Shown one piece after another: positions 1-53,641 of a DNA stretch of 53,641 nucleotides. Every line of letters begins with the position of its first letter. Within the stretch, counting starts at the first letter, position 1. Made by a program: the position numbers and the translations under genes. Origin of the DNA: a virus; the IMG/VR virus record IMGVR_UViG_3300013119_000172, positions 1 through 53,641 of that record, one strand, 5' to 3'. The notes under the pieces were generated by a model. The model had not been told where the DNA came from and made no database searches. It saw only the letters and a program-made list of their open reading frames with translations.

Positions 1-234
1 AGTGGCTTCTCTCTCGAACTTGGCTTCTGATAGAAGTTCTTCCTTGATCATTTGTTTGAGTGTGTTTTGGATACTTTCTTTTTGGTTTCCCGAAGATTTG
101 ATTCCGCCCGCTTTCTTGTATGCGTCCATAGCGGCTGCTTGCTCAACCAGTCGTGTCATTTCCTCGTTGATTAATATATTTCTATCCACTTCTTCTCGAA
201 TTATCTGTTTTAAGCGATGTTCTGTTATATTCAT
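1..234 (-). CDS. Partial phage structural-type protein (N-terminal 78 residues)
   Basis: The reading frame starts at 234 and runs off the left edge without a stop. It begins MNITEHRLKQIIREEVDRN, the helical N-terminal signature found on many virion and scaffold proteins of marine T4-like phages. The visible part is predicted to be almost entirely helical and charged. A GAGAGAAG ribosome site precedes the ATG and an ACTATTTA motif lies 27 bases upstream, so late expression is likely. I cannot assign a function from the visible part. Confidence 0.7.
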   Translation of the reverse strand, partial: MNITEHRLKQIIREEVDRNILINEEMTRLVEQAAAMDAYKKAGGIKSSGNQKESIQNTLKQMIKEELLSEAKFEREAT

Positions 235-260
235 TTGCTTCTCTCATTAAGGTTGTTATA

Positions 261-446
261 TTAAATAGTATTATCCCCACAAGATGATACTATCTCAAAA
301 CAAAACGCGGCTTGTTTCCACGAAAAGTTATAATACCCACCCCCAGCAACATAAAGAATAACCTCGGCACAATCAATGCCATAATTTCTTATCTCTGTGA
401 TTATACCAATTTGACCGTCACATTTTATGAGGTCGCCAACTTTCAT
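261..446 (-). CDS. Small VGDLI-type beta-barrel protein
   Basis: This 61-residue protein begins MKVGDLIKCDGQIGIITEI, the pattern of small SH3/KOW-like beta-barrel proteins: a VGDL turn, a short strand, then G-x-I/V-x-E-I. At least seven proteins in this window share this opening, which suggests a paralogous family. The start overlaps the stop of the metallophosphoesterase gene by four bases (ATGA), so translation is probably coupled. No catalytic residues are evident and the function is unknown. Confidence 0.7.
   Translation of the reverse strand: MKVGDLIKCDGQIGIITEIRNYGIDCAEVILYVAGGGYYNFSWKQAAFCFEIVSSCGDNTI
262..269 (-). promoter_or_regulatory. ACTATTTA motif, candidate late promoter
   Basis: The coding strand reads ACTATTTA 27 bases before the start at 234. 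The motif overlaps a 7-bp inverted repeat (ATAGTAT...ATACTAT, 15-base loop). No TTGACA-like box is present at 17 bases. It lies at the 3' end of the upstream small gene. Confidence 0.5.
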
Positions 447-1126
447 TTATCGGGTAGTTCTATGACATTGCCGTGTGAGGTGATTACTCCCCACTTTCCA
501 TCATTAACGCATGATGCATTACTGAAAATAGTCCTCATTCCTGCAATTTGTTTTGTGCCGGCATTATAAACTCGCTTTGTATTATGTATGTGACCGAACG
601 CAACTATAGCTGGCTCAATTCTTTTTATTGCCCCCAATAAAGCAGAATCACCGCACTGTTCTTGTAGATTATCTCTTCTGTTCGTGATATCAAGCATACC
701 AAGTGGTGGACCGTGTGTCAATATAATGTCTGTGTCTTCTGGTATTGTGTCCCAGACTTTGTGAATCTTTGCTCTTGATTTCATAAACGACCAATCATTA
801 AAAGTTGGAGTATGTGGCGATCCCCAAATCTTATAGCCATTGATAGTCACATCGTCGTTGAATAAATAAGTTATACCGAAACTCTCGATGTTCGATTTCT
901 TTATTAGCCCTGCTTCTACACTACTATCGTGGTTGCCGCAAACAAATACTTTGTTTGGGATATCAAGGCTTCCGTACCACTCAAGGAACTCCCACATCTC
1001 TTTTTCATTCTTAAATGGATCTCGATAGTTGGTTGCGTCGCCAGAGTGCATGACAAGATCAATCCCGTCGGGAATTACCAGTTGATCGTGATTTCGATGA
1101 GTATCAGACAAATGAAGTAGCCTCAT
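443..1126 (-). CDS. Calcineurin-like metallophosphoesterase
   Basis: A 227-residue protein with the full set of metal-binding motifs of the calcineurin-like superfamily: D8-x-H10, the Gly-Asp at 29-30, GNHD at 64-67, THGPP at 137-141 and GHIH at 178-181. The compact length and the sequence around THGPP and GHIH resemble the small single-domain phosphodiesterases (239FB/MPPED-like group). It probably hydrolyses a phosphodiester or nucleotide in the cytoplasm with two metal ions; the substrate cannot be told. It overlaps both neighbours by four bases, so it belongs to one translational unit with them. Confidence 0.9.
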   Translation of the reverse strand: MRLLHLSDTHRNHDQLVIPDGIDLVMHSGDATNYRDPFKNEKEMWEFLEWYGSLDIPNKVFVCGNHDSSVEAGLIKKSNIESFGITYLFNDDVTINGYKIWGSPHTPTFNDWSFMKSRAKIHKVWDTIPEDTDIILTHGPPLGMLDITNRRDNLQEQCGDSALLGAIKRIEPAIVAFGHIHNTKRVYNAGTKQIAGMRTIFSNASCVNDGKWGVITSHGNVIELPDK

Positions 1127-1440
1127 TCTCTACTTCCGTGAATATCAATATTTCTTATTTCTGGTTCTGACAAGAAGATTGGTGTTCCCAAACCACCATA
1201 AGCACCAAGTGTATTATAGCAGAAATATTCAAGTGCTTCTTCGTGATCTGTATCAAGCCACTCCTCTATGGCTTCAATACACATAGCGGAATTATAAACA
1301 ACAACTTTCATATGCCCATACCTATCCCACTGATCGTATTTATAACTATCGGATGCACCCATGATGGCTGCATCAAAAAACTTGCGAGGCTCCAAGAACA
1401 GTGCTTCTGAATCTGCTGACTCTATCGGTAATATGTTCAT
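1123..1440 (-). CDS. Conserved phage protein of unknown function
   Basis: A 105-residue soluble protein, acidic, with a Tyr/Trp-rich middle (YKYDQWDRYGHMKVVVY) followed by helices and the segment YFCYNTLGAYGGLGTPIFL. That pattern recalls conserved hypothetical proteins of marine myophages, but I know no function. The start codon overlaps the stop of a 57-residue gene upstream, and its own stop overlaps the metallophosphoesterase start. No signal peptide or membrane segment is seen. Confidence 0.75.
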   Translation of the reverse strand: MNILPIESADSEALFLEPRKFFDAAIMGASDSYKYDQWDRYGHMKVVVYNSAMCIEAIEEWLDTDHEEALEYFCYNTLGAYGGLGTPIFLSEPEIRNIDIHGSRE

Positions 1441-1610
1441 TTATTTTCTCCAACTAGGTTTAGATAATTCATAACTTCAACTGCCAACTCTTTCTCCCAG
1501 AATTGGGCTACAGTTATTTGAACTTCATCTTCTAATCTATGAAGATAGTATTCAACCATTGGGTTATCACAATAGTCTAAGCTATCTTCTTCAGTTACAT
1601 AATAAATCAT
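1437..1610 (-). CDS. 57-residue acidic protein, translationally coupled
   Basis: A short frame beginning MIYYVTEEDSLDYCDN and ending ...NLVGENK. It has a strong AAGGAAGAG ribosome site directly before the ATG, and its TGA overlaps the ATG of the next gene (ATGA). It is preceded without a gap by a 16-codon frame that ends in the same ATGA overlap. High acidity and predicted helices are all that can be said. The coupling at both ends supports it as a real gene. Confidence 0.6.
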   Translation of the reverse strand: MIYYVTEEDSLDYCDNPMVEYYLHRLEDEVQITVAQFWEKELAVEVMNYLNLVGENK

Positions 1611-1657
1611 TTCTCTTCCTTGATGATCTCTTTTAATTTTGCTTTTGTGATCTTCAC
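1607..1657 (-). CDS. 16-residue mini-ORF with a structural-protein N-terminus
   Basis: A GTG-initiated frame with AAGGACA eight bases upstream encodes KITKAKLKEIIKEEK after the start residue, then stops in an ATGA overlap with the 57-residue gene. The encoded peptide is almost the textbook N-terminal tag of marine phage virion proteins. It could be a leader peptide, the remnant of a longer gene, or the first part of a frameshifted product with the downstream frame. Confidence 0.35.
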   Translation of the reverse strand: MKITKAKLKEIIKEEK

Positions 1658-1671
1658 TTTTGTTGTCCTTT

Positions 1672-1785
1672 TTAGTTGATCGTATTGTTATTAATTATAT
1701 TGCCGAAGGCAGATTCATTTTCGTCGTTTATCTTTTGGACAAGATCGGTTAGTTCTTTACCCACCTTGTTGCATTCTTTTGGCAT
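1672..1785 (-). CDS. Possible 37-residue protein
   Basis: The frame begins MPKECNKVGKELTDLVQK and ends ...NNNTIN, overlapping the last 29 bases of the rhodanese gene in another frame. It fills a gap that otherwise holds nothing. The ribosome site is weak. It is amphipathic and helical. Kept as a low-confidence gene because the density of coding elsewhere makes an empty gap unusual. Confidence 0.3.
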   Translation of the reverse strand: MPKECNKVGKELTDLVQKINDENESAFGNIINNNTIN

Positions 1786-2011
1786 TTGCTACAGTGCAAA
1801 TGTTTAGTGCGTCGTAGTCTAGTTTTTTGAGAATTTCGACTACCAAATGGCTTCTTTTACCAGTTCTACAATAAACTAATATCTCTTTGTCTTTCGGCAA
1901 TTGCTCAAGGTTGTCCATTATAACCACGTGTGGGATATTTAGGCTCTCACTTACACTCTCTTCTAAAAATTCTTGTGGACTTCTTACGTCCAAGAATATT
2001 TTGCCTGTCAT
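1757..2011 (-). CDS. Single-domain rhodanese-like protein
   Basis: An 84-residue rhodanese fold. It opens with the conserved LDVRSPQEF (Asp8, Arg10) and carries the active-site loop YCRTGKRS with catalytic Cys48, in the C-x-x-G-x-R form typical of single-domain sulfurtransferases. At 84 residues it is shorter than GlpE (108). It presumably carries a persulfide for sulfur transfer, for example to tRNA thiolation or redox partners; the acceptor is not indicated. A good AAGAGGAAAT ribosome site precedes the ATG. Confidence 0.85.
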   Translation of the reverse strand: MTGKIFLDVRSPQEFLEESVSESLNIPHVVIMDNLEQLPKDKEILVYCRTGKRSHLVVEILKKLDYDALNICTVANAKRMQQGG

Positions 2012-2053
2012 ATGTTTATTTCCTCTTAATTGTTGTACTATATAGTTTCTTTT

Positions 2054-2527
2054 TTATTTTGCCTTCTTGCACCAAAAGCTATGAATTATGTGCTCTTTTC
2101 CGTGCTTCATGACATAAAGTAGCCAACCTGTTTGTGTCTCTTTAGTACCAGATACCAACAACACATCTCCTACACATATATCGCTGTATTCACCATGGAT
2201 CTTAATAGGTTCACCATTAGTTATTTGCGCTGCACCATCTATTCCTTGGCGTGGGTCTATAATAAGACACAGATCACCCACTTTTGGTTGCGACAGTTCC
2301 ATTGTCTTTTTCTTCCTCACGGTTTTATAGTGCGTGGTATTGGTTGCAAGTACTCTGATTTGCCACCACTCTATATCAATGGCTTTCATCATATCGTGCT
2401 CAGAGCCAATTTCCTCAATTATAAAAATAGAATCAAATGCACTGCTGTCATATGTTTTTCTTCGCTCTCTACGCTCATCAGAGAGCCATACACGTACCAC
2501 ATAGTCACCTACTTGAAACTTATTCAA
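2054..2527 (-). CDS. Protein with two VGD-type beta-barrel repeats
   Basis: 157 residues. The N-terminal half begins MNKFQVGDYVVRVWLSDERR and the second half restarts at about residue 80 with PKVGDLCLIIDPRQG and then CVGDVLLVSG, so it looks like two or three of the small VGD barrels joined in one chain. The C-terminus is basic and aromatic (HSFWCKKAK). Function unknown. It follows another VGD-type gene with an 8-base overlap, which suggests tandem duplication and fusion. Confidence 0.75.
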   Translation of the reverse strand: MNKFQVGDYVVRVWLSDERRERRKTYDSSAFDSIFIIEEIGSEHDMMKAIDIEWWQIRVLATNTTHYKTVRKKKTMELSQPKVGDLCLIIDPRQGIDGAAQITNGEPIKIHGEYSDICVGDVLLVSGTKETQTGWLLYVMKHGKEHIIHSFWCKKAK

Positions 2528-2735
2528 CTATCTTCCTTAAAAACATCTCATGAAATTTCAAAATACAGCCATTGGTGAAGTGAACATACCAGACGTTTAT
2601 CCCCACTCCTTCTTCTGGCATATCATATAGTCCATCATTTTGCTGTATGATGATGCCAGTTCTGTTATCAGGTAACTCTTGTTGGTGTGTGCCGTCTAGT
2701 ACTTCGACCAAATCGCCAATGTTAAAATTTGTCAT
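2520..2735 (-). CDS. Small NIGDLVEV-type beta-barrel protein
   Basis: 71 residues starting MTNFNIGDLVEVLDGTHQ, with the VGDLV-like turn, a GIIIQQ strand and an aromatic YVHF strand. I place the start at the ATG at 2735 rather than the GTG at 2756, because the homologous opening begins there. That start overlaps the last 14 bases of the upstream gene, and AGAGAAG lies upstream of it. Member of the same paralogous family as its neighbour. Function unknown. Confidence 0.7.
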   Translation of the reverse strand: MTNFNIGDLVEVLDGTHQQELPDNRTGIIIQQNDGLYDMPEEGVGINVWYVHFTNGCILKFHEMFLRKIVE

Positions 2736-2958
2736 GATAGTTATCTTCTCTTTCACCCCTAGAGATGTTTACGAAACTATCAATAAGGGAACGCAATCCA
2801 AAAAAGTCTGACAATTTTGACTCCAGTGTAGAAACATGGTATGGTTCAATACCTGGTGGATTCAGTTCTGTTATTATCTGTACTTGTAAGTGTCTGTCCA
2901 TTAGTTCATCAAGTTCATCATCATTACGATATGTATTTAAGTAAACCAGTTCACCCAT
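2722..2958 (-). CDS. 78-residue acidic protein of unknown function
   Basis: The protein begins MGELVYLNTYRNDDELDELMDRH and is rich in Asp, Glu and Leu, with two predicted helices. I recognise no family. It is the first gene behind a clear sigma70-type promoter (2988-3016) and has a GGAGAG ribosome site. It therefore heads a short operon of small VGD proteins, rhodanese and metallophosphoesterase, which would be an early unit. Confidence 0.7.
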   Translation of the reverse strand: MGELVYLNTYRNDDELDELMDRHLQVQIITELNPPGIEPYHVSTLESKLSDFFGLRSLIDSFVNISRGEREDNYHDKF

Positions 2959-2987
2959 TGTGTTCTCTCCTTGTTAGTTACTCTATA

Positions 2988-3016
2988 AATATAACACAAT
3001 AAGAGAGAAGTGTCAA
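2988..3016 (-). promoter_or_regulatory. Sigma70-type promoter for the 2958-to-left operon
   Basis: Coding strand: TTGACA (3011-3016), 17 bases, TATATT (2988-2993). All six -35 bases match consensus. It lies about 30 bases before the start at 2958, in the only intergenic gap nearby. Confidence 0.85.
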
Positions 3017-3027
3017 GTTTATTTCTT

Positions 3028-3792
3028 TTATTTCTGCCAGCGCATAGGATTTGTTGTTGCTCCCCACCACTGGGCTAATAAAGAATGTGTTTCTTTTATC
3101 TCACCAGACTCTTGGTCAATTACTATTACCTCTTTGTTGCTTGTGAATCCATAGAGGTTGTCGTCCGAGTACGCAAGTCCATAAATACCTGAAATCATTA
3201 CGTTATTTATCCTCACAAGAGAGCCATGAATAGGATCTACAACCGCAATTCTGTCTGGCTGATTTGGCTCTTTGACTGACCAATAGAGCAAGCCATCTGG
3301 CAACATAATTATATCCCCAGAGGTAGTGAGCAATCCTTCTGGGAAAAATGTCAAGGCGTAGTCTGCTGTTTCATCAAGAATGTCAAGTGTGTCCCCTGCT
3401 GCTATCAGAGTGCCATCGAACAAGCAAGTTAGCCCGTTGTATTTTTTAGACAAATTGGTTTTCTTTTCTATCTCGGCTGTTTGCGGATCAATTTGATATA
3501 GTGTTGTGGCTGTGATGCCGTACATTCTGCCGTGGAAGTCAATGGCTATATCGGTCATACCAGAAACAGCTTGACCATCTTCGGTAAATGTGCCGATTAG
3601 AGACAAGTTGTCTGACCAAGAATATAACTCTGTGCTGGTGTTTAGGTATATTGGCTCTGTTGCCGGATCTTCAACGTAGGCGACTAGTTCTGCGGTGTCA
3701 GATGAATGCTCGACAGGTGTATCGATGACACCAGATGGAGACTGATCTGTTAGTCCATATTCAGAACAAGCAAGAAGTAAGGCCAAAAACAT
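3028..3792 (-). CDS. Lipoprotein with beta-propeller-like repeats
   Basis: 254 residues. It opens with a very short signal ending LLLAC (lipid Cys at 9), then a Ser/Thr/Asp-rich linker, then repeating strands such as DIAIDFHGRMYGIT, LYQIDPQTAEIEK, GLLYWS and GLAYSDDNLYGFT, the pattern of an NHL/SMP-30-like propeller. It should be anchored in the host outer or inner membrane, facing outward or periplasmic. The start abuts the stop of the lipoprotein gene upstream. The two probably form a surface-modifying pair, perhaps for superinfection exclusion or adhesion; that is inference. Confidence 0.7.
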   Translation of the reverse strand: MFLALLLACSEYGLTDQSPSGVIDTPVEHSSDTAELVAYVEDPATEPIYLNTSTELYSWSDNLSLIGTFTEDGQAVSGMTDIAIDFHGRMYGITATTLYQIDPQTAEIEKKTNLSKKYNGLTCLFDGTLIAAGDTLDILDETADYALTFFPEGLLTTSGDIIMLPDGLLYWSVKEPNQPDRIAVVDPIHGSLVRINNVMISGIYGLAYSDDNLYGFTSNKEVIVIDQESGEIKETHSLLAQWWGATTNPMRWQK

Positions 3793-4449
3793 TTAACGTG
3801 CCGTAACTTCTATCTCTTTAATAGAGTAAGTACTTAACATATTTGAAGATCCTAGCATTCTTATTATTATGCTTGTGACATCTTCTTTCGCCAACAGAAA
3901 CTTTGAATAGTTTGTGGATACTGGTTCATAATCTGCAAGTTCGTTCCACTTGTGCCAGTCATTAAAATTAACCCTATACAGTATCTCAATTTCTGATGGG
4001 AATAAGTCATCGTCCCAGAATATCTCCAAGTATAGAATGTTGTATCTATCTTCCCACTCCAATTGGACCCAAGTTTCGTTCCAGTCAAACCACTGTGGAT
4101 CACTGTACCAGCCTATTGCTCTGTTATTGTCAATCAGTGCCCATTCGCTAAGATCATATAGTGAGCTTTCGGCTGATGGTGTTGCGAAAGGAGCAATATT
4201 AAAGAATTCTACTTCTTCTTCAATGTCCTCGATCTCTGTGGAATATGCTGTATCTACTGATGCTATATCGTTTGAGATATAGTCGTCGTAAGTTAAGTCC
4301 AAATCTGTTGTGGCTGTGTCATCTTGTGGGTGATGGCCCTTTGTCGGATACAAGCCAGACTCTGCACAGGATACCAAAAAGTGCGATAAGAACGTTATCA
4401 CCAGAGTCATGGTAAAAATTGTCATAAAGTTGATTGCATTGTTTTTCAT
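3793..4449 (-). CDS. Lipoprotein with F5/8 type C (discoidin)-like domain
   Basis: 218 residues. The signal peptide ends FLVSC (Cys at 28) and is followed by an Asp/Thr/Glu-rich spacer of about 60 residues. From about residue 85 the sequence fits a galactose-binding-like jelly roll: ALIDNNRAIGW, WVQLEWEDRYNILYLEIFW, then SEIEILYRV and a final IKEIEVTAR strand. Such domains bind carbohydrates or lipids. An ACTATTTA motif 23 bases upstream and a strong hairpin behind it suggest late expression. Long acidic spacers of this kind are typical of lipoproteins of marine delta-proteobacterium-like hosts, so it may be host-derived. Confidence 0.7.
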   Translation of the reverse strand: MKNNAINFMTIFTMTLVITFLSHFLVSCAESGLYPTKGHHPQDDTATTDLDLTYDDYISNDIASVDTAYSTEIEDIEEEVEFFNIAPFATPSAESSLYDLSEWALIDNNRAIGWYSDPQWFDWNETWVQLEWEDRYNILYLEIFWDDDLFPSEIEILYRVNFNDWHKWNELADYEPVSTNYSKFLLAKEDVTSIIIRMLGSSNMLSTYSIKEIEVTAR

Positions 4450-4472
4450 TTTGTGTTGCCCCAGTTGTCACA

Positions 4473-4480
4473 TAAATAGT
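4473..4480 (-). promoter_or_regulatory. ACTATTTA motif, candidate late promoter
   Basis: ACTATTTA lies 23 bases before the lipoprotein start at 4449. It sits directly after a 10-bp hairpin on the coding strand. Confidence 0.55.
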
Positions 4481-4509
4481 CCGACACACCTCGAAAGATT
4501 GTGTCGGAC
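4479..4509 (-). terminator. 10-bp hairpin, probable terminator of the upstream gene
   Basis: GTCCGACACA and TGTGTCGGAC form a perfect 10-bp stem with an 11-base loop, 21 bases after the stop of the membrane protein gene at 4530. The bases after it on the minus strand (TATTTATG) are only moderately T-rich, so it may be a terminator or an RNA 5'-end structure. Confidence 0.5.
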
Positions 4510-4529
4510 ACGTGAAATGGAATGATTAT

Positions 4530-4877
4530 TTATCTAGCTGGCGATTCTACTTCTGGTATCTTCCAATTTGGTGATGCTGTGTTGTTTAAATCATTTCGTG
4601 AGATCACTTTTACTTGGCACCAAGCGGCTAGTTCACGAAAAGTTTCAGCATCTGTTGCTTGTATATTACATTCACCTTTGTGTGAAAATGTAGCTTGCTT
4701 GCTCTCATGTGCAATCGGTATTGGCTCGACCAAATACAACGGATAAGTGATAACAGCAATGATTATGATGGGGAGCATTCCATAGAAGAATATTGTCCAC
4801 ATAATATCATTTATGTCTTTTATAAATGATTTTATTGTTTCCTTTCTCGTTGGTTTATTTTTCGCTATTGTAGCCAT
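4530..4877 (-). CDS. Single-pass membrane protein
   Basis: 115 residues from the ATG at 4877 (AGGGG eight bases upstream; the in-frame ATG at 4895 has no such site). A basic, Lys-rich N-terminus of about 30 residues precedes one hydrophobic stretch (MLPIIIIAVITYPLYL), then a polar domain with two Cys (GECNIQ and AWCQVK). The topology suggests N-terminus inside and the Cys-containing domain in the periplasm. No family is recognised. It comes right after the RNA gene cluster. Confidence 0.65.
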   Translation of the reverse strand: MATIAKNKPTRKETIKSFIKDINDIMWTIFFYGMLPIIIIAVITYPLYLVEPIPIAHESKQATFSHKGECNIQATDAETFRELAAWCQVKVISRNDLNNTASPNWKIPEVESPAR

Positions 4878-4878
4878 A

Positions 4879-4935
4879 TTATATTCCCCTCGCATTTAAA
4901 AACTGCGCTATTCTGTACACTATCTGCCCTATCAT
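4879..4935 (-). CDS. Possible 18-residue upstream ORF
   Basis: The frame reads MIGQIVYRIAQFLNARGI and stops one base before the next ATG (4877). It has a good GGAGAG site four bases before its own ATG. A translation-coupled leader peptide is possible, but the evidence is only the ribosome site and the spacing. Confidence 0.25.
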   Translation of the reverse strand: MIGQIVYRIAQFLNARGI

Positions 4936-5082
4936 TTACTCTCCGTTGTTGTGAATGTGCCGTTTTTGGATCTAACAGAACGGCTAACTGCATGTCCCTT
5001 TTATCTTACAATAGGAGTGGACTTGTTTTCTCCTGTGTATCATGCTGCTGATCTTTTTTGAGATTCGCTGAACACATGAATG
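4936..5082. other. Non-coding stretch downstream of the tRNA
   Basis: About 150 bases between the tRNA 3' end and the next supported start. It holds only short frames (one 42-residue frame starting at 4993 with AAAGGG upstream, which overlaps the membrane protein start). I see no clear promoter, terminator or conserved structure. Confidence 0.5.
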
Positions 5083-5159
5083 TGGGTGCGGATGTGGGAC
5101 TTGAACCCACGATCTTTAGGTTATGAGCCTGATGAGATACCAAACTTCTCCAATCCGCG
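5083..5159 (-). tRNA. Initiator tRNA-fMet (CAU), CCA encoded
   Basis: A complete 77-base cloverleaf. The acceptor strands are CGCGGAT and ATCCGCA, leaving C1 opposed to A72, the mismatch that marks bacterial initiator tRNA. T8-G9 and the D arm GAGA...GGTA...TCTC match the initiator pattern, the anticodon loop is CTCATAA, the T arm is GTGGG-TTCAAGT-CCCAC, and CCA is encoded at 5083-5085. The anticodon stem keeps two of the three diagnostic G-C pairs (AGG:CCT instead of GGG:CCC) and has a C-A opposition at 28:42. It should be charged with Met and formylated by the host and used for phage initiation. Confidence 0.92.
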
Positions 5160-5168
5160 TCAAAAAGT

Positions 5169-5317
5169 GAAGAGCAGCGGGAGTCGAACCCGCAGGCTTA
5201 CCAGAGACTTACAAGGCGATCAACCCTTTGCTTACTGGCTCCCGAACTTCCAGTACATCTGCCGTTCCACCTGTGTCTGACCCGACGGTGGCAATGGACT
5301 TACGACAACTACTCTTC
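5169..5317 (-). ncRNA. tRNA-like RNA of unknown type
   Basis: A 149-base segment between a sigma70-type promoter and the initiator tRNA, with no coding frame. Its 3' part has a perfect tRNA T arm (5-bp stem around TTCGACT, 5177-5193). The following TGCTCTTC pairs over 8 bp with GAAGAGTA at the 5' end (5310-5317), coaxial with the T arm as in a tRNA acceptor stem. Inside are two more stems (CCACC/GGTGG; TACTGG/CCAGTA). I could not fit a normal D arm or anticodon arm, nor the GGATTCGACG start of tmRNA. It could be a tRNA-like regulatory RNA, a decayed tRNA, or an unusual tRNA with an insert. Confidence 0.4.
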
Positions 5318-5336
5318 ATAAAATGTTAAAGAACTT

Positions 5337-5355
5337 GGAAGGTTTGTTTCCTTCC
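5337..5355 (-). promoter_or_regulatory. Leader hairpin of the RNA cluster
   Basis: GGAAGG and CCTTCC form a perfect 6-bp stem with a 7-base loop. It lies a few bases after the predicted transcription start (about 5359) and could protect the 5' end or mark a processing site. Confidence 0.4.
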
Positions 5356-5365
5356 TTATATATCT

Positions 5366-5394
5366 ATTGTAACACATCTACTCTTCGGTGTCAA
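5366..5394 (-). promoter_or_regulatory. Sigma70-type promoter for the RNA genes
   Basis: TTGACA (5389-5394), 17 bases, TACAAT (5366-5371) on the coding strand. The -35 box lies inside the last codons of the upstream VGD-type gene. It gives the tRNA and the tRNA-like RNA their own start. Confidence 0.85.
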
Positions 5395-5644
5395 CATCTT
5401 TCTGCTCCTTTTTATAAACTAGTTCCATTTCCCATTCTAAAAAGTATCTTGTTTTTCCATCAAGGCACAGCACTATATAGAAAAACTCGTATGGGAAGCC
5501 CCAAGAGCGATTTGGATCGTATCCTGCTATTATTCCATGAAAGTGAGTAGACTCATCGTAATATTGACTAAAGATATAAAAATCGGTGTAATCGTAGTTA
5601 CATCGCACCAGATCGCCAGTTTTAAATTTTGGAATAAGTCCCAC
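5378..5644 (-). CDS. VGDLV-type beta-barrel protein
   Basis: 88 residues opening MGLIPKFKTGDLVRCNYDYTD, then GIIAGYDPN and a strand-rich aromatic part, ending in an acidic tail (KKEQKDVDTEE). It fits the small SH3/KOW-like family repeated through this region. The end of the gene contains the -35 box and spacer of the promoter for the RNA cluster. No catalytic residues are seen. Confidence 0.7.
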   Translation of the reverse strand: MGLIPKFKTGDLVRCNYDYTDFYIFSQYYDESTHFHGIIAGYDPNRSWGFPYEFFYIVLCLDGKTRYFLEWEMELVYKKEQKDVDTEE

Positions 5645-5656
5645 ATAATAAATACA

Positions 5657-6034
5657 CTACTTGACAGCCTTTAGCCATTCTCTCGGTAGCCAATCTTCTC
5701 TTGGGGCACTGGAGTATGAATTGTTAGACGGTAATTTCAACCATTTGACATACACAAAGCTATTTTTTAGCTTCTTTCTAAATCCTCGATTGTATATGAA
5801 ATATTTCCTTACTAAGTCTGGCTTGGATGAGGAATATACAATGGTGTCCATCAAGACAAATCTCGCAGAATAATCGTGAACTTTATTTATCTCCCGAAGC
5901 ATGCGCTCACCATCAACTTTGGTTGCTTCTGTGAAATCTTCAATAACTTCTATTGCTATCCCGATACCTTGAGAGTTTCGACGATAGCAGCATACCAGAT
6001 CACCAACTTTTATGTTCTTAGACAACACTGTCAC
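5657..6034 (-). CDS. VGDLV-type protein with a basic C-terminal half
   Basis: 125 residues from a GTG at 6034, which overlaps the stop of the upstream gene by one base (TAGTG) and has GAGG seven bases before it. It reads KNIKVGDLVCCYRRNSQG near the N-terminus, then a strand-rich region. A C-terminal part rich in Lys, Arg and Trp (KKLKNSFVYVKWLKL) could bind nucleic acid. A longer frame upstream of this GTG exists but overlaps the neighbouring gene completely, so I reject it. Confidence 0.65.
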   Translation of the reverse strand: MTVLSKNIKVGDLVCCYRRNSQGIGIAIEVIEDFTEATKVDGERMLREINKVHDYSARFVLMDTIVYSSSKPDLVRKYFIYNRGFRKKLKNSFVYVKWLKLPSNNSYSSAPREDWLPREWLKAVK

Positions 6035-6342
6035 TAGGAAGCCTCTCTCCTTGTTCGATTGATTACTGCACCAATATATCCAACGGGAACCATAATTAAA
6101 AGAAATCTCCAGCCCATCCATATAGAATATTCTTTTTTCCATTCTGCTAATCTTGGCTCTTGTCTTTCCAGTGGTGTACTGGGGGATTCTGTTTCTATTA
6201 CCAACTCTAGGCACGAGCCATTATCATCACGAGTTGAATAAACGTCAAAATTGCCTTCATAAATCTCAACCACCTCGCCCATTAAGGCAAGCTTGGCCTT
6301 CTTAAAATCTTCTTTTTCGCCTTTCCAGTATATGTTAGCCAT
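6034..6342 (-). CDS. Small membrane-anchored protein
   Basis: 102 residues. A polar domain beginning MANIYWKGEKEDFKKAKLAL is followed by one C-terminal hydrophobic segment (WRFLLIMVPVGYIGAVI) and a basic end (NRTRREAS), so it is probably a tail-anchored inner-membrane protein with the N-terminal domain in the cytoplasm. No family recognised. It is part of the early-type operon behind the promoter at 6587-6615. Confidence 0.65.
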   Translation of the reverse strand: MANIYWKGEKEDFKKAKLALMGEVVEIYEGNFDVYSTRDDNGSCLELVIETESPSTPLERQEPRLAEWKKEYSIWMGWRFLLIMVPVGYIGAVINRTRREAS

Positions 6343-6348
6343 TGAATC

Positions 6349-6570
6349 TTACTCACTTATTATTTCTACATGTTCATAATGTGAATCTATCAATAATCGA
6401 CCCTTCTCTTTAAAGCAATAAATTACTATTGAATGATGATCGCTAGGCAATAACTCAACTATGATCCCATATTTATATATAGGTTCGCGGCGCACCAATT
6501 TGTCACCATATGCTGCATATAAACGATAGTCGGTCACCCATCGTATCAATTGTCCTATTCTAAACTCCAC
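6349..6570 (-). CDS. Small GQLI-type beta-barrel protein
   Basis: 73 residues, MEFRIGQLIRWVTDYRLYAA..., with a GIIVELL strand and a terminal HYEHVEIISE strand. It matches the general outline of the VGDLV family with Gln in place of Asp. It is the first gene after the promoter at 6587-6615. Function unknown. Confidence 0.7.
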   Translation of the reverse strand: MEFRIGQLIRWVTDYRLYAAYGDKLVRREPIYKYGIIVELLPSDHHSIVIYCFKEKGRLLIDSHYEHVEIISE

Positions 6571-6586
6571 TTAATAAGTATTCTAC

Positions 6587-6615
6587 AGTTTAACATATAA
6601 TGTAGAGAGAGTCAA
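6587..6615 (-). promoter_or_regulatory. Sigma70-type promoter
   Basis: TTGACT (6610-6615), 17 bases, TAAACT (6587-6592), in a gap between genes and 16 bases from the start at 6570. The -10 is the weakest of the set. Confidence 0.6.
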
Positions 6616-6616
6616 G

Positions 6617-6883
6617 TTATTCTTTTAATCGGGTCTTGATAATTTTGGCAATTACTCTTTGTTGGTCGCCGTAGCCTATTTGGACTTCACATTGTCCTTT
6701 AAGCAAATTGCGTAAAGTTACTAAAAGTGGCGGATGCAGTCCATCACTTGTGTGCATATAGACTTGAGAAAGTGATTTATTGGCTGATTTCATTGCATCG
6801 CGGTGGGCGGCCTTTAATGATGAATATACTCCCTGAAAGATCCCCTTTCGATCAAACAAACAATATATGTATATGTTGGTCAT
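6617..6883 (-). CDS. 88-residue protein of unknown function
   Basis: Begins MTNIYIYCLFDRKGIFQGVYSSLKAAHRDAM, a strand followed by a turn and a long helix, and ends with a basic tail. The shape resembles small conserved proteins of marine myophages whose role is not known to me. It overlaps the upstream gene by four bases (ATGA). No membrane segment. Confidence 0.7.
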   Translation of the reverse strand: MTNIYIYCLFDRKGIFQGVYSSLKAAHRDAMKSANKSLSQVYMHTSDGLHPPLLVTLRNLLKGQCEVQIGYGDQQRVIAKIIKTRLKE

Positions 6884-7143
6884 GATTCTGGTTCGCCTTG
6901 GATATAAGTGTGCACTCCCAGTGTTATCTCAAGCATATCCTTAGATATTTGTATTTCTGATTGCTTTTGTTCTGCCAATAGAATATCTCCATCTCTGATG
7001 GCAGCCTTAGCCTCATTTGCCAAAGTGGACTCTTTTTCGATAGCCTCCAGTAATAAATGCTTAAAGTAAAAGTTTTCAGCTATAGCTTTGATTGCTCTGC
7101 GGCTTTCTGCAAACGGGCCAATTAATAAGTCTTCATAGATCAT
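6880..7143 (-). CDS. 87-residue helical protein
   Basis: MIYEDLLIGPFAESRRAIKAIAENFYF starts a predicted all-helical protein with Ala, Glu and Lys heptads, probably a short coiled coil. It is adjacent to the next gene without a gap. I recognise no family and cannot propose a role. Confidence 0.65.
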   Translation of the reverse strand: MIYEDLLIGPFAESRRAIKAIAENFYFKHLLLEAIEKESTLANEAKAAIRDGDILLAEQKQSEIQISKDMLEITLGVHTYIQGEPES

Positions 7144-7380
7144 TTAGTTCTGACACCCCTTGCAACGCGACCCCCTACTCTGTCTGCGGCCTTGTTTTGA
7201 AATGACAATCTTTTTAAAGTTTTTGATCGAGTCCTCTATCAGTTGACCATTTGAGAGAGCCCTTATTGTCCCAGAGCTATTTATATATGCTCCGCACATA
7301 ACTATTTGGTTTCTGGGGACATGCAAGAGATACTCGCCGGGAAATATTTTATCTGCTTCCCGTATTACTTGGAATTCCAT
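7144..7380 (-). CDS. 78-residue protein with basic Cys-containing tail
   Basis: A strand-rich N-terminal part (MEFQVIREADKIFPGEYLLHV, then IVMCGAYI) ends in a basic stretch SRGSRCKGCQN with a C-x-x-C pair. The tail could bind a metal or nucleic acid. The start overlaps the stop of the nucleotidyltransferase by one base (TAATG), so translation is coupled. Confidence 0.65.
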   Translation of the reverse strand: MEFQVIREADKIFPGEYLLHVPRNQIVMCGAYINSSGTIRALSNGQLIEDSIKNFKKIVISKQGRRQSRGSRCKGCQN

Positions 7381-8288
7381 TATTCCTCCTTTAGTGACAT
7401 AAGTGAGTCATAGACTTTGTGTTTTAAGTCTCGTAAGCGTTTCAAGGCTCCTTCCCTGCGAAGGATCTTGAAGGCAATGTTTTCTGGTGAGAATTCTTGC
7501 TCAGGTGTCTCCAAGCCAGCATTTCTCATTTGGCTTATTTTGTCTTTTACTCTGTTGATACTTTGGGATGCTGCCTGTCCATCACCTTGGCGTATCATTT
7601 GGGAAATCAGTCCTATTTGCACAAGATAATCATCCGACTTCTTCTTCGCTGTATCAAAGTCTATACTCCTTTCAATTCTTTCTGGTTCCACGACCCACTC
7701 ACCAGACATCACGGAGTAAACACCAGACGAATGATGAGTTTGGCCTACATCTTCTACATAGATCTCTACCTCGAAGCCCTTGATGAGAATGCGATGCTTG
7801 TCGTTCCAGAGCATCCTAGACTTGTCATAAAACTGTTTTAATACTTCACTACCATTTTCATTTTTTGCGAAGTCTATGACGATGTGGAGGTCAATGTCAG
7901 AATATTTTGACCAATTGTAGTTGGCCAAAGATCCTGTGAGTCTGATATCTACTATTTCATCGGTTGGTTCTAGATCAGCCATAAAGTTTTTTACTATATG
8001 AATGAGCCTTTCTGAGACTTCTGGGGCAAGGGTCTTGTTTTGCCAAAACTCTGGATGTAGGGTATCTTTTATTTCAAAACTCTCTGGTTCTACTTCTTCG
8101 CCCAAAGGTGGTGCCGATTTAGAGCGAGTACGCGGTGGCTTCTCTTTATAACCAGAGCCGCCAGCGTCAGTGTCTATCGTGCCACCTGTGATATATGTAT
8201 CTCTGTCTGCGACATGGCCTTTGCGGACTTTGCGCTGATATGCCTCTATTTCTTTGAGGCTTGAGAAGTATGAGTTCCAATCGTTCAT
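7380..8288 (-). CDS. Predicted nucleotidyltransferase (Pol beta fold)
   Basis: 302 residues. The central segment RLTGSLANYNWSKYSDIDLH carries the nucleotidyltransferase signature: Gly119-Ser120, then Asp131-x-Asp133, with a third acidic strand around FEVEIYVED. The N-terminal 75 residues are low-complexity and the C-terminal 90 are helical. It probably transfers a nucleotide to a protein or small molecule; the acceptor is unknown. Similar proteins are scattered in marine phage genomes. An ACTATTTA motif sits only four bases before the ATG, with GGAG behind it. Confidence 0.8.
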   Translation of the reverse strand: MNDWNSYFSSLKEIEAYQRKVRKGHVADRDTYITGGTIDTDAGGSGYKEKPPRTRSKSAPPLGEEVEPESFEIKDTLHPEFWQNKTLAPEVSERLIHIVKNFMADLEPTDEIVDIRLTGSLANYNWSKYSDIDLHIVIDFAKNENGSEVLKQFYDKSRMLWNDKHRILIKGFEVEIYVEDVGQTHHSSGVYSVMSGEWVVEPERIERSIDFDTAKKKSDDYLVQIGLISQMIRQGDGQAASQSINRVKDKISQMRNAGLETPEQEFSPENIAFKILRREGALKRLRDLKHKVYDSLMSLKEE

Positions 8289-8292
8289 AATT

Positions 8293-8300
8293 TAAATAGT
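8293..8300 (-). promoter_or_regulatory. ACTATTTA motif close to a start codon
   Basis: Only four bases separate it from the ATG at 8288, and the GGAG ribosome site lies on its far side. If it is a promoter the transcript would be leaderless, so here it may be incidental. Confidence 0.3.
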
Positions 8301-8333
8301 CTCCATTGTTAAGAATCAAGTATTGGGGTAATT

Positions 8334-9374
8334 TTAAGCAAGTGGCAATTCTACGGCATTGGCGACATAAAGATATTTGCCGCTAAGACGGAGCGTCCAA
8401 GATGCTCCATCATTACTTGAGGTATATATCCCAGTTGCGCTAACCGCAACCCAGACTCCTCCTTTCCAAGCAATAGAAACTATGCCCTTTGAGCCTGCTG
8501 TGTTGTTTTTTTGTGTCCAAGATGAACCATTGGTGCTGGTATAGATCACGCCTTTTTGGGCACCAATCATCCACAGGGAGCCATTATAGCTCACCCCATA
8601 TAGAAAACTACCGTTATTGAATGCGCTATTTGGGATATTTATCCAAGTATCGTTAGCCAAATCAGAACAACGCCAAGCTTCTTTCTGGGTACGATCCGTT
8701 ATGATCCACATACCTCCGCCGTATACTGCATCGCGCATGTATTCTCTTGTACCAGTTCCCGTGTCGTAAGATTCTGACCAAGTTAAACCATTATCAGAAG
8801 ATTTATATATTTTGCCCTCGTGAACATCGCCCAAGATCCAGTTGTTGTTTCCGTCCGAAGCTACTGTGTCCCAGTGCCGATTAGTTGCTCCAGACCAAAC
8901 GTTTATAGCTGTCCAAGTTTGGGCACCATCTGTCGAACGCTGGATTGTGGTAGCGTCATTGCCAACAGAGATCCATACTCCATTTCCGTAAGCGATACCA
9001 CGCTCAAAACCACTAAACTGGCCTTGATTTACTTGTGTCCAGCCGCTCGCCCCTTGGGATGGATCACTTGTATATAGCACCTCTAAATTTGGGTTTCCGT
9101 GAGCTATTACCCAAGTTCCATCACCGTAGGCAACTTGATAGTTTTCTTTTGTTGTGTTAGCTGGTGATTTATAGCTTGTCCAAGTTATTGCATCATAACT
9201 GTACGCAACTTGGCCGTCGTTTCCTACTGCCACCCACTCTGGGAGCGGTGCAGCAGGTGTTGTATCCAAGGTGATGCCATCAACTTTAGATACAGCATCT
9301 TTATTACGGCCAGAGAAATTCTGTATATCTCCGTGTGTTTTCTTTCCTCGTTTTCCTATCTTGCGTGTTGGCAT
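8334..9374 (-). CDS. Tail-associated adhesin with Asp-box (BNR) propeller
   Basis: 346 residues. After a basic 45-residue N-terminus, the chain is built of repeats with the Asp-box form S-x-D/N-x-G-x-x-W: RSTDGAQTWTA, KSSDNGLTWSES, TSTNGSSWTQ, TSSNDGASWTL, each preceded by a GVW/GTW strand. This is a six- or seven-bladed propeller like those of sialidases and other glycan-binding proteins, without obvious catalytic residues. Its one-base overlap with the fibre gene upstream suggests it sits on the tail fibre or baseplate and binds host glycans. Confidence 0.8.
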   Translation of the reverse strand: MPTRKIGKRGKKTHGDIQNFSGRNKDAVSKVDGITLDTTPAAPLPEWVAVGNDGQVAYSYDAITWTSYKSPANTTKENYQVAYGDGTWVIAHGNPNLEVLYTSDPSQGASGWTQVNQGQFSGFERGIAYGNGVWISVGNDATTIQRSTDGAQTWTAINVWSGATNRHWDTVASDGNNNWILGDVHEGKIYKSSDNGLTWSESYDTGTGTREYMRDAVYGGGMWIITDRTQKEAWRCSDLANDTWINIPNSAFNNGSFLYGVSYNGSLWMIGAQKGVIYTSTNGSSWTQKNNTAGSKGIVSIAWKGGVWVAVSATGIYTSSNDGASWTLRLSGKYLYVANAVELPLA

Positions 9375-10672
9375 TAGCTCAGTTCAACCCAGTTATTTGA
9401 CGGATTAAAGTAAATAACTTTGGATGCTGAAGAACAGTACCCAAGAATACGAACAATTGCCCCCGATGTTGATGGTGCTGTAGTGTCCATTTGGTTTGCT
9501 GCTTCACTCATATATACTGTCTTGCCAGCAGAAAAGTTTGACAATTTGGCGTTAGCATCGAACCAGCCTCGTATGAGCATACCGTCAGCTGCCGGATCAG
9601 TGCCCAGTGCAATCGCCAACATCTGGTCTGCTCCCGAACTTGCTGCCGATGCGTCTGTATTTGTCCACACTCCGGTGGTCTCTAGATAATAGAGAGCGCC
9701 AGCTACCGTGGTGCCGGTTCCAAATGTAACAACTTCGCCGCCGCCAGTATCATTTGCAAGAGAGGTGGGATCATGGTGAACATCAAGTTGTACTAGCGGT
9801 GAAGTAGTTCCAATTCCGACTGCACCATTATAGTCTACAGTCAGCCGCTTGGTGTTCTGTGTAACGATGTGTAAATCGGGAGCGTTAGAATAGGCATTTT
9901 CACTATCTAGTATAATACCGCCGTTCTTTCTGTTTTCAGCTTGCGAGCCTTGGCCACCGATGTGCATCATATAACCCACCCTACGAAGGTGTGCCTCGCT
10001 GTCGGCTGCCGGATGCTGAATACTCACACAACGCTCGAATGGGTTACTAGTTGACTCACTATCTCTAACACCAGTTCGTATATCTAGCAGTGGTACGGTG
10101 CCAGCAAACAGTGTTCCAGCAGTGGCATCCAAAGTTAGAGCATTCGATGTGTTATCATATCGGAACACTATTGTATCTGATGCACCCTCAACCCAGAATG
10201 TTGGCGTTGATGCTGCTTGTGGATCGCTGGACGGATCGGTATATATTTTAAAATCACCATCCTTGAGATAGAATGACGCATTTCTATCTGCCGATGAAGA
10301 CAGCTGTAATGTCGAGCCATCATAAGTTAATGCACTGTCGCCTTCAATTGTAGTTGAGTCTGTCCAAACTGCCAGTTGGTTATTAACTGGGGTGCCAGTA
10401 TTTGAAACGTTTCCACCGCCACCGCCGCCAGATGTTGCCCAAGTCACAGTACCATTACCATCGGTCTGCATCGTCTGATTTGATGTGCCATCTGCTGTTG
10501 GGAGGGTATATGCTCCGTTAATCTTGACTGCCGAAGCTGTTACGCTCAAGATGGTGGAACCTCCTGCAACTAAGTCTATCTGATCTTGTGCGAAGTCTAT
10601 TTTTGTGTTGGCATCATCCTCGAATGTGATATCGCCCATTTTGCGGTCGCCTTTTGAAAATTTATAACTCAT
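9374..10672 (-). CDS. Tail fibre protein
   Basis: 432 residues from the ATG at 10672 (AAAGGAG site; the frame is open further upstream but lacks a site). It is rich in Gly, Ser, Thr and Asn, with short repeats, a poly-Gly linker (GGGGGGN) near residue 85, and the VGIGTTSPLVQLDV motif that is typical of trimeric fibre shafts. The end (VIYFNPSNNWVELS) resembles C-termini of other marine phage fibres. No intramolecular chaperone (peptidase S74) domain is present. An ACTATTTA motif lies 23 bases upstream. Confidence 0.85.
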   Translation of the reverse strand: MSYKFSKGDRKMGDITFEDDANTKIDFAQDQIDLVAGGSTILSVTASAVKINGAYTLPTADGTSNQTMQTDGNGTVTWATSGGGGGGNVSNTGTPVNNQLAVWTDSTTIEGDSALTYDGSTLQLSSSADRNASFYLKDGDFKIYTDPSSDPQAASTPTFWVEGASDTIVFRYDNTSNALTLDATAGTLFAGTVPLLDIRTGVRDSESTSNPFERCVSIQHPAADSEAHLRRVGYMMHIGGQGSQAENRKNGGIILDSENAYSNAPDLHIVTQNTKRLTVDYNGAVGIGTTSPLVQLDVHHDPTSLANDTGGGEVVTFGTGTTVAGALYYLETTGVWTNTDASAASSGADQMLAIALGTDPAADGMLIRGWFDANAKLSNFSAGKTVYMSEAANQMDTTAPSTSGAIVRILGYCSSASKVIYFNPSNNWVELS

Positions 10673-11024
10673 CTTTGCTTTTCTCCTTTGCTTCGTAAAT
10701 AGTTTGTTCACCATCTTCGAACGTGATGATTGTTCCATTTGTGGGGTGTGATCTCACATGTATCTTTATGAAGTCATCAAATGCATCAAAGAACGCGATT
10801 GAGCCGCGAGGTGGCGGTGTCAGCCAGTGGATTACTGTGTGGCCTGTTGCAAATGTTACCCCTTCGATTATCACACCTTCGCCCGAAACACCAGTCTCAT
10901 CGTTTTGGCGGCAGACCGTAAAGGTTCTAATACCTTCTGGTGCTCTATTACTGGGTCGCTTAGGCTTCAAATCTTCCGGTTCAGTTAACGTAGTGGCTCC
11001 ACTAAGCTCATCTTCTGTCTGCAC
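10662..11024 (-). CDS. Conserved protein in the tail fibre operon
   Basis: 120 residues. A disordered acidic N-terminus (about 35 residues) leads to a strand-rich core: FTVCRQNDETGVSGEGVIIE, then GHTVIHWLTPPPRGSIAFFD. Phage proteins with this core often sit beside fibre genes; the role is unknown to me, perhaps a small fibre-associated or decorating protein. It overlaps the fibre start by eleven bases and the upstream gene by one. Confidence 0.7.
   Translation of the reverse strand: MQTEDELSGATTLTEPEDLKPKRPSNRAPEGIRTFTVCRQNDETGVSGEGVIIEGVTFATGHTVIHWLTPPPRGSIAFFDAFDDFIKIHVRSHPTNGTIITFEDGEQTIYEAKEKSKDEL
10696..10703 (-). promoter_or_regulatory. ACTATTTA motif before the fibre gene
   Basis: Lies 23 bases before the start at 10672, inside codons Thr-Ile-Tyr of the upstream gene. 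The spacing agrees with the other sites. Confidence 0.45.
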
Positions 11025-11260
11025 TAGGCTTCTCCTTTGGGCTCTATTTCAAGCAATCCGTCTAAACATAACTCTTGTATTGCCTCAAATGCTGCCTTGT
11101 CGGCCATAGCTTCGTCATGGCACCTCTCGTTGTTGTATGAAGAAGTTTTCATCGCAGTCTTCAACTCTCGTAAGTGTTGTTGTAGAACTCCAATTTTACT
11201 TTCTATTGACTCGATCTGTTCATCAATTGTAATATAACATTCTTTTGCTTTCTTGGCCAT
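11024..11260 (-). CDS. Small coiled-coil protein
   Basis: 78 residues, MAKKAKECYITIDEQIESIESKI..., with a heptad-like stretch through about residue 45. It precedes two fibre genes, so it may be a trimerisation or assembly helper; that is inference from position. The ACTATTTA motif 19 bases upstream sits in a 7-bp dyad. Confidence 0.65.
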   Translation of the reverse strand: MAKKAKECYITIDEQIESIESKIGVLQQHLRELKTAMKTSSYNNERCHDEAMADKAAFEAIQELCLDGLLEIEPKGEA

Positions 11261-11279
11261 AGAATTTCTCCATTTATTG

Positions 11280-11287
11280 TAAATAGT
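11280..11287 (-). promoter_or_regulatory. ACTATTTA motif, candidate late promoter
   Basis: Lies 19 bases before the start at 11260, in an intergenic gap. It forms part of the near palindrome TTGTAAA-CTA-TTTACAA. Confidence 0.55.
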
Positions 11288-11297
11288 TTACAAAATC

Positions 11298-12074
11298 CTA
11301 TTTGCTAGTGTTGGCAACATATGCCCAATTGATTTTAAAAGACGGAACAACAATAACCATGTCCTCTAATACGTCTATTCCGTATGGAGTCTCTCCTATG
11401 TCTATTGCCAGAACGTATCCAATGAATTTGCCGTCCTCAGAGAAAACTCCTGATCCTGATGATCCAGACCAAGCAAAAGAGTCCAAAAGAAGAAAATCGG
11501 CTGAAGTGTATCCTATTACTTCTCCGCTTAGGGTTACTGGGCCCGAATTGTTTGGATACCCTGTATAATATGTTTTGTTCATTATAGAATATACCGCTGC
11601 CCATCTGGATCCCCGTGGAAGAAAGGTTGGTATTTCTACTGCCTCTACTGTTGGAATCTTCTCTACTTCTATAATAGCATAATCTACTAATCTATTAATC
11701 TCGGCATATCTCTTGCATTCATATCTTTTGTCTCCGACACTAATCAATACGGCGTTGCAGTCGCCCAGTATACCATGAGCAGTAGTTAGGACATAGTATT
11801 TCCCGTCTAGTTTCAAATATGTCCCACTAGACGATGAAACATTCAAAAGACTAGGAGCCATAGAGTATACTCTAACCGCACTGTTTCGGGAAATAGATAT
11901 TACTCGTTGATGTAAGTTGGGTATGTTGCTTGAAATGTTATCTGGATCTTGAATTGTTTCTACTGCTGGAATGTTTGTATAGATAGGCGTTGCCAATATT
12001 GCGACTGAGCCAACAATAAAGCCGGCCAATAACGCAATTGTTAAAAACAACAATGAACGCACAAAACTCTTCAT
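11298..12074 (-). CDS. Membrane-anchored trypsin-like serine protease
   Basis: 258 residues. A basic start (MKSFVR) and a hydrophobic segment to about residue 31 form a signal anchor. The protease core has the full triad: TTAHG with His100, RLVDYAII with Asp131, and SGSSGSGV with Ser206. The length and spacing fit a chymotrypsin/HtrA-type fold without a PDZ domain. It would act in the periplasm. Lying in the fibre region it could trim virion or envelope proteins; the substrate is not evident. Confidence 0.8.
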   Translation of the reverse strand: MKSFVRSLLFLTIALLAGFIVGSVAILATPIYTNIPAVETIQDPDNISSNIPNLHQRVISISRNSAVRVYSMAPSLLNVSSSSGTYLKLDGKYYVLTTAHGILGDCNAVLISVGDKRYECKRYAEINRLVDYAIIEVEKIPTVEAVEIPTFLPRGSRWAAVYSIMNKTYYTGYPNNSGPVTLSGEVIGYTSADFLLLDSFAWSGSSGSGVFSEDGKFIGYVLAIDIGETPYGIDVLEDMVIVVPSFKINWAYVANTSK

Positions 12075-12089
12075 ACAGTAACTATGTGC

Positions 12090-15000
12090 TTAAATCTGTT
12101 TTTGATAACTAAAGAAGACAGGTAATTCCTGAAGGCCTGATTTTTTAGCAAACCAGACTATTTCTTCGCCGCCAGTTATCTTTATTCTTCCATTTTGGCC
12201 CAATGCTATAAACACTGGTGTCGGGGCCCCTTGTGCAATAAATGTCTCATATTTGGCATCGAAATCGCTTTTTGTGCCGCGATAGACTTTATCGCAATAT
12301 TTCCATATCTCGTCAACATCCAGCATAACATGATATCGCATATCTCGTGTGTCCATTGCTGTGTCATACCCCATTACCCCACCTTCTGACCAATCTGACA
12401 AAATGTCCTCTAATGAGTTTGCGGGAGTTGGCATTGAGGTAGTGACGTCACTTGGATCCATGAACTCGGTTATACTGCCTCTCTCTGTTTCTTCTTTGAT
12501 TCTAGATACTGGTTTTCTTTGAAGTATCTTTAAGCCCCTTATTTTCATAATTTGAGGAATTAGTACTCTACGTAGATAGCGTGTTCGACTTTCTGTACCA
12601 ACAAGCTCAAATTTGATTTCTATTTCGGCAGAATCTTGGCGGTGGATGGAGTTATTTGTACTAACGGTTCGGACGGTAGTAACACCTTCGATGCCACGAA
12701 TCTCTGTTTGAATATCCATCATTTCGCCACCTAGATCTCGCCGAATAGACACCAGCAGTCTTACGCTATAAATTCTCAAATCATAAGAATTGTCACTTTC
12801 ATTAAGTGCTCTATCGATTCGCATTATCTGTTCCTCGACACTTTCTGGATTTGCATTCCTGTATGCCTGCGCTGCAGCTTCAACGGGAGTCTGGCCTTGA
12901 TCGTTAACGCCTATATTATCTTCCTGTGGCTGATTTCCTTGCGGCTCGATCCATCTATCAAAGTGTGGGCCGTATGCTGGGCCTTCCCATCGGTAATTTC
13001 GAGCGATGTAGCCAGCACCCGCAGTTATTAAAGCACTCTTTACGTTGCCCTCAAAGTTTGTAGGAGCCCTGTTGTCGTCGCCCGGAAGCGAAAGCCAAGG
13101 AACTTCGACTGTGGCGGCTTGTAACATATCGTTCCATGTTGCTCGCTCGATTTTATTCATATGTTCGAAAGCTTCCTGATCCCAAGTATAGAACATAAGC
13201 ATGGTCGCGAGCCTCGAATTAAATCTCGGATCTTCTCCGTTCTCCCACTCTGGTCGAGGTGGGGTACCGGCCATCCGACTAATATATCCCGCTATAGTGG
13301 CGAGATAACCGTCGTGTCGTTCTCGGGATCCTCTGGCTTCCTCTACCTTCTTCTTTTTCTCTCTGTATTCTTCTAGAGCCTCTTGGTAAATTGTCTCAAA
13401 AGCTATATGGATTCTCTCGATGTTCTTGTCGAGATACTCAACAAATTTGAAGGCGCCCTCGACCTCTTCTTCTGTATCGGCGGATTTGATGATAACTTCC
13501 ATTCCGTACCCGAGGAAACGGTCTCCATTATGAGTCCGATTGGTTGCTTGTTTATCGGTCAGCTCTGTTGGCTGAACGAGCCAAGTGCTCAAAATGGCAC
13601 TTTTGGCCAAGTCAACACCAAACGAGTCGGCTGGCTTGTCGTATTTAGGATCGCCAAAGTCAAAGTTCATTTGTCGAGCAACATAGGCGTTTGCCTCTGC
13701 TTCAAGTCGATGAAGCTCTACCATTAGCGACTGGTTTGCAGCGCCGGTGTGAACAACGTATCGGCGAAGGCCTTGGGAGGCGAGATGGCCGCCAAGAACG
13801 TCTACAATATCTACCTCGATTACCTCGGCAGTGCTTTGGGGAGTTCTTTGACGAGCAGGCCATCGATCTGCCATCTTCATCATCGCATTAGTCGGACGAT
13901 ACGATTTTGTTCTCGCATAATTCTGGAGAGAGAAACTCATTTCTCCCTCACCCTCATAGTATCTGAAATTCTTGAGGCTTTTTGCCCATTTCTTGTGTTC
14001 TTCGTCTTCCGCCTTTTTATCGTAATGTGATGGCGTGATGTATTCGTTTTCGACAAGACTCCTGCGGATCCTCTCCTCGATCTCTGAATGATTTTCGTCC
14101 CATTCTCTTGAGATGTATTCTGCGAGGTACGCAACATCGTCAGGGTTGGTGCAATCATCTAATGCTCTGCAAACTGTATGAACTACAACTGCCAAGTACC
14201 ACTTGCCATGAGCGCGTCTCACGTCCCATTCCATCTCCTCGTACTCAGCGAAAGGTGCACCCAAAATATCCTGAAAGTCGCTTAATTGTTGCCAGTCGGT
14301 GCGGTGTGTATTCGGAATCTTCGGCATTGAGGTATCATCGCCGTTCAATTCGAGATACCAGCCGTCTTCAGCATCTTCAACGTTTGTTGCGCCAGTGAGT
14401 GGAACGATAAAGGTGCAGGTAGCGGTCGCCGAGACATAAATCTCCTCTGCACCACCGCCGAACTCTTGGCCGTCGTGGACCTCTGCGTATATGATGGAAT
14501 ATTCCGCCGCTTGATTGTGGCTCTCCACAATGTCTTCAATCCTCTCGCTCCATTCTTCTAATAGTGCTTGATGTACGTCTTCTTGATCGTGATCCTCGAC
14601 GTTGACGTCTGGGTAATACTCCCCTTCTCCGCCTTCCGCGAAGAAGTGGTTGAGCATTGTGCCATCTTTTGTATCTTCATACGAGCCGCCGGTGCGGAAG
14701 AGATCTTCCATCTCTGGAAGCATCAAGCGACCGTCGGCGTCGACGAATTCTTCTTTTTGTTCGCCCCAAGCCCATTTCGTGACTGCTTGAAGAAAGCCCG
14801 GCACTGATGTTCCATATAGGCGCCTCTCTGGTACAGCGAATTCGGTGGCCATTTCGTGGTCTCCGAACCTGCGGAGCCTTACTCGTGCCTGAGCGCCAAT
14901 GCCCTCGATGCTTCTCTGCTTGTCTCTGAAAATCTCCTGATCGTCGAGATCAGAAATGTTCTCGACTGCTTTGCTCTCGGGAACTTCGGGTTCTACTGGT

Positions 15001-16484
15001 TCGCTAAAGTTGATTCCAAGCTTCCATTCTTTGCCCACTACGGCAGCTTTGGCGGCCTTGATAAACACTTCGTCATTCAAGTGTTTACGCACACCTGTGG
15101 GTAATGATTTGAACGCGCTTTTGCTACTGTTTTGAATCCCGTCGATAATAGCGTCAACTCGGTCGTGCTTTTTAATTGTATTCTTTACGTCAAGTTCTTT
15201 CGCAACCTTTGGGAACTTTTTGTAATACTGGGTCATCCAAGTGTGGGCTTCCTGCTTCTGATCCCAAATCTTCTTTGCTCTCTCGTATTCTGCGTATTCG
15301 CTGTCGTCGGCGTATGGGGCGACAGGAGGTGCATAGCCGTTCTCGACCATCTCTCCTTCTGCGGAGATGTGGGCGGAATCGCCGGCTGTGACCACAGCGA
15401 GTAGAGCCGCCTTAATGTTGGGAAGAGTGAACCATTTTTCTGCTGAGAAGTCCAGTTGCGCAAACTCTACTCTGTATCTCTCTTGGAAAAACTTTGCAAA
15501 CTTCTCCCAAAGAAATGCGCCATTACTATCAAAGAAGCGTTTGTATGGCTGGTGCTCTCCGACACCATCTCTTGTATTTTTGAAGTTCTTCCAAAACTTC
15601 TCGGCGTTTCTCAGGCGATCAACGATAGTTGCCCTGAAGCGTTTGTCGTCTGTGTTTTCGGAGCTTAGGCTCAATGCTTTACCGGACATTAGTCTCTCAA
15701 GCTCTTCTGGCTTGACAAGATAGGCTACGGGGCCATGGCCTCTGGACTCGGCTACTGCACAATGGAAGTACCCAGAGCCCTCGCTGTGGCACGAGCGGAT
15801 GTTGCTGATGTCGCTCATGCGGAGAACATCAAGAGGATGTCGCGAGAGGATAACCTTCATACCTGTTGGCTTTGAAGTCCCTTGGTTGAGGAAGATCTGC
15901 TCGATCTGTTTCCACTGCTTTTCTTTGGTGTAATAAGTCTGCTTCTGGTTCCACCAGTCTTTTAGCTCTTGCGGGAAACCCTTGTCCTTGAGAATGGCGC
16001 GAGACATGGTTGTTTCATCTGTCTTTGTGATAGTCTCGCCTGCTCTTGGGCCCTTGGGAATTGTGAGAGTGCGAGACTTGGTGAGACGTAAGTCAGCTAC
16101 TTTAATTGGCTCCTCATATTCCTCCCCAGTTCCTAGCCGACGCTTCTTTTGCATAACCGTGTTTACGGGGAACCTGCTTATCGCTGCCCATTCTGGATCC
16201 TCTGGTAATTCCCAGTCCTTCTCTACGAGAAGCATTACAATTTCATAAAGCTTTATGGCATCTTCCGATTCTACAGAAATTACTCTTCGGAGTTTTCCGT
16301 CGAACATTTCGTCAAATGAAAGTTTGCTGTAGTCTCCATCAAACCAATCCATAACTTCTGTGGCGGCTCGTGGGCTAATTTCGTTGAGTTCGCGTTGTTC
16401 TGTGACGAGAGAACCTTTCTTTTGTTTCTTTTCTCGTCGGGCCTCATCTACAAAGTTAAACCATTTGCCAATACTAATATCCAT
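12090..16484 (-). CDS. 1464-residue protein of unknown function
   Basis: The largest gene in the window. It is acidic and mostly helical, rich in Glu, Lys, Trp and Tyr, with no signal or membrane segment. The only recognisable island is at residues 211-257: VILSRHPLDVLRMSDISNI, then RSCHSEG, HCAVAESRGHG and VAYLV, a Cys/His-containing block that I associate with large uncharacterised proteins of marine phages. A long charged middle (600-1100) has several DE-rich linkers. The ACTATTTA motif 21 bases upstream suggests late synthesis. It could be a virion-internal or injected protein. Confidence 0.85.
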   Translation of the reverse strand: MDISIGKWFNFVDEARREKKQKKGSLVTEQRELNEISPRAATEVMDWFDGDYSKLSFDEMFDGKLRRVISVESEDAIKLYEIVMLLVEKDWELPEDPEWAAISRFPVNTVMQKKRRLGTGEEYEEPIKVADLRLTKSRTLTIPKGPRAGETITKTDETTMSRAILKDKGFPQELKDWWNQKQTYYTKEKQWKQIEQIFLNQGTSKPTGMKVILSRHPLDVLRMSDISNIRSCHSEGSGYFHCAVAESRGHGPVAYLVKPEELERLMSGKALSLSSENTDDKRFRATIVDRLRNAEKFWKNFKNTRDGVGEHQPYKRFFDSNGAFLWEKFAKFFQERYRVEFAQLDFSAEKWFTLPNIKAALLAVVTAGDSAHISAEGEMVENGYAPPVAPYADDSEYAEYERAKKIWDQKQEAHTWMTQYYKKFPKVAKELDVKNTIKKHDRVDAIIDGIQNSSKSAFKSLPTGVRKHLNDEVFIKAAKAAVVGKEWKLGINFSEPVEPEVPESKAVENISDLDDQEIFRDKQRSIEGIGAQARVRLRRFGDHEMATEFAVPERRLYGTSVPGFLQAVTKWAWGEQKEEFVDADGRLMLPEMEDLFRTGGSYEDTKDGTMLNHFFAEGGEGEYYPDVNVEDHDQEDVHQALLEEWSERIEDIVESHNQAAEYSIIYAEVHDGQEFGGGAEEIYVSATATCTFIVPLTGATNVEDAEDGWYLELNGDDTSMPKIPNTHRTDWQQLSDFQDILGAPFAEYEEMEWDVRRAHGKWYLAVVVHTVCRALDDCTNPDDVAYLAEYISREWDENHSEIEERIRRSLVENEYITPSHYDKKAEDEEHKKWAKSLKNFRYYEGEGEMSFSLQNYARTKSYRPTNAMMKMADRWPARQRTPQSTAEVIEVDIVDVLGGHLASQGLRRYVVHTGAANQSLMVELHRLEAEANAYVARQMNFDFGDPKYDKPADSFGVDLAKSAILSTWLVQPTELTDKQATNRTHNGDRFLGYGMEVIIKSADTEEEVEGAFKFVEYLDKNIERIHIAFETIYQEALEEYREKKKKVEEARGSRERHDGYLATIAGYISRMAGTPPRPEWENGEDPRFNSRLATMLMFYTWDQEAFEHMNKIERATWNDMLQAATVEVPWLSLPGDDNRAPTNFEGNVKSALITAGAGYIARNYRWEGPAYGPHFDRWIEPQGNQPQEDNIGVNDQGQTPVEAAAQAYRNANPESVEEQIMRIDRALNESDNSYDLRIYSVRLLVSIRRDLGGEMMDIQTEIRGIEGVTTVRTVSTNNSIHRQDSAEIEIKFELVGTESRTRYLRRVLIPQIMKIRGLKILQRKPVSRIKEETERGSITEFMDPSDVTTSMPTPANSLEDILSDWSEGGVMGYDTAMDTRDMRYHVMLDVDEIWKYCDKVYRGTKSDFDAKYETFIAQGAPTPVFIALGQNGRIKITGGEEIVWFAKKSGLQELPVFFSYQKQI

Positions 16485-16505
16485 TTTATTGTTACTCCAG
16501 TGTCA

Positions 16506-16513
16506 TAAATAGT
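16506..16513 (-). promoter_or_regulatory. ACTATTTA motif, candidate late promoter
   Basis: Lies 21 bases before the start of the 1464-residue gene, in an intergenic gap with a GGAG ribosome site between. Confidence 0.55.
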
Positions 16514-16525
16514 CTTAGTTTTGAC

Positions 16526-16876
16526 TTACTCCCAGAACAATTGAATTGCCATTATCAAGAATGATAAAAAGATACATAACATTGTTTTGGCTGTAAACAT
16601 TGATTCATTTAAAAGATACCAAGTTAGTATCGGGAACGTGAAATAAGACATACTGTATATCAAGAGCCGTGGGCCCCAGACCTCTCCTGTTGCTCTGTAG
16701 GCTATCCCAATTCCGTACCAGAAACACAAACTGGCAGGTATCGAATATATGAAAACTGTCAGTAGCGGCTTGTCTGCCCACCATTCCCACACAAATTGAG
16801 AATTAATTTGGAACCAACCTAACAATTGACCAACTGCAAACAATGTGCATGCTTTGAGTAATTCAGTAGTTTCCAA
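16526..16876 (-). CDS. Four-helix membrane protein
   Basis: 116 residues with four hydrophobic segments (around 10-30, 40-60, 68-88 and 92-113) and few charges. The start METTELLKACTLFAVGQ and the motif WFQINSQF resemble small conserved membrane proteins of marine T4-like phages. It probably sits in the inner membrane; a role in lysis timing or transport is possible but not shown. It overlaps the degenerate methylase gene by 14 bases. Confidence 0.7.
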   Translation of the reverse strand: METTELLKACTLFAVGQLLGWFQINSQFVWEWWADKPLLTVFIYSIPASLCFWYGIGIAYRATGEVWGPRLLIYSMSYFTFPILTWYLLNESMFTAKTMLCIFLSFLIMAIQLFWE

Positions 16877-17615
16877 TTATTATCTCCTTACAATTTGTTT
16901 TATCTGTTACTCGTCCATATTTGTCCAACATAGTAACATTAAAGTCTTTATATAGCTTCAACACTTCAGGGTGGTAGTTGTAGACGACTATCCATTTATT
17001 TCCCAACTGAGACAATATGTCGAGTAGCTCTGAATGATTCAATATTGATACATCAAAAGATTCTGAAGCAGATGTTAAAAAATCATACTTGAAATCGCCC
17101 ACTGGGAATAATAGTGTATCTGTTGGCCTTATACTTTTTACTACTTCACTTAACGTTCTCTCTCTGTCTCTAACGAAAGATATATTATCGTTTTTGAAAT
17201 TTCTAGCTCTCATAGTTGCAATTGGGTTAAATCCACTACGCTCTAGTGTACCACAAGATGCCAAACCCTCCGATGAACACCGATTTAGGACATAAAACAA
17301 TGCTGCCCTATATAGCGGATCTGCGTGGGTGTGCCAACTTTCCTGCATAAAAGAATAATAATCATCCTCCATGCTATGATATATGTTTTCTGCCAGACCT
17401 ATTATTCTATCTGGAGATTCTTGTATTAATGTCCAAAATTCATATATCGCCTGTTTATCTGTATGGGCTACTACTTTTCTGTCACTAGTCGCTATGCCTA
17501 GTTCCAAGTCCCCAGTATAAAGCATAAATGAGTGCACAGTGGCAACAGAAGAAATATTTAGATCAATATAGTAATGAGCTTGTGATCGTGACGTATTTCT
17601 AAGAGGACTCTTCAT
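16863..17615 (-). CDS. Degenerate D12-class adenine methyltransferase homologue
   Basis: 250 residues from the ATG at 17615, which overlaps the upstream gene by 17 bases. The order of segments follows D12 (Dam-type) methylases: ALFYVLNRCSSEGL (residues 105-118) and the C-terminal LLDILSQLGNKWIVVYNYHP (197-216). The SAM-binding F-x-G-x-G position reads LYTGDLELG, and the catalytic D-P-P-Y position reads GDFKYDF. Both key motifs are therefore lost, while the intact Dam at 45.2-46.1 kb keeps them. It may bind DNA or another methylase without catalysis. Confidence 0.6.
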   Translation of the reverse strand: MKSPLRNTSRSQAHYYIDLNISSVATVHSFMLYTGDLELGIATSDRKVVAHTDKQAIYEFWTLIQESPDRIIGLAENIYHSMEDDYYSFMQESWHTHADPLYRAALFYVLNRCSSEGLASCGTLERSGFNPIATMRARNFKNDNISFVRDRERTLSEVVKSIRPTDTLLFPVGDFKYDFLTSASESFDVSILNHSELLDILSQLGNKWIVVYNYHPEVLKLYKDFNVTMLDKYGRVTDKTNCKEIIIGNY

Positions 17616-17928
17616 CGTTATTTTGGCTCTGGGGGTATTGCTGCTGGGGAGGCTGGCTATCTTGCTGAACCTTGTAGGATACATAGTTGGTGATTAGTGT
17701 CGACACATCCGACAGGATAAAATCAATGTCTGCTAGGTGTTCACGGATTGCTGATATATCTTCAACAGTCTTCATTGTCATTATAAAATCCAGACCATTG
17801 CGGTGAGCGGCCTCAAGACTTTCTACTTGATCTATAAGACGATGATTCGATTTATTTAATAGATTGTTGACTTCAAGTGGCAACTCGTCTAAATCAATAG
17901 TATATTGAATTTTTACCCTCTGTTTCAT
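17599..17928 (-). CDS. Conserved helical phage protein
   Basis: 109 residues, MKQRVKIQYTIDLDELPLEV..., an N-terminal strand and then two long helices, ending in a Gln/Pro-rich disordered tail. The pattern is shared by small proteins next to chaperonin and ClpP genes in marine phages as far as I recall; the role is unknown. Its stop and start overlap the neighbours. Confidence 0.7.
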   Translation of the reverse strand: MKQRVKIQYTIDLDELPLEVNNLLNKSNHRLIDQVESLEAAHRNGLDFIMTMKTVEDISAIREHLADIDFILSDVSTLITNYVSYKVQQDSQPPQQQYPQSQNNDEESS

Positions 17929-18221
17929 TATCCCTTCAGTAGTGTTCTGGACACTTGGTTCATTTTGTTTTCGATTATCTGTGGACTGCCGATAACAATA
18001 ATGTCTGCTGGGGTTGCGCCCCTGTTAATTGTTATCTTGGAGAACATGTGGCCGATCTCTAAGTCGCCATGAATCAAACGTTCCTCATTCAATCGGCGAG
18101 TATGCGCTTCCTCTCGAATCATAATAACATGCTCTGGGTTGATGTGAATTTCTCGTAGCGAGTATTCTCTGCCAGTTGTTATGGCCAAGTTTGAGTGGAC
18201 TTCAGTTAGTTTGATTAGCAT
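17928..18221 (-). CDS. Conserved phage protein of unknown function
   Basis: 97 residues from the second ATG (MLIKLTEVHSN), chosen because GGAGG stands six bases before it. Strand-rich: REIHINPEHVIMIREE and FSKITINRGATPADIIVIGS. It looks like a small soluble beta protein that may oligomerise. It lies between GroEL and the degenerate methylase. I know of no function. Confidence 0.7.
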   Translation of the reverse strand: MLIKLTEVHSNLAITTGREYSLREIHINPEHVIMIREEAHTRRLNEERLIHGDLEIGHMFSKITINRGATPADIIVIGSPQIIENKMNQVSRTLLKG

Positions 18222-18420
18222 TTGCATCCTCCATTGGATATATTTTATTTTTTAGTGTCGACCATCGCTGCCCCCTGACAACGACTTCTGCCCAGCGATC
18301 ATCTTCTTTCAAAAAGATACCAATCTCTGGCTTTTCGGTGGTTAATATCAGCGAAGGATACTTCACACCCTCTCTTAAAGTCACTCCTTGTGGGATATGA
18401 CACAAATCTCCTGATTTCAT
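18202..18420 (-). CDS. Small SGDL-type protein after GroEL
   Basis: 72 residues from the ATG at 18420, just past the GroEL stop (TAAAATG). It starts MKSGDLCHIPQGVTL and ends with strands around WAEVVVRGQRWSTL. It fits the VGDL beta-barrel family. It is not GroES-like: the I-V-L mobile-loop motif is absent and the co-chaperonin candidate is at 36.8-37.1 kb. Confidence 0.65.
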   Translation of the reverse strand: MKSGDLCHIPQGVTLREGVKYPSLILTTEKPEIGIFLKEDDRWAEVVVRGQRWSTLKNKIYPMEDANANQTN

Positions 18421-18421
18421 T

Positions 18422-19999
18422 TTAACTTTGTCCTGTTTGTATAATCCCAAAATTAGTTGTGATGAGGGTGCCAGCACAACTAGCAGCGTTTTGGAGAGCC
18501 GTTCGGGTTACCTTCACTGGGTCTATGATCCCACTTTCAATCATATTGGTTAATTTCGAATTTCTGAAGTCCCAGCCTTGATCGGGGTCTGCATTTGCTA
18601 CTTGTTCAATGATCAAGTCTGGTGAGTCACCAGCGTTTATTGCCATTTGACGAATTGGTTCTCGGCAAGCTGCAACAACAATCTGTTTTGCCACATTTTG
18701 AACAGTATTATCAACATCTAGCGATATTTGTTTGGCCGCTCGCAGCAAAGCTGAGCCGCCGCCTGAAACAATGCCTTCCTCTTGAGCAGATCTGACTGCC
18801 TCTAGTGCATCCTCAATTCGGTGCTTCTTCTCGGTCATCTCTACTTCTGTGGAGCCTCCTACTCGGATGACAGCGACACCTGATGATAATCGCACTATAC
18901 GCTCCTGTATTCGTTCACATTCTTGAATAGACTCAGTACCCTTGATTATATTTTTTAACGTCTCTATTCTGCCCTCAACGGCCTCGTAGTCGCTTGAGCC
19001 ACCGACTATGGTGGTTATATATTTTGTGCTCTCGATGAACTTGGCTGTTCCGAGGTCTGCAAGTGTTACTTCGGTCAGTTTCTGACCACTCTCGCGAGTC
19101 ACAAACGTGGCAGATGTTGAGATTGCCAAATCATTTAGCATATTGCGGCGTTCTTGGCCGTAAAACGGTGCCTTGATTGCGGCAATCTTTAGTGTGCCTC
19201 GCATAGCGTTCATAATCATTGCGGCAAGGGCTTGACCCTCGATATCTTCTGCCACTAAGATAAGCGGTCTCCCTTCACGAGCAACCATTTCTAAGATGGG
19301 CAATATTTGCTCTACTGCCGATACCTTGTGATCTGTCACCAAAATCAGGGGCTCTTCGTAGTGCATGATTGCTCGGCGCTCGTCGGTTATAAATGCGCCG
19401 GCGCTATAGCCAGATTCAAACTTGAAGCCCTCTGTTACATCTAGGGATGTCTCTAGTGAGCGAGACTCTTCGATAGTGATTGAGCCATCTTGGCCAACAC
19501 GATCAACCGCAAGAGAGATAAGTTTTCCAATTGTTTCATCATTGTTGGCTGATATTGTGGCTATGTGCGCAATATCTTCTACACTTGTCACTGGTGTTGC
19601 CATTTCCTTAAGAACTTTGGCTATCTCCCCTGTGACAGTCTCAATGCCTCTCTGTAGCTCTATTGGCGACACCCCAGACGCTATAAAACGCTGTGATTCT
19701 CGCAGGATAGCTCTTGCTAATACTGTTGATGTTGTTGTGCCATCGCCAGCATCGTTATTGGTATTGACTGCTGCTTGGCGGATGATCTCTGCGCCAGCGT
19801 TCTCTATTGGATCATCTAGCTGTACGAAGGCTGCGACCGTTACGCCATCTTTTGTAATGAAAGGTGATTTACCTTTCTCTTGTAAGAGAACATTGCGTCC
19901 TCTTGGGCCTAGCGTTGAAGCTACATTGTCTGCTAGTGTGTCTACGCCTCGTAAAATCTTTTCTTGTAGTGTACTGCCATTATCATAAGTTCTGCTCAT
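18422..19999 (-). CDS. groEL: Phage chaperonin GroEL
   Basis: 525 residues, close to the 548 of the E. coli protein. It carries the nucleotide-binding LGPRGRNV (30-37), KDGVTV with Asp51, GDGTTT (85-90), and EVEMTEKKHRIEDAL with the hydrolytic Asp. The C-terminus ends FGIIQTGQS, without the Gly-Gly-Met tail, as in other phage chaperonins. It would fold virion or replication proteins in the cytoplasm, as a single or double ring. It has its own sigma70-type promoter (20027-20055). The GroES-like partner is encoded about 17 kb away. Confidence 0.95.
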   Translation of the reverse strand: MSRTYDNGSTLQEKILRGVDTLADNVASTLGPRGRNVLLQEKGKSPFITKDGVTVAAFVQLDDPIENAGAEIIRQAAVNTNNDAGDGTTTSTVLARAILRESQRFIASGVSPIELQRGIETVTGEIAKVLKEMATPVTSVEDIAHIATISANNDETIGKLISLAVDRVGQDGSITIEESRSLETSLDVTEGFKFESGYSAGAFITDERRAIMHYEEPLILVTDHKVSAVEQILPILEMVAREGRPLILVAEDIEGQALAAMIMNAMRGTLKIAAIKAPFYGQERRNMLNDLAISTSATFVTRESGQKLTEVTLADLGTAKFIESTKYITTIVGGSSDYEAVEGRIETLKNIIKGTESIQECERIQERIVRLSSGVAVIRVGGSTEVEMTEKKHRIEDALEAVRSAQEEGIVSGGGSALLRAAKQISLDVDNTVQNVAKQIVVAACREPIRQMAINAGDSPDLIIEQVANADPDQGWDFRNSKLTNMIESGIIDPVKVTRTALQNAASCAGTLITTNFGIIQTGQS

Positions 20000-20026
20000 T
20001 AAGTCCTCTATTTGTTAGGTATTGTT

Positions 20027-20055
20027 ATTGTAACCCATTGCGGAAAAGATGTCAA
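20027..20055 (-). promoter_or_regulatory. Sigma70-type promoter of groEL
   Basis: TTGACA (20050-20055), 17 bases, TACAAT (20027-20032). The -35 box is inside the last codons of the gene upstream. Confidence 0.85.
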
Positions 20056-21230
20056 GTGTTTTCTTTAACTAAATCTGTTGGTGGGGTGCAACTTTCGTCG
20101 CCGTGGACATTTTTCTGTACCGTTTCTGAGAAAATGTTTGTGTCTGATTTGAATCTTTCTGCCGATGTGGCGGTCATGGTTGATAAAAAATGATTCATAT
20201 CTAATAGTACTTGATCAAATCGCTGTTGTACTTCCAACAGTTGACTCTTTATATCCTCTAGATTTTCATTTGCCACTTGTAGAAGCTTTTGGTCGTCAGT
20301 TACAAGAGTCGCAATTAGATTTTCTGATGTAGCATATTCCGATGATTTGATTTTAAAGGAGTTTCGCAGATAATGAGCTACTGATTTATCACCCTCATTC
20401 ACCTTCTTTTGCAACCCTAAGTCGCCAGCTATGTCTGCAATGCTTTTTGGCTTACTTGCCTGGTCGTGTCTTCTAGTGTAGATATGCCAAATCTCATCGA
20501 AATGGGGTACCAGTTTTCGTGCATCATCTGCTGTTAGAGTGAATTTGAATACCTCTATTTGAGATACTGAAGAGCCTTGTCCTTCTTTAGAGAGAACATA
20601 GTATATCATATGGGCACTATCTAAATCCTCATACCTGTCGCCAACAGAGGCAGCCAACCCTCGTACAAGGTTAGCACCGGCGCCTTCTACACTTTTTCCA
20701 TTCGCGATAGATTTAAGGGAATAGAACTCTTCACCATTTCCAGTTGGAATAATGAAGTCTTGAATGCCAGCGGTGTCGGTGGCTCTCACTTGATAGCCTC
20801 CAAATAGAGCTGACAGAAATCCTTCCATAATAAACCCAGCGGTGGTGGCATCGAACTCTGCGAATACTCTTGAAATTGTGTTTAACAATTGAATGGTAGA
20901 GACAGTTTTAGATAGTTGGCACGTGCCTTCTTGACGATCTGGGCTGGAGTTTTGAATTTGCATTAGGTTATTCTGTAATGCTTGGAAAACACCATCTGGT
21001 GTGCCATCTGATTCTAGTGATTTAACATAATGTTCGACAATTTGTCGATCTAATGTATTGTCACTTTCGTTGGAGACCTTTGCGCCCCATCGGGAAGTAT
21101 TGATTGCTAGGTTACCTAAAATGTCCTCTATGGACTTTACCTTCTCTTCTTCTAGAATTTGTTTAGCCTGAATCACAGGAGCAGCATCCATTGCCTCCTC
21201 AATTAGCGCAAGTATTTCTTTTATATCCAT
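20052..21230 (-). CDS. Nuclease-like phage protein (possible PD-(D/E)XK fold)
   Basis: 392 residues. A helical N-terminal 110 residues lead to a core with AGFIMEGFLSALFGG, GIQDFIIP and EEFYSLKSIANGK. The order Glu, Asp, then x-x-Lys on a strand resembles the PD-(D/E)XK nuclease active site. The C-terminal third is long helices, probably coiled coil (about 310-370). It could alternatively be a virion protein, as related marine phage proteins are uncharacterised. It lies between ClpP and GroEL. Confidence 0.5.
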   Translation of the reverse strand: MDIKEILALIEEAMDAAPVIQAKQILEEEKVKSIEDILGNLAINTSRWGAKVSNESDNTLDRQIVEHYVKSLESDGTPDGVFQALQNNLMQIQNSSPDRQEGTCQLSKTVSTIQLLNTISRVFAEFDATTAGFIMEGFLSALFGGYQVRATDTAGIQDFIIPTGNGEEFYSLKSIANGKSVEGAGANLVRGLAASVGDRYEDLDSAHMIYYVLSKEGQGSSVSQIEVFKFTLTADDARKLVPHFDEIWHIYTRRHDQASKPKSIADIAGDLGLQKKVNEGDKSVAHYLRNSFKIKSSEYATSENLIATLVTDDQKLLQVANENLEDIKSQLLEVQQRFDQVLLDMNHFLSTMTATSAERFKSDTNIFSETVQKNVHGDESCTPPTDLVKENT

Positions 21231-21234
21231 TTTG

Positions 21235-21840
21235 TTACCTCATAATTATGTCGGCAATGCCGAGTTCAATTGCCTCTTCTGCAGTTAAGTAGATGTTGAC
21301 TTTGCGTTCTAGCATTTTCTTAAGTTGAGATTTAGTCATCTTTGTCTCCGCAACCAAGCTGTTGATATACATATCTTGTAGTTGTTGGATGGCTTCCATC
21401 TCATTTACAAGATTGTGCAGCGGGCCATGGTTTCCGGCAATAACGCTGTGAATCATTATGCGGCAATTCTTTGCCACCTTGCGCTTACCCTTTGTTCCGC
21501 CGGCCAAGAGCAGAACACCCGCTGACATTACTTTGCCAACGCCTACTGTGTGTACTTCAGTTGTTGATTCAATCATCTTCATAATATCAAACAAAGCAAA
21601 CATATCATCTGCACTGCCGCCATACGTTGAGAGGTAGAAATCCACGTGCTTTCTTTTCTTAGGTGGAGCGACTTTGTTCATCTCGTTTAAAAACAAGAGA
21701 GCATGTGATAATTCAGCTATCTTTTCTTCACTGACATCAGAAAAGAGACCTATTAGTCTCATATCTATTTCCTCTTGCCCTTTTTCTGCCTGATGTTCTG
21801 TAGGCGAGCCTACTAATTTCTGAACTATCTTGTTAATCAT
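21235..21840 (-). CDS. clpP: ClpP-like serine protease 1
   Basis: 201 residues, the usual ClpP length. The catalytic Ser lies in GKVMSAGVLLLAGG (Ser106) and His in RIMIHSV (His131). The third triad position, usually Asp in ERDRFLSA, reads RKVNIYLTA with Asn182, so the triad may be Ser-His-Asn. In phages ClpP-like enzymes often mature the prohead. It follows an acidic scaffold-like gene, which fits a head-maturation role. Its promoter overlaps a perfect 9-bp inverted repeat. Confidence 0.85.
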   Translation of the reverse strand: MINKIVQKLVGSPTEHQAEKGQEEIDMRLIGLFSDVSEEKIAELSHALLFLNEMNKVAPPKKRKHVDFYLSTYGGSADDMFALFDIMKMIESTTEVHTVGVGKVMSAGVLLLAGGTKGKRKVAKNCRIMIHSVIAGNHGPLHNLVNEMEAIQQLQDMYINSLVAETKMTKSQLKKMLERKVNIYLTAEEAIELGIADIIMR

Positions 21841-21874
21841 TTTAAAATCCTTTAGTATTTTTAGTATACAAACA

Positions 21875-21902
21875 AATAACCACCGATCACTCAGTGGTTA
21901 TT
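21875..21902. repeat. Perfect 9-bp inverted repeat at the clpP promoter
   Basis: AATAACCAC and GTGGTTATT are separated by ten bases. The repeat covers the downstream half of the -10 box and the predicted start of the clpP promoter. It may be an operator. It also follows the scaffold-like gene and could act as a weak terminator. Confidence 0.5.
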
Positions 21903-21928
21903 GTATCTTATCGTAGGTGAAGAGTCAA
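21900..21928 (-). promoter_or_regulatory. Sigma70-type promoter of clpP
   Basis: TTGACT (21923-21928), 17 bases, TACAAT (21900-21905), in the gap between the scaffold-like gene and clpP. Confidence 0.8.
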
Positions 21929-21930
21929 CC

Positions 21931-22710
21931 CTATTTCTTTGCAAGTCGGTCAAAAACTCTCTGTGCTAGTTTTTCAGCAAGAGCTTCTCTTTTGGAACTG
22001 GTTTGTAGTTTTTTAGCTACTCGCCTTGCCACTTCGTTTACAATTTTTGACTCACTTGTGACAGCTTGACGGCGATCAGATTGTTGGTTTTTCTTTCGCA
22101 AGGCTACCATATCTGGATGGTTGTAATCCTTGTCTGCATCTGGATCAACTCGTGGGCTGCCGACTGAAGCAGCTGCTCTATGTGGGGCAGTTTTTGCACC
22201 GGCATGAGCTTCTTCAATCTCTTCTTCATCTTCAAGGCCAGCAAGAGGATCTTCTTCGCCCATATCAGCCATTGGTTCTTCCATTGGCTCAGCCATTGGT
22301 TCTTCCAAAGGAGCTTCGGCACCTAAGTCATCAGTAGCTCCAAATTCATCTTCTAGTCCATCTTCATCACGCTCTGTGCTAATGTGGACACCTAGTGGGG
22401 ATAGTACATCAGCGACGGCACCCATCATGCTCTCAACAGCACCCTCTAGTGCTTCAACTGCTTCAGGAGGCAATTGCTCATTTGCTGGAGCATCTTCTAT
22501 GGCGTCTAGCTCTGGAGCAACGTCTAGTTCTGGAGCGGAAGGTTCGATATCAACTTCCTCTGGGGATAGCTCTTCGCTTTCGTCCCCTAAATCCTCAAGG
22601 TCTTCTTCTGGTTCTCCGTACAATTCATCAAGCCTGGTCGTTGGGGCCAAGTCAGCCAGTGTCATAAAGCGTCTAAGTTCCGCTTCTGTTAATAGTTTTT
22701 TTCGAGCCAT
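21931..22710 (-). CDS. Acidic scaffold-like protein
   Basis: 259 residues. The N-terminus has the tag LLTEAELRRFMTLADLAP. Then come about 140 residues very rich in Glu, Asp, Pro and Ala with short repeats (EEPMAE/EEPMAD). The last 60 residues are basic and helical. This acidic-middle, basic-tail layout is that of phage prohead scaffold or core proteins, and a ClpP-like protease follows. It may be cleaved during head maturation. An ACTATTTA motif lies 40 bases upstream. Confidence 0.6.
   Translation of the reverse strand: MARKKLLTEAELRRFMTLADLAPTTRLDELYGEPEEDLEDLGDESEELSPEEVDIEPSAPELDVAPELDAIEDAPANEQLPPEAVEALEGAVESMMGAVADVLSPLGVHISTERDEDGLEDEFGATDDLGAEAPLEEPMAEPMEEPMADMGEEDPLAGLEDEEEIEEAHAGAKTAPHRAAASVGSPRVDPDADKDYNHPDMVALRKKNQQSDRRQAVTSESKIVNEVARRVAKKLQTSSKREALAEKLAQRVFDRLAKK
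22265..22307. repeat. Two copies of a 19-base direct repeat, 24-base period
   Basis: The 19-base copies at 22265-22283 and 22289-22307 are identical and encode the EEPMA repeats of the acidic protein. Such a tandem can change copy number by slippage. Confidence 0.6.
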
Positions 22711-22750
22711 GATTCTTTCTCTCCTTGAGTTAGTGGTTATGGGTATGTCT

Positions 22751-22758
22751 TAAATAGT
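22751..22758 (-). promoter_or_regulatory. ACTATTTA motif, candidate late promoter
   Basis: Lies 40 bases before the start at 22710, in the intergenic gap. It is centred in the inverted repeat TCTTAA...TTAAGA. Confidence 0.5.
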
Positions 22759-22778
22759 CTTAAGAAACTTAAAGACCT

Positions 22779-23027
22779 TTAAAAAAGGCTATTGGTGGAG
22801 CATATCTCCCTAAGTTTACGTAATGCCTTGGTTTCTATTTGTTTCACACGAGAAAAAGAAATTCCTAATCGCTCTGCGACATCACGTAAAGTCATTTGCC
22901 CGTTAAGATAAATAGACACCAAAGAACAATTATGCTCTTTTTTGTAATCTATCCAATGTTTACATTTATCTTTTGTGCACGGGGTACTTGCCTCTGCACA
23001 AGTTATTGAACACCTTGGTAGTTTCAT
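22779..23027 (-). CDS. Sigma70 region 4-like DNA-binding protein
   Basis: 82 residues. The C-terminal half (46-75) is a sigma region 4 helix-turn-helix: TLRDVAERLGISFSRVKQIE followed by TKALRKLRE. The N-terminal half has five Cys and a His (CSITC, PCTKDKCKH, HNC) that may bind zinc. There is no region 2, so it cannot act as a full sigma. It could bind a -35 element or the polymerase flap and redirect the host enzyme. It overlaps a partner-like gene by four bases. Confidence 0.8.
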   Translation of the reverse strand: MKLPRCSITCAEASTPCTKDKCKHWIDYKKEHNCSLVSIYLNGQMTLRDVAERLGISFSRVKQIETKALRKLREICSTNSLF

Positions 23028-23386
23028 AGTTCTGGTTGCTCCTTGGCTATGAGGTCAAAAATATTTTCTATCTCACCATCATTAAGGCCAAAGTCTTTTA
23101 TCTTTTCTTTGCCCGAATCACGAAGACGCTTAGATTTACTTTTTCTGACCTTGCCTTGTGTTGCGATCAGTTCATCCACTAGCGAGTGGATTCGTTCATC
23201 ACCGGTTATGTAGGCAGTTAACACACTTCTGAAAAAGTCAGATTGTTTTATGCCATCGTGTTTAAGTCGTATTAGTAACTTAGCATGCCTATGATCATTG
23301 TCATAAAATATAATTCTCTTCTTCATATTGCCATAGTTGATGACTACTTCAAAATCTTCAACAAAGTCTTTTTCCTCGTCTGACAT
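23024..23386 (-). CDS. Possible transcription accessory protein
   Basis: 120 residues from the ATG at 23386 (TGATG overlap with the IMPDH stop, AGGA seven bases upstream). An acidic N-terminus is followed by KKRIIFYDNDHRHAKLLIRL and QSDFFRSVLTAYITGDE, a strand-helix-helix arrangement like a ribbon-helix-helix protein. A Lys/Arg-rich stretch (KVRKSKSKRLRDSGK) and an acidic, hydrophobic end (EIENIFDLIAKEQ) follow. The last part could bind a sliding clamp or RNA polymerase, as T4 gp33 does. The four-base overlap with the sigma-like gene suggests joint action; that is inference. Confidence 0.6.
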   Translation of the reverse strand: MSDEEKDFVEDFEVVINYGNMKKRIIFYDNDHRHAKLLIRLKHDGIKQSDFFRSVLTAYITGDERIHSLVDELIATQGKVRKSKSKRLRDSGKEKIKDFGLNDGEIENIFDLIAKEQPEL

Positions 23387-24414
23387 CACCACTTCCTGTT
23401 GGTAATGTGAGTGGCACTCTCATAGACTCCACTTGCTGTCTGTTCAATGAATTGAGCCTTTGTTTGCAACTCTTCAATGGAGCGAGCACCAGAATAAGAT
23501 AGGCCAGAGCGAATTCCCTTATTGAGATCAAGAAGTACATCTTCAATGGCGCCGCGAAATGGCACCTTGGCGGCTATGCCCTCAAAAGACGAATACTGTC
23601 CACGCCACTCTACTTGTGCCTCTTTTGATGCCATGCCTCGATACGACTTCCATTTGTTTCCGTCTTCGTCTTCAAATGCCTCGCCTGGTGTTTCAGTTGT
23701 TCCGGAAAGAAGCGAACCACACATTACTGCATCGGCTCCTGCTGCTAAAGCTTTTACTATATCGCCAGAGGTTCGTATTCCCCCATCAGCTATAATTTTA
23801 ATATTGCGGTCAGTCTTAGCACAATCAAGGATTGTTTGGAAACCTGCGACACCATGACCAGTTTGAATTCTCGTACTACAGATGCTTCCGCCGCCTATGT
23901 TACATCGGGCACTATCTGCTCCCCAATCAGCCAAGTCATTGACTGCTTCCAGGGTGGCGACATTGCCGGCCATAATATGAATATTGTCGTCAAGGGCAAC
24001 CCTCAAGTACTCAATTGCATCCTTTACTAACGTGTGATGGCCATGAGCAACATCGACACACAAGAAAGTGGCACCAGCATATACTGCAGCGACAGCTCGA
24101 TCAATAAAGTCCCCAGAGACACCGACTGCTACACCGACGGCAGCATCTGGTTCTTTTCCTAGTGTGGCCGAAGCAATCATAGCCACCTGTTCGTCGATGG
24201 TGTTATATCTGTGGATTACTGCGGTGGCACCCAGACGTTGCATCTCTTTTGCCATAGCGGCGCCTGATATTGTATCCATTGGCGAAGCTATAATTGGAAT
24301 ATTGAGCGTAAAGCCTTTTCCCATATACATTGTTGTATCAATTTCGTTGCGAGACCGTATGTCTGAGAATTGTGGAACTAGTAGTACGTCGTCATATGCA
24401 AGTGTACGCTTCAT
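23386..24414 (-). CDS. IMP dehydrogenase / GMP reductase family protein
   Basis: 342 residues, a TIM barrel without CBS domains. It has the start LAYDDVLLVPQFSD, the AGNVATLEA strand (149-157), the nucleotide-binding cysteine loop GGGSICSTR with Cys179, the DGGIRTSGD phosphate loop, and the flap RGMASKEAQ. The length and flap resemble GMP reductase more than IMP dehydrogenase, so the direction of the reaction (IMP to XMP, or GMP to IMP) is uncertain. It would tune purine pools for DNA synthesis. Confidence 0.85.
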   Translation of the reverse strand: MKRTLAYDDVLLVPQFSDIRSRNEIDTTMYMGKGFTLNIPIIASPMDTISGAAMAKEMQRLGATAVIHRYNTIDEQVAMIASATLGKEPDAAVGVAVGVSGDFIDRAVAAVYAGATFLCVDVAHGHHTLVKDAIEYLRVALDDNIHIMAGNVATLEAVNDLADWGADSARCNIGGGSICSTRIQTGHGVAGFQTILDCAKTDRNIKIIADGGIRTSGDIVKALAAGADAVMCGSLLSGTTETPGEAFEDEDGNKWKSYRGMASKEAQVEWRGQYSSFEGIAAKVPFRGAIEDVLLDLNKGIRSGLSYSGARSIEELQTKAQFIEQTASGVYESATHITNRKW

Positions 24415-24786
24415 TTACTCTTCCCTTTTCTCTTTGCTCTTGGGAGTTTTCTTTTTTCCTTTCTTTGTTCTCTCGGCATTTTCTAAGCTTTTTCTCAATG
24501 TTGGTGAGCGTTCAGGTGTCACAACCAATGGCGGCTTATTTGATGCGGGCTTTGGTGGTGGCTGTGGAATTGGCTGTGGGGCTGGCGGGCTTATTATATG
24601 TCCAAAGTATTGCTGTAGTGTGTGGATAGCCGCTTCGGCCTGGACAGCATCCATAGCGCATTCAATGATCTCATCTACAGCATTGTTGACAGGATGGGAT
24701 AATAGATTATCCATAGCGGCGACATTTTCCAATAATTCGCTGCGTAGTCGATGGATAGCTGACTCTAATAAAACTTTTTTTGACAT
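24415..24786 (-). CDS. Helical protein with Pro-rich basic tail
   Basis: 123 residues from the ATG at 24786 (AAGGAG site; an upstream in-frame start lacks one). The first 75 residues are helical (LLESAIHRLRSELLENVAAM). Then comes PPAPQPIPQPPPKP and a Lys-rich end (TKKGKKKTPKSKEKREE). The tail could bind nucleic acid or a partner. Function unknown. It overlaps the stop of the thioredoxin gene by one base. Confidence 0.65.
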   Translation of the reverse strand: MSKKVLLESAIHRLRSELLENVAAMDNLLSHPVNNAVDEIIECAMDAVQAEAAIHTLQQYFGHIISPPAPQPIPQPPPKPASNKPPLVVTPERSPTLRKSLENAERTKKGKKKTPKSKEKREE

Positions 24787-25145
24787 TATGTATTCTCCTT
24801 GTTTATGAATGTTTGTATGTCCTTGGCGGTGTACCAAGTTTTCTTGTCTGGGATTTTTGGGTCCGACATGATTCTTATCTTTGGCTTGTTTGTTCCTACT
24901 TTGATCATTGCTATCGTAGGTACTCCATTGAAATTCAGAATGTCCTCAATTCTCGGATAATCATCGACGTTGAATGCAAAAAACGATGCATCTGTGTTTT
25001 GTTCAGAAATGTCTGAGAATGTTGGCTGTAATTCTCTACAATATGGGCAAGAATTGGAGTAGAACTTTACAATGCAGGTTGTTTGTTGCTTAACTTGTCC
25101 TGCGAGGATCTTTTGTAAGGCTGGTTTTGATAGTCGTGGTGTCAT
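24786..25145 (-). CDS. Thioredoxin/glutaredoxin-like protein
   Basis: 119 residues with a thioredoxin fold: the strand CIVKFYSNSCPYCRELQP with Cys33 and Cys36 (CPYC), the DD of the central strand, and cis-Pro in NGVPTI (Pro76). CPYC is more usual in glutaredoxins, but the length and the FYSNSCPYC context suit thioredoxin. It likely reduces the C-terminal Cys pair of the phage class II ribonucleotide reductase, or helps fold virion proteins. Confidence 0.85.
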   Translation of the reverse strand: MTPRLSKPALQKILAGQVKQQTTCIVKFYSNSCPYCRELQPTFSDISEQNTDASFFAFNVDDYPRIEDILNFNGVPTIAMIKVGTNKPKIRIMSDPKIPDKKTWYTAKDIQTFINKENT

Positions 25146-25462
25146 TTTGCCTTCACATTATCAATAAGGCGATTCAGGTACCATTGAGCTTTTTCAAGAT
25201 CTTGAAGTGGAACGCCTTTGTGAGCATAACGCGATACATATTTTACCACATTACCTGCATGGAAATCGAGCCCCCAGTCCTCAATCACGTCTATAACTTC
25301 GTAGTTGCCTTGATTATAGTGAGGGGGATGATCGACGTTCTTATTGTTCGGAGTAGTCGGTAGTGACTGTGTATAAATCGTGGCCTCTATGAACTCTTTG
25401 GCAACTTCCTCTGTGGTTGGGGCTAAGTTGCTGTATACGTCTATTTGGTTATCTTTTTTCAT
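25142..25462 (-). CDS. DUF3310 family protein
   Basis: 106 residues. After a variable N-terminus it has the diagnostic block DHPPHYNQGNYEVIDVIEDW, then FHAGNVVKYVSRY and LQDLEKAQWYLNRLI. DUF3310 proteins are common in phages and have been linked by context to nucleotide metabolism; the function is not established. Four-base overlaps on both sides. Confidence 0.9.
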   Translation of the reverse strand: MKKDNQIDVYSNLAPTTEEVAKEFIEATIYTQSLPTTPNNKNVDHPPHYNQGNYEVIDVIEDWGLDFHAGNVVKYVSRYAHKGVPLQDLEKAQWYLNRLIDNVKAK

Positions 25463-26061
25463 ATTCTCTCTCCATCGGGCGACTTGCCCAAAATCATTTG
25501 TTCAAACATCGGCAATGACTCACACCAGTCACAGAAACTGCCCCAATCGTCTTTTAGTTTGTGGCGGCGACGTTGGTGATACATTGTCTTGAGTTGTAAA
25601 TAGTTTGTTGTGAATGCTGCCCACATCGAGAAACCTAGCGGAGTGGATGCCAGGAGTTTCATTCTATTCTCGTAACTGTGTTTATCATCTCGGAACTGCT
25701 GCTGAAGTTCTTCTACGATGGCTATGATGCGAGGGTCTGTGTGGGGGTCGCACTGATTGGCGAGGTTCGCTCTACCAAGTCGGTGCATTTTTGATTGCGA
25801 TGTCACTATCTCGAACCAGTGGTAGCGTTGTAACTGGGGCAGGAAATAATGGGGGGCATAAATATCACCCTGCACGATAATGCCCTTGAGAAATGTGTCA
25901 TGGCCGCTGCCTATCTTAACCTTTCCGAGTTTGGATGATCGTTTGATGTCCTCGGCATTACCTACGTCTGTAAGGTCTGGATCGCCCATCTTCATACTGT
26001 ATGCGGCTTTGCGCATTGAGCGTTCGAGTCCGAATATTTCGACGTTTTTGATTTCAACCAT
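25459..26061 (-). CDS. ThyX-like phage protein
   Basis: 200 residues. The central segments GHDTFLKGIIVQGDI and QRYHWFEIVTSQSKMHR, then YHQRRRHKLKDDW, recall a group of phage proteins distantly related to flavin-dependent thymidylate synthase, with an R-x-H-x-x-x-x-x-S-x-S pattern in place of the RHR...S motif. If active it would make dTMP; the neighbouring dUTPase and the reductase fit that. The divergence is large, so the enzyme activity is uncertain. Confidence 0.5.
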   Translation of the reverse strand: MVEIKNVEIFGLERSMRKAAYSMKMGDPDLTDVGNAEDIKRSSKLGKVKIGSGHDTFLKGIIVQGDIYAPHYFLPQLQRYHWFEIVTSQSKMHRLGRANLANQCDPHTDPRIIAIVEELQQQFRDDKHSYENRMKLLASTPLGFSMWAAFTTNYLQLKTMYHQRRRHKLKDDWGSFCDWCESLPMFEQMILGKSPDGERI

Positions 26062-26324
26062 TAATCGTTTCTCTCTTTGACAAAATCTTCAATTATTGCT
26101 TGTGCTTTGCTCCAGCAATCGGGGCAATAGACGCGCACTGTGTCCTCATCCTGTACGACAACGTTCCAAGTTTGTGCCATCTCTTTGCTTTTCTTGTCAA
26201 ATGGCGCTAGACACGCTGAACATGCGTCTGGTAGCTTATTGAATTGGAAAATTTTCTGGGTCAAATCTTCGGCGTTTTCTTTGCCTACTTCTCTCTCCAT
26301 TTGACGGCGTTGTTTTCTATTCAT
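26061..26324 (-). CDS. Small zinc-binding phage protein
   Basis: 87 residues. A basic helix (MNRKQRRQMEREVGKENAED) precedes CSAC (about 35-38) and CPDC (about 67-70), which together form a zinc ribbon. Very similar small proteins occur throughout marine T4-like phages with no known role; RNA or polymerase binding would fit the fold. The stop overlaps the next start by one base. Confidence 0.75.
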   Translation of the reverse strand: MNRKQRRQMEREVGKENAEDLTQKIFQFNKLPDACSACLAPFDKKSKEMAQTWNVVVQDEDTVRVYCPDCWSKAQAIIEDFVKERND

Positions 26325-26326
26325 TA

Positions 26327-26575
26327 TTAACTGTCCTTTAAATTGCTTCGGCGGCGTGGCCTATAAATATGTTCTCGCAAGGTATACTTATGAATATCTT
26401 CAAAAATAGACGGACCATATTGAAGACGTTCTTGTTCATATGATGAAATATTCATCGGGCCGAAGCCGGCTTGTTTTAAAAGGTCATTGACTTCTCGTAA
26501 TGTGCTCTTCATATGGTGAATGGCGGTTATTGTGATTAGTCTCTCGACTGGTTGTTTTGGTGTACCTCTGGGCAT
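26327..26575 (-). CDS. 82-residue protein of unknown function
   Basis: MPRGTPKQPVERLITITAIHH opens a basic protein with two helices and a terminal PRRRSNL patch. No family is recognised. It may bind nucleic acid given the charge. It belongs to a run of five small genes read without gaps over 26 bases except here. Confidence 0.6.
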   Translation of the reverse strand: MPRGTPKQPVERLITITAIHHMKSTLREVNDLLKQAGFGPMNISSYEQERLQYGPSIFEDIHKYTLREHIYRPRRRSNLKDS

Positions 26576-26602
26576 TACTTCTTTCCTTTTTCTATTTGTT
26601 TA

Positions 26603-26887
26603 CTATAACACATCTTCCTTCTCGAAAACTTCGGTGTCGTATACGCTGAAGTCTCCAGAGTCAGGGATCATCGTGCTGTACCAGCGATCTTCTTCGAAGT
26701 CTCCCCAATCGACTGTCGGAAACTTGAATTTGCCTGCTTCTCGCTGGGCATCTAATCGAGCCAATGCAATGGCCGATGCCTCCTCTTCTGTCTTGGCCTC
26801 TACTTCTACGGCCATGGAGCCGTAGGCTTCAAGGCGGACTTCTACGTTGTATTTAGTCACTTCTTCTCCTTTAGTGGCTCTGCTCAT
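26603..26887 (-). CDS. 94-residue protein of unknown function
   Basis: The core VTKYNVEVRLEAYGSMAVEVEAKTEEEA is a beta-beta-alpha arrangement common to small phage proteins of unknown role. The second half is acidic. The start has a good site and overlaps the upstream gene by four bases. No catalytic signature. Confidence 0.6.
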   Translation of the reverse strand: MSRATKGEEVTKYNVEVRLEAYGSMAVEVEAKTEEEASAIALARLDAQREAGKFKFPTVDWGDFEEDRWYSTMIPDSGDFSVYDTEVFEKEDVL

Positions 26888-27120
26888 TTTTTATCCTTTA
26901 TATCTGTCCAAGTCTTCGCATTGCTAATCATCTCTTCGAGAGTGAAAGCACCGCTCTCGATTGCCGGCAGATAAGTGCTTGTCATCTGAGTCCATGAACT
27001 CTCTGGTACTTTGTCATATCCCACTGCCGCGAGCAGATTGTTGACAAATCGGAAGCTAAGCCCTTGCTTTACTCCCATTAACAGCACAGCTCTACGCACC
27101 CTTCTTTCTTCTCTAGTCAT
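26884..27120 (-). CDS. 78-residue helical protein
   Basis: MTREERRVRRAVLLMGVKQG... with two or three short helices and a basic start. It resembles no family I know. It lies at the end of a block of small genes next to the phage methylase. Confidence 0.6.
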   Translation of the reverse strand: MTREERRVRRAVLLMGVKQGLSFRFVNNLLAAVGYDKVPESSWTQMTSTYLPAIESGAFTLEEMISNAKTWTDIKDKK

Positions 27121-27160
27121 CTCGGTTCTCCTTGGTTTGTTGTGTATTTAGAACAAGCCT

Positions 27161-27643
27161 TCATCTTTCTATTGCTCCAAATGATGGGGATGGTCCCCAA
27201 GGTGGGATCTTGGTAAATACCACGATCATTGATGGAAAGGGTGCGCTGTTAGAGCTGTCGCCAAACTTTAACCTGCCTTTGACAAAAAAGACTTCATCTG
27301 CTTGCATGACGTATTCGTGGAAGTACTTTGTGTCCGTTCTTGCAGGCAAAAGCATTACAACTTTTGTATTAGGTTTTTGTGACTCTTGAAAGCCCTTTTT
27401 AATCCAATCGGAAATTCCCCTGCCATATGGCGGATTTACAAATACTGTATGACCTGCCCAATCTTGCGATAAGCCATCGTCTTCTTCTGTGAAGTGTCTA
27501 GCGCACTTTGCATTGTCGTCACTGGAGCAGGGATCGAGGTTAAATGGGCCGAAGCGCCAGTTTAGTTTGTCATAGAAGTCTTGCGGGGTTGCCCATACTC
27601 CTGTCTCAGAACTAAACATCGTTCGTTGTGTTGCTTTATTCAT
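27161..27643 (-). CDS. Phage-type N6-adenine methyltransferase
   Basis: 160 residues from the ATG at 27643 (AAGGAG eight bases upstream; an in-frame TTG at 27706 is weaker). WATPQDFYDKLNWRFG opens the phage N-6-adenine methyltransferase family, FNLDPCSSDDNAK follows, and the catalytic NPPY is at 70-73. These small enzymes methylate adenine in DNA and protect phage DNA from host restriction. It is the second active-looking adenine methylase here, of a different class from the Dam at 45.2-46.1 kb. Confidence 0.85.
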   Translation of the reverse strand: MNKATQRTMFSSETGVWATPQDFYDKLNWRFGPFNLDPCSSDDNAKCARHFTEEDDGLSQDWAGHTVFVNPPYGRGISDWIKKGFQESQKPNTKVVMLLPARTDTKYFHEYVMQADEVFFVKGRLKFGDSSNSAPFPSMIVVFTKIPPWGPSPSFGAIER

Positions 27644-27727
27644 TGTTTCTCCTTTATTTTCTGAACCCACTTGTCCATACCTGAGTCTTGGATCTTTTTT
27701 ACTCAAAACAGTTGTAAACTTCTTTAT

Positions 27728-27910
27728 TCATAAACCTTCTCCATCAAACTTATCTCGCAGTTTGTTTTCTAAATCTCCGAGTTCTGCTTGTAGAAACTCT
27801 ATTACTCTCTCGTTATTCATCCGGGTTTCAAATGTAAAATCAAGTTCAGATTCTTTAACAAGTTCCCACAATTTAATATCACATTCATACTTAAGAATCA
27901 CTTCATCCAT
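27728..27910 (-). CDS. 60-residue acidic helical protein
   Basis: MDEVILKYECDIKLWELVKE... ends LENKLRDKFDGEGL; it is predicted to be two helices, strongly acidic. GGAGTACC lies five bases before the ATG and the gene overlaps the dUTPase by eight bases. It could be a small inhibitor or adaptor; there is no evidence for either. Confidence 0.6.
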   Translation of the reverse strand: MDEVILKYECDIKLWELVKESELDFTFETRMNNERVIEFLQAELGDLENKLRDKFDGEGL

Positions 27911-28361
27911 CGGTACTCCCTAGTGCGCCTGAGCCGCGAGCACTGATAGTCATAGGTTCCCTATAAAGTTCGCCTGTGTTGCTTTCTCTTGATCTAAAAT
28001 GTACAACCGGTATCAAGACCATCTGAGCAATTTTATCGCCGCCAGAGATGACTTGCTGCTCCTTACCGACGTTGTGGAGATTAATGAACACCTCTCCGTC
28101 ATAGCCGCTATCCACAACGCATGCCCCCACCAAAAGGTTTCGCTTGGCAGCAATACTAGATCTGTTCTTCACTTCTAACATATAGCCGTGTGGGATACCA
28201 AAGCGCAACCCTATTGGGATAATGGCACAATGGCCAGGTGGAATATTGATAAACTCATTCGGGAGAGTTGGCGAATAGAAAACATCTAGGCCAGCGTCAG
28301 ATGGGTTTGCTCTATCGGGATCATATGCGTCTTCTCGCACCTTAGCATATTCTAATATCAT
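27903..28361 (-). CDS. dut: dUTPase
   Basis: 152 residues, the size of trimeric dUTPases, with the five motifs in order: DAGLDVF (23-29), NRSS, VDSGYDGEV with the catalytic Asp, GDKIAQ, and RGSGALGSTDG at the end. It hydrolyses dUTP to dUMP and pyrophosphate, keeping uracil out of DNA and feeding dTMP synthesis. It overlaps its neighbours by four and eight bases. Confidence 0.95.
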   Translation of the reverse strand: MILEYAKVREDAYDPDRANPSDAGLDVFYSPTLPNEFINIPPGHCAIIPIGLRFGIPHGYMLEVKNRSSIAAKRNLLVGACVVDSGYDGEVFINLHNVGKEQQVISGGDKIAQMVLIPVVHFRSRESNTGELYREPMTISARGSGALGSTDG

Positions 28362-28609
28362 TCATCACCTGTTGGTCTCAGTAGGCGATAAGCGTCCACC
28401 AAATCATCTATATCGAAATTGTCTTTGAAGAGCCTGTATGCCTTAACAGCTGTGCGTAGCTGGTCGGTGTTTAGCCATCCGTTGTCGCGGAATTCGTTCC
28501 GCAGGTCTCTTTTTTGGTCTACATAGACGCTCATTTCGTCTTCAATAGCAGCAAGTGAGCGGATGTATTCTTTTATGTATCGGTTTAGGGTCTCTTTGTC
28601 GTGTCTCAA
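28358..28609 (-). CDS. Small helical protein, possibly GapR-like
   Basis: 83 residues. The segment LNRYIKEYIRSLAAIEDEMS, then YVDQKRDLRNEF and LRTAVKAYRL, follows the helix pattern of GapR/DUF2312 nucleoid proteins, which bind overtwisted DNA ahead of polymerases. The match is by pattern only. It is the first gene after a strong sigma70-type promoter (28641-28669). Confidence 0.5.
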   Translation of the reverse strand: MRHDKETLNRYIKEYIRSLAAIEDEMSVYVDQKRDLRNEFRDNGWLNTDQLRTAVKAYRLFKDNFDIDDLVDAYRLLRPTGDE

Positions 28610-28640
28610 TGTAATCCTCCTAGTTTTGGCTTACTCTTAT

Positions 28641-28669
28641 AATATAACATATATGGAGAGTGAAGTCAA
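28641..28669 (-). promoter_or_regulatory. Sigma70-type promoter
   Basis: TTGACT (28664-28669), 17 bases, TATATT (28641-28646), in the gap after the J-domain gene and 31 bases before the start at 28609. Confidence 0.85.
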
Positions 28670-28679
28670 GTGCTTTTGT

Positions 28680-29345
28680 TTAAATTTTGAATATTTGTTT
28701 TACGAACTGTTTGACTAATATTTCTTTTTGTTCTTCTGTCTCACATTCTGAGAAAAGGTAGTTGTAGGTTCTTTTTTCATTCTCTGATTGTTCCGAGAGT
28801 TTCTTGAACTCTCTGCTCATCCATCTAATTTGCTGCTCATGGTTCTTGGGGACAGGTATCTTATTTTTCTCGGCATATTCCAATAGTGTGAAGTATTGGT
28901 GCTTGTCCAGTGCTTTGTTGATTGCTAAGAACATTCTTATTTTATCATCTCTCTCTTCACTTGTCAAGTAAATATTCAAAGTATCTGGATGACACAAGGT
29001 GGCTAATTTCTTGTATAGCTTAGAAAACTCATTGTGCATCTCTATTTCATCTTGGGTCATCTGTAAATCGCTGTCTTTTTCAAAGTCTCTGCCATCATGT
29101 CTCACTAGCGCATATTCAAGTGGATCAGTTTCAAGATCTTCGGAAGGTGATGGCACTGGGGCTAGTTTGGCGTCTTTTGTTGGGGGACTTATATCAATGT
29201 TATTTTTAACACAATACTCCAAGTAGTATTTTTGAAATTCTGGACCGAATTCGTCGACCACTTCCTTGATAAGTTCTATTTCTTCGTTAATGAAGCGCAA
29301 TTTGTTTAGGTTACGCTTCCAGCGTATTTTGCTAGATACAGACAC
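28680..29345 (-). CDS. J-domain (DnaJ-like) protein
   Basis: 221 residues from a GTG at 29345 with GGAGGGTGAG immediately before. The C-terminal half has a J domain: SKLYKKLATLCHPD with His-Pro-Asp at 119-121, then an amphipathic helix (MFLAINKALDKH). The N-terminal half is helical and acidic. It has no Gly/Phe or zinc region. It should stimulate host DnaK and direct it to a phage substrate, such as replication proteins. An ACTATTTA motif lies 17 bases upstream and a sigma70-like promoter lies within the gene. Confidence 0.75.
   Translation of the reverse strand: MSVSSKIRWKRNLNKLRFINEEIELIKEVVDEFGPEFQKYYLEYCVKNNIDISPPTKDAKLAPVPSPSEDLETDPLEYALVRHDGRDFEKDSDLQMTQDEIEMHNEFSKLYKKLATLCHPDTLNIYLTSEERDDKIRMFLAINKALDKHQYFTLLEYAEKNKIPVPKNHEQQIRWMSREFKKLSEQSENEKRTYNYLFSECETEEQKEILVKQFVKQIFKI
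28939..28967 (-). promoter_or_regulatory. Sigma70-type promoter inside the J-domain gene
   Basis: TTGACA (28962-28967), 17 bases, TAAAAT (28939-28944), wholly inside coding sequence (codons Leu-Thr-Ser...Lys-Ile). It is about 330 bases upstream of the GapR-like gene. Confidence 0.45.
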
Positions 29346-29362
29346 ATCTCACCCTCCCAATG

Positions 29363-29370
29363 TAAATAGT
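29363..29370 (-). promoter_or_regulatory. ACTATTTA motif before the J-domain gene
   Basis: Lies 17 bases before the GTG at 29345 in an intergenic gap. Here a TTGACT also stands 17 bases upstream of its TATTTA, the only site where that occurs. Confidence 0.5.
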
Positions 29371-29377
29371 TAATCGA

Positions 29378-29983
29378 CTACTTGAAGTCAAACTCAACTT
29401 TCACCGTGATCGATAGCTCCGGAATGTGTCCATGCGTAGCTAAGTTGTGCTTCTTTGCTTCATCTAATTCTAGGAACCAATCCGCATGGCCTCTCTCGTG
29501 AACAATGTCCAAAAAATAGTCTTTATGTTTGCCGCAGTTATCTGCCATCATGTTATATATTTTTTGATTTAGTCTCTCAGTTTCTTCTGCTGATGCCTTT
29601 ATTTCTTCTATTTTGCCCCAAGACATAGATGACACATCGTGAATCATTAAGGTTGCATCTGGATCCATGTAACGATAACCATCTGCCCCAAAGCTAAACA
29701 GAATAGCGCCACAAGACATTGCTTTTCCTTGCACTATTGTTGCAACTGGTATCCTAGAGTGTTTGATATCTGAAATCATTGACATTAAGCTGTAAACTTG
29801 TCCACCATAGCTATCGATAATAATCGGAACTAGTGGTTGGCCAGTGTTTTGAGCGACTCTCATTTGTTTCGAGAAGTCTTTTGCTGACTGCTCTGTGAAT
29901 TTGTTAACTCGTATGACGACCGGTAGATCCTCACGAAGCTCATTGTCTTTTAAGAGAGGACAATCTCTTTTTAATATGTTCAT
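29378..29983 (-). CDS. ClpP-like serine protease 2
   Basis: 201 residues. Ser90 in QGKAMSCGAILFSFG, His115 in LMIHDV, and Asp168 in GHADWFLELDEA give a complete triad. IIDSYGGQVYS is the oxyanion-strand motif. It is only distantly related to the first ClpP-like protein in this window. It lies next to the DNA polymerase, so it may act in the cytoplasm on host or phage regulators rather than in head assembly; with which unfoldase is unknown. Confidence 0.85.
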   Translation of the reverse strand: MNILKRDCPLLKDNELREDLPVVIRVNKFTEQSAKDFSKQMRVAQNTGQPLVPIIIDSYGGQVYSLMSMISDIKHSRIPVATIVQGKAMSCGAILFSFGADGYRYMDPDATLMIHDVSSMSWGKIEEIKASAEETERLNQKIYNMMADNCGKHKDYFLDIVHERGHADWFLELDEAKKHNLATHGHIPELSITVKVEFDFK

Positions 29984-29986
29984 TTA

Positions 29987-32900
29987 TTATCCCAATAGTC
30001 TGAATGTTTTTCCAACAGCGTATGTGGAGAAGCCCCACTTGGGATCGTACTTCAATCGTGACATATAAGGTTTATTTAAATGTATCCGATCTTTACCTTT
30101 ACGAATTCCCCAACACCTTATTTTAGTTAGTTCGTTGTTAGAATCTATTACCTCTACTATCCAATAATCTTCTCCTTTCTTTGTCTTCTTGGGAATTACT
30201 TTTCTCGGTATAAACCAACACAAATGTAGCTCTGGGTCAAATTCAGAAATTGGTGGGACGTGTCGTTCTTTCAGTTTTTCAATCGTCTGTTCATTGATTA
30301 CAAGATTCATTGGAAAGACTCCAGTTAGATCTGTCTTAAACTGTATTATTTCTTCCTCAGAAAAATCTCCCTCTGGTTTGTAGAGCCCTATGTTGTCCTT
30401 GAGGCGCTTCTCTGTCTTTGGTCTGTCTACGATACAGGCTGACCAAAAGTGCTTACGCCCTGTGAACCTTTCATCAACTAATCCATCCAATGCGCCGCCG
30501 CGACACAAGGCATCAAGGCACTTCTTGTTCAACTTACTGTATGTTACCCCTTCCTTGAACAATAGCTCTTCGGCAGTCGTAAATGGTCTATTTTCCAATA
30601 CTTGGACAATGGCAGCATCACCAAGACCTTTAATTGAAGTAAGTGGTTGAATGAGCGTCTTACTGTCATCACTTATTTCCCATACTCGGCCTGATTTGTT
30701 GATATCAAGTGGTGCAAGCTCAAATCCACTACTCTTGACAATATTAATTGCTTTTTCTTTTCTACTCTCTGGTTCTTTATCAAGAAATGCTGCAGCCCAT
30801 TCACTGGGGAAATGTGTCCACAGCCAAGCACATTGATAAGAGATGATACTGTATGCCGTTGCATGATTCTTTGAAAACCCATATTTCGCAAAGCCAGCCA
30901 TTAAGTCCCAAATCTCTTCGGCTGTGCCAATAGTCATGCCATTATCGTTAGCCCCCTCAATGAATTGCTCTCTGAATTTAACCAGAAGGTGTTCTTTTCC
31001 TGTGCCTTTTTTGGTTAACAGTTTGCGAATAGTGTTTCCGTCATCCCTAGAGATATCTTTACCTATTCTGTGAGTTATTTCAGAAATCTGCTCTTGATAA
31101 ATGATGTGACCAAATGTTTCTTCTGTGATCTCTCTAAAGATCGGATGATACCACTTAATGTCGGTTGGGTCGTCTTTGGCAGCAATATATTGGTCATTTA
31201 CGCGACCGGCCAATGGCCCAGGTCTAAAAATGCTAGTCACTGCTGATATTTCTGCAATGGTCTTTGGTGCCACTTCTTTACAGAAACCCTGTGCACCATC
31301 GTTACTAAACTGGAATGTACCTGCGAAATTTCCCTTGCGGAAGACATATTCGTATACTTTTTGGTCGGTTAAATCAAGGACATCAGGATGGAGCGTGTCA
31401 TCATAATATTTCTTTATCTCTGCAAAGGTTGGTTCGCTTGTGCCGTGGTGGCGCTTTAAGATGTGCTCGATGCAGCCCTCGATCATCCTTAGTGTAGATA
31501 GCCCAAGAAGATCAAACTTAATAAACCCTAATGGCTCCAAGTGGCGGACATTCTGGCCCTCTGACCAAGGGGACTGTATAACACCGCCGCTGTTGATAAG
31601 CGGCATGTTGCTGTTTAGGTTCTCAGATACCAAAAGGCCACCTGCGTGTCTGGAATTGCTTCTTCTTTGGCCAACAAGTGAGCCTACTTGTTCTTCGACT
31701 TCTGGGTATTTCATTAAAAATTGTTTTAATGACGGAGAAAACATCCGCAACTCATCCCAATTCGGAGTATGCACTCCTGACACAATATTGTTTAATCTTT
31801 TAGCCTCCGGCATAGCTTCGCGTCCCATTGCGCTAGTTACGGTATTCACCTCATTGAACGGCACCCCGTGCAGCTTACTGATATCCTTAACCAGTGATTT
31901 TACTTGCAGAGTGTTCCAGTTGGAAATAGGAGCAACGCAGTCGTCTCCCCACATCTCAACCAGCTTCTCTTTCAGCAGCATACTGTCAGATATGTCAGTA
32001 TCAATGTCCGGATAATCTACTGCATCTGAGCGCAAAAAACGCTCAAACGGAAGGTCATAGGCAATAGGGTCAACTTGTGTAATACCAAGAACATATGCAG
32101 TCAACGAACCAACTGCACTCCCTCTTCCTGGCCCAACTAGCATAGACTTATTGGCTACATCGATGATAGCCGCCATCGTGAGGAAGTATTTGGAGAAGCC
32201 CCTGTCGTTAATGACACCAAGTTCATGTTTTAGACGCTCGACATATTCTGGCTTATTGTTCAAGCCTTTGTTTTTCAGTCCTTCTACGGCTATCTTCACT
32301 ATTGCCTGTGTGTCTGTTAGGCCATCTGGTACAACAAAATCTGGTAGTCTGACAGTCGTATCTGGCATAAATGATTCTATACGCTCATGTGCTATCGCAT
32401 ATGTTTCCTCAATGCTTTGCCTAACAACCTCATCATCATATTCTGTTTTATTTATTTCAGAGAATCGCTTATAGTTCTCCCACATCTGATCACCATTCTT
32501 GGGATACAGTTCGCATTTGGTGTCCTCAATAGTTTTTGGAAGAAAGTCGTCGTCTTCGGCGAACGATGGCTTTCCTCTTCCTAGCCAACCAAGGCGCTTA
32601 TATAATTCACGATCACGCCAAGCGGCCTTCGTCGGATAGTGACTATCGGCAGTGGAAATTAACTTAAGATTGAACTCTTCAGCTATTTGAATAATAAACT
32701 TATTTAATTCATGTTGTTCTGGGATATTGTGCCATTGGAGTTCTGGATACCACCTGTCTCCGAAGATATCAACCATCCTCCTAGTTGACTCCCTCATTGC
32801 CTCTAAGACTGCTTCTGTGCCCTCATCTCTGTGTTCCCAATAGCTTCCAGCGTAAATTCCACCTAAACAAGCACTTGCTGCAATTATGCCCTCATTGTGT

Positions 32901-33418
32901 TTCTCTAGCATATCGTAATCCATCCTAGGATAACGATAGAAGTTCTCTTTAGCATGGCTTGCCGAAATCAAAGCAAACAAGTTATTTAAACCCTTCTGGT
33001 TCTGGGCTAGTAGGACTAGATGGCGACGGCGGCGTAGCGGATCAGTCTTCTTTTTACTGGAGCCTTCGTCTTCTGATGTGCCACCCTTGGCTTCTTTTTT
33101 CAAAGCTTTGGCTTTCTTTTTGTCAGCCATCGCTGTCGCGTAATCCTCTCTCCAGTCGGCAATAGATGGAATAAAATAAGCCTCACAGCCAAAAATGGGC
33201 TTGAATACTCTACCTTCTGCTGCCATCTTTTTTGCGTGCAACACTTGATAAGAGAGACCATTAGCATTCCCGTGATCAGTGAGTGCTAATGCATCCATAC
33301 CGTTGGCATATGCAGAGTCCATATGTTCGTCTGGTAATCCCAATGCGTCGAAAATAGACCCTGCGACACTGTGAGCATGAAGGCCAACAAATTTAATAGT
33401 TGATTTAGTACGTTTCAT
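29987..33418 (-). CDS. dnaE: DNA polymerase III alpha subunit (DnaE type)
   Basis: 1143 residues from the ATG at 33418 (AGGGGAAG before it). The N-terminal PHP domain has VGLHAHSVAGS and ALTDHGN. The palm carries GRGSAVGSLTAYVLGITQVD and PDIDTDISD with the catalytic aspartates, then FSKNHATAYSIISYQ. The length is close to bacterial DnaE (1160), with the OB domain at the end reduced. It is the replicative polymerase of this phage, which is unusual for a phage of this type. It has its own sigma70-type promoter. Confidence 0.95.
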   Translation of the reverse strand: MKRTKSTIKFVGLHAHSVAGSIFDALGLPDEHMDSAYANGMDALALTDHGNANGLSYQVLHAKKMAAEGRVFKPIFGCEAYFIPSIADWREDYATAMADKKKAKALKKEAKGGTSEDEGSSKKKTDPLRRRRHLVLLAQNQKGLNNLFALISASHAKENFYRYPRMDYDMLEKHNEGIIAASACLGGIYAGSYWEHRDEGTEAVLEAMRESTRRMVDIFGDRWYPELQWHNIPEQHELNKFIIQIAEEFNLKLISTADSHYPTKAAWRDRELYKRLGWLGRGKPSFAEDDDFLPKTIEDTKCELYPKNGDQMWENYKRFSEINKTEYDDEVVRQSIEETYAIAHERIESFMPDTTVRLPDFVVPDGLTDTQAIVKIAVEGLKNKGLNNKPEYVERLKHELGVINDRGFSKYFLTMAAIIDVANKSMLVGPGRGSAVGSLTAYVLGITQVDPIAYDLPFERFLRSDAVDYPDIDTDISDSMLLKEKLVEMWGDDCVAPISNWNTLQVKSLVKDISKLHGVPFNEVNTVTSAMGREAMPEAKRLNNIVSGVHTPNWDELRMFSPSLKQFLMKYPEVEEQVGSLVGQRRSNSRHAGGLLVSENLNSNMPLINSGGVIQSPWSEGQNVRHLEPLGFIKFDLLGLSTLRMIEGCIEHILKRHHGTSEPTFAEIKKYYDDTLHPDVLDLTDQKVYEYVFRKGNFAGTFQFSNDGAQGFCKEVAPKTIAEISAVTSIFRPGPLAGRVNDQYIAAKDDPTDIKWYHPIFREITEETFGHIIYQEQISEITHRIGKDISRDDGNTIRKLLTKKGTGKEHLLVKFREQFIEGANDNGMTIGTAEEIWDLMAGFAKYGFSKNHATAYSIISYQCAWLWTHFPSEWAAAFLDKEPESRKEKAINIVKSSGFELAPLDINKSGRVWEISDDSKTLIQPLTSIKGLGDAAIVQVLENRPFTTAEELLFKEGVTYSKLNKKCLDALCRGGALDGLVDERFTGRKHFWSACIVDRPKTEKRLKDNIGLYKPEGDFSEEEIIQFKTDLTGVFPMNLVINEQTIEKLKERHVPPISEFDPELHLCWFIPRKVIPKKTKKGEDYWIVEVIDSNNELTKIRCWGIRKGKDRIHLNKPYMSRLKYDPKWGFSTYAVGKTFRLLG

Positions 33419-34296
33419 TCTTCCCCTTTTTCTATACACATTTTATCATGTCTGTGTGGGTTTGTCAATAGCTTTTCTGGTGTTTCTATGTTATTGTCTG
33501 AGCCAAGGAAGTTACAATATTCCGACCAATTCGACATATCGTAATACCACTCCAAGATCATCTTGTGTGATGTTTTTTTTATCTCTAGTTCTGCGAATAC
33601 TTCTTTGATGCTCAAGTGACGAGCAGACCATCGATCTGCCAATGGTCTCTTTCGGCTGGGCATGTGCTCACCTGGCAGTGGGGGTAAATACTCTCTTGTA
33701 GTATTTTTGTTTATTGCATTACGACATTTTTTAAAGTCTGTACCAAACATTGTAAATGGCAAAGGCAAGCCATCTCTAATTGTCATATCGTTGTATGTCA
33801 GAAAGAAATTGTGCTTACTATCGCATATCTCTAGACGATGGGGTCGCAAATCATATATGTTATACATAGCCATCGGGAAGGCTACAAAGAACTTTTCTGG
33901 AATGACCCACTTAGAAATAGACCACGCCGTCATATAGGCTGACTGCATTCCACATAGAGCAGACCAACTGTACGAATCTCTACGCTCACGATCTTTCGGA
34001 CGTATCGGAACATAATAAATGGGTATCTCTCTACGATATTCTCTGTGGCCGCGATCTGTTCGTCGGCGATATAAGTATACAGGATCGTATATCCACTCAC
34101 CAACTCGTTTACGAATAATTGGAGCGAGATCGTCATTTGCGACAATCCAGATAGTCTTACATCCAGCCATAGCGCACTCAAATACAGCTTTTTGGATTGC
34201 TGTGTAATCTGGGTTTATTGGCAATAATATTTCTGGAGTATCTAGCTGAAAGTCACTCTTTAAATTGGCCACAGGGACTATTCCGGCTACATGCAT
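33415..34296 (-). CDS. Nucleotidyltransferase/glycosyltransferase-like protein
   Basis: 293 residues from the ATG at 34296. The start MHVAGIVPVANLKSDFQLD, the block ILLPINPDYTAIQKAVFECA and GCKTIWIVANDDLAPIIRKR follow the GT-A sugar-nucleotide fold (G-x-V-P, then D-D and a recognition helix). Similar proteins are found in marine phages, always uncharacterised. It could activate a sugar for modifying phage DNA or the cell surface. The start overlaps the upstream stop by a few bases. Confidence 0.55.
   Translation of the reverse strand: MHVAGIVPVANLKSDFQLDTPEILLPINPDYTAIQKAVFECAMAGCKTIWIVANDDLAPIIRKRVGEWIYDPVYLYRRRTDRGHREYRREIPIYYVPIRPKDRERRDSYSWSALCGMQSAYMTAWSISKWVIPEKFFVAFPMAMYNIYDLRPHRLEICDSKHNFFLTYNDMTIRDGLPLPFTMFGTDFKKCRNAINKNTTREYLPPLPGEHMPSRKRPLADRWSARHLSIKEVFAELEIKKTSHKMILEWYYDMSNWSEYCNFLGSDNNIETPEKLLTNPHRHDKMCIEKGEE
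33440..33468 (-). promoter_or_regulatory. Sigma70-type promoter of the DNA polymerase III gene
   Basis: TTGACA (33463-33468), 17 bases, TAAAAT (33440-33445), inside the last codons of the gene upstream and 21 bases from the polymerase start. Confidence 0.75.
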
Positions 34297-34301
34297 ATAG
34301 T

Positions 34302-35177
34302 CTACCTCTCTAAAAGTATATCGTAGGCCAAACAAGCTTCTGATAGCAGTGGGTATAAAGCCTCTTCCGTAATTCGAGGACTTTTGATATTTTCTGTCTC
34401 AATCCAAATCTTTTCATTTTTGTTCCGTAGTATTCTGGTGATGTATGAAGTTCTAAATTTGTAGTACTTGGGTGATCCATATTTGGGGCAATATCCGTTA
34501 AAGAGTCCCCGCATTCCCCTATTTTCCATCTCATTGACTACTTTGAATCTAGCCATTGTTTCCGAAAAGTCGAAAATCGAAGGATCTTCTCGTGACATCA
34601 CAGACACTGCACAAACATCTTTAACGCTACTATTGCCATCAATTCTATCGGTAGGATAGAACCATATTTGTTTAACAAAATCATCTTCTGTTTCAATGTA
34701 GTCAATGTCATGCTTGCCTCCACGATTGAATGCTATATAATCATAACACACTATTTTGTCATCTGCAACCTTTTTTTGCTCTAATATGTGTGTAATACCG
34801 GCGTCACCAAAAAAATAACACTTATCGAACTGTATTTCAGCTATTTTGGAATATTCATTTGAGCATATTATTTTATTTTCTCTATGTCGCATTGATGAAC
34901 ACAGATCAGATAATGGAACTAATCCCCGCATCGACATTATGAATATCATCTTTTCCCAAAGTATCGCCTTCTGTGACCCGAATATTAATGGTACGCCATG
35001 AGTTTTTACTTCTATCTTTGTGTTTTCGATTCCAATACAAGATAGATCTAAGTCTTCTGGTAAATAATCAAACCTGAAAGGACGTTCAGCTTCGGTAAAC
35101 ACAAGGGGAATCGAGTGTATAAATGCAAACATAACTGCCCGCAAGGAACTTCCAATGACTATCTCTTCATATATCAC
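34302..35177 (-). CDS. Conserved phage protein with a Rossmann-like start
   Basis: 291 residues. The opening MIYEEIVIGSSLRAVMFAF has a strand, a G-S-S-L turn and a helix, as in dinucleotide-binding proteins, then EAERPFRFDYLPEDLDL. The rest has few motifs. It is paired with the nucleotidyltransferase-like gene downstream (5-base gap). I recall marine phage proteins with this start; none has a known function. Possible flavin-linked sugar enzyme. Confidence 0.55.
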   Translation of the reverse strand: MIYEEIVIGSSLRAVMFAFIHSIPLVFTEAERPFRFDYLPEDLDLSCIGIENTKIEVKTHGVPLIFGSQKAILWEKMIFIMSMRGLVPLSDLCSSMRHRENKIICSNEYSKIAEIQFDKCYFFGDAGITHILEQKKVADDKIVCYDYIAFNRGGKHDIDYIETEDDFVKQIWFYPTDRIDGNSSVKDVCAVSVMSREDPSIFDFSETMARFKVVNEMENRGMRGLFNGYCPKYGSPKYYKFRTSYITRILRNKNEKIWIETENIKSPRITEEALYPLLSEACLAYDILLER

Positions 35178-35751
35178 TATTTACCCGCAATCCATCAGAA
35201 CCATTACCTCCCATTTCTATCCTTGGGTGCATTATGTGGCCACGTCTAGAGATATGTTGATATCCAAGAGCATGTCCTATTTCGTGCTCTAGTATTCTCT
35301 TGGTCGATTTGGCATTAAACGTCATATTAATTTGTGCTGCCACGATCTCCCTATGGCCATCTTTAAAAACAGCATACGTAGTTATCGTGTTCGAAAGGTG
35401 TTTAAAGTCATATCCTGCTCCTGGATTAACTAAGAATATTGCACCAGCTTTCATCTCTAAGAAATCGCAGCGAATATCATAAATTTCTCCAAATACGTGA
35501 CCAAGAGACTCCCAAAACTTAACCGATTCAAAAACTCTCTCTCTGTTGAACATTAGCTCCTTACAGATGATTATATCTGGAGGTGTTGACCATTTTCCCT
35601 TTCTGTTTGGCGTTCTAGCTGTCGGGAACTGAAACGTAGGGGTTGAGCTATCCTCTAAAATATACTCTACTGGGGTAGGTATCTCTTTTTCTTTTATGTC
35701 CTCCGGAGGATCTATAGAACAAGCCATCAATAGAAAGAATATCTTAATCAC
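35167..35751 (-). CDS. Lipoprotein metalloprotease (metzincin-like)
   Basis: 194 residues from a GTG at 35751 that overlaps the endolysin stop by eight bases; a TTG at 35778 would give a longer leader. The signal ends FLLMAC (lipid Cys). The C-terminal part has EHEIGHALGYQH, the H-E-x-x-H-x-x-G-x-x-H zinc site of metzincins, followed by HIMHPR, the Met turn. It would be membrane-anchored and cleave envelope or surface proteins. Its place right behind the endolysin suggests a part in lysis or envelope opening. Confidence 0.75.
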   Translation of the reverse strand: MIKIFFLLMACSIDPPEDIKEKEIPTPVEYILEDSSTPTFQFPTARTPNRKGKWSTPPDIIICKELMFNRERVFESVKFWESLGHVFGEIYDIRCDFLEMKAGAIFLVNPGAGYDFKHLSNTITTYAVFKDGHREIVAAQINMTFNAKSTKRILEHEIGHALGYQHISRRGHIMHPRIEMGGNGSDGLRVNSDI

Positions 35752-36685
35752 TCTCACATACCCGTGTGGAGCGCTCAATGCGGTCTTCTTGTTCAGCCTC
35801 TTTCAAGAGAGATTGGATATCTAGACCAGCACAGTCAATTTTGCGCTTGCTAATGTGATAGTGGCTTACAAAGCCGGAAAATGACCCATAAGCTACCTCT
35901 TGTTCATATCCTTTAGAGAATGTACCAAATTGGTTCACTGGGGTTTCATACGACACCCCTGTCGCTTCATGAACTGCTGTCCATAACGCCTTTAGTGCTT
36001 CCTTTTGAATTGGATAAAAGTCTGTGAATGGTTCTAGTTCGTTGCCGTGGACTCTTGCGCCCTCGATGATCGGTCGTTCGCCAAATCCATTTCTCTTATA
36101 CCAGTCTTGATATTTCGGATAATAGGCATTTGATATCTCTACTCCAATAGATGCTCTATTTGTCCGCGAACTTCCAGCATGAAAGGCAGCATGTTGAATG
36201 TCTAGCGTTTGATATATTGTGCCGTCATTGTCGATCATAAAGTGAATAGAGAGACCCTTTTTGCCCATAACTCCGTGACAAGAGCGAGAAGACAAACAAA
36301 CATCCCAGTGATTCACGAAGTATCTCACTTTGCGTCTAGGGCGACCAGTATAATCGTAATACGAGTTGTCTCTGGCCTTCATCCCTCCGCATTCAGACCA
36401 CAAAACAACCTTATCCCATCGAATGGGAACAAAGTCATTGTTGTAAACAATATAATTGGAATATTGAAGATCTTCTGGTTTGTGCCTGTCTATTGTTGAT
36501 TGGCGCTCAGTCCACATTCTTCGAAATGTTGCTGGACCACACAAGCCGTCAACACCAATAAGGTGACTACGTTGCCACTTCTTAATTGCTCTCACCAATT
36601 TGTCATCAAAGTGTTTTTCACCAAACCAAGATGGGTTCCATCCTAATTGAGCTGCCGATGCCCTATTATAAAAGTCTTTATCCAT
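35744..36685 (-). CDS. Endolysin: N-acetylmuramoyl-L-alanine amidase
   Basis: 313 residues. The N-terminal 60 residues form a peptidoglycan-binding domain (VRAIKKWQRSHLIGVDGLCG, PATFRRM). The catalytic domain (about 90-290) is of the amidase-2/PGRP type, with the zinc histidines in VRYFVNHWDVC, HAAFHAGSS and the conserved IGVEISNAYYP. It cuts the bond between N-acetylmuramic acid and L-Ala of the cell wall at lysis. No signal peptide is seen, so a holin would be needed; none is recognised nearby. Confidence 0.9.
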   Translation of the reverse strand: MDKDFYNRASAAQLGWNPSWFGEKHFDDKLVRAIKKWQRSHLIGVDGLCGPATFRRMWTERQSTIDRHKPEDLQYSNYIVYNNDFVPIRWDKVVLWSECGGMKARDNSYYDYTGRPRRKVRYFVNHWDVCLSSRSCHGVMGKKGLSIHFMIDNDGTIYQTLDIQHAAFHAGSSRTNRASIGVEISNAYYPKYQDWYKRNGFGERPIIEGARVHGNELEPFTDFYPIQKEALKALWTAVHEATGVSYETPVNQFGTFSKGYEQEVAYGSFSGFVSHYHISKRKIDCAGLDIQSLLKEAEQEDRIERSTRVCESD

Positions 36686-36719
36686 TCACAAAAGTCCCCC
36701 TTTTATTACGCTACTGATG

Positions 36720-36727
36720 TAAATAGT
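36720..36727 (-). promoter_or_regulatory. ACTATTTA motif before the endolysin gene
   Basis: Lies 34 bases before the start at 36685 in a 93-base gap. It fits late expression of lysis genes. The gap (36686-36778) holds no other recognisable signal. Confidence 0.55.
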
Positions 36728-36778
36728 TCATTATTTGAATACAAAGACAAAATGAGACAAGATCCGATACTTATCTAG

Positions 36779-37069
36779 TCACTCAACGATACCCATTACA
36801 TAATTTTCCAGAACTACCTGGTAGGAAGAGCCATTGAACGTGATCTCTTCTACCATGCTCCGGTCTACAACAATGTTGGACGATCTGCTTAGAGCTGTGT
36901 TGAATTTTACGTCATCTGCCCAGTCAATCAATTTTACTACCGTATATTGCTCTTCTTCTGGTTTGTAATCCGATGGCAGTACGATACCACTTGGTGTCTC
37001 ATTTTGTTTACCCGAATTCATCTCTATCAATAGGTGACGATTTAATGGGCTAAAGTTTACCGATTTCAT
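36779..37069 (-). CDS. GroES-like co-chaperonin
   Basis: 96 residues, the length of GroES. The protein starts with NFSPLNRHLLIEM, equivalent to the first barrel strand of GroES. A mobile-loop-like stretch contains SGIVLP with the I-V-L tripeptide that docks on GroEL. The end reads VVLENYVMGIVE, as in the last GroES strands. It would cap the phage or host GroEL. The separation from groEL by about 17 kb is unusual. Confidence 0.8.
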   Translation of the reverse strand: MKSVNFSPLNRHLLIEMNSGKQNETPSGIVLPSDYKPEEEQYTVVKLIDWADDVKFNTALSRSSNIVVDRSMVEEITFNGSSYQVVLENYVMGIVE

Positions 37070-37280
37070 TGCTTAATGTCCTTTTGTGTGTTTTAAAATC
37101 TTCCTCAGTGAGAAAAATATCTTGTCTGCGCCTACAATTGCGGCACGATAGTTGAATGTGAATATTGTCGCCAATCATGGCTCTGGGATCGCCAACAGGC
37201 TGGTAATAGCACTCTTTGTGGCCAAGTGAGTGACATACTTTCTTGTTCGATTCTTCTGTTATGAGATGGTTAAAATTCAT
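37050..37280 (-). CDS. Small Cys/His-rich protein
   Basis: 76 residues from the ATG at 37280 (GAGAGAAAG before it). VCHSLGHKECYYQ and QLSCRNCRRRQD supply four or five Cys/His that could hold a zinc ion, with a basic patch (CRRRQD). It may bind nucleic acid. It overlaps the start of the GroES-like gene by 20 bases. Confidence 0.65.
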   Translation of the reverse strand: MNFNHLITEESNKKVCHSLGHKECYYQPVGDPRAMIGDNIHIQLSCRNCRRRQDIFLTEEDFKTHKRTLSNEIGKL

Positions 37281-37287
37281 CTTTCTC

Positions 37288-39255
37288 TCACAATACACAC
37301 GAATCGTTGGTGCAGAACTTTTCGCCAGCGCCCTCTTGTTCGGTCTCAAGCTTCGTGATTGGTGTAATCTTTTTTATCATCTCGTTGTATTGCTCTTGTG
37401 TGATTGGTTCATATGGTGCTTGTTCATAGCCTGTCTCTTGGTATTTCAAAAAAGAAACTGCCTTTAGGCGTGTCTCGTACATCTCCAAAGCAGATTCAAT
37501 AGAGTCAGCTTCATTGTCTTGGAAAGTTACTGTCACAGATACTGCGTTATCCGCCCAATAGTATTGATATTGAGCAGCGGTCTCAAGTTGTTCCCACATT
37601 GAAACATCTTTTTTGCTCTTTGAATAGAAGGGCTCCTGAACAGGAAACTCTACACACATAGTATTAGGTGAATAGGCATCCTTCTCTATAGTATATCCAG
37701 CTTCTTCTAGTTTGTTTAACATTTCAGAATCTTGTGAGAATCTGATACGACGAATATAATATTCACTCTCTGGGTAGTGGATCCCTGGGGTTGAGCCATT
37801 TAGGAGGCTGACGGTGCCACTGGGCTTTATTGAAGTCATTTTGATCGACCTTGGGACACAGAGCCAATTTGAATATTCTTCATCAAGTTCGTTTATTCGC
37901 TTATAGGCATCATCGCACCACTGAAACATTGTGCGTTTGCCGAACTTATTAAAAGCTTGAATAATGCCCGATTGTGAGAGTCCAATTCTTCTGTTCTTCA
38001 ACATCATTGCATTAGTTTCTGGCCAATGTGTGTTGGTCAATGTTATTGTTTTTGCATACATATATGCACACTTGAGCGTCTTTAAATAATCATCGTAGTT
38101 TTCATGCTTTGCGGGGAATGTCTCCGTTAGGCAGCATAATTCAGCATTATGGAGACTTTGCTCTACGCATGGATTGAACCCAACCACTTCTTTATCTTTA
38201 TAATCTGGAGCATCTTTCATTCTACCATATGCTCTAGCGTTTTCTAGCCAGATATAGCCTGGTTCACCGTTAGTCTGAGTTTGTTTCGCATGCCAAGAGT
38301 AGTCCATTCCCTCAACAGCACTAAATGAGTTATTTGAGCCCCATCGGTGGTGATAGAGTTTTTCTTGATCATTTTTCATCTCCAAGTAGTGCTTGTCGTC
38401 GTAGGAGCCAATAGCAAGGGCAGCAGACCGTCTAACATTACCAGCTACTACACAACGACCTATCATATTTTCAATATCTACGATATCCACAGACGTAATA
38501 GGTTCGCCTATATTGGGAGTTAAAAGCCCAATTAGATCTTCATGGAGTTCTTTTAAGGGACCGTGGCCACTCGAAGTTCCACCAAAGCCCAAAATCAAAG
38601 CGCCTTTTGCTCTAATGGCGGAATAGTCAAACTTTGGCACTTGTGAGCCCAACAAGAACCCATCCAATAATTGACGGACAGAATTAACCCAGCCTTCACG
38701 CGAGTCTTCAATAATAAGTGTATCGCCTGTATACATTGGTTCCTTGATTACGACTGTGCCAGCTCCAAGTGTATCAAACCCGACACCAACTCCTAGCATC
38801 AAGGCATCCATAATCCAAGCGTAAAGGTATCCACCCTTTGTGGCTAAATCGGCTGTAGTTCTAAAGCCGCAATTGAACAGGGCTGCACCTGTTCGCTCTT
38901 CGGCAAACTTTGTGCCGGTCATCCATAGTCCGCGCCCAGGTGGTGTCCACTTGAGATTAAAAAGTCTATCATACGCATCTTTCGCTGTTCGCTGTGCTTT
39001 TGAATCATTCCACTCAAGGCCAAGCCTAACAACATGTTTCTTTTGAATGTTAAACATTCCTTCGATAACACGGCGACAAGTTTGCCACCATTCTTCTGTG
39101 CCTGTTGCGTTGGGCTCAAATTCATTTAGGCGTCGAGCATATGTGCGCTTAAATGTCACATACCCTAGCGGGCCCCAGGGGACTTCGGCGGATGTATATG
39201 GTTCTAGGAACGTCTCCGATAGACGAAACCTGCGTATGTTCTCTTCTGTTCTCAT
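37288..39255 (-). CDS. nrdJ: Class II (adenosylcobalamin) ribonucleotide reductase
   Basis: 655 residues, of the monomeric triphosphate reductase type. It contains ALFNCGFRT with the first redox Cys, FNPCVEQ with the radical Cys, ELCCLTETFP with the partner Cys, SGTVSLLNGSTPGIHYP of the barrel, and a C-terminal C-x-x-x-x-C pair (CTNDSC) for reduction by thioredoxin. It makes dNTPs with vitamin B12 and needs no oxygen. The protein is shorter than the Lactobacillus enzyme (739). An HNH gene sits directly in front. Confidence 0.92.
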   Translation of the reverse strand: MRTEENIRRFRLSETFLEPYTSAEVPWGPLGYVTFKRTYARRLNEFEPNATGTEEWWQTCRRVIEGMFNIQKKHVVRLGLEWNDSKAQRTAKDAYDRLFNLKWTPPGRGLWMTGTKFAEERTGAALFNCGFRTTADLATKGGYLYAWIMDALMLGVGVGFDTLGAGTVVIKEPMYTGDTLIIEDSREGWVNSVRQLLDGFLLGSQVPKFDYSAIRAKGALILGFGGTSSGHGPLKELHEDLIGLLTPNIGEPITSVDIVDIENMIGRCVVAGNVRRSAALAIGSYDDKHYLEMKNDQEKLYHHRWGSNNSFSAVEGMDYSWHAKQTQTNGEPGYIWLENARAYGRMKDAPDYKDKEVVGFNPCVEQSLHNAELCCLTETFPAKHENYDDYLKTLKCAYMYAKTITLTNTHWPETNAMMLKNRRIGLSQSGIIQAFNKFGKRTMFQWCDDAYKRINELDEEYSNWLCVPRSIKMTSIKPSGTVSLLNGSTPGIHYPESEYYIRRIRFSQDSEMLNKLEEAGYTIEKDAYSPNTMCVEFPVQEPFYSKSKKDVSMWEQLETAAQYQYYWADNAVSVTVTFQDNEADSIESALEMYETRLKAVSFLKYQETGYEQAPYEPITQEQYNEMIKKITPITKLETEQEGAGEKFCTNDSCVL

Positions 39256-40055
39256 TTCTTATTTCCTTTCTTGATAATCTTGTTGCTTTTTTTAACATTT
39301 TCAAGCGCACATAAAGGGCGCAAGTTCTCCAGCGCCCAGCACTTCTGAAAGTTGGGGTGCTGCATACTGTCGTAAGCTAGCATGGAGTGGGGGTAAATGT
39401 GATCAATATGCCAAGTTCTTCTCTCCTTGGAGATTACTCCATAATTCTCCCACTTCATCCAGTCTTCAAATTGTGATTCTATATGATCTTTGAGTATCTG
39501 TGGGGTGTATGGAAGATGCTCGAAAACACTTTGGCCAGCCTTGGCATCGCCTATTGTCGCCCGAATTCGCCTGGAGATGTTGTTGTGCAGCTTGTAACTT
39601 GGGTTGGTACGCCGAATGGCGGCATCTCTTCTATCTCTTTGACGGCATAAATCCAAATTCTCCTCCCTGTATCTTCTTTTGCGGTCTCTTGTTTTTTCGG
39701 CGGTGCGTTTTTCGTATTCCGCTGCACGAGCCCTAATACTCTCTCTGTTCTTCTTGTAATATTCTTTTTTCTGTTTTGCAATCTTCTCTTTGTTCTTGGT
39801 TCTCCAAGTGTCTTTATCACGGAGGAATTTCTCTCGATTCTCACTCTGCCAAACAGCAACCCGTTTGGAGATCTTCTCTTTGTTCTCAATGTAGTATCTT
39901 TTGGCCTCGATCTGAAGCCTCTCTTTGTTTTCCATTCTCCACTCGCGTTGACACCCTTTACAGCTGCTTGATAATCCCGACTTTACTGAACGGCAGATTG
40001 TAAATTCATCTGCGGCTTTCTCTGTTTTGCATTTTGAGCAAGCTTTAGATTTCAT
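39252..40055 (-). CDS. HNH endonuclease with zinc ribbon
   Basis: 267 residues. It opens with CSKCKTEK and later CKGCQREWR, a zinc finger. The middle (45-170) is a very basic repeat of the type ENKEKISKR, KNKEKIAKQ. The C-terminal TWHIDHIYPHSMLAYDSM and NLRPLCALENVKKSNK make the HNH site (His-Asp-His). It looks like a free-standing homing endonuclease beside nrdJ, a frequent insertion target. The end overlaps the nrdJ start by four bases (ATGA). Confidence 0.85.
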   Translation of the reverse strand: MKSKACSKCKTEKAADEFTICRSVKSGLSSSCKGCQREWRMENKERLQIEAKRYYIENKEKISKRVAVWQSENREKFLRDKDTWRTKNKEKIAKQKKEYYKKNRESIRARAAEYEKRTAEKTRDRKRRYREENLDLCRQRDRRDAAIRRTNPSYKLHNNISRRIRATIGDAKAGQSVFEHLPYTPQILKDHIESQFEDWMKWENYGVISKERRTWHIDHIYPHSMLAYDSMQHPNFQKCWALENLRPLCALENVKKSNKIIKKGNKK

Positions 40056-40069
40056 CTCTTTCTCCTGTG

Positions 40070-40077
40070 TAAATAGA
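40070..40077 (-). promoter_or_regulatory. Variant late-type motif TCTATTTA
   Basis: Coding strand TCTATTTA (one base off ACTATTTA), 14 bases before the HNH start, flanked by a short GTGT/ACAC dyad. Confidence 0.4.
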
Positions 40078-40140
40078 CACTCAAAAATGAAAAGATCAAA
40101 AACCGAATTCTCGCTAGCGAAACAGTGTTATGACACCCTT

Positions 40141-41511
40141 CTACTTCTTTCTCAATTTTGTGTATTTTTGTCTCAACAATTCTTGTTGCTGTTTCGCCCC
40201 GAGGGCAGGCATACCCCCTGAAACGCCGCTAATGGCCCCCTGAGCACGGGGCATAACTTTAATACACACATTCGATGTATCCATAAAAATATCATAAATT
40301 ATCCCATCTGGGCCGTTCCTATTCTTTGCTATAAACATCTTGCCTTGGTTATTCTGTTTGTCCTCAATGGTTCTTGAGATAGAGAGAATAAAGTCAGCCA
40401 CAAAGCACTTATTGAACGCTTCAGATATTTGCTCCATTGTGATTACTTCGGCGTTAAGGCCCGATCTGTTGGTTTGAGAAGCTGTCCAAACTGGACACTT
40501 GAATTCTGTTGAGATTCCTCGCAACTCTTCATAAATAGACTCCAATTCATTTCTCTTTTCTTTTCTCACTACAACTGGGCGCAAAAGATCGGCATAGTCA
40601 ACAATTATCATTCCTGGATTAATTCCACGCTTTACAAGCCGAGATAGGTGTGCTCTGATCGTCTGTGTTGTAGCTGATTTGGTTGGATACTCCTTAATGA
40701 TCAATTTGCCATTGATGCCCTTTACTTTTTCATATATTTCGTCCTTGAAAGAAGTTAAGCTTGACAAAGGGAAGCCAGTGATACAGCTATCGTAGCGGCT
40801 TGCTATCACTGTCTCTTGTAGTTCCATTGTATAGTGAACAACAACCTTTTCTTCTTTTAGTGCCTGTGCTCCCAAGTGGACCAGCACCATGCTCTTACCA
40901 GCACCCGTGGGAGCTATGACAACCCCCATCTCACTCACCCCAAGTCCACCACCAGTAATGCCATCTACTTCTTTCCACCCTGTTGTCACTGGCTTTCTGA
41001 ATTTTGGAACAAACCTAGCTTCAAAGTCGGCTAGGTAATCATAACCAAAATTATTATCTGAGCCTAATTTAATAGCATTATTGATTGTGTTCGAAATCTC
41101 ATCAAAGGAACAAGTCTGTAGCAGTCCTACCGACTTCAGCATCGCCTCTTTCAAATTCTGCTTTCTGCAAAATTCTAGCGACGACTCTTTGATATACTCT
41201 ACATCAGTTGGTTCTCTGTTGTGTATGCGACTAAAATAATCTAAAACCTGTTGCTTGACTGTCTCATCTTCTTCTTCTAATTCTGTACGGAGTATCGAGA
41301 TCATTGCTTCCATTGATGGATGCTTGTCGTATTTACTTCGAAAGTTGATCACCTTGGCTGCAAACAGCCTTAAGTACTCAAGCTCTAAGAAGTCGAGATC
41401 TAATACCTCGGTTATTTGATCGGCAAAAGGACGATCTTCAAAGATTAATTGAACTAATCCCTCTTGAAACGATTTGCCATATTTGCCGAAGTTTATGTTT
41501 GCTGGTGACAT
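40141..41511 (-). CDS. DnaB-type replicative helicase
   Basis: 456 residues. An N-terminal helical domain of about 165 residues is followed by a RecA-like core: Walker A APTGAGKS (200-207), Walker B GMIIVDYADLL, and SQTNRSG in the position of the motif with the catalytic Gln. The C-terminal tail is basic. The length and motifs fit gp41-like phage helicases, which unwind DNA at the fork and interact with a primase. No primase is recognised in this window. It has its own promoter. Confidence 0.92.
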   Translation of the reverse strand: MSPANINFGKYGKSFQEGLVQLIFEDRPFADQITEVLDLDFLELEYLRLFAAKVINFRSKYDKHPSMEAMISILRTELEEEDETVKQQVLDYFSRIHNREPTDVEYIKESSLEFCRKQNLKEAMLKSVGLLQTCSFDEISNTINNAIKLGSDNNFGYDYLADFEARFVPKFRKPVTTGWKEVDGITGGGLGVSEMGVVIAPTGAGKSMVLVHLGAQALKEEKVVVHYTMELQETVIASRYDSCITGFPLSSLTSFKDEIYEKVKGINGKLIIKEYPTKSATTQTIRAHLSRLVKRGINPGMIIVDYADLLRPVVVRKEKRNELESIYEELRGISTEFKCPVWTASQTNRSGLNAEVITMEQISEAFNKCFVADFILSISRTIEDKQNNQGKMFIAKNRNGPDGIIYDIFMDTSNVCIKVMPRAQGAISGVSGGMPALGAKQQQELLRQKYTKLRKK

Positions 41512-41539
41512 CTTTCCTCACTTGTCTATTGTAGCTTAT

Positions 41540-41567
41540 ATTATAACACGCTCACTACCAAAGTCAA
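41540..41567 (-). promoter_or_regulatory. Sigma70-type promoter of the helicase gene
   Basis: TTGACT (41562-41567), 16 bases, TATAAT (41540-41545), in the gap between the exonuclease and helicase genes. Confidence 0.85.
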
Positions 41568-41570
41568 GCA

Positions 41571-42557
41571 CTAAGTCACTCTTTTTCGCTTCTCTGAACA
41601 CTCTCGACTAATAAGAGCCAAATGTGTCCTCAGTGTTTCCCAATTTAGCTCCCCAAAGCCATCGATATTCATCATCTTAATGATCTCTGTTCTATTAAAC
41701 TCACACTCAAAATTATTCACGGTATACTCAACATGTTGTTTTGATTGTATTGAAAGCTGAGGAGCATACAATTGCATTAGTTTATAATTGTGGCGTATTG
41801 TATCTTGTTCTTCAATTATGCGAGATAAGACTTTTAATTTATTTTCTGACTCCTCGCAAGTTTGAACAATATCATCTAGCGTGTAGTCCTTGGCTTCTGC
41901 AAGATATGGAAATCTCTTCTTTATTGTTCCGAATCCTACGCCCCTGACGCCTTTAAGGTTGTCTGACTTGTCACCAATAATTGCCCTAGCTAACGCCATG
42001 TTTGTTGGGTGAACTCCAGTTTCTTCCACAACTCTGCCAGAATTTAAGAACTCATCTTTTGTTGGCCTCCATAAGACAGTTTCGTCATCACAAAGCTGCA
42101 TGAAATCCTTGTCATTAGAGACGACAATCTTCTGCCAGCCTTTGTAATATGACATTTGAGTCAAATAGGCAATTACATCATCTGCTTCGATATCTGGCAC
42201 CATAAATTGAATCACCGGCATCGAATTAAGATATTCAACAATACGAGCGTGTTGCCACATTTTGTTTTGTAGCTCTTCGTTCTCTGTAAGGTTCCGTATC
42301 GATCTATTTAATCGAACTGGCTTACGACCCGCTTTATATTTTTTGTCCATAGTACGGCGCTTCCTAGAGCCATTGGGGCCATCCCATACGACTATGATCT
42401 GACTGGGCTTAGTGACACGAACAAGTTTCTGTAAGATCTTCGTAAAGCCCTTGAGGCCGCCAATTGGGCTTCCATTAAGAGACAAACTAGGATCAACTAT
42501 ATAAGCTCGTAAATATGCGTTCAGGCCATCGATGATTAGTACTCGTTGTTTTTCCAT
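41571..42557 (-). CDS. 5'-3' exonuclease (FEN/RNase H type)
   Basis: 328 residues from the ATG at 42557 (AAGG before it; TAATG overlap with the gene upstream). VLIIDGLNAYLRAY and VVWDGPNGSRKRRTM start the nuclease core, then DIEADDVIAYL and VVSNDKDF give the metal site, and GDKSDNLKGVRGVG the helix-hairpin-helix. It removes RNA primers and flaps on the lagging strand. A separate exonuclease is consistent with a family-A polymerase here that has no such domain. Confidence 0.9.
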   Translation of the reverse strand: MEKQRVLIIDGLNAYLRAYIVDPSLSLNGSPIGGLKGFTKILQKLVRVTKPSQIIVVWDGPNGSRKRRTMDKKYKAGRKPVRLNRSIRNLTENEELQNKMWQHARIVEYLNSMPVIQFMVPDIEADDVIAYLTQMSYYKGWQKIVVSNDKDFMQLCDDETVLWRPTKDEFLNSGRVVEETGVHPTNMALARAIIGDKSDNLKGVRGVGFGTIKKRFPYLAEAKDYTLDDIVQTCEESENKLKVLSRIIEEQDTIRHNYKLMQLYAPQLSIQSKQHVEYTVNNFECEFNRTEIIKMMNIDGFGELNWETLRTHLALISRECSEKRKRVT

Positions 42558-42820
42558 TAGACCTTCTGTAAGTCTGAGATCATGGAGTCGACGTCTAATT
42601 TGCGGATTGAGCTCCACTTAAACCAATCGTATTCTGGATTCAAGCCTTCATTACGAAGATCGGCTTTCCAGTTGTTGTATTTTTGGCGTGTTTCGTCATT
42701 GATCCAATCGACCTTGACATATTTCCAGCCGCCCTCTGTTTTTTCTTCTCTCACCGTTCCAAATAAAAGGCTCAGATCACCATACGTGGTCCAAACCTTT
42801 TGCCCTATTAAAGTGTCCAT
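42557..42820 (-). CDS. Small IGQKV-type beta-barrel protein
   Basis: 87 residues, MDTLIGQKVWTTYGDLSLL, with a GTVREEK strand and an aromatic WKYVKVDWI strand, then a charged helix. It is a looser relative of the VGDLV proteins. It is directly behind the strongest promoter in the window and is translationally coupled to the exonuclease. Function unknown. Confidence 0.65.
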   Translation of the reverse strand: MDTLIGQKVWTTYGDLSLLFGTVREEKTEGGWKYVKVDWINDETRQKYNNWKADLRNEGLNPEYDWFKWSSIRKLDVDSMISDLQKV

Positions 42821-42844
42821 TTAATCTCCTATGGTTACTCTATT

Positions 42845-42873
42845 ATTATAATCTATTTTTTGTTGTTTGTCAA
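42845..42873 (-). promoter_or_regulatory. Consensus sigma70-type promoter
   Basis: TTGACA (42868-42873), 17 bases, TATAAT (42845-42850): a perfect consensus match in a 32-base gap. Confidence 0.9.
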
Positions 42874-43533
42874 GTGTTCTTTTATGGCCTTTTCGGCAAT
42901 CTTTGCAACTGCCCATCTAGAATTTCGAGATAAGCCCTTATAAGTCTCCAGATGTTCAGATACCTCTTTAAAAACAAATGGGCGACGCTTAACACGACTC
43001 ATAAATTCTGCCTCTTCTCCGCCAGTAAAATCGCCAACAGGCTCTTTTCTGCCCAAGCCAGGCCAAGCTTCATTGGTTCCTAGCAAATAAGCTTCTCTCC
43101 CTCCACGTGGAATAATCAGCACCGAATCTTGACAAAACATTGCCGATAACGATCCTAAAGTGTCAGCAAATTTTGGATCATCTGTATAATTTACAACAAA
43201 GAAGCTCTCTTCAGCAACTTCTATAGATGGGTGCTTCTTTTTATCTTTTGAATTAAAATTCTCAATATAAGAGCCATCTATTGTAGTTACACCAAATCCC
43301 TTTTTCAGCAAAATAGCTCGCAGAGCTCTATTCCTTTCAAAATTGACATCCGCATCTTCATCCTTTTCTGTCCCTATTGATGGAACATCAAGCACACATT
43401 GGTGACGTGAACGCGGCGAATTGCGGTGTCCTGTGATAATTGCAGACTCGTGTTCTGAAATGTGTTGGTGTATTCTGCTCAGGCCGGATTCTCTGATATT
43501 TGATTTCTTCCAGTTTTCAATTATTTTCTTCAT
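42853..43533 (-). CDS. DUF3293-like phage protein
   Basis: 226 residues, MKKIIENWKKSNIRESGLSR at the start, the marine phage ENW tag. The core has ERNRALRAILLKKGFGVTTI, an ESFFVVNYTD strand, then SVLIIPRGGREAYLLGTNEA. The order resembles DUF3293 (N-R-x-x-x-R-x-L-x-x-x-L-x-x-x-G-Y...). The function of that family is not known. A four-base overlap couples it to the gene upstream. Confidence 0.5.
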   Translation of the reverse strand: MKKIIENWKKSNIRESGLSRIHQHISEHESAIITGHRNSPRSRHQCVLDVPSIGTEKDEDADVNFERNRALRAILLKKGFGVTTIDGSYIENFNSKDKKKHPSIEVAEESFFVVNYTDDPKFADTLGSLSAMFCQDSVLIIPRGGREAYLLGTNEAWPGLGRKEPVGDFTGGEEAEFMSRVKRRPFVFKEVSEHLETYKGLSRNSRWAVAKIAEKAIKEHLTNNKK

Positions 43534-44063
43534 TCTTGGTCTCCGTAAAAATCATCAGCTAACTTAGTGGCAGGGACTTTCTCCCACAGAGCCACTATCG
43601 TAGTGTCTGGATCTTTGTCCTGCGGATAGATAAACCCTTTCATTCCATGCTTTCGTGAAGCCATGGTGGCCACCATTTCAAATGTATTTACAGGATAATA
43701 TTTGGGCTTCTTTGTTTCTTTCTCTCTTATCTCCAAGTACTCTTTTTTGCTGTCCGGGAAGGATAGCTTTAGAGGATCTTCGTAGATTGGGTACAGCTCG
43801 GAACTCTTTATTTTTACTTCGTAAGCATGCTCTCCTTGTATCTTGCCGACACCTGCATCTTCTTGCGACATCTGTGTAAAATAAAAAACTCTTGGACGAT
43901 CCCAGGCTCGGTACTCTGCTTTCGTGTAGTTCTTTAAATTCTTGGCGGCTATTTCTGGATCTAATTCGGTAATGTCTGGCGATGATGATATATGATACAA
44001 GATCATTTCATCAGATTCTTCTTCTTGGAGGTAACTGTTCCAATTCTCAAACAAATGTTTCAT
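43530..44063 (-). CDS. Possible ADP-ribosyltransferase-like protein
   Basis: 177 residues, MKHLFENWNSYLQEEESDEM, again with the ENW tag. ILYHISSSPDITELDPEIA opens a fold like ART/RNA 2'-phosphotransferase relatives (Y-H-x-S), then RPRVFYFTQMSQEDA and YEVKIKSSELYPI, and KGFIYPQD near the end. A catalytic Glu is not clear. If active it would modify a host protein, as T4 ModA and ModB do. The ACTATTTA motif 18 bases upstream forms an 8-bp hairpin. Confidence 0.45.
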   Translation of the reverse strand: MKHLFENWNSYLQEEESDEMILYHISSSPDITELDPEIAAKNLKNYTKAEYRAWDRPRVFYFTQMSQEDAGVGKIQGEHAYEVKIKSSELYPIYEDPLKLSFPDSKKEYLEIREKETKKPKYYPVNTFEMVATMASRKHGMKGFIYPQDKDPDTTIVALWEKVPATKLADDFYGDQE

Positions 44064-44081
44064 TTTTTATCCTCTCGGACA

Positions 44082-44089
44082 TAAATAGT
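44082..44089 (-). promoter_or_regulatory. ACTATTTA motif, in an 8-bp hairpin
   Basis: Lies 18 bases before the start at 44063. ATAAGTAG-AGA-CTATTTAT can form an 8-bp stem (one G-T pair), reaching into the end of the upstream gene. Confidence 0.5.
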
Positions 44090-44091
44090 CT

Positions 44092-45228
44092 CTACTTATC
44101 GTCTTTGTCGGTAGGATCTTCATAAAAGTCGGCTGCTTTGCCTTCTCGCTTGTCGAACTTTTGGACGATATGTTCTTCTACAATCTCGTGTATTAATGCC
44201 TTGAACTCTGGCTTAGCCATTTGCTTCATCCAAGTTCCTGGTTGGAATTTAATGTGTTTGTCGGTGTCCTCGTCGATATGATACCAGCTTCCCCTACTGC
44301 ACACCCTCTTAGAGCCCTTTATTGCTTCAAATAGGCTTTCGTCATTTTGGATGCCGATATTGTCTGTTCCCCAGAGAATTTTGAAAAAGCAATTTCGACC
44401 TTGTGTCCCAAAGCGTGATTTCTCAATCTTACATTTTACTTCTGAGCCTATTCGAAATCCATTCTCATCTTGAACAAAGGCAGCCTTTGATTTACGACCT
44501 GTAAGCCATATGCGCAATGAGTATGAATAATGCAAAGCCTTGCCACCGGGAGTGACATACGGAGTCGTCATTACAATCTGTCGCGCCATCGGCCCCTGTG
44601 GAATGTTTGTTTTCAACTGGTTTAATATAAGCAGAGTTGCTTGTCTGTCGGCAAGTGGTATGATAAGTTTTGACATTCCTTTGGCAAGAATACGAGCTTT
44701 TACTGCGACAGAAGATTGAGGATTGAAGTCACCTTCCACATCTGAGATTGACGGCGTGAATGCCAACGAATCCCAAATGAAAACCATCTGTTCCTCTGAT
44801 GCACCTAGTAAGTCTTCTATTGTCTCTAGGACAAACTCAACTGACGATGCTTGAATGTACATCAGGCGCGACAAGTCGCAGCCAGAACGTTCTAAAAAGT
44901 CTGGATCGATGGCCGACTCAGAATCAAAATAAACAACGATTTTATTCATTTTTTGGGCGTTGGCGGCGATTTGGGCAGCCATGTAACTTTTACCGGTAGA
45001 TGTAAGCCCTGCCAACTCACTGACCTTCCCAACTGGAATACCGGACATCTTACCCTTGCAAATAATAGAATCTAGCCATCGGCTGCCGGTCGGGATCCAT
45101 TCCTTGACTTCTGTGGGGTTGTTGCCCGATAGATCGTGGGCAACATCTCTACCTGCCTTCTTATTGACAAGTTTCATTAGGTCTTTCATTGACACCCGAC
45201 CGGCTTTAGTTTCTTTTTTCTTACTCAT
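44092..45228 (-). CDS. uvsX: UvsX/RecA recombinase
   Basis: 378 residues. A short N-terminal arm precedes the RecA core: Walker A GLTSTGKS (74-81), IVVYFDSESAIDPDFL with the catalytic Glu, MVFIWDSLAFTPS (Walker B) and LLILNQLKTNI with the Gln/Asn switch. The acidic C-terminus (EDPTDKDDK) is typical of RecA. It forms filaments on single-stranded DNA with SSB and starts recombination-dependent replication. A sigma70-type promoter for it lies inside the dam gene. Confidence 0.92.
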   Translation of the reverse strand: MSKKKETKAGRVSMKDLMKLVNKKAGRDVAHDLSGNNPTEVKEWIPTGSRWLDSIICKGKMSGIPVGKVSELAGLTSTGKSYMAAQIAANAQKMNKIVVYFDSESAIDPDFLERSGCDLSRLMYIQASSVEFVLETIEDLLGASEEQMVFIWDSLAFTPSISDVEGDFNPQSSVAVKARILAKGMSKLIIPLADRQATLLILNQLKTNIPQGPMARQIVMTTPYVTPGGKALHYSYSLRIWLTGRKSKAAFVQDENGFRIGSEVKCKIEKSRFGTQGRNCFFKILWGTDNIGIQNDESLFEAIKGSKRVCSRGSWYHIDEDTDKHIKFQPGTWMKQMAKPEFKALIHEIVEEHIVQKFDKREGKAADFYEDPTDKDDK

Positions 45229-46085
45229 TGAATCTTCCCTATCATTAAAATCTCTCTTGCTTTCTTGGCCTCAAAGCCATCAGTAGTCTTCTTTCGCCTT
45301 CCTGCTGTATAAGTTACATCAAAATATACCATATCATTCTTTCCCACTCTTTCCTCAAAGAAGTTGTCTCCTACGTCTCTATTACTCATCATAGCATGTG
45401 CTCCCCTTGAAGTCAAGTCATTTAAGAAAGATATAACTTTTTCTTGGATTTCGTCATCAAAGTCGACGCCATACTTCGTGAAAGAGCCGCGATAAGGTGG
45501 ATCAAGGAAAGCATAAGTGTTTGATTTAACTTCGCCCAAAGTGTCGGCAAAATCACCCGACATAAGCTTGCACCGTTTTAATGCCGTGTGCCATTCCAAT
45601 ACGTTGTCCTTGTCATAAACTTTGTCCTTTTGATTCAATAGCCCAGAGGGAGTACCGAATCTGCCATTTGTGTTATTGTTGATCTGCCAGATGCCATTAA
45701 AGCCTGTCTTCATCAAGAAATATAAGGTTGCAGATTCTTTGATTGCAGACCATTCAGCATAGTGGTATGCATGTTGATCTCTAAGGTTATAATAATACTT
45801 TTTTCGTTCTGGTTTATCTAGAGGTAGAAATTCGGATTGATAGTTATCCATTACTTCCATAAACTCTTCTGGGTTCTGTTGTATGGCTCGATATATATTC
45901 ATGATCGATTCATTGATATCATTTAAAACAAAAGTTGCCTCTGGGTTCTGCTTATATGCCCACACAAACATGGCTCCTGCGCCAAAAAACGGCTCAATAT
46001 AGTGTTCAAATGAGTCGGGGAGATGTTCTTTGTACTTCTTGAGCATTTTGGTCTTTCCACCTGCCCACATAAATAATGGTTTCAT
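45225..46085 (-). CDS. dam: Dam-type (D12 class) adenine methyltransferase
   Basis: 286 residues. MKPLFMWAGGKTKML is the opening of D12 methylases; EPFFGAGAMF (31-40) is the SAM-binding motif, VLNDINES the acidic loop, and DPPYRGSF (195-198 for DPPY) the catalytic site. It methylates adenine at N6, probably in GATC. Length fits E. coli Dam (278). It protects phage DNA or marks it. The gene overlaps uvsX by four bases. Confidence 0.92.
   Translation of the reverse strand: MKPLFMWAGGKTKMLKKYKEHLPDSFEHYIEPFFGAGAMFVWAYKQNPEATFVLNDINESIMNIYRAIQQNPEEFMEVMDNYQSEFLPLDKPERKKYYYNLRDQHAYHYAEWSAIKESATLYFLMKTGFNGIWQINNNTNGRFGTPSGLLNQKDKVYDKDNVLEWHTALKRCKLMSGDFADTLGEVKSNTYAFLDPPYRGSFTKYGVDFDDEIQEKVISFLNDLTSRGAHAMMSNRDVGDNFFEERVGKNDMVYFDVTYTAGRRKKTTDGFEAKKAREILMIGKIQ
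45388..45416 (-). promoter_or_regulatory. Sigma70-type promoter inside dam, for uvsX
   Basis: TTGACT (45411-45416), 17 bases, TATGAT (45388-45393), within dam codons and 160 bases before the uvsX start. Confidence 0.5.
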
Positions 46086-46100
46086 TTATCCACCCTTCTT

Positions 46101-46136
46101 ATAATAAAAAATAAGGCACCTGTAGACCCGTGCCTT
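46101..46136 (-). terminator. Rho-independent terminator
   Basis: On the minus strand AAGGCAC and GTGCCTT pair over 7 bp around a ten-base loop, then ATTTTTTATTAT. It ends transcription after the small lipoprotein and before dam. Confidence 0.8.
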
Positions 46137-46143
46137 CCTGCGG
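46113..46143 (-). repeat. Hairpin-bearing repeat, copy 2
   Basis: 31 bases, 27 identical to the copy at 46292-46322, both holding the AAGGCA stem. The two copies bracket the small lipoprotein gene. Confidence 0.7.
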
Positions 46144-46150
46144 TTGCAAA

Positions 46151-46264
46151 CTACTCTGCGGTAGGGTTGCTTGTATCTACTACTGCTGTGTCATCTTTAG
46201 CATCGCTACAGCCGTTACAGCCAGATAGCGCCACAGTAAGTACTGTAATCATCAATGTTTTCAT
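46151..46264 (-). CDS. 37-residue lipoprotein
   Basis: Starts MKTLMITVLTVALSGCNG, a complete signal with lipobox L-S-G-C (Cys16), then CSDAKDDTAVVDTSNPTAE. The mature part is only 22 residues and has the Asp/Thr-rich pattern of the longer lipoproteins at 3-4.5 kb. The ATG at 46264 has GGAGGA six bases before it. It would sit on the host membrane, perhaps as a toxic or exclusion lipopeptide. It is flanked by two near-identical hairpins, which marks it as an inserted cassette. Confidence 0.75.
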   Translation of the reverse strand: MKTLMITVLTVALSGCNGCSDAKDDTAVVDTSNPTAE

Positions 46265-46291
46265 AATGTCCTCCTTTACATATAGAATAGC

Positions 46292-46322
46292 AAGGCATCT
46301 GTAACCCCATGCCTTCCTGCGG
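46292..46322 (-). repeat. Hairpin-bearing repeat, copy 1
   Basis: AAGGCAT and ATGCCTT form a 7-bp stem. It precedes the lipoprotein start by 28 bases. The T tract after it is weaker than in copy 2, so it may be a leaky terminator or leader hairpin. Confidence 0.7.
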
Positions 46323-46407
46323 GTGGGGGCTACGCAGCCTCCCAAGTGTATAAACGGAGCAGACTATTTTCATGACCGGTCTGCTATCGGTCGCGTTCAA
46401 GAATGAA
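46323..46407 (-). ncRNA. Structured region downstream of the SSB gene
   Basis: 85 bases without a coding frame, with two further stems: AGCAGAC/GTCTGCT (7 bp, 14-base loop) and a GC-rich GGGAGGCT-GCGT-AGCCCCC. With the repeat hairpin next to it this is the most structured stretch in the window. It may be the 3' end of the SSB mRNA, a small RNA, or the lipoprotein leader. No promoter is seen. Confidence 0.35.
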
Positions 46408-47184
46408 CTATGCGCCGGCCATTAACTCGTTGAAGGCTCGGTCTACTTCGTTGCCACCAGAATTGGTAGCGGCATACTTGGTGGTTTCCGTACTTCGACT
46501 TTCGGCAGAACCATTTCCAGCAAGTTGCTCATCAAGTATCGCATCAATCTGCTCTTTGGTCTGTCGCTCGAATAGCGAGTCGAAGTCGGGCATACGATCT
46601 AGGAGGGAAGGGATCGCTTCATCGTCTTCGAGCAAGAGTGATGTATTTCGTCGCATTTTCAGACTTGTCTGAGGGAATGCACCAGGCTTATTCGGCTTGG
46701 TGTATGTTAGGGCGATGTCAGTGCCCTCTTTGGCGTCAGTAATGTCGCCATACTCTGGGTCAAGGATATAACCAAGCAACAGTTCGTATGCTTGTTTTCC
46801 GTAACCATAAATTTTAATTCCTTCTTCTTCTCGGCCTCGGACAAGGACTGGGGAGAAGTATCTGGTTCGAACAAATAGGCTCTTTGCGAGATTCTTCGTT
46901 TCTGTGTCGTTTTTGTCTGTTCCTTCGCGCCATAGTGCGGAAGCAAACTCGCAAATCGGACAGGCTTCACCAAAGTTGCGTTTCGGGCACACAATCCCGC
47001 CTCTATGTTGACCGACATTGTAATGGAAGAACATTTCCTTAAGCGGGTCGCCGTCTTTAGTTGGGACGATACGAATGGTTGTTTCGCCCTCGTCTGGCTT
47101 GAAGAATGGACCGTGGTCTTTCTTCGCTCCTTCACCTCGTAGTGAAGCTAGTTTCTCTCTCATCAGTTTCATATCAATACTCAT
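46408..47184 (-). CDS. Single-stranded DNA-binding protein (gp32 type)
   Basis: 258 residues. A basic N-terminus (LMREKLASLRGEGAKK, the cooperativity helix) precedes the OB domain. The zinc site is GQHRGGIVCPKRN with His60 and Cys66, then ACPIC with Cys75 and Cys78, the H-C-C-C set of T4 gp32. The acidic end (DEQLAGNGSAE, FNELMAGA) binds partners. It covers single strands and organises helicase and UvsX. Two sigma70-type promoters precede it. Confidence 0.9.
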   Translation of the reverse strand: MSIDMKLMREKLASLRGEGAKKDHGPFFKPDEGETTIRIVPTKDGDPLKEMFFHYNVGQHRGGIVCPKRNFGEACPICEFASALWREGTDKNDTETKNLAKSLFVRTRYFSPVLVRGREEEGIKIYGYGKQAYELLLGYILDPEYGDITDAKEGTDIALTYTKPNKPGAFPQTSLKMRRNTSLLLEDDEAIPSLLDRMPDFDSLFERQTKEQIDAILDEQLAGNGSAESRSTETTKYAATNSGGNEVDRAFNELMAGA

Positions 47185-47233
47185 TATGCAGTCTCCTTTT
47201 TTTGTTATGCTTGAGTTCGGGTGTAAGCTTTCC

Positions 47234-48118
47234 TTACCCCTCTAATGTATCACCATTCAACGAGCTTGTCAAGTGGTTTTTTTGTTTTTGTGTCGCATTT
47301 GTATTAGCCACGACAAAGCCAAAGTCTTGTTTGTGTTCGGTGCCATAAATGGCATACGAAATGTGCTTAAAGGCATTTTTTGGTTTATTCTTCAAAATAT
47401 CTACTAGCCTTCGGTGGAGTCCACCATCAGTCTCAAGAGCCTCATCTCTGATACATATATAATAACACATATCTCGCGAGTTGTCAAGGTCAAATAGCCA
47501 TTTTTCTTCTAAAGTTTTTGGATTTAATATTCCAATTGTTCTTATTCTGTTAATGTCGTTGGGCTTCGATATAACACCTATCTCTGGATCAGCATGAGTG
47601 AAATAGTTGTAATAATGAACAGTCGAAAAAATTGAATTATTGATCGTATCAAAATATGTTTTAATGGGCACTTGTCCAACAACCTCTTCAACTTTTAAAT
47701 TGGAAATAAGAGTCACAGATGACAAAAGGCCAGATCTTGCGTACTCCTGTAATACACCAAAGACTGCTTGCTCTACTAGTCTCGGCATTCCTGTTAAAAG
47801 TTCTGTGTCTGGTTTAATGTAGAATACTTCTATTTTTTTATTTTTAATCTGCTCAAGTATTCCCAAAACATAGTTCGAACTAAACGAGGAGCCAACAACG
47901 AACACTTGTACGTGATCGTTAATGTCGGTAAAAAACTTAGTGAGGTCGGGGATGTTCTTTTCATAGTCCTCTGGGTTTGCATATGTTTTTAGTTTATATT
48001 TCCTCTTCGACGACCGAGCTACAGAACTGCTCATTTGATATACATCGTAGTTGCTCGTTGAGTTGAACTTTTCAGCAATCGCTGAGGCACCGTTGCCTAT
48101 TCCGACTATTGAAATCAT
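47234..48118 (-). CDS. Divergent FtsZ/tubulin-like protein
   Basis: 294 residues. SIVGIGNGASAIAEKF (residues 3-18) matches the first strand and T1 loop of FtsZ. VQVFVVGSSFSSNYVLGILEQ (70-90) stands where the GGGTGTG box should be but lacks its glycines. IEVFYIKPDTELL, LLSSVTLISN (131-140) and YFDTINNSIFSTV (155-167) follow the order of the FtsZ sensor loop, the 'I-x-x-N' and 'AF...N' helices. GTP binding is therefore doubtful, although the fold seems kept. It could position phage DNA or be a virion protein. It lies between the polymerase and SSB genes. Confidence 0.5.
   Translation of the reverse strand: MISIVGIGNGASAIAEKFNSTSNYDVYQMSSSVARSSKRKYKLKTYANPEDYEKNIPDLTKFFTDINDHVQVFVVGSSFSSNYVLGILEQIKNKKIEVFYIKPDTELLTGMPRLVEQAVFGVLQEYARSGLLSSVTLISNLKVEEVVGQVPIKTYFDTINNSIFSTVHYYNYFTHADPEIGVISKPNDINRIRTIGILNPKTLEEKWLFDLDNSRDMCYYICIRDEALETDGGLHRRLVDILKNKPKNAFKHISYAIYGTEHKQDFGFVVANTNATQKQKNHLTSSLNGDTLEG
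47244..47272 (-). promoter_or_regulatory. Sigma70-type promoter of the SSB gene
   Basis: TTGACA (47267-47272), 17 bases, TACATT (47244-47249), at the end of the FtsZ-like gene and 59 bases before the SSB start. Confidence 0.8.
47459..47487 (-). promoter_or_regulatory. Sigma70-type promoter inside the FtsZ-like gene
   Basis: TTGACA (47482-47487), 17 bases, TATTAT (47459-47464), wholly coding. It would give the SSB gene a second start. Confidence 0.45.
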
Positions 48119-49302
48119 ATATCCAACCTCGTGAAGTCTAAATAGTTCTCTCCAATATTTAGATTAACTTTAAATGATCCAAGTTTATTGACAGAAAATG
48201 CCTCTTGTATTTCGGGAACAAGATAACGATCCTCTTCAGCTAAATCAACAACTATCTCGTCATGAACAATGTGGGAAATAAAACTTTTCTTGTTCGCTAG
48301 TAGCTCGTCTATTGCAACAGCACGCCCTAATACCAAATCAGAAGTTGTACTCTGAATTAGATAGTTAAATGACCTACGCTCATCTATTTTAATGTGTCTG
48401 TTCATTGGAGTGCTAATATAACCATCTTTGTACCACTTGTCAAGTAATTTCTCACGGTCATAAACACCTGCGGCGGTCGAATCAGAATTATAGTCATAGA
48501 GCCACGCAAAAAACTTTACTTTAGCGGCCTCACGGTCAATCTTACGGTCTCTAAAAATGTTTTCCATATTCCACTCGTGGATATCTTTTTCTGGCTGGTC
48601 AACGCCCAGTAAGCCAAGCACAGTGCGTGCCTCTGCTCCATTGTAATCTAGAGATAAGAACCATCTATTGTGGGGGCGAATTAAAGCACGAAAGTCTTTC
48701 TTCATTGTTAGAATCGGACAAGAGCCAGTTTTTGTAGTTAGCCTACCGGTGACAGTTCCAAATAGATTATAGTCAATGTGTTTGGGGCCATTCATAAACT
48801 CACGAGCTTTTGTGCGAGTGTTATAGCCAACAAATAGGTTGCGGGCTTTAGAACTATCGAAATTTAGATTCTGGTATTTTATCTTATAGAGTAATCTCTC
48901 TATTGATGCTAAATGATCGTAGTTGGCGGGGCGCTCGTAGTTGTCAAAAACGTGTTGTGTGACTTTATTTTTAATCTCGCAGAACTCTGTTAAGAAGTCA
49001 TGAGGCACAAGATCATAAAAACAATGTTCTCGCAAGTTGATACGGCCAAGCTGAAAAGATTTAAGATATGCCCTAAATGTACGTTGGATGCGACTGACAT
49101 CTTCCTTTTGTTCTTGTGAGCAAGCGTCCTCTAGTGTCTTTCCGTTAACATAAAGCCAAGCATATTCAACACTTGAATCCGTTATCGACGGAGTATATCT
49201 CCATGTTTTCGTTAAATTGGCTGGTATGTGGTCAAAGTGCAATTGTCCATCAACATAAATTCCAACGCAATCTGATTTGTCGTCTAGTGTTTGAAATATC
49301 AA
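48115..49302 (-). CDS. polA: Short family-A DNA polymerase
   Basis: 395 residues. Motif A DYNGAEAR (219-226), motif B REAAKVKFFAWLYDYNS (257-273) and motif C SHIVHDEIVVDL are present, and FGTVTGRLTTKTG marks the thumb-palm hinge. There is no room for a 3'-5' proofreading domain and no 5' nuclease; the latter is a separate gene (41.6-42.6 kb). In motif B the usual F-x-x-x-Y-G is FAWLYDY. It may fill gaps or process Okazaki fragments beside the family-C polymerase, or be the true replicase of this lineage. Confidence 0.85.
   Translation of the reverse strand: MIFQTLDDKSDCVGIYVDGQLHFDHIPANLTKTWRYTPSITDSSVEYAWLYVNGKTLEDACSQEQKEDVSRIQRTFRAYLKSFQLGRINLREHCFYDLVPHDFLTEFCEIKNKVTQHVFDNYERPANYDHLASIERLLYKIKYQNLNFDSSKARNLFVGYNTRTKAREFMNGPKHIDYNLFGTVTGRLTTKTGSCPILTMKKDFRALIRPHNRWFLSLDYNGAEARTVLGLLGVDQPEKDIHEWNMENIFRDRKIDREAAKVKFFAWLYDYNSDSTAAGVYDREKLLDKWYKDGYISTPMNRHIKIDERRSFNYLIQSTTSDLVLGRAVAIDELLANKKSFISHIVHDEIVVDLAEEDRYLVPEIQEAFSVNKLGSFKVNLNIGENYLDFTRLDI
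48139..48146 (-). promoter_or_regulatory. ACTATTTA motif in an 8-bp hairpin
   Basis: Lies 20 bases before the FtsZ-like start, inside the end of the polymerase gene. TCTAAATA and TATTTAGA pair over 8 bp around an 11-base loop. Confidence 0.45.
48415..48443 (-). promoter_or_regulatory. Sigma70-type promoter inside the family-A polymerase gene
   Basis: TTGACA (48438-48443), 17 bases, TATATT (48415-48420), about 300 bases before the FtsZ-like gene. Confidence 0.45.
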
Positions 49303-50495
49303 GGTTCCTCCGAACGTGCGTTTATTCTCCTTACAATATAACTCAACGAACCCGATTTGTCAAATGGTTTGTTGGCTATTCTTTCAAACACAAACAAAGA
49401 AGCTTTTATTCCCTTATTGTCATACAATTGAAGAGTGTCAGACAATAGTTTTATTTTATCTTCTTTCGGCATTGTTCCTTCTTCTTCAATAAGTCGCAAC
49501 TTACAATATAATTCTAACATATTCCGTTCAGAAAAATGTTTATTCAAGCTCTCCGATGTATAAGTCAATGGTTTTTTGTAATGTGTGACAACTTTGCCAG
49601 CACATTCAGAAGTAAATGTGACAGTTTTTTTGATAGAGTTGTGATATATGTCTCGAATACTGATAACAAACTTGTTAAATGAACTTAAATAAGAAGAATT
49701 ATAAGACGACCACAGAACAAGATCTGTTTCTGACTGGTCGTATTTGGCTGCATACTGTTGCATCTGCTTGGAGCCTATGTCGGCGACCAATCGCCAAGGA
49801 TGAGATTTGTCTACCATAAATCCATATGTGGTGCAAGCATTTAAATAAAACTCCCAATTGGGGCTATTGATAAACTTATTAATCTTTTCACTGTCGTCAG
49901 TGGATTTGAGATTGGCTATATCAATGACTAAGCCGGATACATTCATTGGGCATCTACGACTTTTAATATAAGATATCTTGGTCAAAGGCACTGATTCTAA
50001 CGAGCGCGTAAAAACGGGAATCAGTGCGGTCGTGAATTCTGTAAAGTTCATTATTTGAGGGTTTCTTCTTTTTATCTCTTTCGATAATATGTCGACATGC
50101 AAATTGTGGTAACTGCTGTATTCTTTGTTGATGTCCTGATAGCCTTTAAATGCCCGTAGTGATGTCAAGAATGGATCTTGGGTGCCTATTTCGCCAGACA
50201 AAGATTTTTTATCGAATTGTCTAACTAAATCTGAAAAAGCATCGGCCACAAAATTCAACACACGAATATCTCGATTTCCAGAAACTGATTTAATCGACTT
50301 GAGCCTTCGTTTGTTGACTATTTCCAGTGGCACATTGAATCTATCTACACGACCATATAGCAGTTTTTCGCCAAAGTTAAAATCAGTCAGAGTTGAGTAT
50401 TTTTCTCTATGGCTCTGTAGCGTATCGTTGTATATCACTCTTTCATCAAATAATTTGATTGTCTTTTCGGCATTATTCTTTTTGTATTTGGCCAT
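49299..50495 (-). CDS. Conserved virion-type protein
   Basis: 398 residues, taking the second ATG (50495). It is basic and strand-rich with FNFGEKLLYGRVDRFNVPLE, then RSLESVPLTKISYIKSRRCP and SGLVIDIA. No enzymatic motif is seen. Similar large, basic proteins precede DNA-associated virion proteins in marine phages as far as I recall. It overlaps both neighbours by a few bases and probably forms a pair with the 1021-residue protein. Confidence 0.55.
   Translation of the reverse strand: MAKYKKNNAEKTIKLFDERVIYNDTLQSHREKYSTLTDFNFGEKLLYGRVDRFNVPLEIVNKRRLKSIKSVSGNRDIRVLNFVADAFSDLVRQFDKKSLSGEIGTQDPFLTSLRAFKGYQDINKEYSSYHNLHVDILSKEIKRRNPQIMNFTEFTTALIPVFTRSLESVPLTKISYIKSRRCPMNVSGLVIDIANLKSTDDSEKINKFINSPNWEFYLNACTTYGFMVDKSHPWRLVADIGSKQMQQYAAKYDQSETDLVLWSSYNSSYLSSFNKFVISIRDIYHNSIKKTVTFTSECAGKVVTHYKKPLTYTSESLNKHFSERNMLELYCKLRLIEEEGTMPKEDKIKLLSDTLQLYDNKGIKASLFVFERIANKPFDKSGSLSYIVRRINARSEEP
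49335..49363 (-). promoter_or_regulatory. Sigma70-type promoter for the family-A polymerase
   Basis: TTGACA (49358-49363), 17 bases, TATATT (49335-49340), in the last codons of the upstream gene and 32 bases before the polymerase start. Confidence 0.7.
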
Positions 50496-53400
50496 CAACT
50501 TTTACTCACTACTTCTTTTGAATTCTGTATGCTGCACCAAGAGGGGGCATTAGTTGTATCCTTTTCCGAAACATTGTCCAATTCAGTGTGCACTTTGGGC
50601 GTTATGCTAGCAACCCATTTGGCCGATATTGATGTCTCTGCTCTTCCAGGACCAAAACTGTGCTCTGATCGCACTATCATGTGGTAGCCACCAATGCCTA
50701 TTTGTGTCAAATCTGCCCTTGATCTGACAGACGGAGAAAAGCCGGCTGGATCTACATATATGTATACCCCAGGATATGCATTGACATTAGTGAAAGTCTT
50801 TATATCAATATCATAGACCTCTCTTAACTGACTAAGGCCATCATAACCATCTTGTTCGAATCTCAGCTCTTTGAGACCAGTTGAGTCAGTCCTCTTTAAA
50901 TTGATTGCTTTTACTATTCCTCTATCCTTTCCCACAGAATAATGAAATATGCCTCGTGAGTGATCTCTAACAATATTACCATTCATTTTCTCTGATGGCT
51001 GGGAGCGGCCAGCATAATAAGCTAAATAGTTGATCTCTTCACCGACAGCACCCGACGAAGCAGGGCTGTTTACTCTGCCAGAGATATTTCTTAGCAATGG
51101 TCGACTACTCATTACATCACCTAGTGTAAGTCGATTCTTCCAGTCTATGGGCCATGGGCCTGGACCCAATGTAAGGTCAGTTATTTCATCTACGCCAGTC
51201 GATCTATTTTTGTACGAAGTCAAGGAAGCTTGGCTAACTCTTGTTCTTTGCTTTGCTTGACTGCCAAAACATTCTTCCTCATTCAGAAATTCGCTAATAA
51301 GATTATTAAAGAAATCATTCAAAAATTTGGGCAATGGGTAATAAGATTCACCTCGTTTGGCCATTTTGCGAGACATCCACTCAGTGAAATATTTTATCGA
51401 AATAGGCAAGTCCCCCATAGAAATCAAGATAGTTTTATTTATATCTGATTGGTCTTTAATCTCTAGTGGGCCCAACAGGACACGCAGTTTTTTAAATTGT
51501 GTCTCCATTTTTCGGACATTCTCGGCTTCTTCTTCTAAAATGGCATCAACTGCTGCTCCATGGATAATCTGACCAGTAGGTGTTTTTAGAATTTCACCCG
51601 GATCCTTTGACAAATTAGAGATAAAGTTGGCCATATGATCTTTGCCATATGTGGTGCCTATATTTTGCAATATGACATCGATTAGATCGCTAACATAGAA
51701 GAACGGAACTGTTTGTATGTCGTCTGTGTCTTCTGTGGCTATAGACTTAAAGCTTTCTAGTCTCTTTTCATTGTCGCCTAAGTCATTCTCAATTATAGCT
51801 TGACTCATTGAATTAGCTAGATCTTCCGTGTCCGTAGGTGCGGGAGATGAGAAATCACTTGATGTCAATGCATCTTCCATTTTATAAAACGGACCTTGAC
51901 GTAGCATTTCTCGTACCTGTTTATCGGTGATATCAACAAATCTTATTTTACCATTAGAGGATAAATCTGTCACGATGGAGGCAAGGCTTATTTTCTTGTC
52001 ATCATCTATTTCCGAAGCAGATGACTTCTTTAATTCTTGGCGGTGCTCTGATTCGCATTTCTCGGAAAACACTTTTGTTTTGATTTTTCGAACCAGGCGG
52101 CGCTTCTCTGGCTCAGTACTTGAAAATATATTAAATGACGGCTGATCAAAAAAGTCTTCAACATAAGCTAGATATTGAATCTTAAATACGACTCTTCCGT
52201 TTTCATCAATGTCAAAGTCATGAACAGTTGGGGTTAAATTTAACGTAACATACGAATTATATATAGCGTCTTTTACTTCGCTTCTTATGATGCTCCTACC
52301 GGATCCAGAATAAGAAGTGTCCTTGGCTTTGCTTGCCCAGCCAACTACTGCCTTAAGGCGGAAGTCAAGTTTATCTAAATTGTTTGACAATTCTTCATTA
52401 TTTTGTGCTTTAGTGGCAGATGCTTTTGAAGCTGACGAACGACCTGTCTTAAGAGCCAAATCAACATATTTGAAAGTGTGATTACGGCCTGTTTGCCTTT
52501 CAGTTAGCAACTCATCAAAGTCATTTGCAAAAATAGATAAAGAAGCCTTTATGCTCTTCTTGAGGGCAAATGGGTTATCCGCCTCATAAGAAAAAGTAAA
52601 ATCTTGTATACCGACGCCAGCGCCACGCTTAGTGCGATCCTTAAATAAAGCTAGATCTCTCTTTGTAAAATAAGAGTCGAATGGTATTTCAAACTCCTCC
52701 TCTGTTCCATCGGCATATGCTTTTATCTTATATAACCTAATCATCGGCTGTAGGTTTGAAATCTCGCTTGTTTTGATATTCAGTAGATCTCCGTAACCCG
52801 GAAATTGAGTTAAGTGGTTCATGAACGCAAACGGATCACCTTCAACCTGTAGACATGCGTTATGTTCTGCCCTCACCCAGTCAGAGCCCGGCAACGATGT
52901 ATATGGCATCCTCTTTGCCAAGTTTGTCTTATCTAGTATGCCAACTTTGTAATGTGCAAAAGCAGGTATCTGTGACAGTAGGAAACACTGTTCTTTGAAG
53001 AATGGGGGGAAAGTACCAGACACAGCGTCAGCAAAGATCTCAGCATCGGAATCATCAAGTTTATCTTCTGCAACTTCTAGTCGCTCTATCGCCTTTGTTG
53101 TTTTCTCAGAATCTTCTTGCGGTACCCCGAAAACACGATCAAAGATATTAAGGTCTTTTCTTTTTTGATAGGCCACATCTTGACGCATTTTTGTGGCGTT
53201 TTCTTTATTTTCTTGTCTTTTTTTGGATAAAAACGCCCCTATCTGGTCATTGGTGGCCGATGCCGCCTGAAGTATCTTAAATTTGTGGTCGTCCATTGGT
53301 TTTGTAGACAACACCGTTGCCATCAAGGTACCTATAGCTCCAGCAGTAGCAGATGCACTATAATCATCAGAGTTAGTGTTCCACCATTTGTCGTCAGACA

Positions 53401-53560
53401 ACTCCGGTATTAAGTTTATGTTGTCATATAGCTCATCAGATAAAGCCACATATCTCTCTGATTCCTTTCGCTTTTTCTCAGCTTCTGCCTCAGAGTCTAT
53501 TGCACTAGAGGGATCTCCCATTTCTTCGTCGTCGGAGAACCATTCGTCGTAGAAAGCCAT
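50495..53560 (-). CDS. 1021-residue probable virion protein
   Basis: An acidic, helical N-terminus (MAFYDEWFSDDEEMGDPSSA) leads to a long, mostly beta-rich chain with no signal or membrane segment. The middle shows strands such as FTFSYEADNPFALKKSI and VTLNLTPTVHDFDI, and the end GVYIYVDPAGFSPSVRSRADL. The size and the neighbouring protein suggest a baseplate or tail component. No lysozyme or protease motif is present. It starts three bases after the preceding stop. Confidence 0.6.
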   Translation of the reverse strand: MAFYDEWFSDDEEMGDPSSAIDSEAEAEKKRKESERYVALSDELYDNINLIPELSDDKWWNTNSDDYSASATAGAIGTLMATVLSTKPMDDHKFKILQAASATNDQIGAFLSKKRQENKENATKMRQDVAYQKRKDLNIFDRVFGVPQEDSEKTTKAIERLEVAEDKLDDSDAEIFADAVSGTFPPFFKEQCFLLSQIPAFAHYKVGILDKTNLAKRMPYTSLPGSDWVRAEHNACLQVEGDPFAFMNHLTQFPGYGDLLNIKTSEISNLQPMIRLYKIKAYADGTEEEFEIPFDSYFTKRDLALFKDRTKRGAGVGIQDFTFSYEADNPFALKKSIKASLSIFANDFDELLTERQTGRNHTFKYVDLALKTGRSSASKASATKAQNNEELSNNLDKLDFRLKAVVGWASKAKDTSYSGSGRSIIRSEVKDAIYNSYVTLNLTPTVHDFDIDENGRVVFKIQYLAYVEDFFDQPSFNIFSSTEPEKRRLVRKIKTKVFSEKCESEHRQELKKSSASEIDDDKKISLASIVTDLSSNGKIRFVDITDKQVREMLRQGPFYKMEDALTSSDFSSPAPTDTEDLANSMSQAIIENDLGDNEKRLESFKSIATEDTDDIQTVPFFYVSDLIDVILQNIGTTYGKDHMANFISNLSKDPGEILKTPTGQIIHGAAVDAILEEEAENVRKMETQFKKLRVLLGPLEIKDQSDINKTILISMGDLPISIKYFTEWMSRKMAKRGESYYPLPKFLNDFFNNLISEFLNEEECFGSQAKQRTRVSQASLTSYKNRSTGVDEITDLTLGPGPWPIDWKNRLTLGDVMSSRPLLRNISGRVNSPASSGAVGEEINYLAYYAGRSQPSEKMNGNIVRDHSRGIFHYSVGKDRGIVKAINLKRTDSTGLKELRFEQDGYDGLSQLREVYDIDIKTFTNVNAYPGVYIYVDPAGFSPSVRSRADLTQIGIGGYHMIVRSEHSFGPGRAETSISAKWVASITPKVHTELDNVSEKDTTNAPSWCSIQNSKEVVSKS

Positions 53561-53563
53561 AAC

Positions 53564-53641
53564 CTATCCCTCCAATACTTTTAATGCTTCTGAAACATCG
53601 AGAGGTATCACAAGAGAGGCACCGGTTTTGATAGCCGCTTC
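53564..53641 (-). CDS. C-terminal end of an upstream gene
   Basis: 25 residues are visible (EAAIKTGASLVIPLDVSEAL...), ending LEG. The stop at 53564 is followed three bases later by the start of the 1021-residue gene, so the two are in one operon. The part is too short to identify. Confidence 0.65.
   Translation of the reverse strand, partial: EAAIKTGASLVIPLDVSEALKVLEG

Follow-up and report, generated by a model that had tools for sequence, protein, structure and literature searches.

The window, a stretch of viral DNA of 53,641 nucleotides (positions 1 to 53,641 of IMG/VR record IMGVR_UViG_3300013119_000172), encodes a protein, designated TubA, that is predicted to have the fold of the tubulin/FtsZ superfamily and that lacks the glycine box. 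From its motifs, TubA appears to be a pseudo-GTPase that retains the base half of the GTP pocket. The TubA family is conserved and is carried by phages, and TubA is not the sole tubulin of these phages: long relatives of the window also encode a canonical tubulin, TubC.

RESULTS

The TubA Gene and Its Family

The open reading frame proposed in the initial annotation, at positions 47234–48118, is borne out; it starts with ATG on the minus strand and encodes 294 amino acids, which are modeled as a globular core (approximately residues 1–279) followed by a disordered tail. The FtsZ-like order of motifs described in that annotation also holds, all of the named motifs being present throughout the family (G6-I-G8, S80-S81-N82, K102-P103-D104, S139-N140, and F/Y156-D/E157-x-I/L159-N160). 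Relatives in IMG/VR number 91 in a strict scan, 477 in a profile scan, and 100 in a scan from a divergent seed, and the lineage that carries them is a large, widespread family of uncultured phages. Among 156 distinct relatives, Pro103, Asp104, Asn160, and His168 are invariant, Asn140 is kept in 98%, and the S-S-N turn is largely kept. The median dN/dS over 146 close pairs is 0.073, which indicates purifying selection; the relatives in IMG/VR, the low dN/dS, and a nearly invariant gene neighborhood together indicate that TubA is a real gene. Searches of Pfam, PHROGs, PDB sequences, and INPHARED (tblastn) gave no significant match to TubA, and a scan of a bacterial and archaeal genome collection found no relative and therefore gave no clue to the host. 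In the TubA copy of one record (G002; L219, 162045–162893), the profile match crosses one in-frame TGA.

Predicted Structure of TubA

AlphaFold2 models were examined for the TubA of the window (pLDDT 85.7, pTM 0.85, with 40 homologues in the alignment) and for a second member that is 49% identical to it (pLDDT 90.1, pTM 0.89); the two models are not fully independent because their alignments share some sequences. In Foldseek searches of the PDB, both models matched FtsZ first (E 9.0e-13 and 3.7e-12, probability 1.00), followed by TubZ and tubulin. More than 800 PDB matches had E <0.001, and the best 50 listed for each model were all FtsZ, TubZ, or tubulin. The matches span the whole chain (query-normalized TM 0.68–0.69, more than 310 alignment columns) at sequence identities of ∼10–15%, and the best matches in BFVD, a library of viral models, were phage FtsZ and phage proteins named as tubulins. 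The AlphaFold2 and Foldseek results together describe a Rossmann-like N-terminal domain, a long helix H7, and a β C-terminal domain, the arrangement by which the superfamily is recognized from its fold. Comparison by sequence gave a different outcome: the best E for Pfam PF00091 (Tubulin) was 0.1, in one member, and hhalign comparisons of TubA with FtsZ, PhuZ, and TubC profiles were not significant (P 0.17–0.6), but hhalign has little power with these alignments because the control pair of PhuZ and FtsZ was missed too. Given the clear structure prediction from two members, the fold of TubA is taken to be tubulin-like, and we regard this prediction as very nearly certain. The initial annotation had proposed such a fold and had named a non-tubulin prediction as the outcome that would tell against it; both models gave FtsZ/TubZ over the whole chain.

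Nucleotide Pocket and Catalytic Motifs

Residue equivalences between TubA and FtsZ or tubulin were assigned by secondary-structure position. The T1 loop (residues 6–13, GIGNGASA; 48080–48103, minus strand) reads GIGDAGCN(VV) or GIGTAGEN(IV) in divergent relatives, which is close to the T1 loop of tubulin and FtsZ. At the T4 position, strand S4 of the TubA model runs to residue 75, with the following helix starting at residue 79; FtsZ reads GMGGGTGTGAA there, and TubA has GSSFSSNYVLG (residues 76–86; 47861–47893, minus strand) in place of GGGTGTG. The replacement in the family is G-S-S-x-S-S-N-Y, and the glycine box GG[GAS][TS]G is present in 0 of 156 members, which agrees with the earlier description of the glycine-rich loop as gone.

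The positions that would contact guanine are occupied as in FtsZ and tubulin. Asn140 (47699–47701, minus strand), the first residue after strand S6 and part of the T6 loop, has the position of Asn165/166 of FtsZ and Asn206 of β-tubulin. On helix H7 (residues 152–175), the aromatic residue and the asparagine of F156-D-T-I-N160 (47639–47653, minus strand) are 4 and 8 residues past the helix start; the counterpart in Escherichia coli FtsZ is F182-G-A-A-N186 and that in β-tubulin is Y224-G-D-L-N228. By position, these predicted guanine contacts are found at Asn140 in 98% of the family, at residue 156 (Phe or Tyr) in 97%, and at Asn160 in 100%.

The T7/H8 region (residues 176–191; 47546–47593, minus strand; consensus SKP[SN][ED][IV][NQ][RK]) is remodeled. 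In both models H7 leads through a loop directly to a strand at residues 192–193, helix H8 is absent, and the N-x-D-x-x-D (NxDxxD/E) motif, NVDFAD in FtsZ, was not found. Residue 188 is Glu or Asp in ∼85% of TubA sequences and could be a remnant of the T7 acid; the consensus may thus retain an acid at 188 together with a basic residue at 191. A lysine in T7 of β-tubulin stops the hydrolysis of the GTP held by α-tubulin (PMC13394414), and the basic residue 191 of TubA would be a parallel to this lysine, in a region where the alignment is not secure. Because the glycine box is lost family-wide and the catalytic T7/H8 element is remodeled, TubA can reasonably be taken to lack GTPase activity, as the initial annotation had suggested.

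The Replication Block

Over 222 loci, read as far as each contig extends, the gene order is orf1021, orf399, PolA, TubA, SSB, UvsX, and 5′-3′ exonuclease; the placement of TubA in a replication block by the initial annotation was therefore right, with PolA upstream and SSB and UvsX downstream. In the window, all on the minus strand, these are a compact PolA-family DNA polymerase of 395 amino acids with motifs A (DYNGAEAR) and C (HDE) (48115–49302), preceded by a conserved gene for 399 amino acids, orf399, which has no assigned function (49299–50498), and, downstream of TubA, a gp32-like single-stranded DNA-binding protein, SSB (46408–47184), and a UvsX/RecA-like recombinase (44092–45228). The stop of the polymerase gene and the start of TubA share four bases (NTGA; 48115–48118, minus strand). 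NTGA occurs at the TubA start in 219 of 219 readable loci; in 147 loci these four bases also close a long open reading frame that lies upstream, and in 1 further locus a short one. SSB is immediately downstream of TubA in 188 of 189 loci. Because of the four-base overlap with the polymerase stop, the translation of TubA would be coupled to that of the polymerase throughout the lineage, as a feature of the sequence. A DnaB helicase, a class II ribonucleotide reductase, and a DnaE-type Pol III α are also encoded nearby.

Several other genes of the window may be recorded here. Two polymerase families are represented, the DnaE-type Pol III α (29987–33439, 1150 amino acids, with a PHP domain) and the compact PolA, and there is a separate PolI-type 5′-3′ exonuclease (41571–42617). 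An S-adenosylmethionine lyase family protein is encoded within the replication block (42853–43533), and in Microcystis phage Mel-JY01 a relative of it (E 3e-23) immediately precedes SSB. A short open reading frame between Dam and SSB (46151–46345) has a lipoprotein-like start, MKTLMITVLTVALSGCNGC. The phage GroEL (18422–19999, 525 amino acids) has an identity of at most ∼46% to the best listed records of the phage collection.

Among cultured phages, the block has its nearest relatives in Microcystis phage Mel-JY01 and Flavobacterium phage immuto, where PolA, SSB, UvsX, and exonuclease have the same order as in the TubA lineage. TubC was found in neither phage, and the TubA slot holds an unrelated open reading frame of 129–151 amino acids. 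The slot proteins of the two phages (L396:7675–8064 and L397:1346–1801), which lie between PolA and SSB, are similar to one another and have the stretch LVHRKKESNTxYTIN in common. The idea that two small open reading frames of immuto represent a split tubulin was rejected, there being no profile match.

TubC, a Second and Canonical Tubulin

A search of the long relatives with Pfam Tubulin detected TubC (∼383 amino acids), over the cut-off, in the first five and then in a sixth, that is, in 6 of the 6 records that are long enough to reach its expected place. TubC carries a 60-residue N-terminal extension. The T1, T4, and T7 motifs are intact in 55 of 55 TubC sequences: VGVGGGGN and AGGGGGTGSS do not vary among them, and every one has SFDxxD (SFDSKD in 52). 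The gene lies upstream at a distance of 38.6–44.8 kb from TubA and shares its orientation, the spacing in the 195-kb record being ∼42 kb only if that genome is assumed to be circularly permuted, and it is flanked by a fused Mre11-Rad50-type nuclease gene before it and a terminase after it. In one locus, the product of the gene directly upstream of TubC (L153:2879–5986) is a fusion of an Mre11-like phosphoesterase and a Rad50/SMC ATPase of 1035 amino acids.

The records with only one of TubA and TubC, including the window, stop short of, or right at, the point where the other would be expected (39–45 kb), so no counterexample with one gene but not the other was found, and the contigs that lack TubC were rejected as evidence that the two genes are independent. 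The genome from which the window is truncated probably also has TubC. The presence of both genes in six genomes and the absence of both from the two cultured relatives is suggestive but not proof of a connection, and few independent lineages are represented. No description of two tubulins in one phage, or of a TubA gene, was found in the open-access literature.

DISCUSSION

The explanation that we tentatively prefer overall is that TubA is a pseudo-GTPase that acts as a partner, end-cap, or adaptor on a TubC filament and is tied to the replication machinery. TubA would keep both its fold and the side of the pocket that contacts guanine, without the glycine loop that grips the phosphates, and with a remodeled T7/H8, the element that completes the GTPase site of a neighboring subunit, it would not itself build GTP-hydrolyzing filaments. 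Its pocket would be either empty or permanently occupied by a guanine nucleotide that is not hydrolyzed. As a non-hydrolyzing subunit, an end-cap, or an adaptor, it would tie the TubC filament to the replication machinery, a connection that is proposed because TubA is translationally coupled with PolA and is directly upstream of SSB. The fold, the loss of the motif in 156 of 156 members, the guanine triad, the selection on the gene, the presence of TubC in 6 of 6 genomes, and the PolA/SSB coupling all count in favor of this explanation. On the other side, TubA and TubC, whose genes are ∼40 kb apart, may have in common no more than membership in the core gene set of a single lineage, and the T4 loop, rich in serine, might bind phosphate even so. 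We infer the contact with TubC, the link to the replisome, and the contact with guanine. Put forward more tentatively still is the specific role of an adaptor that links the replication machinery to the TubC filament, which is possible. It is somewhat doubtful that TubC and TubA constitute a two-component phage tubulin system, GTPase and pseudo-GTPase, whose filament holds or moves the replication machinery; if true, a virus would have independently invented the pairing of a catalytic with a non-catalytic tubulin.

The strongest rival, on account of the changes to both faces through which TubA would make longitudinal contacts, is a stand-alone accessory of the replisome, in which the fold has been put to new use as a monomer that holds PolA and SSB together with no link to a filament. 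The changes in T4 and T7/H8, the faces that make protofilaments, agree with this, as do the translational coupling to PolA, the position of SSB immediately after TubA at almost every locus, and the unrelated small protein in the TubA slot of the relatives, which suggests that the slot may suit a polymerase helper. We nevertheless consider it unlikely, since TubA and a canonical tubulin are found together in all six testable genomes and are absent together from both relatives, and a scaffold gives no obvious reason for the guanine triad to stay conserved. It is also improbable that the T4 loop has been replaced rather than lost, with TubA binding GTP or another nucleotide through the serine-rich loop and polymerizing by itself. 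The T4 position is indeed conserved and not decayed (G76, S78, S80, Y83, and L85), the loop has an equal length in an ungapped alignment, and degenerate T4 loops such as SSSGASGSS occur in some PhuZ, but TubA has neither the catalytic N-x-D-x-x-D nor helix H8.

Phage proteins that block FtsZ exist, and bacterial FtsZ provides the nearest solved folds to TubA, so that TubA might be thought to cap or poison the FtsZ of the host and halt its division. This seems highly improbable: a fold match is uninformative about binding to FtsZ, the gene is within the replication block and not among small early genes, and the phage FtsZ blockers that we know of are small and not FtsZ-like. Least credible of all is that TubA is unrelated to tubulin and is a Rossmann-type binder of NAD or another cofactor with a GxGxxG start. 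Some members have weak Pfam matches to Rossmann-type families (best E 0.004–0.006), but both models match the tubulin superfamily over their full length, C-terminal domain included, and the predicted structures largely refute this reading; the identification of TubA as a Rossmann oxidoreductase was rejected on its fold.

TubA resembles bacterial FtsZ in the fold of both domains, the T1-like glycine start, the asparagine after S6, and the aromatic residue and asparagine of H7, but it lacks GGGTGTG, NVDFAD, and helix H8, is shorter (a core of ∼279 amino acids), and has no conserved C-terminal tail. Like the PhuZ proteins of ϕKZ-type jumbo phages, some of which also have degenerate T4 loops, it is phage-encoded and has a tubulin fold. 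However, PhuZ keeps the catalytic aspartate in T7 and polymerizes (PMC3678025), whereas TubA has neither catalytic box and is located in a PolA-SSB operon. TubA and TubC share their genomes, and each has DNA-processing genes as neighbors, but only TubC, which is to be compared with TubZ and with gp138 of Bacillus phage G, has all of the GTPase motifs. The combination of features in TubA matches no characterized phage tubulin. The idea of two tubulins has parallels in α/β-tubulin and in AtubA/AtubB of Asgard archaea, where one nucleotide remains unhydrolyzed and T7 of the partner lacks the catalytic residue (PMC13394414); in these pairs, however, the subunits are close in sequence and each binds GTP, whereas TubA has diverged from TubC so far that the two could not be aligned.

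The initial annotation had pointed to the positioning of a phage nucleus, as with PhuZ. Such a role is unsupported, because no feature of TubA brings it nearer to PhuZ than it is to FtsZ and there is no detectable multisubunit RNA polymerase in the long relatives, an enzyme whose presence in phages correlates with that of tubulin (PMC7824862). A search for it (PF04998) found none in the six long relatives and gave a weak match in ϕKZ. A single-sequence search with chimallin (ϕKZ gp54) gave no match in G000–G006, a weak negative, since it gave none in two comparison phages that carry PhuZ either.

The occurrence of TubC in all six testable records that carry TubA is new and hints that these phages have a skeleton of two components that is connected with the replication of their DNA. 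Known phage tubulins are active GTPases that occur singly; a relative of tubulin that is conserved and under selection although both halves of its catalytic site are gone, alongside an active tubulin, would extend phage tubulin biology to two subunits. With TubA genetically tied to a DNA polymerase, positioning of the replisome without a ϕKZ-type nucleus becomes testable.
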